64,000 bases of DNA, taken from Methylococcus sp. EFPC2. GTDB taxonomy: Bacteria; Pseudomonadota; Gammaproteobacteria; Methylococcales; Methylococcaceae. The notes under the pieces were generated by a model that did not search any database, was not told the DNA's origin, and worked only from the letters and a program-made list of their open reading frames with translations. How positions within the stretch are numbered: the stretch's first letter is position 1; every line of letters starts with the position of its first letter. This document shows positions 1 through 64,000 of the stretch, piece by piece. The stretch is taken from contig NZ_CP070491.1 of the NCBI RefSeq assembly GCF_016925495.1, positions 4,290,001-4,354,000 on the forward strand. Direction: 5' to 3'. The translations under genes were made by a program, and so were the position numbers.

Positions 1-185
1 CCGGCGTGACCCAGGATCAGACCGGTCGCATCAAGGCCGGCGACCTGGTCAACGTCGTAGCTACCCAAGTGGGTGGCAAGGGTGGTGGCCGGCCCGATCT
101 GGCGCAGGCCGGCGGCAACGACGCCTCCAAACTCGATGTCGCTCTTCAGGGCGTGCCCGATTGGGTGCGCCAGCGCTTGGCTTAA
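1..185 (+). CDS. alaS: Alanyl-tRNA synthetase, C-terminal end (partial)
   Basis: The window opens inside a reading frame (first full codon at base 3) that ends with TAA at 183-185. The 60 visible residues contain the segment [15 protein letters not shown], which matches the Gly-rich C-terminal (DHHA1) domain of alanyl-tRNA synthetases, and end in VRQRLA. The full enzyme charges tRNA-Ala, and this C-terminal domain helps tRNA binding and editing. In many gammaproteobacteria alaS lies just upstream of csrA, as here with lysC between them. Catalytic and editing domains are outside the window. Confidence 0.93.
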
Positions 186-207
186 TCAAAGAACCTAGAA
201 GAAATAG

Positions 208-1437
208 ATGGCGCTTTACGTACATAAATACGGCGGTACCTCGGTGGGCAGCACCGAGCGCATCAAGAACGTCGCCGAGCGGGTGATACGCGCCCGCCAG
301 CGGGGCGAGGACGTGGTGGTGGTGGTTTCCGCCATGAGCGGCGAAACCAACAAGCTGGTGGCCTACGCCCATGAGGTCCAGGAGCGGCCCAGTCCGCGCG
401 AGATGGACGTGCTGCTCTCCACCGGCGAGCAGGTCACCATCGCCCTGCTTGCCATGGCACTGGAGCAAAAGGGATGCCCGGCCATTTCCTATACCGGCTG
501 GCAGGTGGGTATCGTGTCCGACGATGCCCACACCAAAGCGCGCATCGAGAAGATAGACACCGACCGCATCCAGGCCGATCTGGATGCCGGCAGGGTGGTG
601 GTCGTGGCCGGTTTTCAAGGCGTGACCGCGGAGGGAGATATCACCACGCTGGGGCGCGGCGGGTCGGACACCACGGCGGTCGCTCTGGCGGCTGCCCTGA
701 AGGCCGAAGAGTGCCTCATCTATACCGACGTCGATGGCGTCTATACCACGGATCCGAGGGTCGAGCCCCGGGCTCGTCGCTTGGACCGCATCACCTTCGA
801 AGAAATGCTGGAAATGGCCAGCCTCGGTTCCAAGGTGCTGCAAATCCGTTCCGTGGAGTTTGCGGGCAAATACAATGTTCCTTTGCGCGTGTTGTCGAGT
901 TTCGCAGAAGGCGGCGGCACCCTGATCAGTTACGAGGAAAACGGCGTGGAAAAAGCGTTAATTTCGGGGATCGCGTTCAATCGCGACGAGGCCAAGCTCA
1001 CCATATTGGGCGTACCGGACCGTCCCGGCATCGCCCACAAGATTCTGGGTCCCGTCGCGGATGCGAACATCGAAGTCGACATGATCGTGCAGAACATGGC
1101 GGATGATCAGACCACGGACTTCACTTTTACCGTACACCGCAACGAATATCCCAAGGCGCTGGAAATCCTGCGGAGCACCTGCGAGGAACTGGGTGGCCGA
1201 CAGGTGACGGGCGATGATAAAATAGTCAAAGTTTCCATCGTAGGGGTCGGTATGCGATCCCACGCGGGCATCGCCAGCAAGATGTTCGAAGCCTTGGCAC
1301 GAGAAGGGATCAATATCCGGATGATCTCGACCTCGGAAATCAAGATTTCCGTGGTGGTCGACGAAAAATATCTGGAACTCGCGGTCCGCGCCCTCCACGA
1401 TGCTTTCGGGCTCGACAAGGCGCCGGTGGCGGAATGA
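208..1437 (+). CDS. lysC: Aspartate kinase
   Basis: Phosphorylates aspartate, the first step toward lysine, threonine, methionine and diaminopimelate. The 409-residue protein begins with the diagnostic KYGGTSVGS nucleotide-binding motif (about residues 7-15). The amino-acid-kinase fold runs to about residue 245, and two ACT domains (about 265-405) provide allosteric feedback control. It is monofunctional: no homoserine dehydrogenase domain follows. The ATG at 208 lies 22 bases after the alaS stop with an AGAAG-like ribosome site, so co-transcription with alaS is likely. dapD and dapC of the same pathway lie at 38-40 kb. Family assignment is secure; the effector specificity cannot be read from sequence. 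Confidence 0.96.
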   Translation: MALYVHKYGGTSVGSTERIKNVAERVIRARQRGEDVVVVVSAMSGETNKLVAYAHEVQERPSPREMDVLLSTGEQVTIALLAMALEQKGCPAISYTGWQVGIVSDDAHTKARIEKIDTDRIQADLDAGRVVVVAGFQGVTAEGDITTLGRGGSDTTAVALAAALKAEECLIYTDVDGVYTTDPRVEPRARRLDRITFEEMLEMASLGSKVLQIRSVEFAGKYNVPLRVLSSFAEGGGTLISYEENGVEKALISGIAFNRDEAKLTILGVPDRPGIAHKILGPVADANIEVDMIVQNMADDQTTDFTFTVHRNEYPKALEILRSTCEELGGRQVTGDDKIVKVSIVGVGMRSHAGIASKMFEALAREGINIRMISTSEIKISVVVDEKYLELAVRALHDAFGLDKAPVAE

Positions 1438-1456
1438 TCCGGCGCGATAAAAAAAT

Positions 1457-1485
1457 TTTATAATTTTTAAAAATATTGTTAGAAT
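1457..1485 (+). promoter_or_regulatory. Candidate csrA promoter (AT-rich)
   Basis: The spacer between lysC and csrA turns abruptly AT-rich. TAGAAT at 1480-1485 is a good -10 hexamer; the matching -35 (TTTATA near 1457) is poor. A perfect TATAAT also occurs at 1459-1464. This is the only promoter-like sequence in the gap, but which hexamer is used is uncertain. Confidence 0.35.
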
Positions 1486-1573
1486 CTGAAATTCAGCAAG
1501 AAGGCTTTGGTTGGCTATAAATGTTGCTGATTTCTGTATATTTGTATGGCGAGAAGCCGCAAAGGAAGGACTT

Positions 1574-1783
1574 ATGTTGATCTTGACTCGAAGAGTAGGT
1601 GAGACCCTGATGATAGGGGATGATGTCACCGTGACTGTGCTTGGCGTTAAGGGCAATCAGGTGCGCATCGGCGTTAACGCGCCGAAAGACGTTTCTGTTC
1701 ATCGGGAAGAGATCTACGAACGCATCAAAAAAGAGCAGCAGGGCTTGTCCGGTGGTGAAAAGCCGACCGGGTCTGGTGCATAA
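1574..1783 (+). CDS. csrA: Carbon storage regulator CsrA
   Basis: Small RNA-binding regulator that binds GGA motifs in mRNA leaders and controls translation and stability of carbon-metabolism, motility and biofilm genes. The 69-residue product starts [17 protein letters not shown] and carries the conserved [21 protein letters not shown] and VHREEIY segments of the five-stranded CsrA fold, with a short extra charged tail (family usually 61-65 residues). The ATG at 1574 is chosen because the product then starts exactly like the family and AAGGAAGGA (1562-1570) sits just upstream; an in-frame start at 1511 would add a spurious 21 residues. The ribosome site itself contains GGA motifs, compatible with autoregulation. 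Confidence 0.97.
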
Positions 1784-1805
1784 CCTGATTTAGTACGTCG
1801 ATTTT

Positions 1806-1898
1806 GGAGAGATGGCCGAGAGGCTGAAGGCGCTCCCCTGCTAAGGGAGTATACGGGCAAAACCTGTATCGAGGGTTCGAATCCCTCTCTCTCCGCCA
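1806..1898 (+). tRNA. serX: tRNA-Ser (anticodon GCU)
   Basis: A 93-base cloverleaf with encoded CCA. The acceptor stem GGAGAGA pairs with TCTCTCC, followed by discriminator G and CCA at 1896-1898. The anticodon stem CTCCC/GGGAG (1833-1837 and 1845-1849) encloses loop CTGCTAA, giving anticodon GCT at 1840-1842, which reads AGC and AGU serine codons. The long variable arm (TATACGGGCAAAACCTGTA region) is typical of class II serine tRNAs, and the T arm contains GGTTCGAATCC. csrA followed by tRNA-Ser(GCU) is a conserved gammaproteobacterial arrangement. Confidence 0.96.
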
Positions 1899-1906
1899 GT
1901 GTCTGG

Positions 1907-1933
1907 AACCCGCCCGCAAGGCGGGTTTCTTTA
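1907..1933 (+). terminator. Rho-independent terminator after tRNA-Ser
   Basis: Inverted repeat AACCCGCC (1907-1914) and GGCGGGTT (1920-1927) with a five-base loop, followed by the T-rich run TTTCTTT. It ends the csrA/tRNA transcript. Confidence 0.85.
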
Positions 1934-2007
1934 TGCAAGCCTTTGATGCGTGGTCTCGCTCGGGAGCCTGCAAAACAGATGGTCGGTAGGCTATGGTCTG
2001 TGCCGGC

Positions 2008-2035
2008 TTCACATTCCGCGGAATTTAAGTAGAAT
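2008..2035 (+). promoter_or_regulatory. Sigma-70-type promoter of the rpsP operon
   Basis: TTCACA (2008-2013, five of six matches to the -35 consensus) and TAGAAT (2030-2035, five of six matches to the -10) are separated by 16 bases. They lie about 47 bases before the rpsP start. The spacer contains the palindrome TTCCGCGGAA. Confidence 0.6.
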
Positions 2036-2081
2036 ACCCGGCTCGAATTCCAATTCATTTAAAGGTTATAGAGGAATACTA

Positions 2082-2336
2082 ATGGTAACCATACGTCTGG
2101 CGCGTGGCGGTGCAAAAAAACGGCCTTTTTATCACGTGGTTGTGACGGACAGCCGATCGAAGCGTGATGGCCGCTACATCGAGCGGGTAGGCTTTTTCAA
2201 TCCGATCGCACGCGGTCAGGAAGAGCGTGTTCGTTTGAACGATGAGCGCATCCAATATTGGGTGGCCCAAGGCGCACAAGCGTCCGACCGCGTCGCTAGT
2301 TTGATCCGCGAAGCAGCCCGCAAAGAGGCGGCGTAA
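2082..2336 (+). CDS. rpsP: 30S ribosomal protein S16
   Basis: Small-subunit assembly protein. The 84-residue product begins [17 protein letters not shown] and contains the [18 protein letters not shown] signature of S16, with usual family length. The ATG at 2082 is preferred over an upstream in-frame start because the product then begins exactly like other S16 proteins and GAGGAA (2071-2076) lies upstream. First gene of the conserved rpsP-rimM-trmD-rplS operon. Confidence 0.98.
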
Positions 2337-2361
2337 GAACTTGTAGATCAGGGCGGCTGGC

Positions 2362-2862
2362 GTGTCTCGGCTGGTCGTGGTCGGCGAAATTGCTGGCGCT
2401 CATGGCGTCAAGGGATGGGTGAAGATTCATTCCTTTACCGAGCCGAGAGATGCAATATTGGACTACGTGCCGTGGGTGCTGGACACCAACGGCGTGACCA
2501 GGGAGTGCAAGGTGTTGGCCGCGCGGGCTGAAGGCCCAAGCGTCCTGGCGAGACTGGAACAGATAGAAGATCGCGACCAGGCAGCAAAGCTGCGGTTCAG
2601 CAAAATTTTGGCGCCGCGCGATCGTTTTCCGGTGCCGGAGCCCGGCCATTATTACTGGGCCGACTTGATCGGTTTACAGGTGAAAACGGTGGACGGCCAG
2701 GCGCTCGGCATCGTGACGGACATGATGGCAACCGGGGCCAACGACGTCATGGTTGTCAAGGGCGAGCGGGAGAGGTTGGTTCCCTTCGTGACCGGTGAAT
2801 ATGTGAAGGAAGTCCATATCGACGAGGGTTATCTGATCGTCGACTGGGATCCGGAATTCTAA
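2362..2862 (+). CDS. rimM: Ribosome maturation factor RimM
   Basis: Assists 30S head assembly and 16S rRNA processing by binding S19. The 166-residue protein starts at a GTG (MSRLVVVGEIAGAHGVKGWVKI). Its N-terminal RimM barrel is followed from about residue 95 by a PRC-barrel domain beginning YYWADLIGLQV, and it ends with the typical VDWDPEF. It lies 25 bases after rpsP and 12 before trmD. Confidence 0.96.
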   Translation: MSRLVVVGEIAGAHGVKGWVKIHSFTEPRDAILDYVPWVLDTNGVTRECKVLAARAEGPSVLARLEQIEDRDQAAKLRFSKILAPRDRFPVPEPGHYYWADLIGLQVKTVDGQALGIVTDMMATGANDVMVVKGERERLVPFVTGEYVKEVHIDEGYLIVDWDPEF

Positions 2863-2874
2863 GCGCGCCATCGG

Positions 2875-3618
2875 ATGCGTTTCGATATTGTCACGCTCTT
2901 CCCGGAGATGATGCGGGAGGCGACGGCCTGGGGCGTCACCGGGAGGGCTTTGGATCAGGGCTTGGCCGAAATCGGGTTGTGGAATCCGCGGGATTACACC
3001 CACGACCGGCACCGCACGGTAGACGACCGGCCTTACGGCGGCGGCCCCGGCATGGTCATGAAGGTCGAGCCTTTGCGTGCGGCGATCCGCGCGGCCCGAA
3101 ACGCCCATGAACAGCCCGCGCCGGTGATTTATCTCAGCCCTCAGGGGCGCCGGCTCGATCAGGCCTCGGTCAGGCGTTTCGCGGAACTGCCCCGCTTGGT
3201 GTTGGTGGCCGGACGCTACGAAGGGGTGGACGAGCGCTTGATCGAGGCCGAAGTGGACGAAGAATGGTCCATCGGCGATTACGTGCTGAGCGGCGGCGAA
3301 CTGGCTGCCCTGGTGATTTTCGATGCGGTGGTGCGCTTGCTGCCGGGCGTGCTGGGCGATGACCAGTCCGCCGCGCAGGATTCGTACATGGCGGGTTTGC
3401 TGGATTGCCCGCATTACACCCGGCCGGAGGTGATCGATGGCCGGGCCGTTCCGGAAATTTTGCAGAGCGGCAATCACGAGGCGATCCGCCGCTGGCGCCT
3501 GAAACAAGCCTTAGGCCGGACCTGGCTGAGGCGGCCGGACCTGTTGCAGGGCCGGGTCCTGGATGTCGAGCAGCAAAGGCTGTTGGATGAGTTTAGAAAC
3601 GATTTGAATACCAGATAG
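2875..3618 (+). CDS. trmD: tRNA (guanine-N1-)-methyltransferase
   Basis: SAM-dependent enzyme that makes m1G37 next to the anticodon and prevents +1 frameshifting. The 247-residue product ([12 protein letters not shown] start) contains the SPOUT trefoil-knot segments RYEGVDERL (about 112-120) and [15 protein letters not shown] (about 133-147), plus the CPHYTRPEV active-site region near 178. Length agrees with the family. It sits 12 bases after rimM, with rplS next. Confidence 0.97.
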
Positions 3619-3634
3619 TTGTGTAGAGGAACCC

Positions 3635-3982
3635 ATGGCAAACATAATTCAACAGCTCGAAAAAGAATGGATAGGCGACAAGGCCATCCCCGAATTCGGC
3701 CCCGGTGACACTGTCGTCGTACAGGTCAAGGTCAAGGAAGGTAACCGCGAACGTTTGCAGGCTTATGAAGGCGTGGTCATCGCCAAGCGTAACCGTGGCT
3801 ACCACTCCGCGTTTACCGTGCGCAAGATTTCCCACGGCGAAGGCGTGGAGCGCGTGTTCCTCACTTACAGCCCGCAGGTTCAGGAAATCCAGGTGAAGCG
3901 CCGCGGCGACGTGCGTCGCGCCAAGCTTTACTACCTGCGCGACCGCACCGGTAAGGCTGCCCGTATCAAGGAAAAAATCTAA
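3635..3982 (+). CDS. rplS: 50S ribosomal protein L19
   Basis: Large-subunit protein at the 30S-50S interface. The 115-residue product contains [18 protein letters not shown], the signature [12 protein letters not shown] and the C-terminal [19 protein letters not shown] of L19. AGAGGA ribosome site just upstream of the ATG at 3635. Last gene of the operon; a strong terminator follows. Confidence 0.98.
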
Positions 3983-4020
3983 CCCCTGCGGCTTTTGCCG
4001 TCGGAGTTTCGGGACGGACG

Positions 4021-4053
4021 ACGGGTGGCCTCAGGGCCGCCCGTGTCTTTTTG
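4021..4053 (+). terminator. Rho-independent terminator after rplS
   Basis: ACGGGTGGCC (4021-4030) pairs with GGCCGCCCGT (4035-4044, one G-T wobble) around a TCAG loop and is followed by GTCTTTTTG. It ends the rpsP-rplS transcript. Its T run overlaps a possible TTG start for the next gene, which argues for the later GTG start. Confidence 0.85.
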
Positions 4054-4074
4054 CGTTGGTGTCGCATCGTCACA

Positions 4075-4572
4075 GTGAAAGCACGCCCGATAGTCGCCGA
4101 GCCCGAGCATGTGGCCGTCATCCCCGCGCCCTTCGGTTCGGTGATCGTACGCGCAGGCGACACCGCGTTGCGCGGTCTCGATGTGTCGCCGGATGTTTTG
4201 GAGCCGATCGCCCCCCTCGGTTCCTTGCTGAAGACGGCCGAGCGCCAATTGTTGTCTTATTTCCGCGATCCGCTCAGCCCGTTCGATCTTCCCATAGGCG
4301 TGCACGGCACGTCTCACCGCATGCGCGTGTGGGACGCCTTGCGCGCCATTCCACCCGGCCAGGTCAAGACTTATGGCCAGATCGCCGGCGAACTCAGCTC
4401 CGGTCCGCGGGCGGTGGCCGGTGCCTGCCGCAGCAACGAATTCCCCATCCTCATACCCTGCCATCGGGTCGTATCGTCCCAGGGCCTGGGCGGCTATTGC
4501 GGCCGGCTCGACGGTCCGTTCTTGGAAATCAAGCGCTGGCTGCTGCGGCACGAGGGCTATCCGATTGACTGA
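4075..4572 (+). CDS. ogt: Methylated-DNA--protein-cysteine methyltransferase
   Basis: Suicide repair protein that moves the alkyl group from O6-methylguanine to its own cysteine. From the GTG at 4075 it has 165 residues. The C-terminal DNA-binding domain begins RMRVWDALRAIPPGQVKTYGQIA (split here as RMRVWDALR and AIPPGQVKTYGQ), and the active site PCHRVV places the acceptor Cys near residue 129. The GTG is chosen because the alternative TTG at 4051 lies in the rplS terminator; no clear ribosome site is seen for either. The stop codon overlaps the xerD start, suggesting translational coupling. Whether it is Ogt or Ada-C-like is not decided by sequence alone. Confidence 0.9.
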   Translation: MKARPIVAEPEHVAVIPAPFGSVIVRAGDTALRGLDVSPDVLEPIAPLGSLLKTAERQLLSYFRDPLSPFDLPIGVHGTSHRMRVWDALRAIPPGQVKTYGQIAGELSSGPRAVAGACRSNEFPILIPCHRVVSSQGLGGYCGRLDGPFLEIKRWLLRHEGYPID

Positions 4573-5470
4573 AGCCGCCGCCAACCAGGTCTTGATACGA
4601 AGTTTTCAGGATGGCCTGTGGATCGAGGAGGGTCTGAGCGAGAACACGCAAAAGTCCTACGCCAGCGATCTTAATCTGTTCGCCCTCTGGCTGAGAACCG
4701 AGCGGAGCAAGGCCTTGATCGAGGTTCGACGGGACGATATCGAAGCCTATCTCGCCCATCGCTTCCGCGAGCAGGCCAGCCACCGTACCAGCGCCCGGTT
4801 GTTGTCCAGCCTGCGTAAGTTTTACGCGAATCTGGTGAGGCTGGAGAAGCTGGATCACGATCCCTGTGCCGGCATCGAATCGCCCCAAGTCGGCAAGCCC
4901 CTGCCTAAGACCCTGAGCGAAAGCGAGGTCGAGGACTTGCTGAACGCGCCCGAGCCGAGTCAGCCCTTGGGGCAGCGCGATCGCACCATGCTGGAAGTGC
5001 TTTATGCCACGGGTCTGCGGGTGACCGAGCTGGTGAGCCTGCGGCTGGAGCAGATCAACCTACGGCAGGGATTGGTGCGGGTGACCGGCAAGGGCAGCAA
5101 GACCCGGCTGACGCCGCTCGGCGAGGAAGCGCAAAACTGGCTGGAGATTTACCAGCACCAAGGCCGCCCGGCCATACTCGGCGGTCGGCAAAGCGACGAT
5201 CTGTTCGTGACGGAGCGGGGCGGCGCCATGACCCGCCAGGCCTTCTGGTATCTCATCAAGCGCTATGCGATCAAGGCCGGCATCAGCAAGCCTTTGTCGC
5301 CGCATACCCTGCGACATGCCTTCGCGACCCATTTGCTGAACCACGGCGCGGATCTGCGCGTTGTGCAATTGCTGCTGGGACATAGTGATTTGTCCAGCAC
5401 CCAGATTTACACCCACGTCGCCCAGGAACGCCTCAAAGACCTGCACAGCCGCTGCCATCCGCGCGGCTGA
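4565..5470 (+). CDS. xerD: Tyrosine recombinase XerD
   Basis: Works with XerC at dif to resolve chromosome dimers. From the TTG at 4565 the product has 301 residues, matching XerD (about 298); a longer in-frame opening would run back through ogt in another frame and is rejected. The N-terminal SAM-like domain (about 10-95) is followed by the catalytic domain with R152 (TGLRVTEL), K176, H247-xx-R250 (SPHTLRHAFATHLL), H273 and nucleophile Y282 (IYTHV). The ending LKDLHSRCHPRG is XerD-like rather than XerC-like. It overlaps the ogt stop by eight bases. Confidence 0.93.
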   Translation: MTEAAANQVLIRSFQDGLWIEEGLSENTQKSYASDLNLFALWLRTERSKALIEVRRDDIEAYLAHRFREQASHRTSARLLSSLRKFYANLVRLEKLDHDPCAGIESPQVGKPLPKTLSESEVEDLLNAPEPSQPLGQRDRTMLEVLYATGLRVTELVSLRLEQINLRQGLVRVTGKGSKTRLTPLGEEAQNWLEIYQHQGRPAILGGRQSDDLFVTERGGAMTRQAFWYLIKRYAIKAGISKPLSPHTLRHAFATHLLNHGADLRVVQLLLGHSDLSSTQIYTHVAQERLKDLHSRCHPRG

Positions 5471-5488
5471 ACCAAACTCGGAGCCTGC

Positions 5489-6271
5489 ATGACCGGAACC
5501 ATCCATCCCACCGCTCACATCGCACCCGGCGCAAAACTGGGCGCCGGAGTCACCGTCGGTCCTTACGCCGTGATCGAAGACCAGGTCGAGATCGGCGACG
5601 GCAGCGTGATCGGTGCCCACGCCATCATCCAGCCCCGTGTCCGCATGGGACGGAACAATACGGTGCATCCCACCGCCGTGCTGGGCGGCTTGCCGCAAGA
5701 CCTGGCTTTCGATCCGCAATTCGACACCTGGGTCGAAATCGGCGACGGCAATGTCTTACGCGAGGGTGTGACCATCAGCCGGGCCACCAAGACGGGTACC
5801 GCGACCCGCATCGGCAACGAGTGTTATCTGATGAACAACAGTCACGTCGGCCACGATTGCACGGTGGGCAACAACACCATCTTCGCCAGCGGCGCGACCC
5901 TGGGCGGCCATGCGCAGGTCGGCGACCGGGTGTTTCTCGGTGGCGGGGTCATGACCCATCAGTTCTGCCGTATCGGCAGCTACGCCATGCTGCAGGGTTT
6001 GGCCGGCATCAACAAGGACGTGTTGCCTTTCATGATGGTGGGCGGACGCCCCGGCAAGCATTACCGCCTGAATCTGGTCGGCCTGCGCCGCGCCGGCATC
6101 GACGGCGAGCGTCTGAAGACCGTGTCCGCCGCCATACGGCGCTTGCGCAACAAGCAGAGCCTGGAAGGCCTGGCCGATACGCCGGAACTGGACTATCTGC
6201 GCGCCTGGTTGGCGGAAGGTAGCAAGCGCGGCATCCTGCCCTTCATCGACATCCACAAGGACGCGGACTGA
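5489..6271 (+). CDS. lpxA: Acyl-ACP--UDP-sugar O/N-acyltransferase LpxA
   Basis: First enzyme of lipid A synthesis: moves a 3-hydroxyacyl chain from ACP to the 3 position of the UDP-sugar. The 260-residue protein has the left-handed beta-helix hexapeptide repeats (IHPTAHIAPGAKLG onward) to about residue 185 and a helical C-terminus. The catalytic His is in SHVGHDCTVG. A Gly aligns with E. coli Gly173, the acyl-chain ruler residue. Because gnnA and gnnB are adjacent, the true acceptor may be UDP-GlcNAc3N, giving an amide rather than an ester; this is inference from context. Confidence 0.95.
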   Translation: MTGTIHPTAHIAPGAKLGAGVTVGPYAVIEDQVEIGDGSVIGAHAIIQPRVRMGRNNTVHPTAVLGGLPQDLAFDPQFDTWVEIGDGNVLREGVTISRATKTGTATRIGNECYLMNNSHVGHDCTVGNNTIFASGATLGGHAQVGDRVFLGGGVMTHQFCRIGSYAMLQGLAGINKDVLPFMMVGGRPGKHYRLNLVGLRRAGIDGERLKTVSAAIRRLRNKQSLEGLADTPELDYLRAWLAEGSKRGILPFIDIHKDAD

Positions 6272-6293
6272 ATCATCTCTCGGGGAAAACAAC

Positions 6294-7238
6294 ATGAGCA
6301 AACTGAAATGCGCCGTGATCGGCGTCGGCTACCTGGGCAAGTTCCACGCGCAAAAATATGCCGCTCTGCCGGATTGTGAACTGGTCGCCGTGGTGGACAA
6401 TAATCCCGAACAGGCCCGTGCCGTCGCCGAGCAGAACCACACCCAGGCGCTGACCGATTACCGTGAGCTGCTGGGCAAGGTCGATGCTGTCAGCATCGTT
6501 GTGCCCACCAGCCTGCATTTCCAGGTGGCGAAGGATTTTCTCGAAGCCGGCGCCCATGTGCTGGTGGAAAAACCCATCACCGTCACCGTAGAAGAGGCGG
6601 ACGAGCTGATCCGCATCGCCAAGGAAAAGGATTTGCGCCTGATGGTCGGCCATCTGGAGCGTTTCAACGCGGCCATACTCGGCATGGATTTGACTCACGA
6701 CAAGCCGCTGTTCATCGAGTCGCACCGTTTGGCGCCGTTCAACCCGCGCGCCAACGACGTCAGCGTGGTGCTGGACCTGATGATCCACGACATCGATATC
6801 ATCCTCGACATTGTCGATTCCGAGGTCGAGCACATCGACGCCAAGGGTGTGACCGTGCTCACCAGCGACACCGACATCGCCAATGCCCGCATCACCTTCA
6901 AGAGCGGCTGCGTGGCCAACGTCACCGCCAGCCGAGCCAGCCTCAAGGTCGAGCGCAAGATGCGGATGTTCATGCCCAACGCCTACGTCTCTGTGGATTT
7001 CCAGAACCGCGTGCTGGCCATACACCGCAAGGGCGATAAGGAAATGTTTCCCGGCGTGCCGGAAATCCTCAGCGAGGAATCGGTGTTCGAAAACGGCGAT
7101 GCCCTGCTGGAAGAGATCAAGCACTTCGTCACCTGCATCCGCGAAGGCAAGGAGCCTTTGGTTTCCGGCCATGCCGGCCGCCGGGCGCTGGCTACCGCAA
7201 CCGCCATCACCCAATTGCTCAAACAAGGAGTGGTGTAG
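6294..7238 (+). CDS. gnnA: Gfo/Idh/MocA-family oxidoreductase, probable UDP-GlcNAc 3-dehydrogenase GnnA
   Basis: Probable NAD-dependent oxidation of the 3-hydroxyl of UDP-GlcNAc, first step to UDP-GlcNAc3N. The 314-residue protein has the Rossmann motif GVGYLG (about residues 8-13), the family motif VLVEKPIT (about 92-99) and the HLERFN segment, then a C-terminal alpha/beta domain. The Gfo/Idh/MocA family is broad, but its place between lpxA and a DegT aminotransferase with lpxB next reproduces the lpxA-gnnA-gnnB-lpxB logic described in Acidithiobacillus ferrooxidans and Leptospira. It starts 22 bases after lpxA with a GGGGAAAA-type ribosome site. Confidence 0.82.
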   Translation: MSKLKCAVIGVGYLGKFHAQKYAALPDCELVAVVDNNPEQARAVAEQNHTQALTDYRELLGKVDAVSIVVPTSLHFQVAKDFLEAGAHVLVEKPITVTVEEADELIRIAKEKDLRLMVGHLERFNAAILGMDLTHDKPLFIESHRLAPFNPRANDVSVVLDLMIHDIDIILDIVDSEVEHIDAKGVTVLTSDTDIANARITFKSGCVANVTASRASLKVERKMRMFMPNAYVSVDFQNRVLAIHRKGDKEMFPGVPEILSEESVFENGDALLEEIKHFVTCIREGKEPLVSGHAGRRALATATAITQLLKQGVV

Positions 7239-7295
7239 CATAGGCCGCGAGGCCAGGGTGTTACTCCGGCGTTTACGGAATTGGGAGGTAGCAGC

Positions 7296-7523
7296 ATGAA
7301 TTATCGCGAGATTATTACCATCGAGGCGGGTAAACGCGGTGGTAAGCCCTGTATCCGGGGCTTGCGTATTACCGTCTACGATGTGCTCGAATACCTTGCC
7401 TCAGGCATGAGTATGGAGGAGATCGTTGAAGATTTTCCGGAGCTCAGTTCCGAGGACATACGTGCGGTCTTGAGCTTTGCGGCGGACAGAGAGCGGCATA
7501 TCGAATCGCTCAAGGCCGTATGA
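7296..7523 (+). CDS. DUF433 protein, probable antitoxin
   Basis: 75 residues from ATG 7296, preceded by GGGAGG (7283-7288). The sequence (ITIEAGKRGGKPCIRG, then VYDVLEYLASGMSMEEIVEDFPEL) is a typical DUF433 winged-helix-like protein. Genes of this family usually form the first partner of a two-gene module with a PIN-like DUF5615 protein and are regarded as antitoxins. It overlaps the following gene by four bases (ATGA at 7520-7523), implying coupled synthesis. Base composition is visibly less GC-rich than the flanking lipid A genes, suggesting transfer. Confidence 0.8.
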   Translation: MNYREIITIEAGKRGGKPCIRGLRITVYDVLEYLASGMSMEEIVEDFPELSSEDIRAVLSFAADRERHIESLKAV

Positions 7524-7852
7524 AACTGCTCTTGGATGAAAATCTTTCCCGGCGGTTGCTGCCGTTTCTGCTCGCCGAATACCCAGACTCCACTCAGATA
7601 GCCCTGCTTGAAATGGAAAAGTCCAGTGACCATGAAGTCTGGACTTATGCGCGTATCCATGAATATGTCATCGTGACGCGTGATTCCGATTTTTACGATC
7701 TCAGCACCATTTACGGGCAGCCGCCCAAGATCATATGGTTGCGTACCGGCAACCAAAATAAGGCCACGACCTTGTCGGTATTGTTGAGCCACCGTTCGCT
7801 GATTGAAAAAGCGCTGTTGGCGGAGGATAAGGCGTGCATCGAAATTTATTGA
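7520..7852 (+). CDS. DUF5615 PIN-like protein, probable toxin
   Basis: 110 residues starting MKLLLDENLSRRLLPFL. The N-terminal LLDENLS acidic motif, the VTRDSDFYDLS segment (about 53-63) and the PPKIIWLRTGN strand are the hallmarks of DUF5615 (Mut7-C/PIN-like) proteins. The acidic residues D7, D55 and D57 could form a nuclease metal site. Paired with the upstream DUF433 gene it forms a toxin-antitoxin-like module. Toxicity and target are unproven. AT-richer than its surroundings. Confidence 0.78.
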   Translation: MKLLLDENLSRRLLPFLLAEYPDSTQIALLEMEKSSDHEVWTYARIHEYVIVTRDSDFYDLSTIYGQPPKIIWLRTGNQNKATTLSVLLSHRSLIEKALLAEDKACIEIY

Positions 7853-7912
7853 AAAATTAATCGTGTAACCCCGACTTCATTGGTTTTGTTTACTTCCGGA
7901 GAAACCCCCACC

Positions 7913-9007
7913 ATGATCCCCATGGTCGATCTGAAAACCCAATACCACCAGCTCAAGGACGAGATCGACGCCGGCCTGCTGGCCGCACTGGAGAATACCG
8001 CCTTCGTGATGGGGCCCAATGTGCAGGCTTTCGAGAAGGAAGCGGCCGAATATCTGGGCGTGAAACACGCCATCGGCGTGGCCAACGGTACCGAGGCTTT
8101 GCATCTGGCCCTGCTCGCCGCCGGAATAGGGCAGGGCGACGAGGTGATTACCTCGGCCTTCACCTTCATCGCCACGGCCGAAGCCATCCGTTACGTCGGC
8201 GCCAAGCCGGTGTTCGTCGATATCGATCCCAGGACCTTCAACATCACGCCCGCCACCGTCGAAGCGGCCATCACGCCCCAGACCAAGGCCATCATGCCGG
8301 TGCATCTGTTCGGCCAGCCGGTGGACATCGCCGGCATCCAGGCGGTGGCCCACAAGCATGGGCTGAAGATCGTCGAGGATTGCGCCCAGTCTTTCGGCGC
8401 TTCCGTGGACGGCAAACAGACCGGCGGCTTCGGTCTGGCATCCGGGTTCAGCTTTTTCCCCAGCAAGAACCTGGGTGCCTACGGCGACGGCGGCCTGGTG
8501 ACGACCAACGATGACGATGTTGCGGCGAAGGTGAAAGTGCTGCGCAACCATGGCTCGGAAGTGCGCTATTACCACGACGTGATCGGCTACAACAGCCGGC
8601 TGGACGAGTTGCAGGCCGTGATCCTGCGGGTCAAGCTGAAGCGCATAGCCCAGTTCAACGAAGGCCGCCGCCGCTCGGCGCATCTTTACTCCGAACTGCT
8701 GGCCGGCCTGGTGGAAACGCCGTACGAAGACGGCATCGGCGTCCACGTCTACCACCAGTACACCTTGCTGAGCGACCGGCGCGATGCTATCCAGGCCGCA
8801 TTGCAAAATGCCCAGATCGCCTGCGCGGTCTATTACCCGGTTCCCCTGCACCAGCAAAAGGTCTTCGCCGCGGACTGCCAGGGCGTGAGCCTGCCGGTGA
8901 CCGAAGCGGTCGCGGCGCGCTGCCTCTCCCTGCCTATCTTCCCCGAGTTGGCGGAAGAGCAGGTGAGGGAAGTCGTCGGCGTCATACGCTCGGCACTGGG
9001 CGCCTGA
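7913..9007 (+). CDS. gnnB: DegT/DnrJ/EryC1 aminotransferase, probable GnnB
   Basis: PLP-dependent sugar aminotransferase, probably converting the 3-keto product of GnnA to UDP-GlcNAc3N. 364 residues from ATG 7913 (MIPMVDLKTQYHQL), with GGAGAAA upstream. The family motifs are ANGTEALHLAL (cofactor phosphate site), VEDCAQSFGA (Asp contacting the pyridine N) and SFFPSKNLGAYGDGG with the Schiff-base Lys. It should form an operon with lpxA and gnnA, but is separated from gnnA by the DUF433/DUF5615 pair. Substrate is inferred from neighbours; other DegT sugars cannot be excluded. Confidence 0.83.
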   Translation: MIPMVDLKTQYHQLKDEIDAGLLAALENTAFVMGPNVQAFEKEAAEYLGVKHAIGVANGTEALHLALLAAGIGQGDEVITSAFTFIATAEAIRYVGAKPVFVDIDPRTFNITPATVEAAITPQTKAIMPVHLFGQPVDIAGIQAVAHKHGLKIVEDCAQSFGASVDGKQTGGFGLASGFSFFPSKNLGAYGDGGLVTTNDDDVAAKVKVLRNHGSEVRYYHDVIGYNSRLDELQAVILRVKLKRIAQFNEGRRRSAHLYSELLAGLVETPYEDGIGVHVYHQYTLLSDRRDAIQAALQNAQIACAVYYPVPLHQQKVFAADCQGVSLPVTEAVAARCLSLPIFPELAEEQVREVVGVIRSALGA

Positions 9008-9020
9008 GGGCTTGGACTTA

Positions 9021-10223
9021 ATGGCTCCGCCTGCCGCCCTTACCCCAACCCCTCTCCCAAAGGGCGAGGGGTCTGCACGGCCGCCTCTGGTTATGCTCTC
9101 CGCCGGGGAGGCCTCCGGCGACCAGCATGCGGCCAGCCTGTTTCTGGAACTGCGCAAGCTGGTTCCGGAACTGCGCGGTATCGGCATGGGCGGGACCAAA
9201 ATGCGCGAGGCCGGCGTGGACATCCGTTACGATTCCACCGGCATCGCCGTGATCGGCGCCACCGAGGTCATCAAGCATTACGGCGAGATACGCCGTGCGC
9301 TGAAGCTCATGCAGAACCTGGCGCGAGACGAGAAGCCGGATCTGCTGATCTGCGTCGATTACAAGGAGTTCAATTTCCAGCTGGCCAAGGCGGCCAGGGC
9401 TGCCGGCATCAAGGTGTTGTTCTACGTCAGCCCGCAGGTCTGGGCCTGGCGGCCGGGGCGGGTGAAGAAATACGGCCGGGCGGTGGATCACATGGCGGTG
9501 ATCTTTCCTTTCGAGGTTCCGTTTTACGAGGCCCACGGTATTCCCGTGACCTTTGTCGGCCACCCGTTGGCCGGCAGGGTGCGGCCTTCAATCGCCAAGG
9601 ACGAGGCTTTGCAGGAGTTCGGCCTAGCCGGGGAGGGGCCGGTCATCGGCCTGCTGCCCGGCAGCCGTGGCAACGAGATCAAGCGCCTGCTGCCGGTCAT
9701 CCTGGAGGCGGTGCAGAAGCTGGCCGATCGCTTCCCGAAAGCCCGTTTCGTCCTCAGCCAGGCGCCTTCGGTGGACGACCGCCTGTTGCATGGCCTGCTG
9801 CAAAGCTGCCCGCTGCCTATCCGGACGGTCAAGGGCCGGCAGTACGACGTGCTGCAATGCTGCGGCGCGGTCGTCACCGTGTCCGGCACGGCCACGCTGG
9901 AAGTCGCCCTGTCCGGCGTGCCCATGACCATCATCTACAAGGTCACGCCCGTCACCTACCAGCTCGGTCGCCGGCTGATCAAGATACCCTTCATCGGCCT
10001 GCCCAATATCCTGGCCGGCAAGAGTATCGTGCGCGAGTTCATCCAGCACGAGGCTAACGCGGACAACATCGCTGGCGAGATAGGCCGCATCCTCGCCGAC
10101 CCCGAATATGCCGGACAGATGCGCGAGGATTTGCGCGCCGTGGCCGATCGACTGGGCGAAGGCGGCGGGTCGGCGCGTCTGGCCCGCTTGGCGGCGGACA
10201 TGATGGGGGGCGGGAAACCATGA
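9021..10223 (+). CDS. lpxB: Lipid-A-disaccharide synthase
   Basis: GT19 glycosyltransferase that joins UDP-2,3-diacyl sugar and lipid X to the lipid A disaccharide. About 400 residues. The true family start motif LSAGEASGD lies near residue 25 and is followed by YVSPQVWAWRPGRVKK, LLPGSRGNEIKRLLPV and SGTATLEVAL, all typical. The first about 20 residues include LTPTPLPKGEG, which is encoded by a palindromic repeat (9037-9071) and is not part of the family. ATG 9021 is chosen for its GAGGG site at 9006-9010; TTG 9012 and ATG 9092 are alternatives. It ends overlapping the next gene by four bases. Confidence 0.94.
   Translation: MAPPAALTPTPLPKGEGSARPPLVMLSAGEASGDQHAASLFLELRKLVPELRGIGMGGTKMREAGVDIRYDSTGIAVIGATEVIKHYGEIRRALKLMQNLARDEKPDLLICVDYKEFNFQLAKAARAAGIKVLFYVSPQVWAWRPGRVKKYGRAVDHMAVIFPFEVPFYEAHGIPVTFVGHPLAGRVRPSIAKDEALQEFGLAGEGPVIGLLPGSRGNEIKRLLPVILEAVQKLADRFPKARFVLSQAPSVDDRLLHGLLQSCPLPIRTVKGRQYDVLQCCGAVVTVSGTATLEVALSGVPMTIIYKVTPVTYQLGRRLIKIPFIGLPNILAGKSIVREFIQHEANADNIAGEIGRILADPEYAGQMREDLRAVADRLGEGGGSARLARLAADMMGGGKP
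9037..9071. repeat. Palindromic repeat in the 5' end of lpxB
   Basis: An imperfect palindrome, CCCTTACCCCAACCCCTCTC followed by the complementary GGGCGAGGGG arm. The same core occurs on the opposite strand at 36700-36735 inside the HTTM gene, and a related one is in kdpB. In this frame it encodes LTPTPLPKGEG. Confidence 0.8.
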
Positions 10224-10720
10224 GCCGGGCCTTCGTCAAGGAAGAGGACATCGAGGCGATCGAGGAACTGCCGGACAAGCCGGTCAGTCCGCATACCAAC
10301 TACGTCACCCCGCGCGGGCTCAAGCAGTTGCAGCAGCGGCTGGCCGATAACCTGGCGCGCCGCAGCGAGTTAACAAGCAGGGACGAACTGGCGGCTCGCC
10401 AGGCCTTGCCGGCCGTCAGGCGCGAGATACGTTATCTGGAGCAGCGCGTCGAGTCGGCCGTATTGGTCGAACCATCGGGCCAGACGGAAAACCGGGTGCA
10501 TTTCGGCGCCGCGGTGGATGTGCTGGACCAGGACGACGAGTTGCAGACCTACCGCATCGTCGGCGAGGACGAGGCCGACGTGGTCAAGGGCGACATCAGC
10601 TGGGTGTCGCCCCTGGCCAAGGCCTTGCTCAACGCCGGGGTCGGCGAGGTCGTCACCTGGCGGCGGCCCGCCGGCGATGTCGAGCTGGAAATCGCCGCCA
10701 TCCGCCGGGGCGAGCCGTGA
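10220..10720 (+). CDS. GreA/GreB-family transcription elongation factor
   Basis: 166 residues. The N-terminus (MSRAFVKEED, then LPDKPVSPHTNYVTPRGLKQL) precedes a helical hairpin (about 38-80, rich in Leu, Arg and Glu) like the coiled coil of Gre factors. A C-terminal FKBP-like domain follows, with VDVLDQDDELQTYRIVGEDEAD and ISWVSPLAKALLNAGVGE. Such factors enter the RNA polymerase secondary channel and stimulate transcript cleavage. Whether the hairpin tip acidic pair is intact is unclear (SRDELAAR), so it may be a regulatory paralogue rather than GreA or GreB. Overlaps lpxB and the next gene. Confidence 0.82.
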   Translation: MSRAFVKEEDIEAIEELPDKPVSPHTNYVTPRGLKQLQQRLADNLARRSELTSRDELAARQALPAVRREIRYLEQRVESAVLVEPSGQTENRVHFGAAVDVLDQDDELQTYRIVGEDEADVVKGDISWVSPLAKALLNAGVGEVVTWRRPAGDVELEIAAIRRGEP

Positions 10721-11421
10721 TGGAGGGCGTCACCCTGCGCCGCAGTGCGCGGGCGAAATATCTGCGCCTGGTGGTTAAACCCGAGCTTGTCGAGCTGGTG
10801 GTTCCTGCGGGTGTCAGCGAGAGACAGGCGAAATCCTTTCTCGAACAGCATCGCACGTGGCTGGAAACCCAGCGCCGCGAAATGGAAAAACGCGTCGGCC
10901 AGCGGCCGGTGCCGGTCCGCTTCACCGAGCATCCCACCATTCCCTGGCAGGGCCGGGATCTGCCGCTGAAGATCGAGGACATTCCCGGCAAGCGTCTCAA
11001 GGTGGCCGTGGACGACAGCGTGCGCATCAGTATTCCGTCGTTTGCCGGAGATCAACGCGATGCCTGGGCTCGGCATGCGTTCAAGGAATGGGCCAGGCGT
11101 TGGCTGCGCGGGCAGGTCCAACGCTCGGTCGAACGCCACGCCCCCAAGCATGGTCTGCAGCCACGCGAAATTCGCATCAAGGCCATGAAAACGCGCTGGG
11201 GCAGTTGCGGACCTAGCAACGACATCAATATCAACTGGCTGCTGGCCCTGGCGCCTGAGTCGGTGCTCGAATATGTCGTCGTCCACGAGCTCTGCCACAT
11301 CCGCGAACGCAATCATTCTCCCCGCTTCTGGGCCCTGGTGGCCGATCATCTCCCGCGCTGGCAAGGCGAGCGGCGTTGGCTCAAAACGCATGGCCTCGGC
11401 TTGTTGAAGCGGTTTCCCTAG
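10720..11421 (+). CDS. DUF45 (YgjP-like/SprT-like) zinc metallopeptidase
   Basis: 233 residues. The C-terminal domain carries HELCH at 189-193, with H199 in NHSPRFW as the likely third zinc ligand; the preceding RWGSCGPSNDININWLLAL segment is diagnostic of the YgjP/DUF45 family. The N-terminal half (about 1-105) is a beta-rich region also common to the family. No signal peptide, so cytoplasmic. Substrate unknown. The start ATG overlaps the previous stop (TGATG); GTG 10717 is an alternative one codon upstream. Last gene of the lpx transcription unit as judged by spacing. Confidence 0.85.
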   Translation: MEGVTLRRSARAKYLRLVVKPELVELVVPAGVSERQAKSFLEQHRTWLETQRREMEKRVGQRPVPVRFTEHPTIPWQGRDLPLKIEDIPGKRLKVAVDDSVRISIPSFAGDQRDAWARHAFKEWARRWLRGQVQRSVERHAPKHGLQPREIRIKAMKTRWGSCGPSNDININWLLALAPESVLEYVVVHELCHIRERNHSPRFWALVADHLPRWQGERRWLKTHGLGLLKRFP

Positions 11422-11457
11422 AGTCCTTCTCGTCTATCTCGCGGCCGCCGCTGCGAA

Positions 11458-11478
11458 ACTTTTACGCCGTTTTTATAC
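11458..11478 (+). promoter_or_regulatory. Possible KdpE/promoter region upstream of kdpF
   Basis: The 194-base gap before kdpF contains the T-rich stretch ACTTTTACGCCGTTTTTATA (11458-11477), the most AT-rich segment of the gap and broadly like the T-rich KdpE sites upstream of enterobacterial kdpFABC. The comparison is loose; no clean -35/-10 pair is visible. Confidence 0.25.
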
Positions 11479-11615
11479 CGACACGGGTAGTCTTGCCATG
11501 TCTTGAAAACCCGGCGTTCCCGACCGAAATCGTGCGTTTTCAGGCGGCTTTCCGTGTGGGTGGTTTCCCACTCAACGTCGGCTTCGTCGGGGACGGTGAA
11601 TCGGAGGATGCCATC

Positions 11616-11705
11616 GTGAGCTGGATCGATCTCGTCAGTGCAGGCCTGGCCCTGGTGGTTTTCGTCTACCTGGTCGTCGCCCTGTTTTATCCGGAGAAGT
11701 ACTAA
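11616..11705 (+). CDS. kdpF: Potassium-transporting ATPase small subunit KdpF
   Basis: A 29-residue single-pass membrane peptide ([28 protein letters not shown]), the same length as E. coli KdpF and with the usual ending. The start is GTG 11616, with CGGAGGA at 11602-11608. It stabilises the KdpFABC complex. Its TAA stop overlaps the kdpA ATG (TAATG). Confidence 0.93.
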
Positions 11706-13513
11706 TGTCCGGCAACGCCTTCCTGCAAATAGCGCTTTATGTCCTCGTCCTGTTGGGGCTGGCCCAGCCATTGGGATGGTATATGGCGCGGGTCTATCAG
11801 GACGAGCCGGTTGGTTTGAACCGCTGGTTTGCGCCGGCGGAAAGGCTGATTTACCGTTTGAGCGGCATCGATCCCGGCCAGGAGATGGCCTGGAAGGCTT
11901 ATGCCGCCGCGATGCTGTTGTTTAATCTGCTGGGCGTGCTGGCCGTCTTCGTCCTTCAACGCCTGCAGGCCTACCTGCCGCTGAATCCGCAGCATCTGGC
12001 CAATGTCGACCCCGACTCCGCATTCAACACGGCGGTCAGCTTCGCCACCAATACCAACTGGCAGGCTTATGGCGGCGAGACGACCATGAGCTATCTGACC
12101 CAGATGCTGGGCCTGACGGTGCAGAACTTCCTGTCGGCGGCGACCGGCATGGCGGTGCTGGTCGCATTGATACGCGGATTTGCCCGGCGCAACGCGGAAA
12201 CCGTCGGCAATTTCTGGGCGGATGCGACGCGCAGCGTCTTATACATCCTGCTGCCTTTGTCCTTGCTGCTCGCCTTGGCCCTGGTGGGGCAGGGCGTGGT
12301 ACAGACCTTCAAGCCCTACCAGAACGTGCAATTGACTGAATCCATAGGCTACGAACAGCCCGAGCCGGGCGAGGGCGGCCAAGCGCTCAAGGATGCTACG
12401 GGCAAGCCGGTCATGGAAAAGGTCGAGGCAAAGGAGCAGACCATCGCGGTCGGCCCGGCCGCCTCCCAGGTCGCCATCAAGCAGTTGGGCACCAATGGCG
12501 GCGGCTTCTTCAACGTGAATTCCGCCCATCCGCTGGAAAATCCGACCCCGCTATCCAACTTCCTGGAAATGCTCGCGATCCTGCTGATTCCGGCGGCTCT
12601 TTGCCACAGCTTCGGGGTCATGGTGGGCGATACCCGCCAGGGTTGGGCGATCCTGGCCGCGATGAGCTTGGTGTTCGTCGTGCTGGTATTCGTGACGGTG
12701 TCGGCCGAACAGGGCGGCAATCCGACTCTGAGCGCCTTGGGGGTGGATCAGGTGGCCTCCGCCGTACAGGCCGGCGGCAACATGGAAGGCAAGGAAACCC
12801 GTTTTGGCATCGTCAACTCCGCACTGTGGGCGGTTGCCACCACGGCGGCGTCCAACGGTTCCGTGAACGCCATGCACGATTCCTTCACGCCCATCGGCGG
12901 CATGATGCCCATGTGGCTGATGCAGCTGGGCGAAGTGATCTACGGCGGCGTCGGCTCGGGACTCTACGGCATGATCGTGTTCGCCCTGGTCGCGGTTTTC
13001 GTCGCCGGCCTGATGATAGGCCGCACCCCGGAATACCTGGGCAAGAAGATCGAGGCCTATGAAATGAAGATGGCCGCGGTCGTGATCCTCATACCCCCCT
13101 TGCTGGTTTTGGGCGGGACCGCAATCGCGTTGATGTCGGACGCCGGCAGGGCATCGATTTTCAATTCCGGCGCGCATGGCTACAGCGAGGTGCTGTACGC
13201 CTTTTCCTCGGCGGGCAATAACAACGGCAGCGCATTCGGCGGGCTCGCGGCCGACACGCCTTTCTACAATCGTGTGCTCGGCATCGTCATGCTGATTGCC
13301 CGTTACGGCGTGGCCGTGCCGGTGCTGGCCATCGCGGGCTCCCTCGCCGCCAAGAAAACCGTGCCGGTCGGTCCGGGAACGCTGCCGACGCATACGCTCT
13401 TGTTCGTAGGTCTGCTGTTGGCCGTGGTGCTCCTGGTCGGCGCGCTGACCTTCGTTCCGGCGCTGGCCTTGGGGCCGGTGGTGGAGCATCTGCAAATGGT
13501 GGCCAAACCCTAG
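11705..13513 (+). CDS. kdpA: Potassium-transporting ATPase subunit KdpA
   Basis: Channel-like subunit that selects and conducts potassium in the high-affinity Kdp pump. The 602-residue protein has about ten membrane segments and the four pore-loop regions: [41 protein letters not shown] and [13 protein letters not shown]. All match KdpA, and length is in the family range (about 560-600). It overlaps kdpF by one base. It lies 80 bases before the kdpB start. Confidence 0.97.
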
Positions 13514-13552
13514 GATGGCTGAGACGCTTTTTTGAGCTAAGGATCATTTTGG

Positions 13553-13597
13553 ATGCGTTCCGTACCCTCCCACGAGCCTCTTCGAGAATACGCATGA
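13553..13597 (+). CDS. Possible 14-codon leader ORF overlapping the kdpB start
   Basis: An ATG at 13553, preceded by AAGGA (13539-13543), opens a 14-codon frame ([14 protein letters not shown]) that ends at TGA 13595-13597, overlapping the kdpB ATG at 13594 as ATGA. The kdpB start itself has only a weak ribosome site, so translation of this mini-ORF could feed ribosomes onto kdpB. No homologue is known to me and it may be chance. Confidence 0.3.
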
Positions 13598-15816
13598 GCA
13601 AAAAATCCACCAAGATTTCTTTGGTCAGCCCCGAGTTGCTTGGGGAGGCCGTCATCGCATCGTTCCGCAAGCTGAGTCCCCGACAGCAATGGAAGAATCC
13701 GGTGATGTTCGTCGTCTACCTCGGCAGCCTGCTGACCACGCTGTTGTGGCTGCAGGCCCTGGGCGGTCAAGGCGAGGCGCCGGCCGGATTTATTCTGGCA
13801 ATCACCTCGTGGCTGTGGTTCACCGTGTTGTTCGCCAATTTCGCCGAAGCGGTGGCGGAGGGACGGAGCAAGGCGCAGGCGGCATTTCTGCGCAGCGCCA
13901 AGCGCGATATCGCGGCAAAAAAACTGGATGAACCGCGTTACGGCTCCAATTACTCCAAGGTCGCCGGTTCCAGCCTCAGGCGGGGTGATGTGGTGCTGAT
14001 CGAAGCAGGCGACTTCGTGCCCGGCGACGGCGAGGTGATCGAAGGCGTAGCCTCGGTGGACGAAAGTGCCATCACCGGTGAGTCCGCGCCGGTGATACGC
14101 GAATCCGGCGGTGATTTCAGTTCGGTGACCGGTGGGACGCGTGTGCTGTCCGACTGGCTGGTGGTGCGCATCACCGTGAATCCCGGCGAGACCTTCCTGG
14201 ACCGCATGATAGGCATGGTGGAAGGGGCCAAGCGCCAAAAGACGCCCAACGAGATCGCCCTCACCATACTGCTGGTGGCTCTGAGTCTGGTGTTTCTGAT
14301 GGTCACCGCGACCCTGTTGCCATTTTCGCGCTATGGCGTGGAAATTTCGGGTAGCGGACAGCCGATCACCCTCACCGTGCTGGTGGCGTTATTGGTCTGC
14401 CTGATACCCACCACCATAGGCGGTTTGCTTTCGGCCATTGGCGTGGCGGGCATAGGCCGCATGATGCAGAAGAACGTGATCGCCACTTCGGGCCGCGCGG
14501 TGGAGGCGGCTGGCGACGTGGATGTTCTGCTGCTGGACAAGACCGGTACCATTACCCTCGGCAACCGCCAGGCTGCGGCTTTCATACCGGTCAAAGGCAT
14601 TGCGGAAAAGGAACTGGCCGATGCCGCACAACTCGCGTCGCTGGCCGACGAAACGCCGGAAGGCCGCAGCATCGTCGTGCTGGCCAAGCAGAAATACGGC
14701 CTGCGGCAGCGCGACGTGAGGGCCATAGGCGCAACCTTCGTGCACTTCAGCGCCCAGACGCGCATGAGCGGTGTCAATCTCCCCTCCGAGAGAGACCGCT
14801 CGGCCCCAGGGCCCACGGATTGTAGCCCTGGAACCGAGCGGTTTCTTCCCTCATCCGGCCCTGCGGGCCACCTTCTCCCAGAGGGAGTAGGGGATAAGGA
14901 GCGGCCTTCGGTCGCCGGTTCCTGGGTAGGGGAGGGCCGGCAGATACGCAAGGGCGCCACGGACGCCATCCGTGCCTATGTCGAGGATCAGGGCGGCCGG
15001 TTTCCGGACGAACTGCGCACCCTGGTCGACGACGTGGCGCGCCGGGGCAGCACCCCTCTGGTCGTCGCAGCGGGACCTCGTGCCTTGGGTGTCATCGAGC
15101 TCAAGGATATAGTCAAGGGCGGCATCAAGGAGCGTTTCATCGAACTGCGCCGCATGGGCATCAAGACCATCATGATCACCGGAGACAACCGCCTGACCGC
15201 CGCCGCCATCGCCGCCGAAGCCGGGGTCGACGACTTCCTCGCCGAAGCCACGCCGGAAGCCAAGCTGAACTTGATACGCCGGCATCAGGCGGAAGGGCGT
15301 CTGGTGGCGATGACCGGCGACGGCACCAACGATGCCCCGGCCCTGGCCCAGGCCGACGTGGCGGTGGCGATGAACAGCGGTACCCAGGCGGCCAAGGAGG
15401 CCGGCAACATGGTGGATCTGGACTCCAATCCCACCAAGCTGATCGAGATCGTAGAGACCGGCAAGCAGATGCTGATGACCCGCGGCGCCCTGACCACCTT
15501 CAGCATCGCCAACGACGTGGCCAAATATTTCGCCATCATCCCGGCCGCCTTCGCATCCACCTATCCCGAACTGAATGTGCTCAACGTGATGGGTTTGGCC
15601 GGCCCCTCCAGCGCGATCCTTTCGGCGGTCATATTCAACGCGCTCATCATCATCGCCCTGATTCCCCTGGCGCTGAAAGGCATACGCTACCGACCGGTGG
15701 GCGCCGCCGCGTTGCTGCAGAACAATCTGCTGGTCTACGGCGGGGGCGGCCTGGTCGTGCCTTTCATCGGCATCAAGGCGATCGATATCTTATTGACCGG
15801 TTTGGGCTGGGTTTGA
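13594..15816 (+). CDS. kdpB: Potassium-transporting P-type ATPase KdpB, with in-frame repeat insertion
   Basis: Catalytic subunit: hydrolyses ATP to drive potassium uptake. From ATG 13594 it has 740 residues against about 685 in the family. TGES (dephosphorylation), DKTGT (phosphorylated Asp), and [11 protein letters not shown] motifs are intact. The excess is residues about 397-447, inserted between MSGVNL and GRQIRKG in the nucleotide-binding domain, at the loop next to the ATP-contacting KG motif. The insertion is Pro/Gly/Ser rich and coincides with palindromic repeat DNA. The frame stays open, so activity is possible. A TTG at 13549 is an alternative start adding 15 residues. Confidence 0.95.
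14782..14935. repeat. Composite palindromic repeat inserted in kdpB
   Basis: Two adjacent structures. First, a long inverted repeat: ACCGCTCGG (14795-14803) with CCAGGG (14806-14811), pairing with CCCTGG (14826-14831) and CCGAGCGGT (14834-14842). Second, a CCCTCATCCGGCCCTGCGGG...TTCTCCCAGAGGGAG mosaic repeat (about 14849-14890) of the kind usually found between genes. The whole is close to 153 bases, a multiple of three. Confidence 0.8.
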
Positions 15817-15826
15817 ATATTCGTCG

Positions 15827-15892
15827 GGTTACGCGGCGCGATGGCGTCGAGCGGAAAAACAAGCGCGATCTTCTGCGCCGCTGACCCGACCC
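15827..15892. repeat. REP-like inverted repeat between kdpB and kdpC
   Basis: GTCGGGTTACGCGGCGC and GCGCCGCTGACCCGAC form the arms of a roughly 65-base imperfect hairpin filling the kdpB-kdpC gap. The GTCGGGTTA arm also appears at 37859-37879. It could stabilise the upstream mRNA or lower kdpC expression. Confidence 0.65.
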
Positions 15893-15902
15893 ACATTGTT
15901 TG

Positions 15903-16520
15903 ATGGGGTTCGTCATGTTCATGCACTTTAGGCCTGCGATCGTCTTGTTCGTCCTTCTTAGCCTGCTCACCGGTGCGATCTATCCGGCCGCGGTGACCGC
16001 TCTGGCGCAGGCTTGGTTTCCCGAACAGGCCAACGGCAGCCTGATTTCCAATAGCCAGAACCAAGTCCTGGGTTCCGCCCTGATAGGCCAGTCTTTCTCC
16101 GACCCGAAATATTTCTGGGGCCGGCCTTCCGCCACCACGCCTTACCCCTACAATGCCGCGGCGTCCGGCGGTTCCAACCTGGGACCGACCCATCCGGCGC
16201 TGGCTGAGGCGGTCAAGGCCAGGATCGCCGCCTTGCGGGTGGCCGATCCGGACAACCGGGCGCCGCTGCCTGTCGACCTGGTTACCTCTTCAGGCAGCGG
16301 GCTGGATCCGCATATCAGCCCGGCGGCGGCCGAATACCAGCTCGGCAGGGTCGCCCGCGCCCGCGGGCAGTCAGTGGAGAAAATCCGCGATTTGGTGCGT
16401 CGACATACGGAAAACCGACAAATAGGCCTGTTGGGCGAGCCGCGGGTCCATGTGTTAAGGCTTAACCTGGCCTTGGATGCTGCTCCGCTGTCTGGGTGGC
16501 CACGGGCTGACCGGCGTTGA
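15903..16520 (+). CDS. kdpC: Potassium-transporting ATPase subunit KdpC
   Basis: Assembly and affinity subunit of KdpFABC. About 205 residues with one N-terminal membrane helix (about 10-30, [20 protein letters not shown]). The periplasmic domain has [22 protein letters not shown] and [19 protein letters not shown] (each a strong KdpC signature, quoted in part). ATG 15903 is used; ATG 15915 is possible. An unusual C-terminal stretch after [15 protein letters not shown] adds about 20 residues of low similarity to the family. Confidence 0.94.
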
Positions 16521-16636
16521 ACCGTCTGGCGGCGGGTCCGATCCCGCGCCCCCGGCTTTGCACGCCGTAATTGCGACGGTCCGCCATGGCTGGGCGCGGA
16601 TGCCGTCATCCCATTTCGAATCGGAGCCGTCCGTAG

Positions 16637-19369
16637 ATGAATGATCAGCGTCCCGATCCCGATGCCCTGCTGGCCAAGGTCGAACGCGAGGAGGCCAGGG
16701 CGAGGCGCGGCCGGCTGAAAATCTTCTTCGGCGCGGCGGCGGGCGTGGGCAAGACTTACGCAATGCTGCTGGCGGCGCGGGAGCGGCGGGCCGAGAACAT
16801 CAACATCGTGGTGGGGCTGGTGGAAACCCATGGCCGCGGGGAGACTGCAGCCCTGCTGGAAGGCCTGGAAGTCTTGCCTCCCCGCAGGGTCGAATACCGG
16901 GGTACCGTCCTGCACGAGTTCGATCTGGACGGCGCGCTCAAGCGTAAGCCGGCCATTATCCTGGTCGACGAGTTCGCGCACAGCAACGCCCCGGGTTCCC
17001 GGCATCCCAAGCGCTGGCAGGACATCGAGGAACTGCTCGAGGCGGGGATAGACGTCTATACGGCTTTGAACGTCCAGCACCTGGAGAGTCTGAACGACGA
17101 TGTCGGGCAGATCTCCGGCATCCGGGTGCGCGAGACGGTGCCGGATACCGTGTTCGAGCAGGCCGACGAGATAGAACTGGTCGATCTGCCGCCGGACGAA
17201 TTGCTGCTTCGCCTCAAGGAAGGCAAGGTTTATCTGCCGCGGCAGGCCCAGGATGCCGTCAGGCATTTCTTCCGCAAAGGTAATCTCATTGCGCTGAGGG
17301 AGCTTGCCCTGCGGCAGACTGCCAGCCGGGTCGACGCCCAGATGCTGGATTACCGCGAAGACAACGCCATCCGCGAAGTCTGGCCGGTCAGCGAGCGCAT
17401 CCTCGTATGCGTAGGCCCGAATGCGCTGGCCGAGCGCCTGGTCCGGGCCGGCAAACGCTTCGCGACGGGCCTGCGGGCTGACTGGATCGTCGTCTACGTG
17501 GAGACGCCGGAGCTGGAACGTCTGCCGGCGGCCAGGCGAGACGGGGTGTTGCGCATATTGCGCCTGGCGGAGCAGCTCGGAGCGGAGACGGTGACTCTGA
17601 GCGCGCCGGAAATGAGCGAGGCGCTCATAGAGTTCGCGAAGGAAAGAAACGTCACCAAGATCGTGATGGGCAAGCCCTCGCGGCGGGGCTGGCGGCGCTG
17701 GCTGATGGGATCGATCGTGGACACGCTGATCAGTCATGCTCACAATATCAACATCTATTTGCTGGGCAGTCCGCAGGGCGAAAACCGTACTGTGGACCGG
17801 ATAGCGCCTGCTTCCGCCAGAAATTCCTCAGCGGGATTCGGGCACCGGGCGCCGGTCCGAAAAAAGGGTTACTACCGAGGCTACCTCTGGGCCGTGGTCA
17901 CCACCTTGGCTAGCGCCGCACTGGCTCACCTGATGTTCGGACGTTTCGAGCTGGCCAATCTGGTAATGGTCTTTCTGCTGGGCGTGGTCTTCATCGCGAC
18001 GCGATACGGGCGGGGGCCTTCCATCCTGGCGTCGGTGCTGGGTGTCGCCATTCTCGATTTCTTTTTCGTCACGCCTTATTTCAGTTTCTCGGTCAGCGGC
18101 ACCCAGTACCTGCTGACTCTGATCGCGATGCTGATCGTCGCCATCCTGATCAGCCACTTGATGGCCAATGTACGCTCGCAGGCCAAGGTGGCCGCCCACC
18201 GCGAACGCCGCGCCACCGTGCTTTACGCCATGAGCAAGGATCTGGCGGCCAGCCAGAGCGAGGATGAGATCGTCCGCACGGCGGTGCGCCATCTGTACAC
18301 GGAATTCGGGAGCCATAACGTCGTATTGCTGACCGACGAGCACAATCGGGTGGTCTATCCCAAGGACAGGCCCATGGCCCAATCGCTGCGCGGAGCCGAT
18401 CTCAGCCTAGCGCAGTGGGTGCTGGACCATAACGAAATCGCCGGGCAGGGAACGAACACCTTGCCCGGGGCTGAGTCCGTTTATTTTCCGCTCAGCAACG
18501 ACGACAAGGTGCTGGGTGTGCTGGCCCTGCTTCCGGTCAATCTGCGCCGGATTTTTCTCCCCGAGCAGCGGCTACTGCTCGACACTTTCCTCCGTCAGAT
18601 CGCCCAGGCGATCCTGCGCGTGCGTCTGGCGGAGCAGGCCAGGTCGGCGCAGATGCAGATCGAGGCGGAGCGGTTGCGCAATTCGCTGCTCAGTTCCATT
18701 TCCCACGATTTGCGTACTCCCCTGGCGAGCATCGTGGGGTCGGCCAGCACCCTGGCCGAAGACGACGGCAGGCTGAAACCCGAGGACAAGATCGAACTGA
18801 GCAGCGCCATTTACGACGAGGCCAGGCGCATGTCCAGCCTGGTGAACAACATATTGGACATGGCCAGGCTCGACGCCGGCGTGATTGAGCTGAACCGGCA
18901 GTGGCATCCGCTGGAAGAGATCGTCGGGACGGTGCTGACCCGTTTGCAGCAGCCTTTGCAGGGGCGGCCGGTGAAGGTCAAGCTGCCGTCGGGCATACCG
19001 ATGATCTACGCGGACGCCGTGCTGATCGAGCAGGTGCTGACCAATCTGCTGGAAAATGCGATCCGCTATACGCCGGAGGGCAGTCCTTTGGATATCAGTT
19101 CCGAAATCACGCCCTATGCGGTGGAGGTCGCGGTCGCCGACCGCGGGCCGGGGATACCGAAAGGGATGGAAAAGCGCTTGTTCGAAAAGTTTTATCGCAG
19201 CCAGCGCGAGGGTGCGCAGAGCGGAGTGGGGCTGGGCCTGGCCATCTGCCGCGCCATCGTCGAGGTGCACGGCGGGACGATAGAAGCGCGCAACCGCTCG
19301 ACCGGAGGCGCGGTATTTTCATTCGTGCTGCCCCAGGACAAGACGCCGCCGGTCGTCGAGGAGGAATGA
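16637..19369 (+). CDS. kdpD: Sensor histidine kinase KdpD
   Basis: Senses low potassium or osmotic stress and phosphorylates KdpE. 910 residues. The N-terminal KdpD domain has the Walker-like GAAAGVGKTYAML (about 33-45) and VDEFAHSNAPGSRHPKRW. A universal-stress-protein-like domain follows (about 250-370), then four membrane helices (about 420-520), a GAF-like region, HisKA with the phospho-His in SSISHDLRTPLAS (about 688-700), and HATPase with NLLENAIRYTPEG, DRGPGIP and GVGLGLAI. It lies 116 bases after kdpC and three before kdpE. Confidence 0.97.
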   Translation: MNDQRPDPDALLAKVEREEARARRGRLKIFFGAAAGVGKTYAMLLAARERRAENINIVVGLVETHGRGETAALLEGLEVLPPRRVEYRGTVLHEFDLDGALKRKPAIILVDEFAHSNAPGSRHPKRWQDIEELLEAGIDVYTALNVQHLESLNDDVGQISGIRVRETVPDTVFEQADEIELVDLPPDELLLRLKEGKVYLPRQAQDAVRHFFRKGNLIALRELALRQTASRVDAQMLDYREDNAIREVWPVSERILVCVGPNALAERLVRAGKRFATGLRADWIVVYVETPELERLPAARRDGVLRILRLAEQLGAETVTLSAPEMSEALIEFAKERNVTKIVMGKPSRRGWRRWLMGSIVDTLISHAHNINIYLLGSPQGENRTVDRIAPASARNSSAGFGHRAPVRKKGYYRGYLWAVVTTLASAALAHLMFGRFELANLVMVFLLGVVFIATRYGRGPSILASVLGVAILDFFFVTPYFSFSVSGTQYLLTLIAMLIVAILISHLMANVRSQAKVAAHRERRATVLYAMSKDLAASQSEDEIVRTAVRHLYTEFGSHNVVLLTDEHNRVVYPKDRPMAQSLRGADLSLAQWVLDHNEIAGQGTNTLPGAESVYFPLSNDDKVLGVLALLPVNLRRIFLPEQRLLLDTFLRQIAQAILRVRLAEQARSAQMQIEAERLRNSLLSSISHDLRTPLASIVGSASTLAEDDGRLKPEDKIELSSAIYDEARRMSSLVNNILDMARLDAGVIELNRQWHPLEEIVGTVLTRLQQPLQGRPVKVKLPSGIPMIYADAVLIEQVLTNLLENAIRYTPEGSPLDISSEITPYAVEVAVADRGPGIPKGMEKRLFEKFYRSQREGAQSGVGLGLAICRAIVEVHGGTIEARNRSTGGAVFSFVLPQDKTPPVVEEE

Positions 19370-19372
19370 CCC

Positions 19373-20068
19373 GTGGCCTCGCCCGCTCCGACCATCGTGG
19401 TGATCGAGGACGACCCGCCTATCCGGCGCTTTCTCCGCACCGGCCTGAGCGCCCAGGGGTTCAATGTGTTCGAGGCGGAAACCGGCCGGCAGGGCATCGT
19501 CGAGGCCGGAGTGCGCAAACCCGATCTGATCATCCTCGACTTAGGCTTGCCGGATACCGACGGCGTGGAGGTGGTGAAGGCCATACGTGGCTGGTCCGCC
19601 ATGCCTATCATCGTTCTTTCCGCGCGGAGTTCCGAACAGCACAAGATCGAGGCCCTGGACGCCGGAGCGGACGATTATCTGACCAAGCCCTTCGGTTTGG
19701 GCGAATTGCTGGCGAGGATACGGGTCGCCCTGCGGCACGGCGCGAGAGCTGCTGACGATGCGGGCGGCGGGGTATTCGAGGCCGGCAAGCTGCGCGTCGA
19801 TCTGGTCAATCGCCGGGTTTTCGTCGAAGGTGCCGAGGTCCATCTCACGCCCATCCAGTATCGCCTGCTCGCCCTGCTGGTGAAAAATGCGGGCAAGGTG
19901 CTGACTCAGCGTCAGATCCTCAAGGAAGTCTGGGGTCCCGCCTATGCGGAGAACGCGCATTACCTGAGGATTTATATGAGTCAGCTGCGGCAAAAATTGG
20001 AGGAGGATCCGGCCAGACCGAGATATTTGCTGACCGAGTTGGGGGTCGGCTATCGCTTCAAACCCTGA
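19373..20068 (+). CDS. kdpE: Response regulator KdpE
   Basis: OmpR/PhoB-type regulator that activates kdpFABC. 231 residues with a GTG start directly after kdpD. The receiver domain (about 6-120) has the acidic pair in VIEDDPPIRR, phospho-acceptor Asp in LIILDLGLPDTDG, and the switch Thr/Ser and Lys in LSARSSE and TKPFGLGEL. A winged-helix output domain follows (about 130-230, HLTPIQYRLLALLVKNAGKV and YLRIYMSQLRQKLE). Confidence 0.96.
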   Translation: MASPAPTIVVIEDDPPIRRFLRTGLSAQGFNVFEAETGRQGIVEAGVRKPDLIILDLGLPDTDGVEVVKAIRGWSAMPIIVLSARSSEQHKIEALDAGADDYLTKPFGLGELLARIRVALRHGARAADDAGGGVFEAGKLRVDLVNRRVFVEGAEVHLTPIQYRLLALLVKNAGKVLTQRQILKEVWGPAYAENAHYLRIYMSQLRQKLEEDPARPRYLLTELGVGYRFKP

Positions 20069-20319
20069 TTCCGCAGCCGTGTGCGGTCCATCTGCCGGGC
20101 GGCGTGGAAGGCAAATTCCGCAAGCATGGACGGTCGGCGAGCGGGCCGTTTCGGACTGTGGCCGGGTCCGAAACGCGCAAGCCCGGACCGGCCGACGACG
20201 GCCAAGGCTGTCCCGGGCGGGCCCGCTTCCGTTCGGTCGAGGTGCGAAGGCCGATTCGTGCCGATTGGACTAAATTTGTCTGCAGATTTTTCCCAGGCAG
20301 AAACTCGAGAGGTATTGTT
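20069..20319 (+). other. Gap between kdpE and the HDOD gene
   Basis: A 251-base GC-rich stretch with no convincing gene. An open frame continues through it upstream of the HDOD start, but its residues are Arg/Gly/Pro rich and unlike a protein. No terminator for kdpE is evident. The only AT-rich part is GACTAAATTTGTCTGCAGAT (20267-20286), a likely place for the HDOD promoter. Confidence 0.4.
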
Positions 20320-21192
20320 ATGAATGCGGCATCGCTCGCCGAGCGGGTGGGGTCCTTGTTGTGTCTGCCGGACGCGGTCGTCCAGCTCAACAAGCTGATC
20401 GATGATCCCCATGCGCGGAATGTCGATCTGACGGAAATCATCAGTCAGGACCCGGGTCTGAGTGTACGCGTGCTCCGGCTGGTCAACAGCCCACATTTCG
20501 CATTTGTCAACCGCGTGGGCTCGCTGTCTCACGCTATCACGGTTTTAGGCAGGCAGGAGCTCAGGAAGCTGGCCATGGCCGCCGGTATGGCGGAAGCCTT
20601 TCAGGGAATACCGCGGGAATCGGTGGACATGGATACTTTCTGGTGCAACAGCGTGACTTGCGCGACCCTGGCCGAACTGCTCGCCGGGCGCTGCCGGCAG
20701 AGCCGCGAAATCGCCTACCTTTCGGGCCTGTTGCACGGGATAGGCCGCTTGGTCTTCTATACGCTCGCTCCGGACGATTATCGCCGGGTGCTGGCGCTCA
20801 GCCCCGATCAGACGGAGCAAAGCCTCATTGCCGCCGAGCGCGAGGTGTTCGGTTTCGATCACGCGGAGCTCGGCGCGGAACTGTGCCGGCTTTGGCACTT
20901 ACCCCTGCAGTTGCAGCAAACGCTCAGATATCACCTGAATCCGCTGGAAGCGTCCGATGACGACATGCCGGGCGTGGCCATACTCCACGTCGCCGCGGAC
21001 ATGGCTTCGGGGATTGCACCCAGCACCCAGGTTGAACGTTACGCCAAGGATTACGTCCCGGGTTTCGTTCCGGAGGTTTGGCGTGAGCTCGATCAGCCTG
21101 AGGAACGCATACCGGAGTTTCTGCAGATCGCCTTGATGCGCGGGTTCGAAACGCTGCAAATCGTCAGCCCCTCCGCGATGATGGTTTATTGA
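20320..21192 (+). CDS. HDOD-domain protein
   Basis: 290 residues from ATG 20320, with GAGAGG eight bases upstream. The HDOD domain spans about residues 10-205: DPGLSVRVLRLVNSPHF, SLSHAITVLGRQELRKLAM and the degenerate HD-like YLSGLLHGIGRLVF segment are typical. HDOD proteins are regulatory relatives of HD phosphohydrolases that often lack metal-binding residues; roles in signalling and stress are suggested for some. No output domain is fused. It stands alone, with 250 bases to kdpE and a terminator after it. Function unknown. Confidence 0.85.
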   Translation: MNAASLAERVGSLLCLPDAVVQLNKLIDDPHARNVDLTEIISQDPGLSVRVLRLVNSPHFAFVNRVGSLSHAITVLGRQELRKLAMAAGMAEAFQGIPRESVDMDTFWCNSVTCATLAELLAGRCRQSREIAYLSGLLHGIGRLVFYTLAPDDYRRVLALSPDQTEQSLIAAEREVFGFDHAELGAELCRLWHLPLQLQQTLRYHLNPLEASDDDMPGVAILHVAADMASGIAPSTQVERYAKDYVPGFVPEVWRELDQPEERIPEFLQIALMRGFETLQIVSPSAMMVY

Positions 21193-21233
21193 CGGCTCCG
21201 TGGCCAAGCGCTCGCGCCAAATTCGCCGCGCAA

Positions 21234-21270
21234 AAAAGCCGCTGTCTCGACGAGCGCAGCGGCTTTTATT
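21234..21270. terminator. Bidirectional terminator between HDOD gene and fdsD
   Basis: AAAAGCCGCTG (21234-21244) and CAGCGGCTTTT (21257-21267) form an 11-base-pair stem flanked by A and T runs, so it can end transcription from both converging genes. Confidence 0.88.
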
Positions 21271-21288
21271 CACGTATCGGATTTATCG

Positions 21289-21534
21289 CTAGCCGTCGCC
21301 GCACTGAGTCAGAGCGGCGTTCTCTTCCGCCAGCAGGCGTACCGATTCGCGCGTCAACTCCCTGAGACCCTCACCACCTTCGTCGTAGTGCTTGATGATT
21401 TGCTTGCGCATGCGCGGATCCCAGAACTTTTTCAGATGGTCGGCCACGGCGTGCACCGCCGCCTCATGGTCGGGATCGGACTGGAAGAAGTCGCCTATGT
21501 TGTTGGCCATTTTGACGAGATTTTCGATGTGCAT
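21289..21534 (-). CDS. fdsD: Formate dehydrogenase delta subunit FdsD
   Basis: 81 residues with the FdsD pattern: LVKMANNIGDFFQS near the start, then AADHL-type helix (AVADHLKKFWDPRMRKQI) and a Leu/Glu-rich tail. FdsD is a small helical protein needed for assembly or activity of NAD-dependent Fds formate dehydrogenases and helps the FdsC/FdhD sulfuration step in Rhodobacter. It is the last gene of the minus-strand cluster, 49 bases after fdhD. Confidence 0.9.
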   Translation of the reverse strand: MHIENLVKMANNIGDFFQSDPDHEAAVHAVADHLKKFWDPRMRKQIIKHYDEGGEGLRELTRESVRLLAEENAALTQCGDG

Positions 21535-21583
21535 GTCGTGATGTGTGGTCGATGATGAACAGGGATACGGATAATGTTGCGGT

Positions 21584-22459
21584 TCAAGTTAAACGCCAGG
21601 GATGGGCGTAGACGACATGGCTGTCGTCGCGCGCGAATCCGACCAAGGTCAAACCCGTTTCCTTGGCCAGGCGGATGGCGAGACCGGTGGGGGCGGAAAC
21701 GGCCGCCATGAGGCCTATGCCGGCCGAGGCGCATTTCTGCACCATCTCGTAGCTCGCCCGGCTGGTGACCAGGACATAGCCTTCTTCCCGCGGGGTCCGG
21801 CTCAACATGCCGATCAGCTTGTCGAGCGCGTTGTGGCGGCCCACGTCTTCACGCACACCGGCTATGCCCCGGCCCGGCAAGACCCAGGCGGCGGCATGTA
21901 CCGCTCCGGTCAGGCGGTTGATTTCCTGTTTGGCGCGCAAATTCTGCAGCGCGCCATGTAGATCCGTCGGGCTCACCCGGATGTCGCTTTTGACCGGGGC
22001 GGGACGGCGTATCGCCTGGCGCAGGCTGGTCGTGCCGCATAAGCCGCAGCCGGTGCGCCCGGTCAGATTGCGCTCGCGTCCGGCCAAGGCATCCTGGTTT
22101 TGCGTAACCAGCCGTATCCGTACCTCGATGCCTTCCGAGCGGTGATGCACGCGTATGGCTTCGATTTCCGTCAACGAGCCAACGATGCCTTCCGTGAGAC
22201 TGAAGCCAAGCGCGAAGTCTTCCAGGTCGAGCGGCGTGGCCAGCATGACCACGTGCGGCTGACCGTTGTAGACCAGAACCACCGGGACTTCCTCGGCAAC
22301 CCAGTCCTGCTTCGCGCCGACGCCGTTTTCGTTCCAGCGCTCGACTTCGACACTACGGTAGCTGGGCCAGGACCAGCCTTGGGGTTCCAACTCCCGGAGA
22401 TGTTCGGCGAGCGCGGTCTCGGAAAAAGCCGGATCCGTCTTTTCCGCGGCCGCGCTCAT
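21584..22459 (-). CDS. fdhD: Formate dehydrogenase accessory sulfurtransferase FdhD
   Basis: Transfers sulfur from IscS to the molybdenum cofactor before insertion into formate dehydrogenase. 291 residues. The two-cysteine motif GCGLCG (TGRTGCGLCGTTSLRQ, about 135) is the active site, and the FdhD fold is supported by LEDFALGFSLTEGIV and GVREDVGRHNALDKLIG. Eight bases separate it from fdsA, consistent with co-expression with its client enzyme. Confidence 0.96.
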   Translation of the reverse strand: MSAAAEKTDPAFSETALAEHLRELEPQGWSWPSYRSVEVERWNENGVGAKQDWVAEEVPVVLVYNGQPHVVMLATPLDLEDFALGFSLTEGIVGSLTEIEAIRVHHRSEGIEVRIRLVTQNQDALAGRERNLTGRTGCGLCGTTSLRQAIRRPAPVKSDIRVSPTDLHGALQNLRAKQEINRLTGAVHAAAWVLPGRGIAGVREDVGRHNALDKLIGMLSRTPREEGYVLVTSRASYEMVQKCASAGIGLMAAVSAPTGLAIRLAKETGLTLVGFARDDSHVVYAHPWRLT

Positions 22460-22467
22460 GCCATGCC

Positions 22468-25314
22468 TCAGCCTTCCGCCGCGGTGGCCTGATCCAGCAG
22501 GGCCAGCTGCTTTTCGCTGAATGCCTGATATTCCTGCTGCCAGGCCGACGGCGAATTGACCTTGGTCACCTGCACCGCCGTCACCTTGTATTCGGGGCAG
22601 TTGGTCGCCCAGTCGGAATTGTCGGTGGTGATGACGTTGGCGCCCGATTCCGGAAAGTGGAAGGTGGTGTACACCACGCCCGGTTGCATGCGCTCGCTGA
22701 CCGAAGCGCGCAATACCGTCTCGCCGGCCCGGCTCTTGATGCCGACCCAGTCACCGTCGTTGATGCCGCGCAGCTCGGCGTCGTGCGGATGGATTTCCAG
22801 CCTGTCCTCGGAGTGCCATTGGCTGTTGGGCGTGCGCCGGGTCTGGGCGCCGACGTTGTACTGCGACAGGATGCGGCCGGTGGTCAGGATGAAGGGGAAG
22901 CGGCTGCTGGTGCGTTCCTGGGTCGCCACGTATTCGGTCGGCATGAAGCGGCCCTTGCCGCGCACGAACTGATCGACATGCATGGTCGGCGTGCCGTCCG
23001 GTGCCTGCTCGTTGCAGGGCCATTGCACGCTGCCCAGTTCATCCAGTTTCTTGAAGCTGACGCCGTGGAAGGTGGGCACCAGGCGGGCGATCTCGTCCAT
23101 GATCTCCGACGCATGCGAGTAGTTCATCGGATAGCCCAGCGCGTTGGACAGCAACTGGGTGACCTGCCAGTCCTCGTAGCCTGCCAAGGGCGGCATGACT
23201 CGGCGTACCGGCGAGATGCGGCGCTCGGCATTGGTGAAGGTGCCGCTCTTTTCCAGGAAGGATGCGCCCGGCAGGAAGACGTGGGCGAACTTCGCGGTTT
23301 CGTTCAGGAACAAGTCCTGCACAACCACGCATTCCATGGCTTCCAGCGCGGCGAATACATGCTGGGTGTCCGGATCGGACTGGGCGATGTCTTCGCCTTC
23401 GCAGTAGAGGCCCTTGAAGGAACCGTCCAGCGCGGCGGAGAACATGTTGGGGATGCGCAGGCCCGGTTCGGATTCCAGCGTGGCGCCCCAGGCGGATTCG
23501 AAGAGCGAGCGGGTTTCGAAGTCCGAGACGTGGCGGTAGCCCGGCAGTTCGTGCGGGAAGGAGCCCATGTCGCAGGAGCCCTGCACGTTGTTCTGCCCGC
23601 GCAGCGGGTTCACGCCCACGCCTTCGCGGCCGATGTTGGCGGTGGCCATGGCCAGGTTGGCGATGCCTATCACCGTGGTCGAACCCTGGCTGTGCTCGGT
23701 CACGCCCAAACCGTAGTAGATGGCCGCATTGCCGCCGGTGGCGTAGAGGCGCGCGGCTGCGCGCACGTCGGCCGCCGGTACGCCGGTGACGGATTCGGTC
23801 GCCTCGGGCGAGTTGCGCTCCTGGGCGACGAAATCGCGCCATTTCTTGAAGGACTCGACGTCGCAGCGCGCGTTGACGAAGTCTTCCTGCACCAGGCCTT
23901 CGGTGACGATGACATGGCCGATCGCGTTGATCAGGGCGACATTGGTGCCCGGCTTGAGCTTCAGGTGCTGCTCGGCCTGGATGTGCGGCGACTTGACCAG
24001 GTCGATGGCGCGCGGATCGGCGACGATCAGCTTGGCGCCCTGGCGCAGGCGCTTTTTCATCAGCGAGCCGAAGACCGGGTGGCCGTCGGTCGGATTGGCG
24101 CCGATCACCAGGATGACGTCGGATTTCAGGACGGAGTCGAAGGTCTGGGTGCCGGCGGATTCGCCCAGGGTCTGCTTGAGGCCGTAACCGGTGGGCGAAT
24201 GACAGACGCGGGCGCAGGTGTCGACGTTGTTGTTGCCGAAGGCCGCGCGGACCAGTTTCTGGACCAGGTAGCCTTCTTCGTTGGTGCAGCGGCTGGAGAC
24301 CAGGCCGCCCACGGCGTGGCGGCCGTATTTACCCTGGATGCGCTTGAATTCGGAGGCCGCATAGCCGATGGCTTCTTCCCAGCTTACCTTCTGCCACGGG
24401 TCGTGGATGGACTTGCGTATCATCGGGGAGGTGATGCGGTCCGGATGGGTCGCATAGCCGAAGGCGAAACGGCCCTTGACGCAGGAATGACCGTGGTTGG
24501 CCTGGCCGTTCTTATCCGGCACCATGCGCACGATTTCGGCGCCTTTCATCTCCGCCTTGAAGGAACAGCCGACGCCGCAGTAGGCGCAGGTAGTAGTGAT
24601 GCTGTGGTCGGCTTGACCCTTTTCGATGACCGATTTTTCCATCAGCGTGGCGGTCGGGCAGGCCTGCACACAGGCGCCGCAGGACACGCATTCGGATTCC
24701 ATGAAGGGTTCCAACTGGCCGGGCGAGACCTTGGATTCGAAGCCGCGGCCGTCCAGGGTCAGGGCGAAGGTGCCCTGGGTCTGTTCGCAAGCGCGCACGC
24801 AACGCGAGCAGACGATGCACTTGCTGGGATCGAAGCTGAAATAGGGGTTGCTGTGGTCTTTCTCGGACTTGAGGTGGTTCTTGCCCTCGTAGCCGTAGCG
24901 CACTTCGCGCAGGCCCACCGCGCCGGCCATGTCCTGCAGTTCGCAGTTGCCGTTGGCGGAACAGGTCAAACAGTCCAGCGGATGATCGGAGATGTACAGC
25001 TCCATCACGCCGCGGCGTATCTGCGCCAGCTTGTCGTTCTGGGTCTCGACCTTCATGCCCTCGTAGACGGGGGTGGTGCAGGAGGCGGGATAGCCACGCC
25101 CGCCCTGCACCTGCACCACGCACAAACGGCAGGAGCCGAAGGGCTCCAGGCTGTCGGTGGCGCAGAGTTTGGGTATCTCTATGCCTATGCTGGAGGCCGC
25201 GCGCATCACCGAAGTGCCTTCCGGCACGGTGACATCGAAGCCGTCGATTTGCAGCGTGACCTTCTTTTCGGAAGCGCTGGCCGGGGTGCCGTAATCTTTA
25301 TCGCGTAGTGACAT
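22468..25314 (-). CDS. fdsA: NAD-dependent formate dehydrogenase alpha subunit
   Basis: Oxidises formate to carbon dioxide at a Mo/W bis-MGD centre. 948 residues. From the N-terminus: a [2Fe-2S] ferredoxin domain (GSCRLCVVQ, SCTTP), a His/Cys cluster (DHPLDCLTCSANGNC), two [4Fe-4S] clusters (CIVCSRCVRAC and CVSCGACVQACP), then the cofactor domain starting CAYCGVGCSF. The catalytic Cys is in ARVCHSPTGYG. C-terminal molybdopterin-dinucleotide domain from about 830 (TTGRILSQYNVG). No Tat signal, so cytoplasmic. Typical of methylotrophs, where this step yields NADH. Confidence 0.96.
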   Translation of the reverse strand: MSLRDKDYGTPASASEKKVTLQIDGFDVTVPEGTSVMRAASSIGIEIPKLCATDSLEPFGSCRLCVVQVQGGRGYPASCTTPVYEGMKVETQNDKLAQIRRGVMELYISDHPLDCLTCSANGNCELQDMAGAVGLREVRYGYEGKNHLKSEKDHSNPYFSFDPSKCIVCSRCVRACEQTQGTFALTLDGRGFESKVSPGQLEPFMESECVSCGACVQACPTATLMEKSVIEKGQADHSITTTCAYCGVGCSFKAEMKGAEIVRMVPDKNGQANHGHSCVKGRFAFGYATHPDRITSPMIRKSIHDPWQKVSWEEAIGYAASEFKRIQGKYGRHAVGGLVSSRCTNEEGYLVQKLVRAAFGNNNVDTCARVCHSPTGYGLKQTLGESAGTQTFDSVLKSDVILVIGANPTDGHPVFGSLMKKRLRQGAKLIVADPRAIDLVKSPHIQAEQHLKLKPGTNVALINAIGHVIVTEGLVQEDFVNARCDVESFKKWRDFVAQERNSPEATESVTGVPAADVRAAARLYATGGNAAIYYGLGVTEHSQGSTTVIGIANLAMATANIGREGVGVNPLRGQNNVQGSCDMGSFPHELPGYRHVSDFETRSLFESAWGATLESEPGLRIPNMFSAALDGSFKGLYCEGEDIAQSDPDTQHVFAALEAMECVVVQDLFLNETAKFAHVFLPGASFLEKSGTFTNAERRISPVRRVMPPLAGYEDWQVTQLLSNALGYPMNYSHASEIMDEIARLVPTFHGVSFKKLDELGSVQWPCNEQAPDGTPTMHVDQFVRGKGRFMPTEYVATQERTSSRFPFILTTGRILSQYNVGAQTRRTPNSQWHSEDRLEIHPHDAELRGINDGDWVGIKSRAGETVLRASVSERMQPGVVYTTFHFPESGANVITTDNSDWATNCPEYKVTAVQVTKVNSPSAWQQEYQAFSEKQLALLDQATAAEG

Positions 25315-25366
25315 GAGAGTTACCTCGTTGATTCCGCAGGGGTGGAGTCTACCGCCCGAGTTCGAG

Positions 25367-25383
25367 GGGGCGTTCCCCGCCCC
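25367..25383 (-). other. Hairpin between fdsB and fdsA
   Basis: In the 75-base gap, GGGGCG (25378-25383 read on the minus strand) and CGCCCC (25367-25372) form a short GC stem with no T run after it. It is not a terminator and may stabilise the fdsGB message. Confidence 0.4.
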
Positions 25384-25389
25384 TAAATA

Positions 25390-26943
25390 TCAAGCAGCCT
25401 GTTCTGTCTTGGCCGCGCCGAAGTCTTCCGGAAAATGGTTGAGCGCGCTAAGCACCGGGTAAGGTGTCATGCCGCCCAGGGCGCAGAGCGAGCCGTTCAG
25501 CATGGTGTCGCTCAGATCGCGCAGCAAGGCCAGCTGGGCGACGCGCTGCTCGTCGCCGATGATCTTGTCCAGTACCTCCACGCCGCGGGTCGAACCGATG
25601 CGGCAGGGGGTGCACTTGCCGCAGGATTCCTCGGCGCAGAATTCCATGGCATAGCGGGCCATATGGGCCATGTCCACGGTGTCGTCGAACACCACGATGC
25701 CACCGTGCCCGAGTACCGCCCACAGTGCGGCGAAGGCTTCGTAGTCCAGCGGCGTGTCGAATTGCGATTCCGGCATGAAGGCGCCCAGCGGACCGCCGAC
25801 CTGCACCGCGCGGATCGGTCGACCCGTCGCCGAGCCGCCGCCGTAGTCGTACAGAATCTCGCGCAGGGTGACGCCGAAGGCTTTTTCGATCAGACCCGGA
25901 CGCTTGATGTTGCCGGCCAGCTGGATGGGCAGGGTGCCGCGCGAACGGCCCATGCCGAAATCGCGGTAATAGTCGCCGCCCTTGTCCAGGATGATGGGCA
26001 CGGAAGCCAGGGAGATGACGTTGTTGATCACCGTCGGCTTGCCGAACAGGCCTTCGATGGCCGGCAGCGGCGGCTTGAAGCGGACCAGCCCGCGCTTGCC
26101 TTCCAGGCTTTCCAGCAGGGCGGTTTCCTCGCCGCAGACATAGGCGCCGGCGCCGAGGCGGACTTCCAGGTCGAAGGCCTTGCCGCTGCCCAGGATGCTC
26201 TTGCCCAGGTAGCCGGCCTTGTAGGCGGCGGCGATGGCGGCGTTCAGGTTCTTGTAGGCGTGCGGATATTCGACGCGCAGATAGATGTAGCCCTGCGTCG
26301 CACCCACGGCCAGGCCGGCGATGGTCATGCCCTCGATCAGCACGAAGGGGTCGCCTTCCATGATCATGCGGTCGGAGAATGTGCCGGAGTCGCCTTCGTC
26401 GGCGTTGCAGACGATGTATTTCTGGTCCGCCGGCGCGTTCAGCACCGTGTTCCACTTGATGCCGGTGGGGAAGGCGGCGCCGCCGCGTCCGCGCAGGCCG
26501 GAATCGGTCACCTGCTTGACGATGTCGGCGGGCGCCAGCTTCAGGGCGTTCTTCAGGCCGCGATAGCCTTCGTGAGTCAGATAATCGTCCAGGCTGACGG
26601 GGTCGGTGATGCCCACGCGCGCATTGGTCAGGCGTTCCTGGTTCTTCAGATAGGGGATTTCCTCGGTCGGCCCGAGCGACAGGGCGTGTTGGCCACCCTT
26701 GAGGAAGTCGGCGTCGAACAGCGCGGGCACGTCCTTGGCCTGGACCGGACCGTAAGCAATGCGTCCCTTGGACGTTTCCACTTCGACCAGGGGCTCCAGC
26801 CAGAACAGGCCGCGCGAGCCGTTACGCACCAGATTGATCGCTACGCCGCGCGTCTCGGCTTCGGCAGCGATGGCCTTGGCGACTTTTTCCGCTCCCAGCG
26901 ACAGAGCGCTGGAGTCTATGGGTACATAAACCGTGATGCTCAT
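25390..26943 (-). CDS. fdsB: NAD-dependent formate dehydrogenase beta subunit
   Basis: NADH-forming flavoprotein subunit, related to NuoF of complex I with an N-terminal thioredoxin-like extension. 517 residues. [16 protein letters not shown] and [14 protein letters not shown] form the FMN/NAD site, [15 protein letters not shown]-like segment ([16 protein letters not shown]) is present, and a C-terminal [4Fe-4S] cluster is bound by [12 protein letters not shown]. It overlaps fdsG by four bases. Confidence 0.96.
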
Positions 26944-27416
26944 GCCTGCCCCCGGGCTTCTTCCAGAATTTCATCGAAACGCTGCGGCGTGACCCGCCCG
27001 TAGATTTCGCCGTCCACCGTGAGGGCCGGCGAGCAGGCGCAATTGCCCAGGCAGTAGACCGGTTCCAGGCTGAACTGGCCGTCGGCCGTGGTTTCATGGA
27101 AACCGACGCCGAGCTTTTCCTTGACGTATTTCTCCAGGCTGGCGCTGCCCATGGACTGGCAGGACTCGGCGCGGCACAGATGAAGCGTGTGTTTGCCCGG
27201 CGGAGTATCGCGGAAATAGTGATAGAAGGTGATGACGCCATGAACCTCGGCGCGGGACAGATTCAGCGCGCTGGCGATCAGGGGCACGCTGTCGGGTGGA
27301 ATGTAGCCCAGGCTGTCCTGGATGCCGTGCAGGATCGGCAGCAAGGCGCCGGGTTGGTCTTGGAGCTCCGCAATCACCCGGGTGACTGCGCTCTTGTCCC
27401 ATACATGCTGAGTCAT
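26940..27416 (-). CDS. fdsG: NAD-dependent formate dehydrogenase gamma subunit
   Basis: NuoE-like [2Fe-2S] thioredoxin-fold subunit that relays electrons near the FMN. 158 residues. Cluster ligands are in HLCRAESCQ (about 80-88) and [10 protein letters not shown] (about 121-130). First gene of the fdsG-fdsB-fdsA-fdhD-fdsD order. Helical N-terminus [16 protein letters not shown] matches NuoE proteins. Confidence 0.95.
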
Positions 27417-27704
27417 CGCGTTCTCATCGATAATACGTCTGTAATAATCCGCCAGCCTAAGACAGGCGAGGCGCGAATTGTATGCATAAAAGCATAAAAA
27501 TTGGAAAATAAAAACGACGGACTTTCTAGTGGCTTTCCCTGTGGCACATAAGGCCTGTCGCCCGGTCTACGTGGCTTTCGGCGGCTCGTCGTCAGCGCTT
27601 GGCCGCCAGGGCAAACATTACATTTCCTATTAGGAGCCGATCTTCGCAAGGCGGGGATGGTGTGATACGGTAGGCCGGTTACCCTGCCGTTTTCCTCGTC
27701 CCCG
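27417..27704. promoter_or_regulatory. Divergent regulatory region between fdsG and yjbQ
   Basis: A 288-base gap with a strongly AT-rich core at 27477-27515. TATGC-ATAAAA-GCATA (27481-27496) is a perfect inverted repeat and may be a regulator site. On the minus strand, TACAAT (27477-27482) is a plausible -10 for the fds operon, with a weak -35 (TTCCAA, 27501-27506). No gene is visible in the gap. Confidence 0.4.
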
Positions 27705-28130
27705 ATGTGGATACAAAAACAGCTCGTCCTCAAGGCCCGGTCGCGCGGCTTTCATCTGGTCACCGCCGAAATTCTCGGGGCTTTGCCGGAACTGCGGCAG
27801 ATTCGGGTCGGCTTGGCCCATTTCTTCATCCAGCACACCTCCGCCTCCCTGGCCATCAACGAAAACGCCGATCCCAGCGTACGGGCCGATCTGGAATCCC
27901 ATTTCGACAGGCTGGCTCCGGAAGGCGCGGCGCATTACACCCATACCCTGGAAGGCGACGACGACATGCCGGCACATATCAAGGCTTGCGTCCTCGGATC
28001 GAGCGTCACCGTGCCGATAGGCCAGGGCCGGCTGCTTTTGGGAACCTGGCAGGGCATCTATCTGGGCGAGCATCGCGATAGGGGCGGCGCCCGCTCCCTG
28101 GTCGCCACCCTGCAGGGTGAAACCGAATAA
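27705..28130 (+). CDS. yjbQ: YjbQ/UPF0047 family protein
   Basis: 141 residues covering the whole UPF0047 fold: HFFIQHTSASLAINENADPSV (quoted in part as HTSASLAINENADP), LEGDDDMPAHIKACVLG and LLLGTWQGIYLGEHR are all diagnostic. E. coli YjbQ has weak thiamine-phosphate synthase activity in vivo, but the physiological role is unsettled. The conserved His, Glu and Asp residues form a metal-like pocket. It ends 22 bases before the DUF411 gene. Confidence 0.92.
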   Translation: MWIQKQLVLKARSRGFHLVTAEILGALPELRQIRVGLAHFFIQHTSASLAINENADPSVRADLESHFDRLAPEGAAHYTHTLEGDDDMPAHIKACVLGSSVTVPIGQGRLLLGTWQGIYLGEHRDRGGARSLVATLQGETE

Positions 28131-28152
28131 CTTTTCTCCAAGAGTCACGATC

Positions 28153-28629
28153 ATGAAAAAAATCTTGTCCGCGCCGATCCTGTTCACTTTCCTCTCTCCC
28201 GCCTGGGCCGGAAGCGTCTGGGACCAGCCCACCGAAGCTTTGGCCAAGCCGGTCGAGATGACCGTTTACCGCAGCCCCACCTGCGGATGCTGCGGCCAGT
28301 GGATAGAGCACATGAAGAAACAGGGCTTCGTCATCAAGGACATCAAGCGCGAGGACATGGACGCCTTGAAAAAGCAGCTGGGTATACCCTCGGAACTACA
28401 GTCCTGCCATACCGCCAAGGTCGGCGACTATGTGATCGAGGGCCACGTGCCAGCGGCGGACGTGAAGAAGCTGTTGAAAGAGAAGTCCGCCCTGGCCGGC
28501 CTGACCGTGCCCGGCATGGTGGCCGGATCACCGGGCATGGAAGTGGGCGGGAACAAACAGGCTTTCGAGGTCGTCGGCTTCGACAAGACAGGCAAGGCCG
28601 CGCCGGTCAAGACCTACGACCGCTACTGA
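28153..28629 (+). CDS. DUF411/CopG-like periplasmic metal-binding protein
   Basis: 158 residues with a cleaved signal peptide (MKKILSAPILFTFLSPAWA) and a thioredoxin-like DUF411 domain. Possible copper ligands are the CGCC cluster in SPTCGCCGQW (about 43-46), Cys-His in LQSCHTA, His in EGHVP and Met in VPGMVAGSPGM. DUF411 proteins such as CopG from copper-resistance loci bind copper clusters. ATG 28153 is chosen because it gives a proper signal peptide; a longer in-frame opening from 28117 would spoil it. Copper handling would suit a methanotroph. Confidence 0.87.
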   Translation: MKKILSAPILFTFLSPAWAGSVWDQPTEALAKPVEMTVYRSPTCGCCGQWIEHMKKQGFVIKDIKREDMDALKKQLGIPSELQSCHTAKVGDYVIEGHVPAADVKKLLKEKSALAGLTVPGMVAGSPGMEVGGNKQAFEVVGFDKTGKAAPVKTYDRY

Positions 28630-28684
28630 GCCCGCTCAGCCGAAGCGGTAGTGCTTGTTGATCCGGTGACGGTTCTCCCAGGTC

Positions 28685-28743
28685 AGCGTATTCCGCCGCA
28701 CGAAAGGTTAACATTCGGTGGAATACGCTTCGCTATTCCACCC
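28685..28743. repeat. Intergenic palindromic repeat
   Basis: GCGTATTCCGCC (28685-28696) is complementary to GGTGGAATACGC (about 28718-28729), and a second short hairpin GGAATACGCTTCGCTATTCC overlaps it. A REP-like unit of unknown function between the DUF411 gene and a hydrolase. Confidence 0.65.
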
Positions 28744-28817
28744 TTGAATTTTGAGATCATGAGCAGGAGCTTAACGAACCCGAATTTTCCCTTTCCGGCG
28801 CGGCGGAGGCGGGGAGG

Positions 28818-29471
28818 GTGAGCAGGCATGAGCACATTTTTGTCGACGGGCCGGACGGCAGGCTCGAGGTTTTTGTCGAACCTCAGGAGTTGCACCAGGG
28901 CATCGCCCTGATTTCCCATCCTCATCCGCTCTTCGGCGGCACCGCCGACAACAAGGTGGTGACTACCCTGGCCCGCGCCTTCCGCGATTTGGGCTGCGTG
29001 ACGCTGCGGCCCAGCTTTCGGGGCGTCGGCGGTTCCGAAGGCGCTCATGATCACGGCGGCAAGGAGACCCGTGATCAGCAGCACCTACTGGATTGGGCTC
29101 ACGGACGTTACGGTCTGGAACTACCGGTCTACCTCGCCGGCTTTTCCTTCGGGGCCTACGTCACCACGCTGCTCGCCAGGCGTTTGGCCGATGAGGGCAG
29201 GCCCGCTCGGCGCCTGGTGCTCGTGGGCACCGTTGCCGGTTTCATCGAGGGAGCGCGGCACTACGAAACTCCCGAGGTGGCGCGCGACACCCTGGTGATA
29301 CACGGCGAGCGCGACGACATAGTGCCGCTGGCCAATGTTTTGGCGTGGGCCGAGCCCCAGGAGTTGCCGGTGACCGTGATTCCCGGCGCGGACCATTTTT
29401 TCCACCGCAAACTGCCCATCATCCGCGACCTTGTCACGCGCGGCATCGCCGGCACAGCCAATGTGAGATGA
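28818..29471 (+). CDS. Alpha/beta hydrolase (COG2945-like)
   Basis: 217 residues, short alpha/beta-hydrolase fold. HPHPLFGGTADNKVV (oxyanion region), the nucleophile elbow GFSFGAYV with Ser near 110, Asp in HGERDDIVP and His in GADHFFHRKL complete the triad. The family is annotated as esterase or CocE/NonD-related hydrolase, but substrates are unknown. The start is GTG 28818 next to GGGAGGG. It converges with the DUF2167 gene, four bases between stops. Confidence 0.88.
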   Translation: MSRHEHIFVDGPDGRLEVFVEPQELHQGIALISHPHPLFGGTADNKVVTTLARAFRDLGCVTLRPSFRGVGGSEGAHDHGGKETRDQQHLLDWAHGRYGLELPVYLAGFSFGAYVTTLLARRLADEGRPARRLVLVGTVAGFIEGARHYETPEVARDTLVIHGERDDIVPLANVLAWAEPQELPVTVIPGADHFFHRKLPIIRDLVTRGIAGTANVR

Positions 29472-29475
29472 GGTC

Positions 29476-30408
29476 TCAGGCTTCCAGCGTGTCCGTTCCC
29501 TTGCGGCGGCCGAAGCGCTTGCCGAACAGGCCCAGCAGGGCGATGACGGAAACGGCGGCGATCTTGCCGAACTTGGCCAGATAAATCGCGGCCAGGGCGA
29601 ACAAGCCCAGCTTCTTGGCGGCGATGCCGCCCACCAGCGCGGCCAGGCCGTATTCGGCGACATGGTCGCTGCCGGCATCGAAATCCTGGTAACGCTTGCC
29701 GTCGTGGTAATCGAGGGAGGCCAGCAGGGTTTGCGCGACGGGTTTGCGGCTTTCCAGTTCGTCCAGACCGGTCACCAGGTTGAGGCTGATGTAGCCTTCG
29801 CGGCCCAGGGCGTAAGTGTTGTAGTTCACGCTCTGCAGTTCCCCTTCCCCCGCGTTTTTTCCCCGCACGGCGAGAGACCAGACCAGCCGGTGCTCGTCCG
29901 GATCGTAAGCGGGCGCTTGCACCCAGCCCACCACCTCCAGTTGTCCCAGACCGCGTTCGGCGCGCACCTGGTTGATTTCGTCGGCGCTGCGTTTCAGGGT
30001 GTCGAGCAACTCGTCGAGATCCCAGGCTTTCGCGTCGTCGTCCTTGATGTAGCCGGATTTTTCGAAGCTGGCGGCGACCATCCAGCCCTTTTGTTCTCCG
30101 TCCGGCAGGATCAGCCCGAGAAAGCTGTCGCCCCCCGGATTGCCCATGGCTTCCATGAGGCGTCGGGCCTGGCTGGTGGGGACGAAGGCATAGCCTGCCG
30201 GCAGGCTGAGGATGGCCTGGTCGGCCAGCTCGATCTCGCTCGGCCCGTGGACGGTGGCGTCCTTCACCGCTTGCAGGCTGGCTTGAAGCTCCGTTCGTGG
30301 CCCGGAGTTTTCGTTTTCCGCCCACGCGGTCTGAACCAGGATGGACAGGCAGAACAGCGCAAGCAGGCGCCAGGGATGCAGTGTGGAGAAATACATGGGA
30401 TATCGCAT
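29476..30408 (-). CDS. DUF2167 membrane protein
   Basis: 310 residues. A signal peptide (LLALFCLSILVQTAWA) is followed by the DUF2167 domain (SLPAGYAFVPTSQARRLMEAMG, quoted in part as YAFVPTSQARRLM; FEKSGYIKDDDA; VVGWVQAPAYD). Near the C-terminus are two membrane segments (about 255-290, VGGIAAKKLGLFALAAIYLA and VSVIALLGLFG) and a basic tail. Function of DUF2167 is unknown. Start chosen at ATG 30408; ATG 30396 is possible. Confidence 0.87.
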   Translation of the reverse strand: MRYPMYFSTLHPWRLLALFCLSILVQTAWAENENSGPRTELQASLQAVKDATVHGPSEIELADQAILSLPAGYAFVPTSQARRLMEAMGNPGGDSFLGLILPDGEQKGWMVAASFEKSGYIKDDDAKAWDLDELLDTLKRSADEINQVRAERGLGQLEVVGWVQAPAYDPDEHRLVWSLAVRGKNAGEGELQSVNYNTYALGREGYISLNLVTGLDELESRKPVAQTLLASLDYHDGKRYQDFDAGSDHVAEYGLAALVGGIAAKKLGLFALAAIYLAKFGKIAAVSVIALLGLFGKRFGRRKGTDTLEA

Positions 30409-30623
30409 GAGGGAAGTTCTTGAAATAGTGAGGTCCGCGCCGGGCGCGGGCGCTTGCGGACTAGGGTAACAGGATCTCGGACCGTTCGGAGACTCGCGCG
30501 GCCTCTTGGGGGCCGCAAGCCTTCCGTTTTCCGTACTTCCCTGGCGGGTAGGTTTAGGCCGCGGTCGCCAGTTGGCGTAAAATCGCGTGCCTATCCGCCC
30601 CTGTTGCTTGAGGAGTATTCACC

Positions 30624-31082
30624 ATGCGTTTTCCCGTCACCCTTCTACTCGCCGGCCTGGTGCTGGCAGGTTGCAAGTCCGATCCGCCTCAGGAAGAGCC
30701 GGTGTCGGATACCTTGGCCGGCAAGGGCGAATGGCAGGCTTCCACCCTGCCGCCCGAGACCATCGCCAAGATCAATGCCGTCAATCTGGATTACCAGAAA
30801 TGTCTGGATGCCCAACTCGGCGCCCTGGCCGACCGGGAAGGCGATCCGCGCGCCATCGGCGATCTGGTGTTGCGTAATTGCGAAGACAAGCTGACGCCGA
30901 TCAAGACCGCGCTGGATGCGCATGGAGTTCCCGGCCAGATCGGCGAGCGTTATCTGCGCAAGAACCGCAGCCAGGGCGCGCAACGGGTGATGCGCACCGT
31001 TCAGTTCGTCCAGGCTCAGCGCGCCGCGGAGCAGGAAGAAGCCCAACAGGCGTCCTCCTCTGCGCAGGGCAAGAAGAAATAA
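30624..31082 (+). CDS. Small lipoprotein of unknown function
   Basis: 152 residues. MRFPVTLLLAGLVLAGC is a clear lipoprotein signal with lipidated Cys17. The rest is hydrophilic and helical with two further Cys residues (YQKCLDA and LRNCEDK) that could form a disulfide. The C-terminal 30 residues are Gln/Ala/Ser rich and end in KKK. GAGGAG ribosome site. I recognise no family. DUF2760 and Hsp70 genes follow in the same direction after 39 bases. Confidence 0.85.
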   Translation: MRFPVTLLLAGLVLAGCKSDPPQEEPVSDTLAGKGEWQASTLPPETIAKINAVNLDYQKCLDAQLGALADREGDPRAIGDLVLRNCEDKLTPIKTALDAHGVPGQIGERYLRKNRSQGAQRVMRTVQFVQAQRAAEQEEAQQASSSAQGKKK

Positions 31083-31121
31083 AGCCGGGGGCGACGCCCC
31101 TCAACCCAGCCGAGTACACCC

Positions 31122-31748
31122 ATGAAATTCGATCTGAGCATCATCCCGACGACTTATGACACGGTCCACGCCGCCTTGATCGCCACGGTGGCCGGTTTGT
31201 TCTTCCTGCAGTTTTTGTTCTTGCTGGTGGCCTGGCTGGCCCTGCGCAAGAAGTGCAAGCCGGCCGAGGCCCGCCTGGAACCCGCTCCTGCCAGGCCGGC
31301 CGCCGCGGAAGCGCCGGCCCCGGTCGTCAAGACCGAGGTCAGGACCGAAACAGTCGTCGTCAAGGAGGCCACGCCGGATGCGGCGCTGCAATTGCTGGGC
31401 TTGTTGCAGAAGGAAGCGCGCTTCGTCGATTTCATCCAGGAAAACATCGGCAGCTATTCCGACGCCGAGATCGGCGCGGCGGCCCGCGTGGTGCACGAGG
31501 GTTGCAGCAAGGTATTCAAGCAGCATTTCGAGCTGGAGACGGTACGGTCCGAAACCGAGGGCAATCGCATCACCCTGCCCAAGGGCTTCGACGCCTCGGC
31601 CGTCCGCCTGAGCGGCAACATCGTCGGCGAGGCGCCGTTCACCGGCACCCTGGTCCATCGCGGCTGGAAGGTGAAAAACATCACCCTGCCCAAGATCACC
31701 GAAGGGCATGACGTGAGGATCGTCGCCGCGGCGGAGGTGGAACTGTGA
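31122..31748 (+). CDS. DUF2760 membrane-anchored protein
   Basis: 208 residues. One N-terminal membrane helix (about 17-42, ALIATVAGLFFLQFLFLLVAW), an Ala/Pro/Glu linker to about 85, then the DUF2760 domain (LQLLGLLQKEARFVDFIQEN, VVHEGCSKVF, VLVHRGWKV-like TLVHRGWKVKNITLPK). The family nearly always accompanies an Hsp70-like gene, as here with a four-base overlap. It may be a membrane adaptor for that chaperone; this is inference. Confidence 0.88.
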   Translation: MKFDLSIIPTTYDTVHAALIATVAGLFFLQFLFLLVAWLALRKKCKPAEARLEPAPARPAAAEAPAPVVKTEVRTETVVVKEATPDAALQLLGLLQKEARFVDFIQENIGSYSDAEIGAAARVVHEGCSKVFKQHFELETVRSETEGNRITLPKGFDASAVRLSGNIVGEAPFTGTLVHRGWKVKNITLPKITEGHDVRIVAAAEVEL

Positions 31749-33709
31749 GCGAGCCCCGTTATTCGGTCGGCATCGACCTGGGCACCACCAACAGCGTCAT
31801 TTCCTATCTGGAACTGAGCCAGGCGGACGGCGAACATGCGCCGCTGGAAGTGGTCGCCATCCCCCAGTTGGTCAGCCCCGGTGCGGTGGGCGACAAGAAA
31901 CAACTGCCGTCCTTTTTATATCAGGCGCATGAGGCCGAACTGGCGCCGGGCGATGTGGCCTTGCCCTGGGACGAACATCCGGAGGCCATCGTCGGCGAGC
32001 TCGCCCGCCAGTTGGGCGGCAAGACGCCCATCCGGCTGGTCGCGAGCGCCAAGAGCTGGTTGTGCCACAGCGGGGTCGATTGCCGCGCCGCCATCCTGCC
32101 CATCCAGGCGCCGGAAGAGGTACAGCGGGTTTCGCCCCTGCAGGCTTCCATCCATTACCTGCGCCATCTGCGCGACGCCTGGAATGCTCAATACCCCGAT
32201 GCGCCGCTGAGCGAGCAGGAATTGGTCATCACCGTGCCGGCTTCGTTCGACCCGGCCGCGCGCGAGCTGACCGTAGAGGCGGCCCACGCCGTCGGGTTGC
32301 GCCAGGCCATATTGCTGGAAGAGCCGCAATCGGCGCTGTACAGCTGGATACAGAGCAGCGGCGGCGCCTGGCGCGAGCAGGTCAAGACGGGCGACATCAT
32401 CCTGGTCGTGGATGTCGGCGGCGGGACCGCCGACCTTTCCCTGATCGCCGTGACCGAGGACGAAGGCAATCTGGTGCTCAACCGCATCGCCATTGGCGAC
32501 CACATCCTGCTCGGCGGCGACAACATGGATCTAGCGCTCGCCTACGTGCTCAAGCTGAAACTGGAAAAGGAAGGCAAACGCCTGGAGCCCTGGCAGATCC
32601 AGGCGCTCACCCACAGTTGCCGCGATGCCAAGGAAACCCTGCTGGCCGATCCGAACGTCGCGGAGATTCCTGTTGTGGTGCCTAGCCGCGGCTCCTCGTT
32701 GATCGGTGGCACCCTCAGGACTTCGCTGACCCGCGAGGAAGTTTCCCGCACCCTGGTGGAAGGATTCTTTCCCAGGGTCACTGTCACCGACAAACCGGCG
32801 GTGCAGGCGCGCACCGGTCTGACCACGCTGGGTCTGCCGTACGCCAAGGACGCCCGCATCACCGTTCATCTGGCCGGCTTTCTCAGCCGACAGCTCAACG
32901 CGACCAGCGAACTCGGCGGATTCGCCCAGCCCGAGGGCGCGCGCTTCATCCATCCCACGGCGCTGTTGCTCAACGGCGGCGTGTTCAAATCCGAGCCCCT
33001 GAGCCGGCGCTTGCTGGACGTGCTCAACGACTGGTTGCAATCGGACGGCGCACCCGCGGCGCGCCTGCTGGCCGGCGCCGATCTGGATCTCGCGGTCGCG
33101 CGCGGCGCGGCCTATTACGGCTACGTCCGCCAGGGCAAGGGCGTGCGCATCCGCGGCGGCACGGCGGCGGCCTATTACGTCGGCGTGGAAAGCGCCGTGC
33201 CGGCCGTGCCCGGTTTCCCGCCTCCGCTGGAAGCCTTGTGCATCGCGCCTTTCGGCATGGAGGAAGGTACCCGCGCCGAACTACCGCACGACGAATTCGG
33301 CCTGGTGGTTGGCGAACCGGTGCGCTTCCGCTTCTTCGGATCCACCCTGCGTCGCGACGATCAGGTCGGCGCGCGCCTGGACTACTGGAGCGAAGGCGAG
33401 CTGGAAGAACTGGACGAGATCGAAGTGACGCTCTCGGCCGACCGGCGCCAGATCGGCGAAGTGGTGCCGGTGCATCTCGCCGCCCAGGTCAGCGAGGTCG
33501 GCACCTTGCAACTGGAAGCCGTCGCAAGCGGTGGCGAGCGCTGGAAAGTGGAATTCGACGTGAGGGCGGGAGAAGACGCTCCGCGTTCCGCGGAGCCGGC
33601 CAATTTCGAGGAAGTGCCGGAGAATCCCGTCGGGCATTTACAGGAGGAAGCATCCTCAGCGGGCGAAGAGGAAGAAGGGAAGAAATCGTTCTGGCCGTTC
33701 AACAAATGA
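31745..33709 (+). CDS. Hsp70-family protein (DnaK-like)
   Basis: 654 residues. ATPase domain motifs: GIDLGTTNSVISY (phosphate 1), VDVGGGTADLSL (phosphate 2) and LLNGGVFKSEPL (adenosine region). The substrate half after about residue 440 is diverged from DnaK and ends with an acidic EEEEGKKSFWPFNK tail. It is not the housekeeping DnaK: the region around residues 420-560 is unlike it and no GrpE or DnaJ gene is adjacent. Coupled to DUF2760 upstream and a GNAT gene downstream. Confidence 0.92.
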   Translation: MSEPRYSVGIDLGTTNSVISYLELSQADGEHAPLEVVAIPQLVSPGAVGDKKQLPSFLYQAHEAELAPGDVALPWDEHPEAIVGELARQLGGKTPIRLVASAKSWLCHSGVDCRAAILPIQAPEEVQRVSPLQASIHYLRHLRDAWNAQYPDAPLSEQELVITVPASFDPAARELTVEAAHAVGLRQAILLEEPQSALYSWIQSSGGAWREQVKTGDIILVVDVGGGTADLSLIAVTEDEGNLVLNRIAIGDHILLGGDNMDLALAYVLKLKLEKEGKRLEPWQIQALTHSCRDAKETLLADPNVAEIPVVVPSRGSSLIGGTLRTSLTREEVSRTLVEGFFPRVTVTDKPAVQARTGLTTLGLPYAKDARITVHLAGFLSRQLNATSELGGFAQPEGARFIHPTALLLNGGVFKSEPLSRRLLDVLNDWLQSDGAPAARLLAGADLDLAVARGAAYYGYVRQGKGVRIRGGTAAAYYVGVESAVPAVPGFPPPLEALCIAPFGMEEGTRAELPHDEFGLVVGEPVRFRFFGSTLRRDDQVGARLDYWSEGELEELDEIEVTLSADRRQIGEVVPVHLAAQVSEVGTLQLEAVASGGERWKVEFDVRAGEDAPRSAEPANFEEVPENPVGHLQEEASSAGEEEEGKKSFWPFNK

Positions 33710-34176
33710 ACCGACCGGACGCGTCTGCGGGTCCGGGCTACGAGAGCGTGTTGATACGATCTTACGAGTCCGCGGACGAGTCTGCGGTCATCGAACTCTG
33801 GCGGCGATGCGAGCTCATCCGCCCGTGGAACGATCCGCACAAGGACATACGGCGCAAGCTCACTACCCAGGCCGAGCTGTTTCTCGTCGGAGTACTGTAC
33901 GGGGAGATCGTCGGCACGGCCATGGCGGGCTACGACGGCCATCGGGGCTGGGTCAACTACCTCGCCGTCGATCCGGAGCATAGACGCGCGGGCATAGGCC
34001 GGCGGCTCATGCGGCGTGCCGAAGAGAATTTGACGGAACTCGGATGCCCCAAGCTGAATCTCCAGGTCCGCACCGGCAACCATGAGGTCCTCGAGTTCTA
34101 CCGTCGGCTCGGTTACCGGGTCGACGAAGTCGTGAGTCTGGGGAAACGCCTCATTTCCGATACGCCCGAGGTCTGA
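33706..34176 (+). CDS. GNAT acetyltransferase (YpeA-like)
   Basis: 156 residues from ATG 33706, overlapping the Hsp70 stop by four bases. The GNAT core has the acetyl-CoA motif VDPEHRRAGIGRRLM (about 93-107), preceded by GWVNYLAV and followed by NLQVRTGNHEVLEFYRRLGY. This matches YpeA-type acetyltransferases. Substrate unknown. The longer in-frame opening from 33238 lies inside the Hsp70 gene and is Arg-rich, so it is rejected. Confidence 0.9.
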   Translation: MNRPDASAGPGYESVLIRSYESADESAVIELWRRCELIRPWNDPHKDIRRKLTTQAELFLVGVLYGEIVGTAMAGYDGHRGWVNYLAVDPEHRRAGIGRRLMRRAEENLTELGCPKLNLQVRTGNHEVLEFYRRLGYRVDEVVSLGKRLISDTPEV

Positions 34177-34277
34177 GGGTCAATCCGGGTGCGTCACTGT
34201 GGCTAGCCAGTGTTATTCGGGCCGGTGAACGCGTCACTTGTGCGACGGTTTGTTTATTAACCTGGCCCACATGTCAT

Positions 34278-34330
34278 GGTGGGAGCGGGTTACAGGCCGC
34301 GATCTTCGCGGGCTAAAGCCCGCTCCCACA
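34278..34330. repeat. REP-like palindrome (GTGGGAGCGGG family), copy 1
   Basis: TGGTGGGAGCGGG at 34278-34290 is complementary to CCCGCTCCCACA at the far end (34319-34330), with inner arms around GCGATCTTCGC. Two related copies lie at 35154 and 37369. Confidence 0.8.
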
Positions 34331-34396
34331 GAACTGGCCAGGGAAATTTCAGGCGACCTTAATAGCGATAGCACAAGAATTGGCGGCGGTATCCGG

Positions 34397-35047
34397 CTAA
34401 AGCGCCCGGCGTCTTCGCCAGTACCGATAAGCCATCCATCCCACCGGCGCCAATAAGGCGATCGCCAACAGGGCCGTCGGTACCAGGTGGCCGAGGGTCC
34501 GGCCGGGATCGCTGCCGACGCACAAGGGGATGCTCAGCCTGTCCTCGTCGCTGAGAGCCTCTGCGCCGCCGCGGGTAAAGACGACGGCATAGCGGCCCTT
34601 GCGGTCGAGGTCGACCTGCAATTCGACAACGCCTTTGGCATAGCGTTGCGGGGGGACATCCAGCAGGACGCGCGGATGGTCGGAGCTGACGCTCTGGCCA
34701 GGCTCGCTCTCCACATCTTCCGCGACGACTCTTAGCCCTAAGGGTATGCGCGGCAATTCCGGCCCGACCAAATCCGCGGTGAAGTAGACGGTGCCCGGCT
34801 CGGGCAGCTCGTGACAATAGGCGCGGAACACTTCTTGAGTGAGCCGCGTGTCCCGATGGGTTTGGGCGGGCTGTACGCGGACGCTGAAATAGACGGAGAA
34901 GAATTCCGTGGCGACCGGACAGCCGATATGGGCGTTGCCGGCTTGCGGCGACGGGTTGTCGTTGTAGCCAGGGCTGGTGCAGCCGGCCGCGACCCAGGCT
35001 AAAACCGGGATCGCTAAGCACGATAACGCTCGGGTAAGCCAGTTCAC
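34397..35047 (-). CDS. Unknown predicted lipoprotein with C-terminal membrane helix
   Basis: 216 residues. The N-terminus LAIPVLAWVAAGC looks like a lipoprotein signal with Cys23. The exported part has an Ig-like, beta-rich look (VYFTADLVGPELPRIPLGLRV, quoted for character; LLDVPPQRYAKGVVELQVDL) and conserved-looking Cys residues at about 43, 77 and 176. A hydrophobic segment near the C-terminus (LVPTALLAIALLAPVGWMAY) is followed by RYWRRRR, predicting a cytoplasmic tail. I recognise no family. Flanked by repeats on both sides. Confidence 0.75.
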   Translation of the reverse strand: MNWLTRALSCLAIPVLAWVAAGCTSPGYNDNPSPQAGNAHIGCPVATEFFSVYFSVRVQPAQTHRDTRLTQEVFRAYCHELPEPGTVYFTADLVGPELPRIPLGLRVVAEDVESEPGQSVSSDHPRVLLDVPPQRYAKGVVELQVDLDRKGRYAVVFTRGGAEALSDEDRLSIPLCVGSDPGRTLGHLVPTALLAIALLAPVGWMAYRYWRRRRAL

Positions 35048-35153
35048 GATATACCCTCGGCCGGACGGAGTGGGGTGAGTCGATGATAAGAGAACGGCTG
35101 CCGTTGTTCAAAATCCCGCGCCGACCGTAGGCCGGTTCCAACCGAGCCGGTAC

Positions 35154-35182
35154 GCAGGAGCGGGCTTGAGCCCGCGATGGCC
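35154..35182. repeat. REP-like palindrome (GTGGGAGCGGG family), copy 2
   Basis: GCAGGAGCGGGCTTGAGCCC then GCGATGGCCG, a shorter member of the family at 34278 and 37369. The inner GGGCTTGAGCCC is a perfect hairpin. Confidence 0.75.
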
Positions 35183-35239
35183 GCAGCCTGAACGTTGCTC
35201 CCGAAAAGAGCCCTTAAGCCGGGCCGAGCAATCGTCCGG

Positions 35240-37294
35240 CTAGTCCCCGGTTTGCAAGCCCGGCAAGTCGATCCGCGCTTCCTGATTTCGCCAGATCACG
35301 GCACCGACGTCGTGCCACGGCTGTTCGAGGTTGTTGCCGCGCAGGCCCGCTTCCCAGTCCATCGGCACTTTCACATACTTTTCCTTGACGACGAATTGGG
35401 CGTTGTTCAAGTCCAGTCCTTCCTTGGTCCCCCAGAATGCGGTGATCTGCATTAAGGCCTTGTCCAGACGCTTGCGCTTGATGTGGGGGGTGACGGCGAT
35501 GTTGGCCCACCAGCATTGGATGCGGCCCCAGTTGGGCGCGACGATGCGGCCTTGTTCGTTGACGAAGGGCAACCAGCGTTCCACGCCCTCTTTATCCTTC
35601 CAGGTGAGCCCCAAGATGCGCGTATAGCCGACGAAGTGATCGTGCATGTACAGCGCGTGCGGGGTTATCCCCAAGAAGGTGTGCGAGAGGAACAGGACGG
35701 CGTTGCTCACCCCTTCCAACGCCAGGCCGGCTTCCGTGCGCGCGTGGCCTTCGTTGAGCCGGTAGAACACGCCGAATTGCAGGGTGCTGTTGAGCTGCAA
35801 CAGGCCGATCAGCACCAGGCACTTGGCCAGGCGCGTGGCCCGGCGGCGCGGCGTGCCCGTGTAATGAGCGGCGAGTCGTGCCCAGGGATCGGCTTCCGGG
35901 TCTAAAGCCGGCGCGGCACAGCTCTCGTCGCAACTCAGCCGGGCGCGCGTGTCGGCGATGCGGCGGTAGCTCGCCTTGGCCAAATGGTAGAGGCCCGGCA
36001 GGCGGATGATCCAGGCCAGCGGAGCCGGATAGACCATCGCGGTCAGGATGCGCAGATAGGTGTCGACGCCGGAGTGAAGTTGGCCGCGGCGGTCGAGCGC
36101 GTAAAGGTCCGTCAGCAAGGTGCTTTCGGGGATGGCCGCCAGCGCCGGGTAGTTCGCTGCATGGGTCTGCAAGTCCTTGAAGGCTACGGCCCGGAAGATG
36201 TCGAAGTGCGACAGCACGATCACGGTGCGATTGCACAAGGGGCAGAGGCCGTCGTAGAACACCGTCAGCACAGGTTCCCGTCTCTGCAGCCAGCCGCCCA
36301 GCGTGCGCCACCAGGAAAATGGCACGAGCAGGGCGTAGGGCGCCAGCATGCCGAAGCCGAACTGGTAGATGTTGAGCGAGACGATGATGCCGGTGTGAAA
36401 GCTCGCGCCGATCAGCAGAAGCGGCACCCGCGCCCAGCGGAACCACATCAGCGGCAGGAACAGGAACTGGAAGACGATGAGGGTGTAGCCGATGAGCCGC
36501 TCGGCCCATTCGTTGTCGAGCAGCCAGCTCATGTCCAGGCCGGACATGTAGTAAGGGTGGGTGGGCGGCAGCCAGGAGCCCATGCCGTTGCGCCAGAATT
36601 CCGCCGAAAGCTTGTGGATGCCGGCATCGAGATAAAGCAGGCCCAGCACGAAAGCCAGGGGCAGCGTGTAGCACAGCACGGAGACGCTAGCCTTGAGCCC
36701 CTCGCCCTCTGGGAGAGGGGTTGGGGTGAGGGTAGCAACGCCTTCGGCCGACGATTGGGGTGTTTCTTCGTTACGGACAATAGCCCTCACCCTGCCCTCT
36801 CCAATCGCAAACGGTTGCTGAGTCGCAACCCTTCCCAGAGGGCGAGGGTATTCGTAGCGCCGGCCCGGGTAGGCGTATTTGAGCTTGCGGCGCAGATTGT
36901 CCAGCGACAGCGCACGGTCGGACGGCAGGAAAAGCATCAGGAAGCTGATGCCTATCATCATCTGGTCGAAGCCGCCGTCGAAGTCCAGCCACATCGGGGT
37001 GAAACCGACGAATACCAGCCACAGCAGGTAATTGGCGATGGCCGCAGCCCGTGTGTGATAGCCGAGGATGATGCCCGTCAGCACGACGGCCCAGATTGCC
37101 AGGAACAGATCGACCACCGGCGAGGCCGGCTCCAGGAAGGGGACGCGGTCGAAGATCAGGTGGCGGAAATAGGCCAGGAACAGGATTTCCGCCAGCGCGA
37201 CCAGGCCGAAGAGTATGCGGAAAACGGCCAGTCCCGTGGCGGGGACCTGTTTGGCCAGGCCGCGTTCCAGCCAGGCTCTGAGCGTAGGTATCAT
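35240..37294 (-). CDS. HTTM-domain membrane protein fused to a DCC (DUF393) domain
   Basis: 684 residues. The N-terminal part (about 10-330) is an HTTM domain (VKGC-like fold) with many membrane helices; GYHTRAAAIANYLLWL, HKLSAEFWRNG and LIGASFHTGIIVSL are typical. From about 341 comes a DCC/DUF393 domain with the redox-like motif FYDGLCPLCN (C351/C354) and GVDTYLRIL. A further membrane segment and a soluble C-terminal region (about 500-684) resembling other HTTM tails follow. Residues about 146-202 are encoded by palindromic repeats and interrupt the HTTM domain in a loop. Function unknown. Confidence 0.85.
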   Translation of the reverse strand: MIPTLRAWLERGLAKQVPATGLAVFRILFGLVALAEILFLAYFRHLIFDRVPFLEPASPVVDLFLAIWAVVLTGIILGYHTRAAAIANYLLWLVFVGFTPMWLDFDGGFDQMMIGISFLMLFLPSDRALSLDNLRRKLKYAYPGRRYEYPRPLGRVATQQPFAIGEGRVRAIVRNEETPQSSAEGVATLTPTPLPEGEGLKASVSVLCYTLPLAFVLGLLYLDAGIHKLSAEFWRNGMGSWLPPTHPYYMSGLDMSWLLDNEWAERLIGYTLIVFQFLFLPLMWFRWARVPLLLIGASFHTGIIVSLNIYQFGFGMLAPYALLVPFSWWRTLGGWLQRREPVLTVFYDGLCPLCNRTVIVLSHFDIFRAVAFKDLQTHAANYPALAAIPESTLLTDLYALDRRGQLHSGVDTYLRILTAMVYPAPLAWIIRLPGLYHLAKASYRRIADTRARLSCDESCAAPALDPEADPWARLAAHYTGTPRRRATRLAKCLVLIGLLQLNSTLQFGVFYRLNEGHARTEAGLALEGVSNAVLFLSHTFLGITPHALYMHDHFVGYTRILGLTWKDKEGVERWLPFVNEQGRIVAPNWGRIQCWWANIAVTPHIKRKRLDKALMQITAFWGTKEGLDLNNAQFVVKEKYVKVPMDWEAGLRGNNLEQPWHDVGAVIWRNQEARIDLPGLQTGD
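36691..36858. repeat. Palindromic repeat pair inserted in the HTTM gene
   Basis: Two inverted copies of the GAGGG-type repeat: CCCCTCGCCCTCTGGGAGAG then GGGTTGGGGTGAGGG (36699-36733), and CCCTCACCCTGCCCTCTCC...CCCAGAGGGCGAGGG (36784-36848), with a 50-base spacer. In the gene's frame the first encodes LTPTPLPEGEG. About 168 bases, keeping the frame open. Confidence 0.8.
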
Positions 37295-37368
37295 GCGGGA
37301 ACCCCTAGTGGGTCGAGGGGGCGGGCGCTGCCGGAATCGGGACGATGGGGCAGCCGAGCCGGCGATGT

Positions 37369-37412
37369 TGGTGGGAGCGGGCTTCAGCCCGCGATCGTCG
37401 CGAGCTGAAACC
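37369..37412. repeat. REP-like palindrome (GTGGGAGCGGG family), copy 3
   Basis: TTGGTGGGAGCGGGCTTCAG at 37369-37388 continues CCCGCGATCGTCGCG and ends in a partial GCTGAAACC arm. Its first 25 bases match the family at 34278 and 35154. Confidence 0.78.
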
Positions 37413-37432
37413 GGTCCGTAGCGGATTGATCC

Positions 37433-37834
37433 TTACTGGATCTTTTTCAGCGCCTTGCCTTCGCTGCCGAAGCGGCAGAAGCCGCCGGAGAAATAGCGGG
37501 CGCAATCCTGGGATTCCTCGATCCTGGCCTCGTCGCCTTCCAGCTTGATGTTGAGCTGGCAGTAATGGGCCTCGCCCTGGGCTTGCTTTTTCAGGGTCAG
37601 CTCGGTATCGCTGACGACCTTGGCTTCACCGGAAATCTGCGCGGAGCAGGGCCGGTCGGTTTCGGCACCGGTGGGGTCGAAATCCACGTCGACCAGCACG
37701 TCCACATCGCCCTTCTGCTTGGTGATCTTGAGGTGCTGAACGTGGCCGCCTTCCTTGCGGACATAGTGATCCGCACCGGCGAATACGCTGGTGGAGAACA
37801 GCAGGGCCAAGCTGAATATCATCGTCTTCTTCAT
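37433..37834 (-). CDS. Small secreted protein of unknown function
   Basis: 133 residues with a clear signal peptide (MKKTMIFSLALLFSTSVFA). The mature part is beta-rich with four Cys residues (RPCSAQ, HYCQLN, QDCARY, GFCRFG) likely paired as disulfides in the periplasm. VDVDFDPTGAETDRP and the repeated lysines give no family match I can name. Its start lies 50 bases from dapD, with a REP palindrome between. Confidence 0.82.
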   Translation of the reverse strand: MKKTMIFSLALLFSTSVFAGADHYVRKEGGHVQHLKITKQKGDVDVLVDVDFDPTGAETDRPCSAQISGEAKVVSDTELTLKKQAQGEAHYCQLNIKLEGDEARIEESQDCARYFSGGFCRFGSEGKALKKIQ

Positions 37835-37854
37835 CGGATTACCTTTTCTTCTAT

Positions 37855-37879
37855 GTAGGTCGGGTTAGCGTAACCCGAC
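37855..37879. repeat. REP-like palindrome after dapD
   Basis: GTCGGGTTA-GCG-TAACCCGAC (37859-37879) is a perfect nine-base-pair hairpin. It shares its arm with the repeat at 15827. It may end or stabilise the dapD message. Confidence 0.7.
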
Positions 37880-37884
37880 GGTTC

Positions 37885-38700
<816 letters not shown>

Positions 38701-38816
38701 GCGGTTTCTACTTTCGGGTTGATCCAACAATAAAACTTTTTGGGGGGCGGGCGGTGGGTTACGGCGCACCCGATGCGTTCGTGCAGAAAATCCTCGTTGC
38801 GCGCGCCTAACCCAGC

Positions 38817-40013
38817 CTACGACGATAGAACGAAGGATTTGATGCGCTGCGCCGCTTCCACGCAGTCTTCCAGCGGAGCCACCAGGGCCAGGCGGACGTG
38901 TTGTTCGCCGGGATTGATGCCGTGGGCCTCGCGCGATAGGTAGCCGCCCGGCAGCACGGTCAGGTTTTGCCGGGCGTACAAGTCGCGGGCGAAGGTCTCG
39001 CCGTCGGTCGGGACTCGCGGCCAGAGGTAGAAACCGGCCGGCGGGATGGCCACGTCCAGCGTGCCGGACAGGATGTCGTGTACGGCGGCGAACTTGCGGC
39101 GATAGAGTTCCCGGTTGTGCACCACATGCTCCTCGTCACGCCAGGCCGCCAGGCTGGCATGTTGTATGTGCAATGCAAGGGCGCAGCCGTGGTAGGTGCG
39201 GTAGAGCAGGTAGTTCTTCAATACGGCCGCATCGCCGGCCACGAAGCCCGAGCGCAGGCCCGGCGCGTTGGAGCGTTTGGACAGACTGTGGAACACGATG
39301 CAGTTCTTGAACGCCGTGTTGCCCATGGCATGAGCCGCCTGCAGCAGTCCGGTCGGCGGGTTGGCCTCGTCGGCATAGATCTCCGAATAACATTCGTCGG
39401 AGGCGATGACGAAGTCAAAACGGTCGGCCAAGGCTATCAGCTTCTGCAGGGTGGCGATGGGCAGCACCGCGCCGGTCGGATTGCCCGGTGAGCAGATGTA
39501 GAGCAGTTGGCAGCGCGCCCAGACCGATTCGGGCACCGAGTCGAAATCGGGCAGATAGCCGGATTCCCGCGTGGTGTTGAGAAAATAAGGTTCGGCACCG
39601 GCCAGCAGGGCGGCGCCTTCGTAGATCTGGTAAAAAGGATTGGGCATCAGCACCAGCGGCTGCTCGGCCGGGTCCACGATGCACTGGGCGAATGAAAACA
39701 AGGCCTCGCGCGTGCCGTTGACGGGCAATACCTGGCTTTCCGGGTCGACCGCTCCGGCAGGCAGGCCGAAACGCCGGCTCAGCCATTCGGCGATTGCCAG
39801 GCGCAATTCCGGGATACCTTTGGTGGCGGGATAGTTGGCCAGCCCGTGCAGGTGGGCGATCAAAGCCTCGGCAATGAAATGCGGCGTGGCGTGTTGCGGC
39901 TCGCCTATGGACAGCGCGATGTGGGCCTTGTCGGCCGGAGCCGGTACCCCTTGTTTCAGACGGGCCAGCTTTTCGAACGGATAGGGCTGCAGTTTCGATA
40001 GATGGGGATTCAT
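38817..40013 (-). CDS. dapC: Succinyldiaminopimelate transaminase
   Basis: Class I/II aminotransferase; with dapD next door it most likely makes N-succinyl-L,L-diaminopimelate precursor in lysine synthesis. 398 residues from ATG 40013 ([16 protein letters not shown]). [10 protein letters not shown] near the start, SPGNPTGAV, the Asp/Tyr pair in [11 protein letters not shown], and the Schiff-base Lys in [11 protein letters not shown] match DapC of proteobacteria. The upstream in-frame extension to 40247 is not family-like. Confidence 0.93.
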
Positions 40014-40323
40014 CGCGGGCGGCTTAGGCGTACGCGCAGCGGGCATCGCCTGGGTGAAAAAGAGACCGCAGTATAGGGGATTACGGGATCGGCTGCCAGA
40101 TCGATCGGCTAGGGGCAAGTCTCGGAAAATCCGTCGCGGGTGCAGGCGGAATTTCGCCTTTAGGCGGTTGAGGTCGACAGTACCGCGAGGGGGTGTGTAA
40201 GATATCCGGTCTTTGACCGTTCCGAAGGCGTTTTCTACAGGCGCCATAAGACCTTACGAACCCGGAAGTCCCGCCTAAACTTTGGGTGCTTCCCGAACGA
40301 ACGACTTTATACAGGACATATCC
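40014..40323. other. Divergent gap between dapC and hpf
   Basis: 310 bases without a gene. On the minus strand TATACT (40070-40075) could be the -10 for dapC. On the plus strand TTGACC (40213-40218) and TACAGG (40236-40241), 17 bases apart, could serve hpf. The middle has a short imperfect hairpin (CGCCTTTAGGCGG, 40157-40169). Confidence 0.4.
40213..40241 (+). promoter_or_regulatory. Candidate hpf promoter
   Basis: TTGACC (five of six -35 matches) and TACAGG (three of six) with a 17-base spacer, about 80 bases before the hpf ATG. Confidence 0.4.
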
Positions 40324-40692
40324 ATGCAAGTACCACTAGAGATCGCCTTCCGCGGGGTAGAACACTCCGACGCCGTCGAAGCCAAGATCCGCGAGAAAAC
40401 CGCCAAGCTAGAGCAGTTTTGCGACAACATCATCAGCTGCAAGGTCGCGGTCGAAGCCGACCACCATCACCAGCACCAGGGTAATCTCTACCACGTCCGC
40501 ATCGATCTGAGCGTACCTAACAAACACATCGTCGTGAGCCGCGATCACCACGACAAGCAGGCGCACGAAGACGTTTATGTCGCCCTGCGCGACGCATTCG
40601 ATGCCGTCAAGCGCCAGTTGGAAGAACACGTCCGCATCCAGCGCGGAGAGGTCAAGAAACATCAGGCGGCGCAGGCCGGCGACCTGCAATAA
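40324..40692 (+). CDS. hpf: Ribosome hibernation promoting factor / RaiA family
   Basis: Binds the decoding centre of resting ribosomes and blocks translation in stationary phase. 122 residues from ATG 40324 (MQVPLEIAFRGVEHSDAVE). The S30AE fold is covered: IREKTAKLEQF, CKVAVEADHHHQHQG, YHVRIDLSVPN and the AYVALRDAFDAVKRQLE-like helix (VYVALRDAFDAVKRQLEEH). It is a short form without the dimerising C-terminal domain. His-rich loop (DHHHQHQ) is unusual but within the family. Confidence 0.93.
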   Translation: MQVPLEIAFRGVEHSDAVEAKIREKTAKLEQFCDNIISCKVAVEADHHHQHQGNLYHVRIDLSVPNKHIVVSRDHHDKQAHEDVYVALRDAFDAVKRQLEEHVRIQRGEVKKHQAAQAGDLQ

Positions 40693-40767
40693 ACCCGCGC
40701 AAGCCGGGGTAGCCTGGCTGCGACAACAGGTCGCAAGGGCTGCGGATATACAGCCCTGAAACGAGTG

Positions 40768-40776
40768 TGGTATAAA
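40768..40776 (+). promoter_or_regulatory. Extended -10 promoter before the Gly-rich lipoprotein
   Basis: TGG-TATAAA at 40768-40776 is an extended -10 element (TGnTATAAT type), about 90 bases before the start codon. A GC hairpin (GCCGCCGCCC...GGGCGCGGC, 40777-40801) follows in the 5' leader. Confidence 0.5.
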
Positions 40777-40865
40777 GCCGCCGCCCTTGTCGGGCGCGGC
40801 TTACGGCTTGGCCGGGCCGTACCGCGGGAGCGTTTTCGCTGATCATAAATCGTAGGATTTACAAC

Positions 40866-41510
40866 ATGGTGAAACAAATTCATTCCCCTGCTTTTTCCCT
40901 GCTGAAGTGTGGGCTCCTGGCGGTTTCCCTGGCTGCCTCGGGTTTGATGTTGACCGGTTGCGGCGGTGACGGCACCGGCGGTTCATCCGTTAGCGCCAAG
41001 ATCGAAGCCAAGATCGGCGGTACGGTCAGCGATAACAAAGGTCCCGTGCACACGGGACGGATCGAGGTGACCGACAAGAACGGGGCGCCTTTGACCAGCG
41101 TCGATTTCGAGGGCGGGCGTTATTCCGTTACGGTGCCGGCCGGTGCGACCTATCCCATCGTGATCACGGCGCATCCATCGCCCGACTCGCCCAGCACCGA
41201 TCCGGTCAAGGCAGCGGTCACCAGCGCCATCGCCGATCGTCAGGATATTTCCCCGGTGACCACTTACGTGGTCGACAACGCCCTGGCGATAGGCGGCTTG
41301 ACGCCCGAGAATATCGCCAAGGCTTCCGGCGGTGCGATCGGCATGCGCCAGTCGCAAGGCGTGAGTGCGGGTGCGGGCGGCAGCGCCGGCGGTCCCGGCA
41401 ACAGCGGCGGCGGCACGGGCAAGGGCGGTCATGCCGGCCACGACATGACCGACAAGAGCTCCGGCAGCCATGACACGAACAAGGCCGGCGGAGAAGCGGA
41501 GCAAAAATAA
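40866..41510 (+). CDS. Lipoprotein with Gly/His-rich C-terminus
   Basis: 214 residues. The signal ends LAASGLMLTGCGG, giving lipidated Cys32. Residues about 45-100 look like a carboxypeptidase-regulatory/Ig-like beta domain (IGGTVSDNKGPVHTGRIEV, DKNGAPLTSVDFEGGRYSV in parts). A helical segment follows, and the last 60 residues are low complexity (GSAGGPGNSGGGTGKGGHAG, then Ser/His/Asp/Lys rich). No named family. Surface exposure is likely. Two terminators follow. Confidence 0.83.
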   Translation: MVKQIHSPAFSLLKCGLLAVSLAASGLMLTGCGGDGTGGSSVSAKIEAKIGGTVSDNKGPVHTGRIEVTDKNGAPLTSVDFEGGRYSVTVPAGATYPIVITAHPSPDSPSTDPVKAAVTSAIADRQDISPVTTYVVDNALAIGGLTPENIAKASGGAIGMRQSQGVSAGAGGSAGGPGNSGGGTGKGGHAGHDMTDKSSGSHDTNKAGGEAEQK

Positions 41511-41519
41511 TTCCGCATC

Positions 41520-41543
41520 CCGGCTGCTTGGGCAGCCGGTTTT
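41520..41543 (+). terminator. Rho-independent terminator 1 after the lipoprotein gene
   Basis: CCGGCTGC (41520-41527) and GCAGCCGG (41532-41539) with a TTGG loop and TTTT. Confidence 0.8.
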
Positions 41544-41549
41544 CCGAAT

Positions 41550-41578
41550 CGGCGGCCCTGACCGGGCCGCCGTTTTTC
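41550..41578 (+). terminator. Rho-independent terminator 2 after the lipoprotein gene
   Basis: CGGCGGCCC (41550-41558) and GGGCCGCCG (41564-41572) with a five-base loop, followed by TTTTTCG. A tandem arrangement with the preceding terminator. Confidence 0.88.
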
Positions 41579-41607
41579 GTTCCGGTTCCTGATTGACGAT
41601 CCCTTTC

Positions 41608-42531
41608 ATGGTCCGCTCGGGTCGTTCCCCTTTTCGCCTTGCGATGGTGCTCGGGCGATGGCTGTTGCGCCTGGTGCCTCCCGGCATCTGGCTGCTCGCC
41701 GCCGTGATGCTCGGCGCGTGGCAGGTTTACGAGATGCGCGTCGCCCAGCCGCGCATGAGCTGGATGGGCTTGCCGCGCGCCCAATTCGACTGGAGCACCC
41801 CCAATTCCTGGTTTCGCGTGTTGCGCAACCAGGGCTTTCTGGTCGGTTATTCGGACTGGCGGGGCAATCCGCTGTGGGTGTGTTATCGTCTTTCGCCAGC
41901 GCGGGAAAATGGGCCTGCGCTCAAGCGTCCTTCCCGGTTCTATGCCGATTGGCGCGCGCTCAACCGCGTGCGTCACGAAGATTACGCCGGCAGCGGCTAC
42001 GATCACGGGCACATGGCGCCGAATCATGCGATCAGCGTTCTATACGGCCGGGAGGCCCAGGAGGATACTTTCCTGCTGACCAACATCACCCCGCAGAGGC
42101 CTAACCTCAACCGGCGCCTGTGGGAGCGTCTGGAAGAGGCCGAACTCGACCACTTCGCCCCGCGGGCCGGGCAGGTCTGGGTGTACACGGGGCCGGTGTT
42201 CGAGGCGCCGCTGGAAAGGCTGAAGGCGAGCTGGCGCGTGGAAATCCCCGACGCTTTTTACAAGATCGTCGTCGCGCCGGACAGCCGCAAAGCCATCGCC
42301 TTCATCATGCCCCAGAATGTCGAGGGCAACGAACCTTTGGATCACTATCTCGTCAGCGTGGACTCGGTGGAGCGCCGGACCGGGCTGGATTTCTTCCACG
42401 AGCTGGATGATGCGGCCGAGAATCGCATGGAGGCCGAAGTCGATCCGGATTTCTGGCGCTTGCAGGACGTGGCGCATAAGGCGGGCCGCTATCACCGTGC
42501 CGAGCACCAAGTCGCCGGGAGTAAGCCGTGA
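41608..42531 (+). CDS. Membrane-anchored DNA/RNA non-specific endonuclease
   Basis: 307 residues from ATG 41608. One N-terminal hydrophobic segment (about 20-42, LRLVPPGIWLLAAVMLGAW) would anchor or export the protein. The beta-beta-alpha-metal nuclease domain has YDHGHMAPNHAIS (a DRGH variant with DHGH, His general base near residue 139), TFLLTNITPQRPNLNRRLWE (metal Asn) and the YTGPVF strand. Proteins of this family degrade extracellular or periplasmic nucleic acid. TTG 41593 is an alternative start. It overlaps the RibD-like gene by four bases. Confidence 0.88.
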   Translation: MVRSGRSPFRLAMVLGRWLLRLVPPGIWLLAAVMLGAWQVYEMRVAQPRMSWMGLPRAQFDWSTPNSWFRVLRNQGFLVGYSDWRGNPLWVCYRLSPARENGPALKRPSRFYADWRALNRVRHEDYAGSGYDHGHMAPNHAISVLYGREAQEDTFLLTNITPQRPNLNRRLWERLEEAELDHFAPRAGQVWVYTGPVFEAPLERLKASWRVEIPDAFYKIVVAPDSRKAIAFIMPQNVEGNEPLDHYLVSVDSVERRTGLDFFHELDDAAENRMEAEVDPDFWRLQDVAHKAGRYHRAEHQVAGSKP

Positions 42532-43382
42532 GCAAGCAGATTTTTCGCCTCTATCCACCGCCTTACCAGCCCGTGGCCCTGCAAGGCCTGTATCTGGGCC
42601 TGGGGTTGCACGAAGTCGGCACGGCGGAGCAACCCTTCGTGTACGCCAACTTCCTGTCCAGCCTGGACGGACGCATCGCCCTGGAAGACCCCCTGAGCGG
42701 CCAGACCTGGTTGCCCCGCAGCCTCACCACCCCGGACGATTTCCGTTTGTTCCTGGAGCTCCAGGCCCAGGCCGATTGCCTGATCACCCACGGCGGCTAT
42801 TTGCGCTCCCTGGCCGAGGGACGGTTGGGCAACATCCTGCAAGTCGGTCTGCGTCCCGGAACCGAGGATCTGGCCGAATGGCGGGTGGCGCAGGGCTTGA
42901 GCCCCCACCCGGCCATCGTGGTGGCCAGTGCCAGCCTGGATTTTCCCATGCCGCACTCGATTCGGGAACACGGCCAAACTTGCCTCATCGCCACCGGCGC
43001 GCAGGCCGATCCGGATCGCGTGGCTTATTGGCGGTCTCAGGGATACGAGGTGATCGAATCGGGGCCTCGCACACTGGTGGAGGGCGCCCCTTTGGTGCAG
43101 GAACTGGGCGCACGCGGCTATCGCAGCATTTACCTCATCGCCGGCCCGCATATGCTCGATGCGATGATAAGGGACGGTAAGCTGGACCGTTTGTTCCAGA
43201 CCATCACCCATCAGTTGATGGGGGGTACGGCCTTCCGCACTCTCACGCCGGGTGCCGAACTGGGCTTGTTCGGCCATCTGAAGATGCGCTCCCTCTATTA
43301 CGATCCCACTTCTCCGGCCGATACCGGGCAATGGTTCGCCCAGTTCGACAACTTTCGGCCGGACTCCCCGCCGCCGGTTTGA
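42528..43382 (+). CDS. RibD C-terminal-domain reductase
   Basis: 284 residues, GTG start overlapping the nuclease stop. FVYANFLSSLDGRIALEDP is the typical RibD_C/DHFR-like start, followed by LFLELQAQADCLITHGGYLRS and a later IYLIAGPHMLDAMIRDG segment. RibD_C enzymes are NADPH reductases of pyrimidine intermediates in riboflavin synthesis, but free-standing ones often have other unknown substrates, and no deaminase domain is present here. Residues 175-230 contain an insert-like variable stretch. Confidence 0.83.
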   Translation: MSKQIFRLYPPPYQPVALQGLYLGLGLHEVGTAEQPFVYANFLSSLDGRIALEDPLSGQTWLPRSLTTPDDFRLFLELQAQADCLITHGGYLRSLAEGRLGNILQVGLRPGTEDLAEWRVAQGLSPHPAIVVASASLDFPMPHSIREHGQTCLIATGAQADPDRVAYWRSQGYEVIESGPRTLVEGAPLVQELGARGYRSIYLIAGPHMLDAMIRDGKLDRLFQTITHQLMGGTAFRTLTPGAELGLFGHLKMRSLYYDPTSPADTGQWFAQFDNFRPDSPPPV

Positions 43383-43417
43383 ATAGATTGCTTGCTATCG
43401 TCGTGGGGGCGGTGCAA

Positions 43418-43450
43418 CTGTCACAAAACCGTCATGACTTTGGTAGAGAA
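43418..43450 (+). promoter_or_regulatory. phoU: Pho box and promoter of phoU
   Basis: CTGTCACAAAACCGTCAT (43418-43435) has the two CTGTCA-type seven-base repeats separated by four A/T bases, as in PhoB sites. A -10-like TAGAGA follows at 43444-43449, at the spacing of a site that replaces the -35. PhoB activation under phosphate limitation is inferred. Confidence 0.75.
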
Positions 43451-43604
43451 TGAAATTCCCCGCAGGGGCCTTTCTTCCGGGATGCAAGAGGGCTGGGGAA
43501 TTCGCGCCAGGGATGGCCTTTTCCACATAGGCTGACCGCGCCGTCCGATCAGGCTACATCCGCTTAGGGGACCTAGGCGGATCACTCCGTTTCAGACCCA
43601 TTAC

Positions 43605-44333
43605 ATGCCTGATATCAGCATACCGCCCACCCGGCATCACCATATTTCCAAGCAGTTCGACCAGGAGTTGGCCGACATACGCAGCCGCGTGCTCACCATG
43701 GGCGGCGTCGTCGAGGAGCAGGTCGCCCTGGCCCTGAAGTCCATGCGCGACAACGACATGGCTTTGGCCGAGCAGGTCATCCGCGACGATGTCCGGGTCA
43801 ATCTCGAAGAGGTGACCCTGGACGCCGTGTGCACCGAAATTCTGGCCCGCCGCCAGCCGGCCGCCAGCGATCTCCGGCTGGTGATTGCGGTGGTCAAGAC
43901 GATCAACGACCTCGAACGCATCGGCGACGATGCCAAGTTCATCGCGCGCTGCGCCCTGGCCCTGGCGGGCCAGTTTCCGCGCAAGGGGCAGTTGGAGGCG
44001 CTCCACGCGTTTGGCCAGCAGTTGTGCGAAACGCTCAAGCTCACCCTGGACGCCTATGTCCGGCTGGATGTCGAGGCGGCTTTGCGCATCAAGGAGCAGG
44101 ACCGCTTGCTGGACGAGGTCTACCAGAGCATCGTGCGCCAGCAGATCGCCAGCATGAGCGAAGACGGCCGGGGTATTCCGGCCGGGCTCAACCTGCTGTG
44201 GGCGGCCAGGGCGCTGGAACGCATCGGCGACCGCTGCTGTAACATCTGCGAATACGTCATTTATTACGTCAAGGGCAAGGACATCCGTCACATCAGCCTG
44301 GAACAGGCCTTGCGCGACATCGGCGGAGCCTAG
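43605..44333 (+). CDS. phoU: Phosphate signalling protein PhoU
   Basis: 242 residues, all-helical with two PhoU repeats. The N-terminus HHISKQFDQELADIRSRVLTMGG (in part) and the metal-binding E/DxxxD pattern in KTINDLERIGDDAKFIARC and ARALERIGDRCCNICEYVIY are clear. PhoU links PstSCAB to PhoR and restrains the Pho response. Here no pst or phoBR gene is adjacent; it has its own Pho box. 157 bases separate the Pho box -10 from the start, which may hide a leader structure. Confidence 0.94.
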   Translation: MPDISIPPTRHHHISKQFDQELADIRSRVLTMGGVVEEQVALALKSMRDNDMALAEQVIRDDVRVNLEEVTLDAVCTEILARRQPAASDLRLVIAVVKTINDLERIGDDAKFIARCALALAGQFPRKGQLEALHAFGQQLCETLKLTLDAYVRLDVEAALRIKEQDRLLDEVYQSIVRQQIASMSEDGRGIPAGLNLLWAARALERIGDRCCNICEYVIYYVKGKDIRHISLEQALRDIGGA

Positions 44334-44380
44334 CCGGCTCCGCCGGGTTGCGAGGTGCGATCGGGTCGCTACGGTCCCGG

Positions 44381-44683
44381 TCAGCGGAATAAATCTCCCA
44401 GCCGTGGGAATCCCATGAGATTCGAGCCTTGAGGGCGGACATCCCGGACGTCTTCCAGCTTCGCCAGTTGCTGCACGATCTGCGCGAGCCGCCCGTCGTC
44501 GCGAACCAGCAGCCAGATGCGCCCCAGCGGGCCGGCCGGCCCGAATGCCATGCCTTCGAGGGCATAGGCGCGGCGCGCGAACAGGCCGACGACCTGCGAG
44601 ACGGAGCCGGTGTGATTCAGCACATCGAGTTCCAGCACGGTACGGCGGATGTCTGGCTGGATGGGGGCCATGGGGTCGATCAT
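44381..44683 (-). CDS. ilvN: Acetolactate synthase small subunit
   Basis: Regulatory subunit that gives valine feedback to the large subunit. 100 residues with one ACT domain (TVLELDVLNHTGSVSQVVGLFARRAYALEG, seen in parts: LDVLNHTGSVSQVVG and FARRAYALEG). This short form matches E. coli IlvN (about 96 residues), not the longer IlvH. Three bases follow the ilvB stop. Confidence 0.92.
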   Translation of the reverse strand: MIDPMAPIQPDIRRTVLELDVLNHTGSVSQVVGLFARRAYALEGMAFGPAGPLGRIWLLVRDDGRLAQIVQQLAKLEDVRDVRPQGSNLMGFPRLGDLFR

Positions 44684-44686
44684 GGG

Positions 44687-46354
44687 TCAGGCTCCTATCA
44701 TGTCGGTGTTGGCGGCGCCCGGCGGCACCATGGGCAAGACCTGTTGCCGGAGATCTATGCCGGCGTGGATCAAGCAGGGGCCGCGCGCGTTCAGGGCATC
44801 GCGCAAGCTGTCTTCGACGTTGTCCGCGGTGTCCAGGTCGAGCCCGTGCATCCCGAATCCTTCGGCGATGCGGACGAAGTCCGGCCCGCTGTGGAAGCGG
44901 GACGCGTAGATGCGCCGGCCGTAGAACAGGCTTTGTTGCTGATGCACCATGCCGAGGGCGCGATTGTTCATCAGGACGATCTTGACGTCGGCCTGCTCTT
45001 CGACGGCGGTGGCCAGTTCCTGTACGTTCATCAGCAAGCTGCCGTCGCCGGAGAAGCAGACCACGGTTTTTTCCGGCGCGGCGAGCGCCGCGCCGATGGC
45101 GGCGGGCAGGCCGAATCCCATGGTGCCGAGTCCGCCCGAGGTCAGCCACAGCCTGGGCTGGCGGAAGGGATAGGTTTGCGCCACCCACATCTGATGCTGG
45201 CCCACATCGGTGACGATGATCGCCTCTTCATCCAGGCATCCGGCGACGGCGCGTATCAAGCCGTAATGGCTGCGAGGGTCGTTCATGTCCGGGGTGGCCA
45301 GCGGAAATTCGCGTTTCAGTCGGGCTATGCGATCCAGCCAGTCGGCGTGCGCCTGAGCGGGTACCCTGGGCAGCAAGTCCCGTAACACCGCGCCGACATC
45401 GCCTGCGATGCCGACCTGGGCGGTTTTGAGTTTGCCCAGTTCCGACGGGTCGATGTCCACGTGCACGACCTTGGCCTGCGGGCAGAATTGGGCCAGCTTC
45501 CCCGTCGCCCTGTCGTCGAAACGCGCGCCCAGGGTGACGAGCAGGTCGCACTCGTCCAGCGCCAGGTTGGTGAAACGCGCGGCGTGCATGCCCAGCATAC
45601 CCAGCGACAATGGGTGATCCGCCGGCATCGCACCCAGGGCCATCAGCGTCATGACGGTCGGCAGCGCCGCTTTTTCGGCCAGAGCCACCGCCGGTTGCGC
45701 GGCGCCGGACTGTATCACTCCGCCGCCGAGGTACAAGATCGGGCGTTCGGCTGCCGCGATGAGGGCTGCGGCTTGCTCGACCTGGGCGATATCGACCGAG
45801 GGTAGCGGGTCCGGGTGCGCCGGTTCCGGCCAGGAGCCCACCGTCACGAGATCGGTTTGCACGTCCTTGGGGATGTCGATCAGGACCGGACCGGGCCGGC
45901 CGGACGCCGCGACGCGGAAAGCCTGGGGAATGACCGTAAGCAATTCCTCGGCCGAGCGGACCAGGAAATTGTGTTTGGTGATCGGAATCGTCAATCCATA
46001 GGTGTCGACTTCCTGGAAGGCGTCCGTCCCCATCATGCCGAGGGGAACCTGCCCGGTGATCGCCACCAGCGGTACGGAGTCGAGCTTGGCGTCGGCGATG
46101 GCCGTCAACAGATTGGTCGCGCCAGGGCCGGACGAGGCCAGGCAGACCGCCGGCTCGCCGCTTGCGCGCGCCATTCCCTGGGCGATGAAGCCCGCTCCCT
46201 GTTCGTGGCGGGCGAGCACGTGGCGTATTTGGCCGGACCGGGAAAGGGCGTCGTAAATCGGCAGATTGGCGCCGCCGGGTATGCCGGCGACGACGCGCAC
46301 GCCCTGCCGTTCCAATAGCCTGACGGTGAGTTGCGCGCCGTTGAGTATGTCCAT
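44687..46354 (-). CDS. ilvB: Acetolactate synthase large subunit
   Basis: ThDP enzyme for the first common step of valine and leucine (and isoleucine) synthesis. 555 residues from ATG 46354, with AGGAG seven bases upstream. The thiamine Glu is in RHEQGAGFIAQGMAR, the FAD region follows (GGGVIQSGAAQP), and the ThDP motif is FSGDGSLLMNVQELATA to MNNRALGMVHQQQ. Sequence is closer to E. coli IlvB (isozyme I). Expression is probably controlled by the leader described below. Confidence 0.95.
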   Translation of the reverse strand: MDILNGAQLTVRLLERQGVRVVAGIPGGANLPIYDALSRSGQIRHVLARHEQGAGFIAQGMARASGEPAVCLASSGPGATNLLTAIADAKLDSVPLVAITGQVPLGMMGTDAFQEVDTYGLTIPITKHNFLVRSAEELLTVIPQAFRVAASGRPGPVLIDIPKDVQTDLVTVGSWPEPAHPDPLPSVDIAQVEQAAALIAAAERPILYLGGGVIQSGAAQPAVALAEKAALPTVMTLMALGAMPADHPLSLGMLGMHAARFTNLALDECDLLVTLGARFDDRATGKLAQFCPQAKVVHVDIDPSELGKLKTAQVGIAGDVGAVLRDLLPRVPAQAHADWLDRIARLKREFPLATPDMNDPRSHYGLIRAVAGCLDEEAIIVTDVGQHQMWVAQTYPFRQPRLWLTSGGLGTMGFGLPAAIGAALAAPEKTVVCFSGDGSLLMNVQELATAVEEQADVKIVLMNNRALGMVHQQQSLFYGRRIYASRFHSGPDFVRIAEGFGMHGLDLDTADNVEDSLRDALNARGPCLIHAGIDLRQQVLPMVPPGAANTDMIGA

Positions 46355-46396
46355 GGGATGCTCCTGGTGCTTGGCCGGGATGGCCGGCGGAGGTCC

Positions 46397-46435
46397 CAAA
46401 AAAGAAACCCCCGTCGGTTCGCGCCGGCGGGGGTT
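46397..46435 (-). terminator. Attenuator terminator upstream of ilvB
   Basis: Read on the minus strand: AACCCCCG and CGGGGGTT arms (46428-46435 and 46406-46413) with a GC-rich inner helix, followed by TTTCTTTTTTGG. It lies about 42 bases before the ilvB ATG and downstream of a Val-rich leader peptide, the arrangement of an amino-acid attenuator. Confidence 0.85.
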
Positions 46436-46458
46436 GTTGGATTCGGTGTTCGCTTTAC

Positions 46459-46575
46459 CTATTCACTTCCAACCCGCGACGGCGCATGCGTCACCACGAC
46501 TGGCACGCCGACGACCGCAAGCAGCACCCAAGCGAAAACGGGCAGATGTTCGACGGTGGCGTAACGGGGAGTCAT
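46459..46575 (-). CDS. ilvB leader peptide (attenuator)
   Basis: ATG at 46575 opens 38 codons (MTPRYATVEHLPVFAWVLLA, then VVGVPVVVTHAPSRVGSE, stop TAG at 46459-46461). Eight of its codons are Val and three Leu, clustered between codons 17 and 28. E. coli ilvBN has a leader peptide also rich in Val and Leu. Stalling on these codons when valine or leucine is low would favour the antiterminator. Ribosome site is not obvious. Confidence 0.75.
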   Translation of the reverse strand: MTPRYATVEHLPVFAWVLLAVVGVPVVVTHAPSRVGSE

Positions 46576-46751
46576 GGCGCGTATCGGCTACAGGTGTTGG
46601 AAGTACGGTTACATTCTGAAGCAGTAGGCCGGTGAGGCGCAAGCCCCGTCCTCGACCCCTGTGTTCAGTTCGTCGGGTGCGAGGCCGCCCGCCGGACGGA
46701 AACGCCTTGCGGGAGGGGAGTGCGGTGCGGTGCCGACTCGCCGATGCCGGT

Positions 46752-48335
46752 TCATGAGAGCGGTTTCGGCGCCCCTGCCCGGAGTTTGTCCGGATCCAAC
46801 GCGGCGAGCACGGCCGGGAAATCCAGCGGCGTGCCGGCATCCACTTCGACACTGGCGAGCCGCTCGGTTGCCGAGAGCGGCTCGGCGCCGGTGATTTGCG
46901 CCTCGAGCACGGCCAGCGTGGCTTCGGAAGGGTCGCCGCCGGATAGCCGGCGCGATTCGATGCGTTGCCTGAGCAAGGGCTCGGGCGCGACGAGATCGAG
47001 GATCTTGAAGGGTATGGCCGCCTGCCGGGCGAGGTCGCGGAAGCGGTCGCGGTAGCCCGCCTTCAGAAAGGTTGCGTCCACGATCACGTTGTGACCGGCC
47101 TGCAGGAGCGACCCGGCGCAGGTGCGGAGGCGTTCGTAGGTGGCCTCGGTCTGGGGTTGCGCGTAGAGGCCGGGGTCGGTCGATGCCGTGGCCGGGTAGC
47201 CGGCCAGGCGTTTGCGCTCGATGTCGGACGCGATGCGCACGGCGGGCAGGGCGGCCGCGAGCCGGTGGGCCAGCCAGGATTTGCCGCTGCCCGACAGTCC
47301 GTGGGTGATAATCAGCATGGGCCGGTGCTTGGCTATGATGCGGCTGGCGTACTCCAGGTAGTGCAGACACTGCCGTTCCAGCTCGGCCTTTTGCTCCTCT
47401 TCCGCCTGCTGCCGGGTTAGGCAGGCGATCTTGGCCCGCACCATTGCGCGATACACCCGGTAATAGTCGAACACCGCCAGGCCGGTGTAATCGCCCGTGT
47501 GCGCCAGGTAACGGTTGAGCAAGCGCCAGGCGAGTTCGGACAGGCCGCGCACTTCCAGATCCATGACGATGAAGGCGAGTTCGCTCAGCGTGTCGATCCA
47601 GCGCAATTCCTCGCTGAATTCGATGCAGTCGAAGGGCACGAGCCGGTCTCCTTCCGCCACCAGATTGCCCAGATGCAAATCGCCGTGGCATTCGCGGACA
47701 TGGCCATCGCGTTTGCGCTGGATCAGCGTGGGGCGTAGCCGCTCGCCCAGCGCCACCGTCCAGTCCCGGATGGCCCGCAGCCGGGTCCATGCTTCGGGTT
47801 CCGTCAGCGCGGCCTCGACCGCCGGGAAATTATGCGCCGCCGCCGATGCGATGCATTCGGGGCTGCCCAGGCCGCTGTTTTCGTCCGCCTGCGCGGCGGA
47901 CAGGTGGAAGTCGGCCAGGGCATCGGCCAGTCCGTCGATGTGCGCTTCCGTCAATCCGCCCCGTTCGGCCAGGGCAACGGCCAGCTTGTCCTCGTCGAAG
48001 CGCTTGAGCATGACGGCGTATTCCCCGCGAGGTGTCGGAGCGTCCGGGTCGAGACGATCGGGGCCTCCGTCGATGCCGATCACGTCGAGATATAGCCCGG
48101 GGGCCAGGCGCCGGTTCAGGCGCAGTTCCTCGCGGCAGAAAAAGTACCGGCGTTCGGGCGTGGAAAAGTCCAGGAAGCCGAAGTCCACCGGTTTCTTGAT
48201 CTTGTAGGCGTAGTCGCCGGCCAGGATGACCCAGGAGATGTGGGTTTCGATCAACGGCACCGACGCGGGTTGGCATTCCCGTTCCAGCCGGCGGTAGAAG
48301 GCCTCAATCGGCGGCGGCAGTGCGGGGTGAGTCAT
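46752..48335 (-). CDS. Aminoglycoside-phosphotransferase-like / P-loop kinase fusion protein
   Basis: 527 residues. The N-terminal half is an APH-like kinase fold with catalytic ECHGDLHLGNLV (about 215) and the DFG-like VPFDCIEF. The C-terminal half from about 340 is a separate P-loop kinase (ITHGLSGSGKSWLAHRL, then IASDIERKRLAG and VIVDATFLKAGYRDRF) of the gluconate-kinase/AAA_33 type. This two-kinase architecture is a known family of unknown role. It overlaps rnd by 32 bases at its start. Confidence 0.88.
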   Translation of the reverse strand: MTHPALPPPIEAFYRRLERECQPASVPLIETHISWVILAGDYAYKIKKPVDFGFLDFSTPERRYFFCREELRLNRRLAPGLYLDVIGIDGGPDRLDPDAPTPRGEYAVMLKRFDEDKLAVALAERGGLTEAHIDGLADALADFHLSAAQADENSGLGSPECIASAAAHNFPAVEAALTEPEAWTRLRAIRDWTVALGERLRPTLIQRKRDGHVRECHGDLHLGNLVAEGDRLVPFDCIEFSEELRWIDTLSELAFIVMDLEVRGLSELAWRLLNRYLAHTGDYTGLAVFDYYRVYRAMVRAKIACLTRQQAEEEQKAELERQCLHYLEYASRIIAKHRPMLIITHGLSGSGKSWLAHRLAAALPAVRIASDIERKRLAGYPATASTDPGLYAQPQTEATYERLRTCAGSLLQAGHNVIVDATFLKAGYRDRFRDLARQAAIPFKILDLVAPEPLLRQRIESRRLSGGDPSEATLAVLEAQITGAEPLSATERLASVEVDAGTPLDFPAVLAALDPDKLRAGAPKPLS

Positions 48336-49491
48336 GAGCGGTGACCCTCAGTGTTCCCTGTTCGATGACGAGGCCCAGCTCGCCGCGCAACAGGCCCAGC
48401 AGTTCGTCGCCCACCATTTTCCGGCGCCAGCCGTGCAGCAGGCGGGCGTCGGCTTCCCCGTCCACCAGGTGTTCCAGGTCCTTGCGGCTCGCCAGGATGA
48501 CGGGGTTCAGGGTGTTTTGCGCCGCCCGCAGGCGGACCACCGCGCCCAGCGCATCGAGCACGGCTTCCTGCTCGGCCGATTTTTTCGCCGGGCGCGGCGG
48601 GAGTTCCAAACTCAGCTTCGGTTTTTCCAGCGCCTCGGCGATCACGGCGCAAAGCGTACGGCCATGGCGGCGTACGATCTTGTCGTCGAGCCCTCGGGTC
48701 AGCGACAAGGCTTCCGCGTTGCGCGGCTGCTGGCGCGCGAGATCCAGCAACACCTCGTCCTTGACGATCCAGCCGCGCGGCACGTCCTCGGCGCGCGCGG
48801 TTTCCTCGCGCCAGGCGGCCAATGCCTGCAACACGTTCAATCCCTTGCCCTTGAGCTGCTGGGCGCCGCCGATGCGCTGCCAGGCGAGTTCCGGCGGATT
48901 CTCGTAGAGCGCCGGATTGCTCAGTTCGGCGAAATCGTCTTCCAGCCAGGCCGTGCGGCCCAGTCCCTCTATGCCCTTGACGAGGTTTTCGTAAGCCGAG
49001 GCCAGGTAGATGACATCGTCGGCGGCGTAACGCAGTTGTTCGGGCGCAAGCGGACGGCGGGACCAGTCGGTGCGCGCATGGGTCTTGGCCAGATTGACCC
49101 CCAGCAGATGTTGGATCAGCCCGGCGTAGCCGATTTGCTCGGCCAGCCCCAAAAGCGGGGCGGCGATCTGGGTGTCGAACAAGGGGGCGGGCAGGCGGCC
49201 AAACAGATGGTAGAAGATCTCCATGTCCTGCCGGCCCGAATGCACGACCTTGACGATGGCAGGATCGAACAACCATTCCGTCAGGGGTTCCAGGTCAGTC
49301 AGGGCCAGGGGATCCACGCAGGCGGAAAAGTCGGGGGTGGCGACCTGTAACAGGCAGAATTTGGGGTAGTAGGTCTTCTCCCGCATGAACTCGGTGTCCA
49401 GGGCCACCCAGGGCCGGCCTTTGAGCGAGTCGCCCAACTGGCGCAGGGCGTCGGGGGTGTCGATGTAAGCGGGAGGGGTATGCTGAGTCAT
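48304..49491 (-). CDS. rnd: Ribonuclease D
   Basis: 3'-5' exoribonuclease of the DEDD family, matures tRNA 3' ends. 395 residues from ATG 49491. DEDD motifs: ALDTEFMREKTYYPK (D, E), VVHSGRQDMEIFYHL (D) and QLRYAADDVIYLASAY (Y, D). Two HRDC domains follow (about 210-290 and 300-375). An upstream extension to 49638 shows no family resemblance. Confidence 0.95.
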   Translation of the reverse strand: MTQHTPPAYIDTPDALRQLGDSLKGRPWVALDTEFMREKTYYPKFCLLQVATPDFSACVDPLALTDLEPLTEWLFDPAIVKVVHSGRQDMEIFYHLFGRLPAPLFDTQIAAPLLGLAEQIGYAGLIQHLLGVNLAKTHARTDWSRRPLAPEQLRYAADDVIYLASAYENLVKGIEGLGRTAWLEDDFAELSNPALYENPPELAWQRIGGAQQLKGKGLNVLQALAAWREETARAEDVPRGWIVKDEVLLDLARQQPRNAEALSLTRGLDDKIVRRHGRTLCAVIAEALEKPKLSLELPPRPAKKSAEQEAVLDALGAVVRLRAAQNTLNPVILASRKDLEHLVDGEADARLLHGWRRKMVGDELLGLLRGELGLVIEQGTLRVTAHDSPRTAAAD

Positions 49492-49519
49492 GCTCGTCCT
49501 TAGGTGAGAGACGGGGGTG

Positions 49520-49969
49520 TCAGGATGCGGGCGGTACGCGCAGTATGAAGGTGACCGGGCCGTCGTTGACCAGGCCGACCTGCATGTCGGCGCCGAAACG
49601 GCCGGTGGCCACGCGCGGGTGGCGCTTGCGCACCGCATCGACGAAGTGTTCGAACAGGCGGTGGCCGACCTCCGGCGCGGCGGCCGGCGTGAAACTGGGA
49701 CGCGCGCCCTTGCGCGTGTCGGCCGCGAGGGTGAATTGCGACACCAGCAGCAGTTCGCCGGCGATGTCGGCGACGCTGAGGTTCATGCGATCCTCGGTGT
49801 CGGGAAAGACGCGATAGCCCAGGATGCGTTCGGCCAGGCGTTCGGCCTGCGCTTCCGCATCACCTTGCTCCACCGCCACCAGCGCCAGCAAGCCCCGGCC
49901 GATACGGCCCACGCTTACGCCGTCGACAGACACCTCGGCGTGTTGGACCCGCTGGATGACGGTGACCAT
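49520..49969 (-). CDS. dtd: D-aminoacyl-tRNA deacylase
   Basis: Removes D-amino acids from tRNA. 149 residues, whole Dtd fold: [17 protein letters not shown] near the N-terminus, [21 protein letters not shown] (active-site SQxT, in parts) and the C-terminal [18 protein letters not shown] with the GP motif. The NDGPVT motif is the cross-subunit Gly-cis-Pro. Six bases from the rhodanese gene upstream. Confidence 0.96.
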
Positions 49970-49974
49970 GGCGC

Positions 49975-50295
49975 TCAGTAAGTCGGCATGTGCGGGTCGA
50001 CCGTATTGGCCCAGGCCGCGACCCCGCCCTGCAGATTGACGACATGCCGGAAGCCTTTGCCGATCAGGAAGTTGGCGATCTGCGCGCTGCGCAGGCCATG
50101 GTGGCAGATCACTACCGTTTCCTGATCCGGATCCAGGTCGTCGGCCTTCAGAAACACCTCGTTCATGGGCATGTTGAGACTGCCGTCGATGCGGCAGTAT
50201 TTGAACTCTATGGGCTCGCGTACGTCGAGCAGCAGAGGCGGGTTGCTGTCCCGGTCCAGCCGGGCTTTCAGTTCTGAGGGCGTGATCTGGTCCAT
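49975..50295 (-). CDS. Rhodanese-like protein
   Basis: 106 residues, single rhodanese domain. [19 protein letters not shown] and the active-site loop [16 protein letters not shown], with the reactive Cys near residue 64, are typical of the GlpE/PspE-like single-domain family. It should carry persulfide sulfur. Role unknown. Confidence 0.9.
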
Positions 50296-50321
50296 GGGCG
50301 ATAGGCTGGGTTGGCGTTGGG

Positions 50322-51518
50322 TCAGTGGCGCCGGCGGACGATTTCGCCGGCTTCGTCGTCGTTCAGCACGACGGGATTGGTTTGCATGCTGCTGCCGCGG
50401 GAGTTGGCGACGATGCGGGGGATGTCATCGAGGCCGACGCCGAACGTCCGCAGACGCGGCAATTCCAGGGTGTCTTGCCAGCGCGTCAGGGTTTCCAGCA
50501 AGGCGGCGTGTGCGGATACGGGCGAATCGCTCGTTTGTCCGCTCAATAAGCGTCCGACTCGGGCATATTTCGCCAGGGCGGGGCTGTCGGGCGCTCGCGC
50601 GGCCAGGGCGGCGAGGTTGATGCGCGTGGCCTCGGCCAGCAGGGTGCCGCAGCAGACCCCGTGTGGTATGGGGAAAAAGGCGCCTAGTGGCGCGGCCAGG
50701 CCGTGCACCGAACCCAGGCCCACCTGGGCCAGGGTGATGCCTGAAATCAGCGAGGCGTAGGCGATGGCCGCGCGTCCTTGGCGGGCCTGCTCGCCATCGC
50801 CGCCTTTCCAGGCGTGGAAGAAACCGTCGCGAAAGGCGGTCATGCCGCTCCACGCAAGGGTATCGGTCAGCGGGTTGGCACGTAGCGAAACGTAGGATTC
50901 CAGCAACTGGGTGAAAGCGTCCATGCCGTCGGCGGCGATCAGCGCGGGAGGGCAGGTGCTCAGCAGGTCGGGATCGACGACGGCATACTCGGGCACCAGG
51001 GCCTCGTCGCGAAACGATTTCTTATAGCCGTTTTCGCCTTGCACGCTCAGCACGGCGTTCTTGGTCGCTTCGCTGCCGGTGCCCGCGGTGGTGGGCGCGG
51101 CGATGAAAGGCGTGGCCGGCCCCGTGTAGGGAATTCCGCGCCCCACGCCTTCCAGGTGGTCCAGCACGGAATTGCCGTGCGGCAGCAGCCCGGCGATGGC
51201 CTTGCCGGCATCCAGCACGCTGCCGCCGCCGATGGCGATGACCACCGAGATGCCGGTGCCGAAGTAACGCGCGACGGCTTCGTCCACCAGTTGCGGCGAG
51301 GGTTCGCCGCTGACGGTGAAATGCTCGGTACGCATGCCCTTTTCACGCAATCCGGTGACCAGCCGGTTCCAATGCGGCGATTGCCGGAACGAGCGGGCAC
51401 CCGTGATCAGCAAGGCCTGGTCGCCATATCTCGCGGCCAGTTCCGGTATCTTGCCGATGACGCCGGAACCGAACTCGATGCGCGGCAGCCGGCTGAGAGT
51501 GAACGCGGCGAAACTCAT
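50322..51518 (-). CDS. Iron-containing alcohol dehydrogenase
   Basis: 398 residues from ATG 51518. The NAD-binding [17 protein letters not shown] motif (in part), [17 protein letters not shown] and the metal-ligand region [34 protein letters not shown] are typical of group III Fe-ADH (PF00465). Substrate cannot be told. The start overlaps the DedA stop by four bases, so an operon is likely. Confidence 0.92.
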
Positions 51519-52138
51519 CGGGCTTGATCCGCCTCCCGGGCGATTCTGCGCTTGTGCCGCCAAACGTAGACGGCCACGAGCGCGAGGCTGGCGGCGATGA
51601 CGTCGACCACGGCCTGCTTGGCGTATTGTTCGATCAATGCCTCGTTGGCGCCGATGAAATAGCCGATATAGGCCAGTACCGTGACCCAGATGGCCGAGCC
51701 GAGCAGGGTGTAAGCCGTGAAACGCAGGTGGTTCATGCCGGCCAGCCCGGCGGGCAGGGAGATGAGGTGGCGCACCACCGGCAGCAGGCGGCCGATGAAG
51801 GTGGAGATCTCGCCGTGACGCTTGAAAAAGCCTTCGACCCGTTCGAAATGCTCCTCGGTGATCCACACGTAGCGGCCGTATTTCAACACCAGCGGCCGGC
51901 CCAGGTGGCGGGCGACGAAGTAGTTGGCATAGGCGCCGACCAGGCTGCCCAAGGTGCCGGCCAGGATCACCAGACCCATGTTCATTTGGCCTTGTTGCGC
52001 CAGGTAGCCCGCCGGCGGCACCACGACTTCACTGGGGATGGGGATGATGGAGCTTTCCATGGCCATCAGCAGGAATATGCCGCTGTAGCCCATGGAACCT
52101 ATGGTGGCGACCAACCAGTTGATGGCTTCGTGCAGCAT
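51515..52138 (-). CDS. DedA-family membrane protein
   Basis: 207 residues with about five hydrophobic segments. The DedA signature region EVVVPPAGYLAQQG and FIGRLLPVVRHLISLPAGLAGM (in part, the conserved GR...R...AG motif) are clear. DedA proteins act in envelope lipid transport and proton-dependent stress tolerance. Spacing to the Fe-ADH gene is an overlap. Confidence 0.92.
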   Translation of the reverse strand: MLHEAINWLVATIGSMGYSGIFLLMAMESSIIPIPSEVVVPPAGYLAQQGQMNMGLVILAGTLGSLVGAYANYFVARHLGRPLVLKYGRYVWITEEHFERVEGFFKRHGEISTFIGRLLPVVRHLISLPAGLAGMNHLRFTAYTLLGSAIWVTVLAYIGYFIGANEALIEQYAKQAVVDVIAASLALVAVYVWRHKRRIAREADQAR

Positions 52139-52181
52139 GGGTTTATTTTCCGGAAGGAGGTTATGGCGTTTCGCCGAAGAC

Positions 52182-52922
52182 TTATTTGGCGGGTTTGATC
52201 AGGCCTATACCCGATTTAACTACCTTTGATATCAGGCCGATAATGTCGCCGCTCTTGATGAGCTCCTTGGCGCGCCTAATGTAATAGGCTCTTAACGCCC
52301 TCCGGGCATCTGCCTCGGGTTGATGTTGGCTGTGCTTTTTTACATAGGGTTGGCTAAGCCATTCCGCTTGATGGGAGCCTTCGCCGAGCTTCGTGAAAAC
52401 GGAGGTCTTGCCGTCGATTTCCCGAACGAGGCGCCAATTGGGATCCTCGACCAAAAAGTCGTGGAGGATTTTCCCCGTCCAGATGTGAGTGTCGTCGACG
52501 ATGAGTATGCCGCCGATTTTCAGGGCACCGACGGTGTAGTACCAATCGATGAACGGTGCCGGAAAACCATGCCGGCCGTCTATCAAGATGAGATCCAGGT
52601 TATCCAGCTGGAGTTTCGGCAGTATCGTTTCCGAAAAATCGATTTCGAAGCGGGCGTCGGCGGTACTGATTTCATTTTCACGGCAAAACTCCACTATTCT
52701 CTCGGTTTGCTCTTTGTCGGGAACGATGCAGATATGCTGAGCGCCTTTCGCTATAAGAATAATGGTGCTATAGCCGCAGCCTATCTCTATGGTTTTCCAA
52801 CCGGGTAGAGTGGTTTCATCGAGAAACTTCATTAAGCCTTCGGAAATCGCCCATGAAACCGCCTTGCCTTCTCTTCCGCGATGGAGTAACGGCTTCTTGT
52901 CGAGCAGAGTATTCAGTGACAT
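52182..52922 (-). CDS. Class I SAM-dependent methyltransferase
   Basis: 246 residues. IEIGCGYSTIILIAKGAQHI carries the SAM-binding E/DxGxGxS motif, followed by the acidic IVPDKEQTERIVEF and the LDLILIDGRHGFPAPFIDWY region with an active-site Asp. Base composition is visibly more AT-rich than both neighbours and no ribosomal context suggests a role, so it may be acquired. A basic Lys-rich tail ends the protein. Substrate unknown. Confidence 0.82.
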   Translation of the reverse strand: MSLNTLLDKKPLLHRGREGKAVSWAISEGLMKFLDETTLPGWKTIEIGCGYSTIILIAKGAQHICIVPDKEQTERIVEFCRENEISTADARFEIDFSETILPKLQLDNLDLILIDGRHGFPAPFIDWYYTVGALKIGGILIVDDTHIWTGKILHDFLVEDPNWRLVREIDGKTSVFTKLGEGSHQAEWLSQPYVKKHSQHQPEADARRALRAYYIRRAKELIKSGDIIGLISKVVKSGIGLIKPAK

Positions 52923-53062
52923 GCAAATCCCTATTAGTTCTGAGAGCAGGGTTTAATTTATTGGGTGTGGGCGGTTCGGGGATCTGGTTCTGCTGAGGTT
53001 CGCCCGTACTTATTGTGCCTTATAAAGCGGTCACCGCGATCGATGCAGAGAGTTTGCTGCGT

Positions 53063-53722
53063 CTACGCTACCCCGCCCAGCAAAGGTACGAATACGACAG
53101 GCTCTATGTCTTCGATTTCGTAGCCCGAGTCGGTTCGCACGATGCGCTGGAGCATCTGGTTGCGGCCGTCGCCGACGGGGATCACCAGCACGCCGCCGGG
53201 CGCCAGTTGTTCCAGCAAGGCTTGAGGCAGGTCGGCCGGGGCGCAGGTTACCAATATGCCGTCATAAGGCGCGTAATCTTCCCAGCCCCAGCCGCCGTCG
53301 CTGTGTTTCATCAGCACGTTGCGCAGATGCAGGTCCTGCAGGCAGCGGCGCGCGCGCTGTTGCAGCGGATAGATGCGTTCCACCGAGTAAACCTTTTTGC
53401 ACAAGCGCGCCAGCACGGCGGTCTGATAACCGGAGCCGGTGCCGACCTCCAGCACCTTGTCGCGCGGGCCGCTTTCCAACAGCAGCTCAGTCATGCGGGC
53501 GACGATATAGGGCTGGGAGATGGTCTGGCTGAAACCTATGGGCAGGGGCATGTCTTCGTAGGCACGGCTGGCGAAAGCTTCTTCCACGAAGATGTGGCGC
53601 GGCGTTTCCAGCATCACGTCGAGCACCGACTGGTTTTTTACCCCCAGTTCGCGGATGCGGCCGATCATGCGCTCGCGGGTGCGGCGCGAGGTCATGCCTA
53701 TGCCTTGTAGACGGCGGTTCAT
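53063..53722 (-). CDS. pcm: Protein-L-isoaspartate O-methyltransferase
   Basis: Repairs isoaspartyl residues in damaged proteins. 219 residues: [20 protein letters not shown] and [16 protein letters not shown] (SAM motif) and [10 protein letters not shown] ending are PCMT signatures. The start overlaps the surE stop by four bases, the classic surE-pcm pair. Confidence 0.96.
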
Positions 53723-54474
53723 GCAGTCAGGTTTTCCGGCAGCCAGCCCGCCAACCTTTCCAGGCTGTCGTAGCGGGTCAGATCGAGTTGCAAGGGCGTG
53801 ACCGAGACATAGCCTTCACGTAAGGCATGGAAGTCGGTACCGGGGCCGGCGTCCTGTTCCGGTCCGGCGGCGCCGACCCAGAAAATCTCCCGTCCGCGTG
53901 GGTCGATATCCCGCACCACCGGTTCGGCCTTGTGGCGGTTGCCGAGCCGCGTGGACTTGAAGCCCCTGATTTCGTCCAGGGGCAGGTCGGGAACGTTCAC
54001 GTTGAGCAGGGTGTCGGCCGGGAGAGGATGGCGGCGGATGTTTTCGAACAATCGGACCGCTACCTGCGCGGCGGTGTCGAAGTGGGTGGGATTGACGCCG
54101 GCCAAGGAGATGGCGACCGCGGGCAGGCCCAGGAAGCGGCCTTCGGTGGCGGCCGCCACGGTACCGGAATAGATGACGTCGTCGCCCGTGTTGGCGCCGT
54201 GGTTGATGCCTGCGAACACCATGTCCGGTTCCCGGTCGAGCAGTCCCGTGATCGCCAGGTGGACGCAATCGGTCGGCGTGCCGTCGACCTTGATGAAGCC
54301 GTTGTCCGCGTAGCTCACCCGTAAGGGGCGGTCCAGTGTCAGCGAATTGCTGGCGCCGCTGCGGTTGCGCTCCGGCGCCACGACGGTGATGTCCGCATGA
54401 TCCCTGAGCGCCTGGGCCAGTGCGTACAGGCCGGGTGCGGAGTAACCGTCGTCGTTGCTGAGTAGTATGTGCAT
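53719..54474 (-). CDS. surE: 5'-nucleotidase SurE
   Basis: Nucleoside monophosphate phosphatase of stationary phase. 251 residues starting [19 protein letters not shown], with the metal-binding NDDG motif, [32 protein letters not shown] (in part) and a C-terminal DYFAL-type tail ([17 protein letters not shown]). Length fits the family. Confidence 0.96.
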
Positions 54475-54710
54475 GGGGCCTAGGGATGGCGTAATCCGCG
54501 CGATTCTAACATCCTTCGCCGGGAATTTTTTTGCCGGCCGGCGCGCGCGATGCGCGATTTGCCGAACACAGTGTTGTCCATGAGCGGCGTGTGGTGCGGC
54601 CGGCAGAGCCGGGCAAGGTGCCGGCCGGCCCCGCGGCTTACAATCGGCTTCCGATTCTGGTATTAAATTGCCCGATTGGTTTCCAACCTAACCACGCAAG
54701 GAGTAGAAAC

Positions 54711-55220
54711 ATGAAAAGAGCTTTGGCGGCCGGTATCCTGCTGGCGTTTCCGCTATGGGCAGGCGCCGCCGGACCCGCCGCTCCCCGGAGTTCGGCATTG
54801 ACCGACGCGGGCAGCGGTTGCGGCCTCGGATCTTTGCTGTTCGACGGCAACGCGGGGGTCGGCGCCCACAGTGTGGCGATGACCACGAACGGCTTTTTGT
54901 TCAACAACACCTTCGGCATGTCGTCCGGCACCCTGGGCTGCGACTCCAGCCAGCCGGTGCGCTACAAGGGCGAACGCCTCTACATCAGCGCCAACATGAC
55001 CAAGCTGGCGCAGGACATGTCGCGTGGCGGCGGCGAAACCCTGGCGGGGCTGGCCGAGTTGATGGGGGTGGCGGAGTCCGACAAGGCGGCGTTCTACGCC
55101 CTGGCGCGGACGCATTTCGAGAGCATCTATGCCCACGAGTCGGTGACCAGCGACCAGGTGACGGACGCGCTGGTGGGCCTGATGAAGGCCGATACCGTAC
55201 TCGCCAAATACGTCAGTTAG
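54711..55220 (+). CDS. DUF3015 secreted protein
   Basis: 169 residues from ATG 54711 with AAGGAG upstream. A signal peptide (MKRALAAGILLAFPLWAGAA) precedes a DUF3015 domain: GCGLGSLLFDGNAG, TTNGFLFNNTFGMSSGTLGC (in part) and a C-terminal helical region (LAELMGVAESDKAAFYALAR). The four Cys residues may pair. Function unknown; the neighbour DUF4105 gene follows 54 bases on. Confidence 0.88.
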   Translation: MKRALAAGILLAFPLWAGAAGPAAPRSSALTDAGSGCGLGSLLFDGNAGVGAHSVAMTTNGFLFNNTFGMSSGTLGCDSSQPVRYKGERLYISANMTKLAQDMSRGGGETLAGLAELMGVAESDKAAFYALARTHFESIYAHESVTSDQVTDALVGLMKADTVLAKYVS

Positions 55221-55274
55221 TCGGATTTTCGGGCGTCCGTTCGGCGGGCGCCTCTTCCTCCCTTTCGCGACCGC

Positions 55275-57131
55275 ATGAAATGGGCCGCCTGGCTGATTGC
55301 CGGTTTGACGGCGGCTTGCCCGGTAGGAGCGGTATCCGCGTCACCGGCCCCGCCTGAAAATCGCCAGCGCACATCGGTAGCGAAACTGGCCCAGGACGAA
55401 GGCTGGTTAGCCTTGGGACATTACCGTTTGTCGGCTTTCGGCGATCGCTGGATCAGCGACGCCGACGATGAAGGCTTTTTCCTGGCGGCCGGCGGCAAGA
55501 CCGACCCGGAAGCCGAATTGCTTGCCGACCTCGAAGCCTTCGCCAGGCCCGGGGGCGGCGACGATCATCCGGCCTGCCGCTTTCCGGCGCGTCTGCACTG
55601 GCTGCAGAGCCGGCTGTCCCTGGTTTTTCCCGAGCATGATTGCCCGGCATTCCGGACCTGGCGCGACAAGCTCAGGGCGCATGCGGTGAGCCTCATCTTT
55701 CCGGCGGCTTATCTCAACAGCCCGTCCTCGATGTTCGGCCACAGTTTCCTGCGCCTGGATCCGGAAGATTTGAACCCGGACAACGCGCTGCTGGCCGCCA
55801 CCGTGAATTACGCGGCGGACGCGGACGATGACAACGAGTTGTTCTACGCCTGGCGCGGCCTGTTCGGCGGTTATCCGGGCCGCGTCACGGTGTTGCCTTA
55901 TTACGAAAAGGTCAAGGAATACAACGACCTGGAAAATCGTGATATCTGGGAGTACCGGCTCAATCTCGCGCCGGCAGAAGTCGCACAATTGGTGCGCCAC
56001 GTCTGGGAACTGCGGCCGATACGCTTCGATTATTTCTTCATCGGCGAGAACTGCGCTTATCGTCTGCTCGGCATACTCGATGCAGCACGCCCCGGCCTGG
56101 CCTTGCGCCGGCAATTTCCCCTCCGCGCGATTCCTGCCGACACCGTGCGGGCCATCGTGGCCGGCGGCCTGTTGGCGGAGGCCAGTTACCGTCCTTCGGC
56201 CGCGACCTTGCTGGATAGCCATCTGCAGCAGTTGCCGCAGATCCATCACGCCCTGGCGCGCCGGTTGGCAGACCGGGCCGACGAGAAGATCGAACTGGCG
56301 TCGGACGCGAAGGCCGGCGTGCTGGAGGTCGCCTACGAGTTTTCCCGCTATCGCGCCCTGGACGAGAAGCGTCCGCGCGAAGCCGAGGCGGGCAACGGTT
56401 ACCGGCTGTTGCGGGCGCGCAGCCGCGTCGATGTGCCGTCGCCCTTCGAGCCGCCGCCGATTCCGGCGGTGCGCGACGACCAGGGGCACCGGTCACGGGC
56501 CGCGGGATTGGAGCTCGGCTGGCGTGACCATCGGGCCTACGGCGAGTTCAATCTGCGCTCCGCCTACCATGGATTGACCGATCCCTGGCCGGGCTATCGG
56601 GCAGGCGCCGCCATCCGCTTTCTCGACGGCGCGCTGCGCTATTACGAAAACGGCGACTTTCGTCTGGACCGCTTGGACGTGCTCGACATCCGGTCGTTCT
56701 CCCCGCGCGACGAATTCTTTAAGCCCTTGTCTTGGGGGCTGGGCCTAGGCGCCAAGCGTAGCCTGCTCCGAGAGGGGCGGCCCTTGCTGGGCTATTTCGG
56801 CGGGGACGCCGGGTTCGCCTGGGAGCTGGCCGGGGGATTGGCTTACCTCCAGGCCGGTGCCTTGTTCGAAACCGGAACCGCCCTGGCATCCGGCGTCGAT
56901 TTCGGCTTGGGGCCGCGTCTCGGATGGCTTTACCGCGGCTTGGGTGGCCAGGGCTGGCTGAGTTTCTCGGCCGATTGTCATCTCGTAAACGGCTGGTGCG
57001 GGGGCAAACTAGGCCTGGAGCACACGGTCAACCTGGGATCCGATCTCAGCCTGAGTTTTCGTATCAGTCGCGAGCGCGGGTGGGGCAGGGAGGTGGATGA
57101 GCTGGGCCTGGGCCTGCGGCAATTCTTTTGA
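55275..57131 (+). CDS. DUF4105 periplasmic protein
   Basis: 618 residues with a signal peptide (LIAGLTAACPVGAVSASPA). The DUF4105/Lnb N-terminal domain carries NSPSSMFGHSFLRLDPED and DYFFIGENCAYRLLGILDA, a conserved His (about 158) and Cys (about 260) suggestive of a papain-like site. From about 420 the sequence is beta-rich with alternating aromatic strands (FNLRSAYHGLTDPWPGYRAG in part) and ends in QFF, resembling an outer-membrane barrel. Enzymatic activity is not proven. Confidence 0.87.
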   Translation: MKWAAWLIAGLTAACPVGAVSASPAPPENRQRTSVAKLAQDEGWLALGHYRLSAFGDRWISDADDEGFFLAAGGKTDPEAELLADLEAFARPGGGDDHPACRFPARLHWLQSRLSLVFPEHDCPAFRTWRDKLRAHAVSLIFPAAYLNSPSSMFGHSFLRLDPEDLNPDNALLAATVNYAADADDDNELFYAWRGLFGGYPGRVTVLPYYEKVKEYNDLENRDIWEYRLNLAPAEVAQLVRHVWELRPIRFDYFFIGENCAYRLLGILDAARPGLALRRQFPLRAIPADTVRAIVAGGLLAEASYRPSAATLLDSHLQQLPQIHHALARRLADRADEKIELASDAKAGVLEVAYEFSRYRALDEKRPREAEAGNGYRLLRARSRVDVPSPFEPPPIPAVRDDQGHRSRAAGLELGWRDHRAYGEFNLRSAYHGLTDPWPGYRAGAAIRFLDGALRYYENGDFRLDRLDVLDIRSFSPRDEFFKPLSWGLGLGAKRSLLREGRPLLGYFGGDAGFAWELAGGLAYLQAGALFETGTALASGVDFGLGPRLGWLYRGLGGQGWLSFSADCHLVNGWCGGKLGLEHTVNLGSDLSLSFRISRERGWGREVDELGLGLRQFF

Positions 57132-57236
57132 GTGGCCCCGGGCGCGGGGACGGATTGGCGGTCTGCGTGGGTTCCGGGAAACATTTTTGACCGGGCTGCT
57201 AGACTCAATCCGCCGTTTCGTTTGCTGGTCACCGCC

Positions 57237-58814
57237 ATGTCCGCTTCAGAAATTCATTTCCCCCCTCATCCCGATCCGGCCGCCATCGATCACTGGCTGG
57301 CGACCCTGCCCGTGCAGAATGTACGGGAGAGCTGCCGCGTCCTCTATACGGGTTTGCAGGCGCTCAATGCCGATCCGCCGGAAATCACGGCGTATTTTCA
57401 GGCCCTGGAGAAAATCCGCCCGCTGGCAAGCCGGCTGTCGTTCAAGCTGGGGCCCCTATTCCTGGGCAAGCCCTTTCCGCTCGAAGAAAAGGTCCGCAAG
57501 ATCGCCAAGCTGGGCGCGCAATTCCACGCCGAGTTGGGCGCGGGCTACCAGAAAATCGTGGCCGATCCCGGCTTTGCGAGTGTTTTCCAAGTCGAGCGGC
57601 AGGCTCCAGTGCTTTATCGTGCCCTGCGATCCTACGAACTGTTTTATCTCCGCCTTTCGCTCATCCACGAAGCACCCAGCCACCGGCTGTGGGAAAACAT
57701 CAACACGCTCTACCGGCAAGCGGAGGCACTGGCGGCCGCGGAAGCTGCGGCGATAGCCGAAATCGGCAAGATCGGGGCGGTTTATGCCCGCATCCAGTTG
57801 GCGCGGCTGATCGCTCCGGCCCGTTTGCCGCAAACCGACTGCGAGCGGCTGTTCGAGTTGCTCAAACAATCGGGCGGCCTCATAGGCTTGCATGTTGCTC
57901 CGGACGAGGACGGCGGGGCCGATTTCTGGGTCGATCTGGGGTCGAGTAAGCCGCCCAAGGCCGGCTCGGCCGCCAGTGCGCGCGCGCAGGCGGTGCGCTA
58001 TCTGACGATACGCCCGCTGCTGACCCACATCGCCACGCTCAGCCAGGTTTCGGCTTCTGCCGATGAGCGCATCCGGGAACCGCTGGTGACGCATCTGCAG
58101 GCTCGGCTCGGCATACTGCCCCAGGTCGCGTTCGATCAGAATAGTCGGGACGCCTCGCTCATCGAAGGTTTCCAGGCGATTTACGAGGCGATAGACGGTT
58201 TGAGCAAGGGGACGAAGGGCTGGGGAGGCCTCGCGGCCGGGCTCGAGATCGTGCCCTTGAGCGATCACGGCGGTTTTTCGTCCGTCTCGGAAGGCTCCAA
58301 GTCGGCCGGCACCTTCGTATCCGCCGCCGCGCGGCGTCCGGGGCCGGGCGCCCAGGTTGAGCCGCTTTATGAGCGAGCGGAAACCCATTTGTATAGCCGG
58401 GTCCGCCGTTGCGAAACCCCCGGATATTACGTCGTCGAGCCGGCGCGCCGGGCCGTTCAGCCACATGGCCTGGTCGGTCTGAAAACGGATGCCCTGCTGA
58501 TCCAGGTCGGGCTGGTGCGTACGAACGCGCGGCCGGGCCTGGGCGCGACCGGTTTGCCCTTCGAATTGTTGCAGCGTGAGAGCGAAGCGGTGCGCATCCG
58601 CTGCGACGGCTCACACCTGGACGTGCACAAGGCCTTGTGGGGACGTTCGTCGGGGGGCGACCAGTTCACGGTCATCGCATTGCCCTTGCGACTGAAAAAT
58701 GGCGAGGGACTGACCGTGGAACAGGGCGGCGAGCGGGTACGCTATCGCGTCGCGCGAGTGCTTGAGGCGAGCGACGAGTTCGTGCAGTTCGAAGTCGTTC
58801 CGGAAGCCCCTTAG
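57237..58814 (+). CDS. Large protein of unknown function
   Basis: 525 residues from ATG 57237. No signal peptide. The N-terminal half (about 1-200) is helical, rich in Leu/Arg/Ala (PVQNVRESCRVLYTGLQALN, ALRSYELFYLRLSLIHEAPS in parts). The middle (about 240-330) has charged helices. The C-terminal 120 residues are beta-rich (LIQVGLVRTNARPG, KALWGRSSGGDQFTVIALPL) and could be a PilZ-like barrel, but the signature RxxxR is not clear. I recognise no named family. It converges on the MEKHLA gene with a four-base stop overlap. Confidence 0.75.
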   Translation: MSASEIHFPPHPDPAAIDHWLATLPVQNVRESCRVLYTGLQALNADPPEITAYFQALEKIRPLASRLSFKLGPLFLGKPFPLEEKVRKIAKLGAQFHAELGAGYQKIVADPGFASVFQVERQAPVLYRALRSYELFYLRLSLIHEAPSHRLWENINTLYRQAEALAAAEAAAIAEIGKIGAVYARIQLARLIAPARLPQTDCERLFELLKQSGGLIGLHVAPDEDGGADFWVDLGSSKPPKAGSAASARAQAVRYLTIRPLLTHIATLSQVSASADERIREPLVTHLQARLGILPQVAFDQNSRDASLIEGFQAIYEAIDGLSKGTKGWGGLAAGLEIVPLSDHGGFSSVSEGSKSAGTFVSAAARRPGPGAQVEPLYERAETHLYSRVRRCETPGYYVVEPARRAVQPHGLVGLKTDALLIQVGLVRTNARPGLGATGLPFELLQRESEAVRIRCDGSHLDVHKALWGRSSGGDQFTVIALPLRLKNGEGLTVEQGGERVRYRVARVLEASDEFVQFEVVPEAP

Positions 58815-59287
58815 AGATAGGTCCAACGCTCGAACAAGGCCGCCTGGCCATAGGGCGCGCCATTCGCGTCGAGCAGATTCCACACCACGGCATCCTCGAT
58901 GCGGAAGCGCCGGCCGTGCCGGCCGATGCGTACGGCTTGGTAGCGGTCGATGTAGCCCTGCTCGGCCACCTTGCGCAAGGACTCCTCGCGTTCTTCCCGC
59001 TTGACTTCCTCCGCCGAGAGGCGCGAGGGCAGGGCGGTGAATTCCTCCCAATCCATGGCGAACAGATTCAGCGCGGTCCGGTTGGCGTAATTGAACACCG
59101 GCTCGGGCTGGGTGTCGTGGCTCACCACCACGAAAGGTGCATGGAACAGGAAGCGCGCCGCTTCTTCGTCGCTCATGTGCGGGTCGACCAGCTCGCGGCG
59201 GGTCCAGTGCCGGAGGCTGTGGCGCAGTATGGCCACGTGGGGGGCGAGGAAGCCGTTGTCCTCGCTGGGCTGCTCGAACCGGCTCAT
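58811..59287 (-). CDS. MEKHLA-domain protein
   Basis: 158 residues. The MEKHLA/PAS-like domain spans most of it: APFVVVSHDTQPEPVFNYANR, LFAMDWEEFTALPSR and EDAVVWNLLDANGAPYGQAA (in parts). MEKHLA is a PAS-related sensor domain in plant HD-ZIP proteins and bacterial proteins. No output domain is fused. The 3' end overlaps the neighbouring convergent stop. Twenty bases upstream of it ilvD ends. Confidence 0.82.
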   Translation of the reverse strand: MSRFEQPSEDNGFLAPHVAILRHSLRHWTRRELVDPHMSDEEAARFLFHAPFVVVSHDTQPEPVFNYANRTALNLFAMDWEEFTALPSRLSAEEVKREEREESLRKVAEQGYIDRYQAVRIGRHGRRFRIEDAVVWNLLDANGAPYGQAALFERWTYL

Positions 59288-59306
59288 CGCCCCCGCTCCC
59301 TTGCGC

Positions 59307-60998
<1,692 letters not shown>

Positions 60999-61024
60999 GG
61001 TATCTCGGGTCCCGGGGTGGGTGA

Positions 61025-61693
61025 CTAAAACGAATTCCAACTGCTGCGCTTGCGCCAGCTCAAACGGGGCAAGACCAGCCCCAACACGATGCCGCCAATC
61101 AACACGCCCGCGCCGATGAGAAACCAGTCCTGTTTGACGTCGGCGTCCTGCGCCTGCATCTCACGGCGGGTCTTTTCCAGGTCGCGCTCTAGGCCTATGA
61201 CTTTCTCCTGCAGTTGATCCCGCTCGGCCTGGATCTGCAGTGCGTTGGCGGAAGCCTGGCGGATGGCGATGACTTCGGTGTTGAGCCGTTTGGTCTCGGC
61301 GTCCAGTTCCTGGCCGTTTTTTTCCGCGTTCTCCTTGCCGGCCCGGAGCTCGGCCAGTTCGGCCTTGAGCCTCTTGTTCTCTTCGCCCAGCTCGCTCGAC
61401 TTGCGGGTGTTCTCTTCGATCTGGGCCCGCGCGGCGGGTTGGGCGCTGAGATAGCGCGACAATATCCAGCCCTGCTCGCCGGAGTCCAGGCTGACCAGGC
61501 TGTAGCCGCTGGATTCGTCGCCCTCGATGACGGTGAGCGGCGTGCCCGACGGCAGCATCTTCAGGATTTTGTTTTGCAGACTGGGGCCGGAGCGCATCTG
61601 CACTTCCAGGCGATCGCTCACATAGCCGCGCTGGGCGGCCTGGGCATGAACGCAAGCCAGGGTCAGCAAGAGGGCCGCAAGGTATTTCTTCAC
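61025..61693 (-). CDS. SH3-domain protein YgiM-like (TIGR04211 family)
   Basis: 222 residues from GTG 61693 with GGAGA upstream; this gives a clean signal peptide ([19 protein letters not shown]). A bacterial SH3 domain (about 22-85, [20 protein letters not shown]) is followed by a long coiled coil (about 95-185, Leu/Glu/Lys heptads) and a C-terminal membrane helix ([18 protein letters not shown]) with a basic tail. This architecture matches E. coli YgiM. Role unknown. Confidence 0.88.
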
Positions 61694-61776
61694 CGAATGA
61701 TCTCCGCAGATGGGCGAGGCGGCCATTCTATCAAGGATGGGATGATCGGGAGCGCGGCTAAGGCCTCACTTCATGC

Positions 61777-62670
61777 TCACGCCAGCAGGAGTTCCAGCAG
61801 GGCTTTTTGCGCGTGCAGGCGGTTTTCCGCTTCGTCCCAGACCACGCTCTGCGGGCCTTCCAGCACCGCGGCGGAGACTTCCTCGCCGCGGTGCGCCGGC
61901 AGGCAGTGCATGAACAAGGCGTCGGGTGCGGCCACGGCCATCAGGTTTTCGTCGACCTCATAGCCGGCGAAGGCGCGGACGCGCTGTTCCTGTTCTTCTT
62001 CCTGGCCCATGCTGGCCCACACGTCGGTCACGATCAGGTCCGCGCCTAGTGCCGCCTCGCGCGGATCGCGGGTCAGAACGACGCGGCTGCCGGCCTGTTC
62101 CAGCAGTTCGCTTTCCGGCTCGTAGCCCTCGGGGACCGCGATGCTGAGCTGGAAATCCAGAACCCGGGCGGCCTCGATATAGCTCTGGCACATGTTGTTG
62201 CCGTCGCCGATCCAGGCCACCTTACGGCCGACGATGTCGCCGCGGTGCTCGAAATAGGTCTGCATATCGGCCAGCAACTGGCAGGGATGGAAGCGGTCGG
62301 TCAGGCCGTTGATGACCGGAACCCGGGAATATTCGGCGAAGATTTCGACGGTACGGTGTTCGAAGGTCCGCAGCATGATGCCATCGACCATGCGGGACAA
62401 CACGCGCGCGCTGTCTTCCAGCGGTTCGCCGCGGCCCAGCTGGGTGTCGCGCGGGCTGAGGAAGATGGCCGCGCCGCCCAGTTGGATCATGCCGGCTTCG
62501 AAGGAGACGCGGGTGCGGGTGGACGATTTTTCGAACACCATGCCCAGCACCTTGTTCTTGAGCGGCTCGTGGAGGGTCTTGAGCTGCTTGAGTTCGATGG
62601 CGCGGCGGATGAGGGCGCGGAATTCGTCGGCGCTGAGGTCGTTCAGGGTAATCAGGTGACGCGGATACAT
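61777..62670 (-). CDS. argF: Ornithine carbamoyltransferase
   Basis: Makes citrulline from ornithine and carbamoyl phosphate. 297 residues. [11 protein letters not shown] is the carbamoyl-phosphate site, [11 protein letters not shown] and [12 protein letters not shown] are also family signatures (HPxQ and HCLP motifs). Next gene argD lies 24 bases upstream on the same strand. Confidence 0.97.
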
Positions 62671-62694
62671 GGAGGCTCCAGCCGTGGACGAGTT

Positions 62695-63861
62695 TCAGGC
62701 GAGATAGGCGAGGACCAGCTCGGACAGCTTCCGAACCAGCAAATCGGCGTCTTCGTCGCTCAGGATCAAGGGCGGCAGCAATCGGATGGTCCGCTCGGCG
62801 GTGACGTTGATCAGCAAGCGTTGATCCAGGGCCAGACCGACCAGTTCGCCGCAAGGCCGATCCAGTTCTATGCCTATCATCAGCCCCTTGTTGCGGATCG
62901 CGACCAGATGGGGGTTGTTGCCCAGACTGGCACGGAAGTTTTCGACCAGCGTGGCTCCCAGGCTGGCGGCGCGCTCGGCCAGATTCTGCTCGCGCACGGT
63001 CTGCAGCACGGCCAGCGCGGCACGGCAGGCCAGCGGATTGCCGCCGAAGGTGGAGCCATGCCTGCCGGCGGTCAGCAGTTCGGCCGCCGCGCCGCGGGCC
63101 AGGCAGGCGCCTATGGGCACGCCGTTGCCCAGCGCCTTGGCCAGGGTGAGCACGTCCGGTTTGATGCCGGATTGCTGGAAGGCGAACAGCGAGCCGGTAC
63201 GCCCGATGCCGGTCTGGATCTCGTCCAGCATCAGCAGCCAGCCACGCTGGTCGCAGAGCGTGCGCAGCTTGGCCAGGTAATCGTCGGCCGGCACGCGTAT
63301 GCCGCCTTCGCCCTGCACGGGTTCGACCAGGACCGCGACGATGTTTGAGTTGTTTAGGGCGGCGACCGCATCGGCATCGTCGTACGGCACGCGCACGAAG
63401 CCGGAGACTAGCGGTTCGAAGCCTTCCTGCACCTTGGGATTGCCGGTGGCGCTCAGGGTGGCCAGGGTACGGCCATGGAAGCTGCCTTGCATCACCACGA
63501 TGAGCGCTTCGCTGATGCCGCGGCTGTGGCCGTATCGGCGCGCCAGCTTGATGGCCGCCTCGTTGGCTTCCGCCCCGGAATTGCAGAAGAAGGCGTTGTC
63601 CAGCCCGCTCGCACTCGTCAGCTCGTCCGCCAGCTTTTCCTGCAGGTCGACCCGGTACAGGTTGGAGGTGTGCATCAGCTTGCCGGCCTGGTCGGCGACC
63701 GCGGCCGCGACAGCCGGGTGGGCGTGGCCGAGTCCGCAGACGGCCACGCCGGCCACCGCATCCAGATAGGCCTTGCCTTCTTCGTCCCACAACCAGGCCC
63801 CTGCTCCCCGCGCAAAGCTGACGGGCAGGCGGGCATAGGTCGGCATCACATGGCTAGTCAT
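62695..63861 (-). CDS. argD: Acetylornithine aminotransferase
   Basis: PLP transaminase in arginine synthesis that can also serve succinyl-DAP in lysine synthesis. 388 residues from ATG 63861 (MTSHVMPTYARLPVSF). The PLP Lys is in LTLAKALGNGVPIGA, and the LMLDEIQTGIGRTG segment and STFGGNPLACRAAL are typical. ATG 63846 (MPTYARL) is an alternative. A promoter and a terminator-like hairpin precede it. Confidence 0.95.
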   Translation of the reverse strand: MTSHVMPTYARLPVSFARGAGAWLWDEEGKAYLDAVAGVAVCGLGHAHPAVAAAVADQAGKLMHTSNLYRVDLQEKLADELTSASGLDNAFFCNSGAEANEAAIKLARRYGHSRGISEALIVVMQGSFHGRTLATLSATGNPKVQEGFEPLVSGFVRVPYDDADAVAALNNSNIVAVLVEPVQGEGGIRVPADDYLAKLRTLCDQRGWLLMLDEIQTGIGRTGSLFAFQQSGIKPDVLTLAKALGNGVPIGACLARGAAAELLTAGRHGSTFGGNPLACRAALAVLQTVREQNLAERAASLGATLVENFRASLGNNPHLVAIRNKGLMIGIELDRPCGELVGLALDQRLLINVTAERTIRLLPPLILSDEDADLLVRKLSELVLAYLA

Positions 63862-63876
63862 TTCGTGAGTCCCATT

Positions 63877-63906
63877 AAAAAACAAAAGGCAGTCACTTCG
63901 ACTGCC
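63877..63906 (-). terminator. Terminator-like hairpin in the argD leader
   Basis: Read on the minus strand: GGCAGTC (63906-63900), loop GAAGT, GACTGCC (63894-63888), then TTTTGTTTTTT. It is a canonical intrinsic terminator placed 16 bases before the argD start codon and 25 bases after the predicted transcription start, so it may act as an attenuator. Confidence 0.8.
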
Positions 63907-63928
63907 CGCAAAAAAAATGAAGGCGGGG

Positions 63929-63956
63929 ATTATAGTGAAAATATCAAGTCAGGCAA
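63929..63956 (-). promoter_or_regulatory. Sigma-70-type promoter of argDF
   Basis: Minus strand: TTGCCT at 63956-63951 (-35, four of six matches) and TATAAT at 63934-63929 (-10, six of six), 16-base spacer. The start would be near 63922, before the leader hairpin. Beyond it to the window end no gene is visible. Confidence 0.75.
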
Positions 63957-64000
63957 GCGTTTGTGTCGACTGAAAACCTGGTTTAGTAAGTTTACGTACC

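Follow-up and report, generated by a model that had tools for sequence, protein, structure and literature searches.

The leader upstream of ilvBN in the window (the whole 64-kb stretch of DNA under analysis) very probably attenuates transcription by the ribosome-mediated mechanism known from ivbL. The attenuation layout that the initial annotation had proposed for this position holds: a Val-dense ORF, a terminator and a predicted antiterminator stand before AHAS-I ilvB/ilvN. The ORF, the terminator, the antiterminator exclusive with it, the conservation and covariation among relatives and the orthologous target gene were all obtained by computation. Since E. coli ivbL is already known to attenuate ilvBN, the element belongs to a known kind of regulator; its occurrence here would extend attenuation of AHAS-I by amino acids beyond the enterics, to a methanotroph-type genome of an order in which this operon is rare.

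The leader, its terminator and its target genes

The gene ilvB (44687..46354, minus strand) encodes the large subunit of an acetolactate (acetohydroxyacid) synthase of the AHAS-I type. Its product matches NF006016 (PRK08155) with an E-value of 3.7e-298 and 989.5 bits against a cut-off of 870, and the AHAS-2 and AHAS-3 equivalog models listed for it score below their own cut-offs. In a tree, the AHAS-I clade is split with support of 100/98 from the ilvG rows and from a 44% identical IlvB paralog, which the same genome also encodes; 10 of the 25 inner branches of this tree are open. An AGGAG motif (46365-46361) lies upstream of the ilvB start codon (ATG 46354). The adjoining ilvN-like gene for the small (ACT) subunit (44381..44683, minus strand) has NF006036 (PRK08178) as its best model, with an E-value of 6.9e-25 that is below the cut-off of that model, and matches the AHAS ACT domain PF22629 above cut-off (E 2.5e-17). 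Upstream of the leader, a gene on the minus strand (46752-48335) combines a phosphotransferase-like N-terminal part (PF01636, just under cut-off) with an AAA_33 kinase domain (PF13671, E 5.7e-38).

The leader peptide ORF (46459..46575, minus strand; ATG 46575, TAG 46461-46459) encodes the 38 amino acids MTPRYATVEHLPVFAWVLLAVVGVPVVVTHAPSRVGSE, with ten valines and three leucines overall. Residues 11-28 hold eight of these valines and the three leucines, exactly the cluster that had been described at first reading. Within it, a scan of valine density marks Val17 to Val28 (VLLAVVGVPVVV; 46492..46527, minus strand) as the regulatory codon cluster: with seven valines in 12 residues it is the single top among 101,841 stop-free 12-codon windows in the six frames of the 64 kb. 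A clear Shine-Dalgarno sequence is not visible upstream of the leader ATG. Homologous leader ORFs with in-frame length changes are carried by two related loci (L004 and L005) and by genome G007, and the differences among these three fall on codon positions 2 and 3 only, with none at position 1. In the alignment of these relatives every length change within the ORF keeps to multiples of three, which some of those outside the ORF do not.

The intrinsic terminator (46398..46435, minus strand) consists of a G+C-rich stem (46435-46424/46417-46406) with one C.A mismatch, a loop of 6 nt (46423-46418) and a U-rich tail, TTTCTTTTTT, that ends at 46398; its energy is about -19 to -20 kcal/mol. Its presence before ilvB agrees with the initial annotation, but the gap of 42 bases given there is to be corrected to 43, measured from the U tract to ATG 46354. 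The likely promoter (46613..46642, minus strand) is a weak sigma-70 match, TTGCGC (46642-46637) and CAGAAT (46618-46613) separated by an 18-nt spacer, which is found unchanged in L004 and, with TTGCAC at the same spacing, in the aligned L005 and G007. A simple scanner run over the region listed neither a candidate promoter nor a candidate terminator. The folding energy of the whole leader shows no excess over shuffles (z 0.19 and -0.25), and the duplex energy between leader and terminator arm, taken for the window alone, is not significant, with 60 of 300 shuffles as good. Because bulk folding is like that of shuffles, the case for attenuation is built on location, cross-species comparison and switch logic, not on stability.

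Predicted switching of the leader RNA

Segment 2 (GCGCCGTCGCGGGTTG; 46470..46485, minus strand), the 5' strand of the predicted antiterminator, lies inside the leader ORF, where it encodes about Ala31 to Gly37 (Ala-Pro-Ser-Arg-Val-Gly). It pairs with segment 3 (46421..46436, minus strand), which according to folding and alignments is both the 3' strand of the antiterminator and the 5' strand of the terminator. The minimum-energy register joins 46485-46480 to 46426-46421 (six pairs), 46478-46477 to 46429-46428 (two pairs) and 46475-46470 to 46436-46431 (six pairs). The initial annotation had tied the fate of its reading to whether such a helix could form between the Val codons and the terminator; the helix is predicted, and it is exclusive with the terminator. 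On ribosome-free RNA the minimum-energy fold contains a predicted protector hairpin, segment 1:2 (46479..46518, minus strand), which would hide segment 2.

These elements suggest the following mechanism, to which the promoter, the translation of the leader, the stalling and the response to valine and leucine contribute as parts that we infer. A ribosome would translate the leader as RNA polymerase transcribes it. Given ample charged Val-tRNA and Leu-tRNA, the ribosome would advance to Val28 and the stop codon and cover segment 2, upon which the terminator would form and ilvBN would stay off. At the stop codon (46461) it would cover about 46476-46450, which in the clade of the window would leave 46485-46480 to the protector hairpin. 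When valine or leucine is short, the ribosome would stall on Val17 to Val27; segment 2 (46485-46470), left uncovered, could then pair with segment 3 (46436-46421), so that the terminator would be blocked and ilvBN expressed. On an untranslated leader the protector hairpin would keep segment 2 hidden, and transcription would terminate.

When the leader RNA was modeled with a 27-nt ribosome footprint blocked, a ribosome at Leu19, Val26 or Val27 gave a probability of 1.00 for the antiterminator and 0.00 for the terminator, and a ribosome at Val28 or the stop codon gave 0.99-1.00 for the terminator; for ribosome-free RNA the terminator reached 0.97. This triple behavior with stalled, stopped and no ribosome was reproduced by one of 400 leader shuffles. 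At equilibrium of the complete RNA with a stalled ribosome, the antiterminator wins in the window only, and the terminator keeps probabilities of 0.46-0.99 in the other six of the seven cases, among them E. coli ivbL (locus L016, 0.75). As E. coli also fails this equilibrium test, the test is stricter than biology, and where the terminator is favored at equilibrium, as in these six cases, switching must depend on the order of folding. The decisive stall probabilities of the window may owe something to chance in the energy model. In nascent RNA, before the 3' arm of the terminator, the antiterminator energy of the window was reached by two of 200 shuffles, and all 33 aligned leaders form at least nine pairs between segments 2 and 3, compared with 7.4 expected from shuffles. 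At least four pairs in the register named P1 occur in 30 of 33 relatives vs. 0.8 expected, the misses being L009, L087 and L088.

Recurrence, covariation and alternative readings

Recurrence was assessed in the 300 nt upstream of 30 AHAS-I-like loci, the window included, whose products are at least 53% identical to its IlvB; a further one, L006, was set aside for its short upstream sequence (99 nt). A Val-rich leader, defined as an upstream ORF with at least six valines in 12 codons, precedes 26 of the 30. The four others are L020 (Fusibacter), the degraded-looking L021, L096 with four valines and L097 with three. The holders comprise Rhodocyclaceae, Accumulibacter, Azospira, Enterobacteriaceae, a Myxococcales MAG and nine genomes of the class of the window; the attenuator before AHAS-I spans gamma- and betaproteobacteria as well as this one Myxococcales MAG. 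Among the other ilvB-like loci, with L039 (64 nt upstream) set aside, eight of 65 have a leader of this density (L022, L037, L038, L042, L043, L044, L045, and L074), and four of these (L037, L038, L042, and L043) have leaders that we take to be the known ilvL peptide. Outside Pseudomonadota, Val-rich short ORFs stand before ilvB-like genes in a Treponema MAG (L022), a Fibrobacteres MAG (L044; MNNLRLVTLVVSVVVVVDHSLPLG) and Breznakibacter (L074), which suggests from the reading frames that attenuation by branched-chain amino acids may act on these genes as well.

Covariation among relatives, which the initial annotation had proposed to look for, was scored in two alignments. A1 holds 26 sequences (25 distinct) aligned by MAFFT, and its sequence start is not blind to complementarity, as the 5' cut was set by an eye-picked segment-2 string. 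In A1, the terminator pairs are formed in 86.5% of cells and the antiterminator pairs in 73.5%, compared with 31.6-49.7% when the antiterminator is slid; its covariation score of 0.122 was reached by three of 500 shuffles, and pairs in which both partners differ are unremarkable in number (166 of 500 shuffles had as many). For A2, two near-copies of kept enteric rows (L012 and L017) were dropped and nine model hits added, giving 33 sequences; the nine lean towards pairing, as they were found by a model that contains it. Here, 81.2% of antiterminator cells are paired vs. 29.1-51.3% when slid, and neither the 20 double-changed cells nor the covariation score of 0.168 was reached by any of 500 shuffles, further pair types being at chance level (299 of 500 shuffles). 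The antiterminator helix thus covaries in A2, as at 46478/46428 (C-G in six sequences, A-U in 13) and at 46473/46433 (G-C in 11, U-A in five). The orphan copy in G007 was excluded from A2, and L021, L006, L096 and L097 are in neither alignment; terminators were set by hand for L028 and L095, where, as in L096, the automatic choice was wrong (no U tract near ilvB), and for L092 for trimming. The outcome is a covariation-backed model for an RNA element without a match to Rfam 15 in the window, E. coli and Azospira loci.

These comparisons bear on the simplest rival account, in which a plain terminator, belonging to an upstream transcript or acting as a constitutive brake, is accompanied by a chance ORF, and ilvB is transcribed from its own promoter after the terminator. 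Single-sequence folding that is not unusual and the lack of a strong promoter consensus would suit this account, but it is very unlikely, given that the Val cluster is the densest of the window and has counterparts before most AHAS-I ilvB genes, that the antiterminator pairing recurs and covaries, and that only 43 nt separate ilvB from the terminator. Less probable still is that the small peptide is itself the product, a membrane-like Val/Leu-rich microprotein whose gene the terminator merely ends. Its hydrophobic stretch and the preservation of the ORF in three relatives, which never differ from one another at a first codon position, would fit, but the leader peptides diverge widely between species while the Val codons and the segment-2 RNA (GCGCCG) are kept, and the end of the ORF moves from species to species. 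The conserved Ala-Pro end of the leader peptides is suggested to reflect RNA pairing and not peptide function. Control of ilvB in the window by an RNA that binds a ligand (riboswitch) or a tRNA (T-box), as happens in other ilvB genes and perhaps in Fusibacter, where the L020 leader looks T-box-like by eye, hardly deserves consideration, given that no Rfam family reaches its gathering score in the region and that nothing plausible matches the window locus at E up to 1. A match of L010 to RF02744 was rejected at 23.3 bits, far under the gathering score of 88.

Likeness to known leaders and distribution

Attenuation of the ivbL type can be compared directly with its E. coli counterpart, for which attenuation of ilvBN in response to valine and leucine is described (PMC11187965) and more termination has been linked to ribosomes occupying the stop codon of ivbL to a greater extent (PMC5373646). 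The AHAS-I target in the window is orthologous by NF006016 and the tree, both leaders have a Val run with Leu codons and the same switch logic, and in both segment 2 contains the Ala-Pro codons GCG CCG, six nt downstream of the final Val codon in the run. The initial annotation had granted a resemblance in logic but not in sequence; the first part stands and the second does not, as L016 has both ATGCGCCGT and the terminator core CCCCGCCGGCGC in common with the window. Where E. coli reads ...VVVVVGNAP* (GCG CCG TAG; terminator core AAAACCCCGCCGGCGC), the window reads ...VVVTHAPS (GCG CCG TCG; core AACCCCCGCCGGCGC); in A1, GCGCCGT and the terminator core are common to the window and L015/L016, with L007, L009, and L018 as intermediates. 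The peptides are otherwise unlike, that of the window having 38 residues with ten scattered valines and that of E. coli 32 residues with VVVVRVVVVVGNAP*. The usual stop directly after GCG CCG is absent from the window, L004 and L005, which read on for six codons (TCG for TAG), and the leaders of L008, L010, and L087 also continue beyond GCG CCG; the stop codon of the window thus lies 18 nt (six codons) downstream of the E. coli position, past most of segment 2. The antiterminator of the window is longer than that of E. coli ivbL and, in the model, stronger, and the promoter is different. Regulation of ilvB by cAMP in E. coli has reportedly been the subject of a study. The enteric ivbL loci (L011-L017 and L019) have nine to 11 valines in 12 codons, and GCGCCGTAGGG and the terminator core are fixed among them.

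The ilvL leader of ilvGMEDA in enterics (L037, L038, L042, and L043) is likewise a leader rich in branched-chain amino acids before an AHAS gene, but it has Ile codons, another sequence and another AHAS type, and L037 falls outside the AHAS-I clade of the tree. Vitreschak and colleagues are said to have surveyed proteobacterial attenuation in 2004. The leaders of ilvBNC in Corynebacterium also precede ilvB and form competing hairpins, but they belong to a different phylum (Actinobacteria) and a different RNA (PMC11857589, PMC10272879). Among the papers searched, none reported such an attenuator in Methylococcales or a valine-attenuated MFS transporter; ilv, ivbL and Methylococcus are unmentioned in the main text of PMC2965389.

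AHAS-I ilvB is present in four of 311 genomes of the order of the window (E up to 1e-200); in a class-wide sample of 369 genomes it occurs in 11 (E up to 1e-190). A covariance model of the attenuator, R1, built from A1, finds the element in four of the 311 genomes of the order, in three of them before AHAS-I ilvB, and in 14 of the class sample. These 14 include the window and nine of the ten other AHAS-I genomes (G516 was missed), two matches with more distant ilvB genes (G414, 42% identity; G530, 48%), a match in G668 that precedes an MFS gene, and one counted as false, a terminator without a Val leader in G642 (L133). When the family was searched with R1 at E up to 1, 32 of 38 genomes had matches, but almost all of these were weak and were put down to chance; a plasmid search with the leader DNA gave no match. 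Weak matches in the genome of the window itself (G000, 3828709 and 844329) were also counted as false, being terminators after pmoB copies. One of these copies (L119) matches PF04744 with an E-value of 4.1e-190 and L120 is a near-identical ORF; from the presence of pmoB the genome is taken to be of the methanotroph type of Methylococcales. The two copies (G000:C1 near 3828709 and 844329) have near-identical terminators, and a transposase-like ORF, IS30-type by eye, lies 3' of L119.

In some relatives the switch precedes a transporter gene or has no ilv gene behind it. In G668 and its family, which is not that of the window, R1 matches occur in seven of 41 genomes: in four before ilvB (G720, G721, G722, and G725), in G747 at a contig end, and in G668 (L129/L134) and G717 (L139) as a Val-rich leader and attenuator directly before a gene for an MFS transporter of the Bcr/CflA family (TIGR00710, above cut-off). 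G668 and G717 belong to one gammaproteobacterial genus, in which relatives have the attenuator before ilvB; the two have no AHAS-I, their AHAS relatives reaching no more than 45% identity, and the AHAS relatives in G721 and G722 are 58-59% identical. It is conceivable, if rather doubtful, that the valine attenuator is an old and self-contained RNA module, separable from the enzyme, that became attached to the MFS gene in this genus and persists without ilvB in G007, a close relative of the organism of the window. The orphan attenuator is located in G007 (L118 2246-2357; G007:C1:4017745-4017856, plus strand), a genome in which AHAS-I is absent and the best ilvB-like match has 45% identity, and comprises promoter, Val leader and terminator without ilvB. 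From promoter to terminator 251 nt are kept with 87-88% identity to L004/L005, two of the six P1 antiterminator pairs being broken (GCACCC vs. CGGCGC). This unit might act as a small RNA; the next long ORF after it encodes an FG-GAP/RTX-repeat protein.
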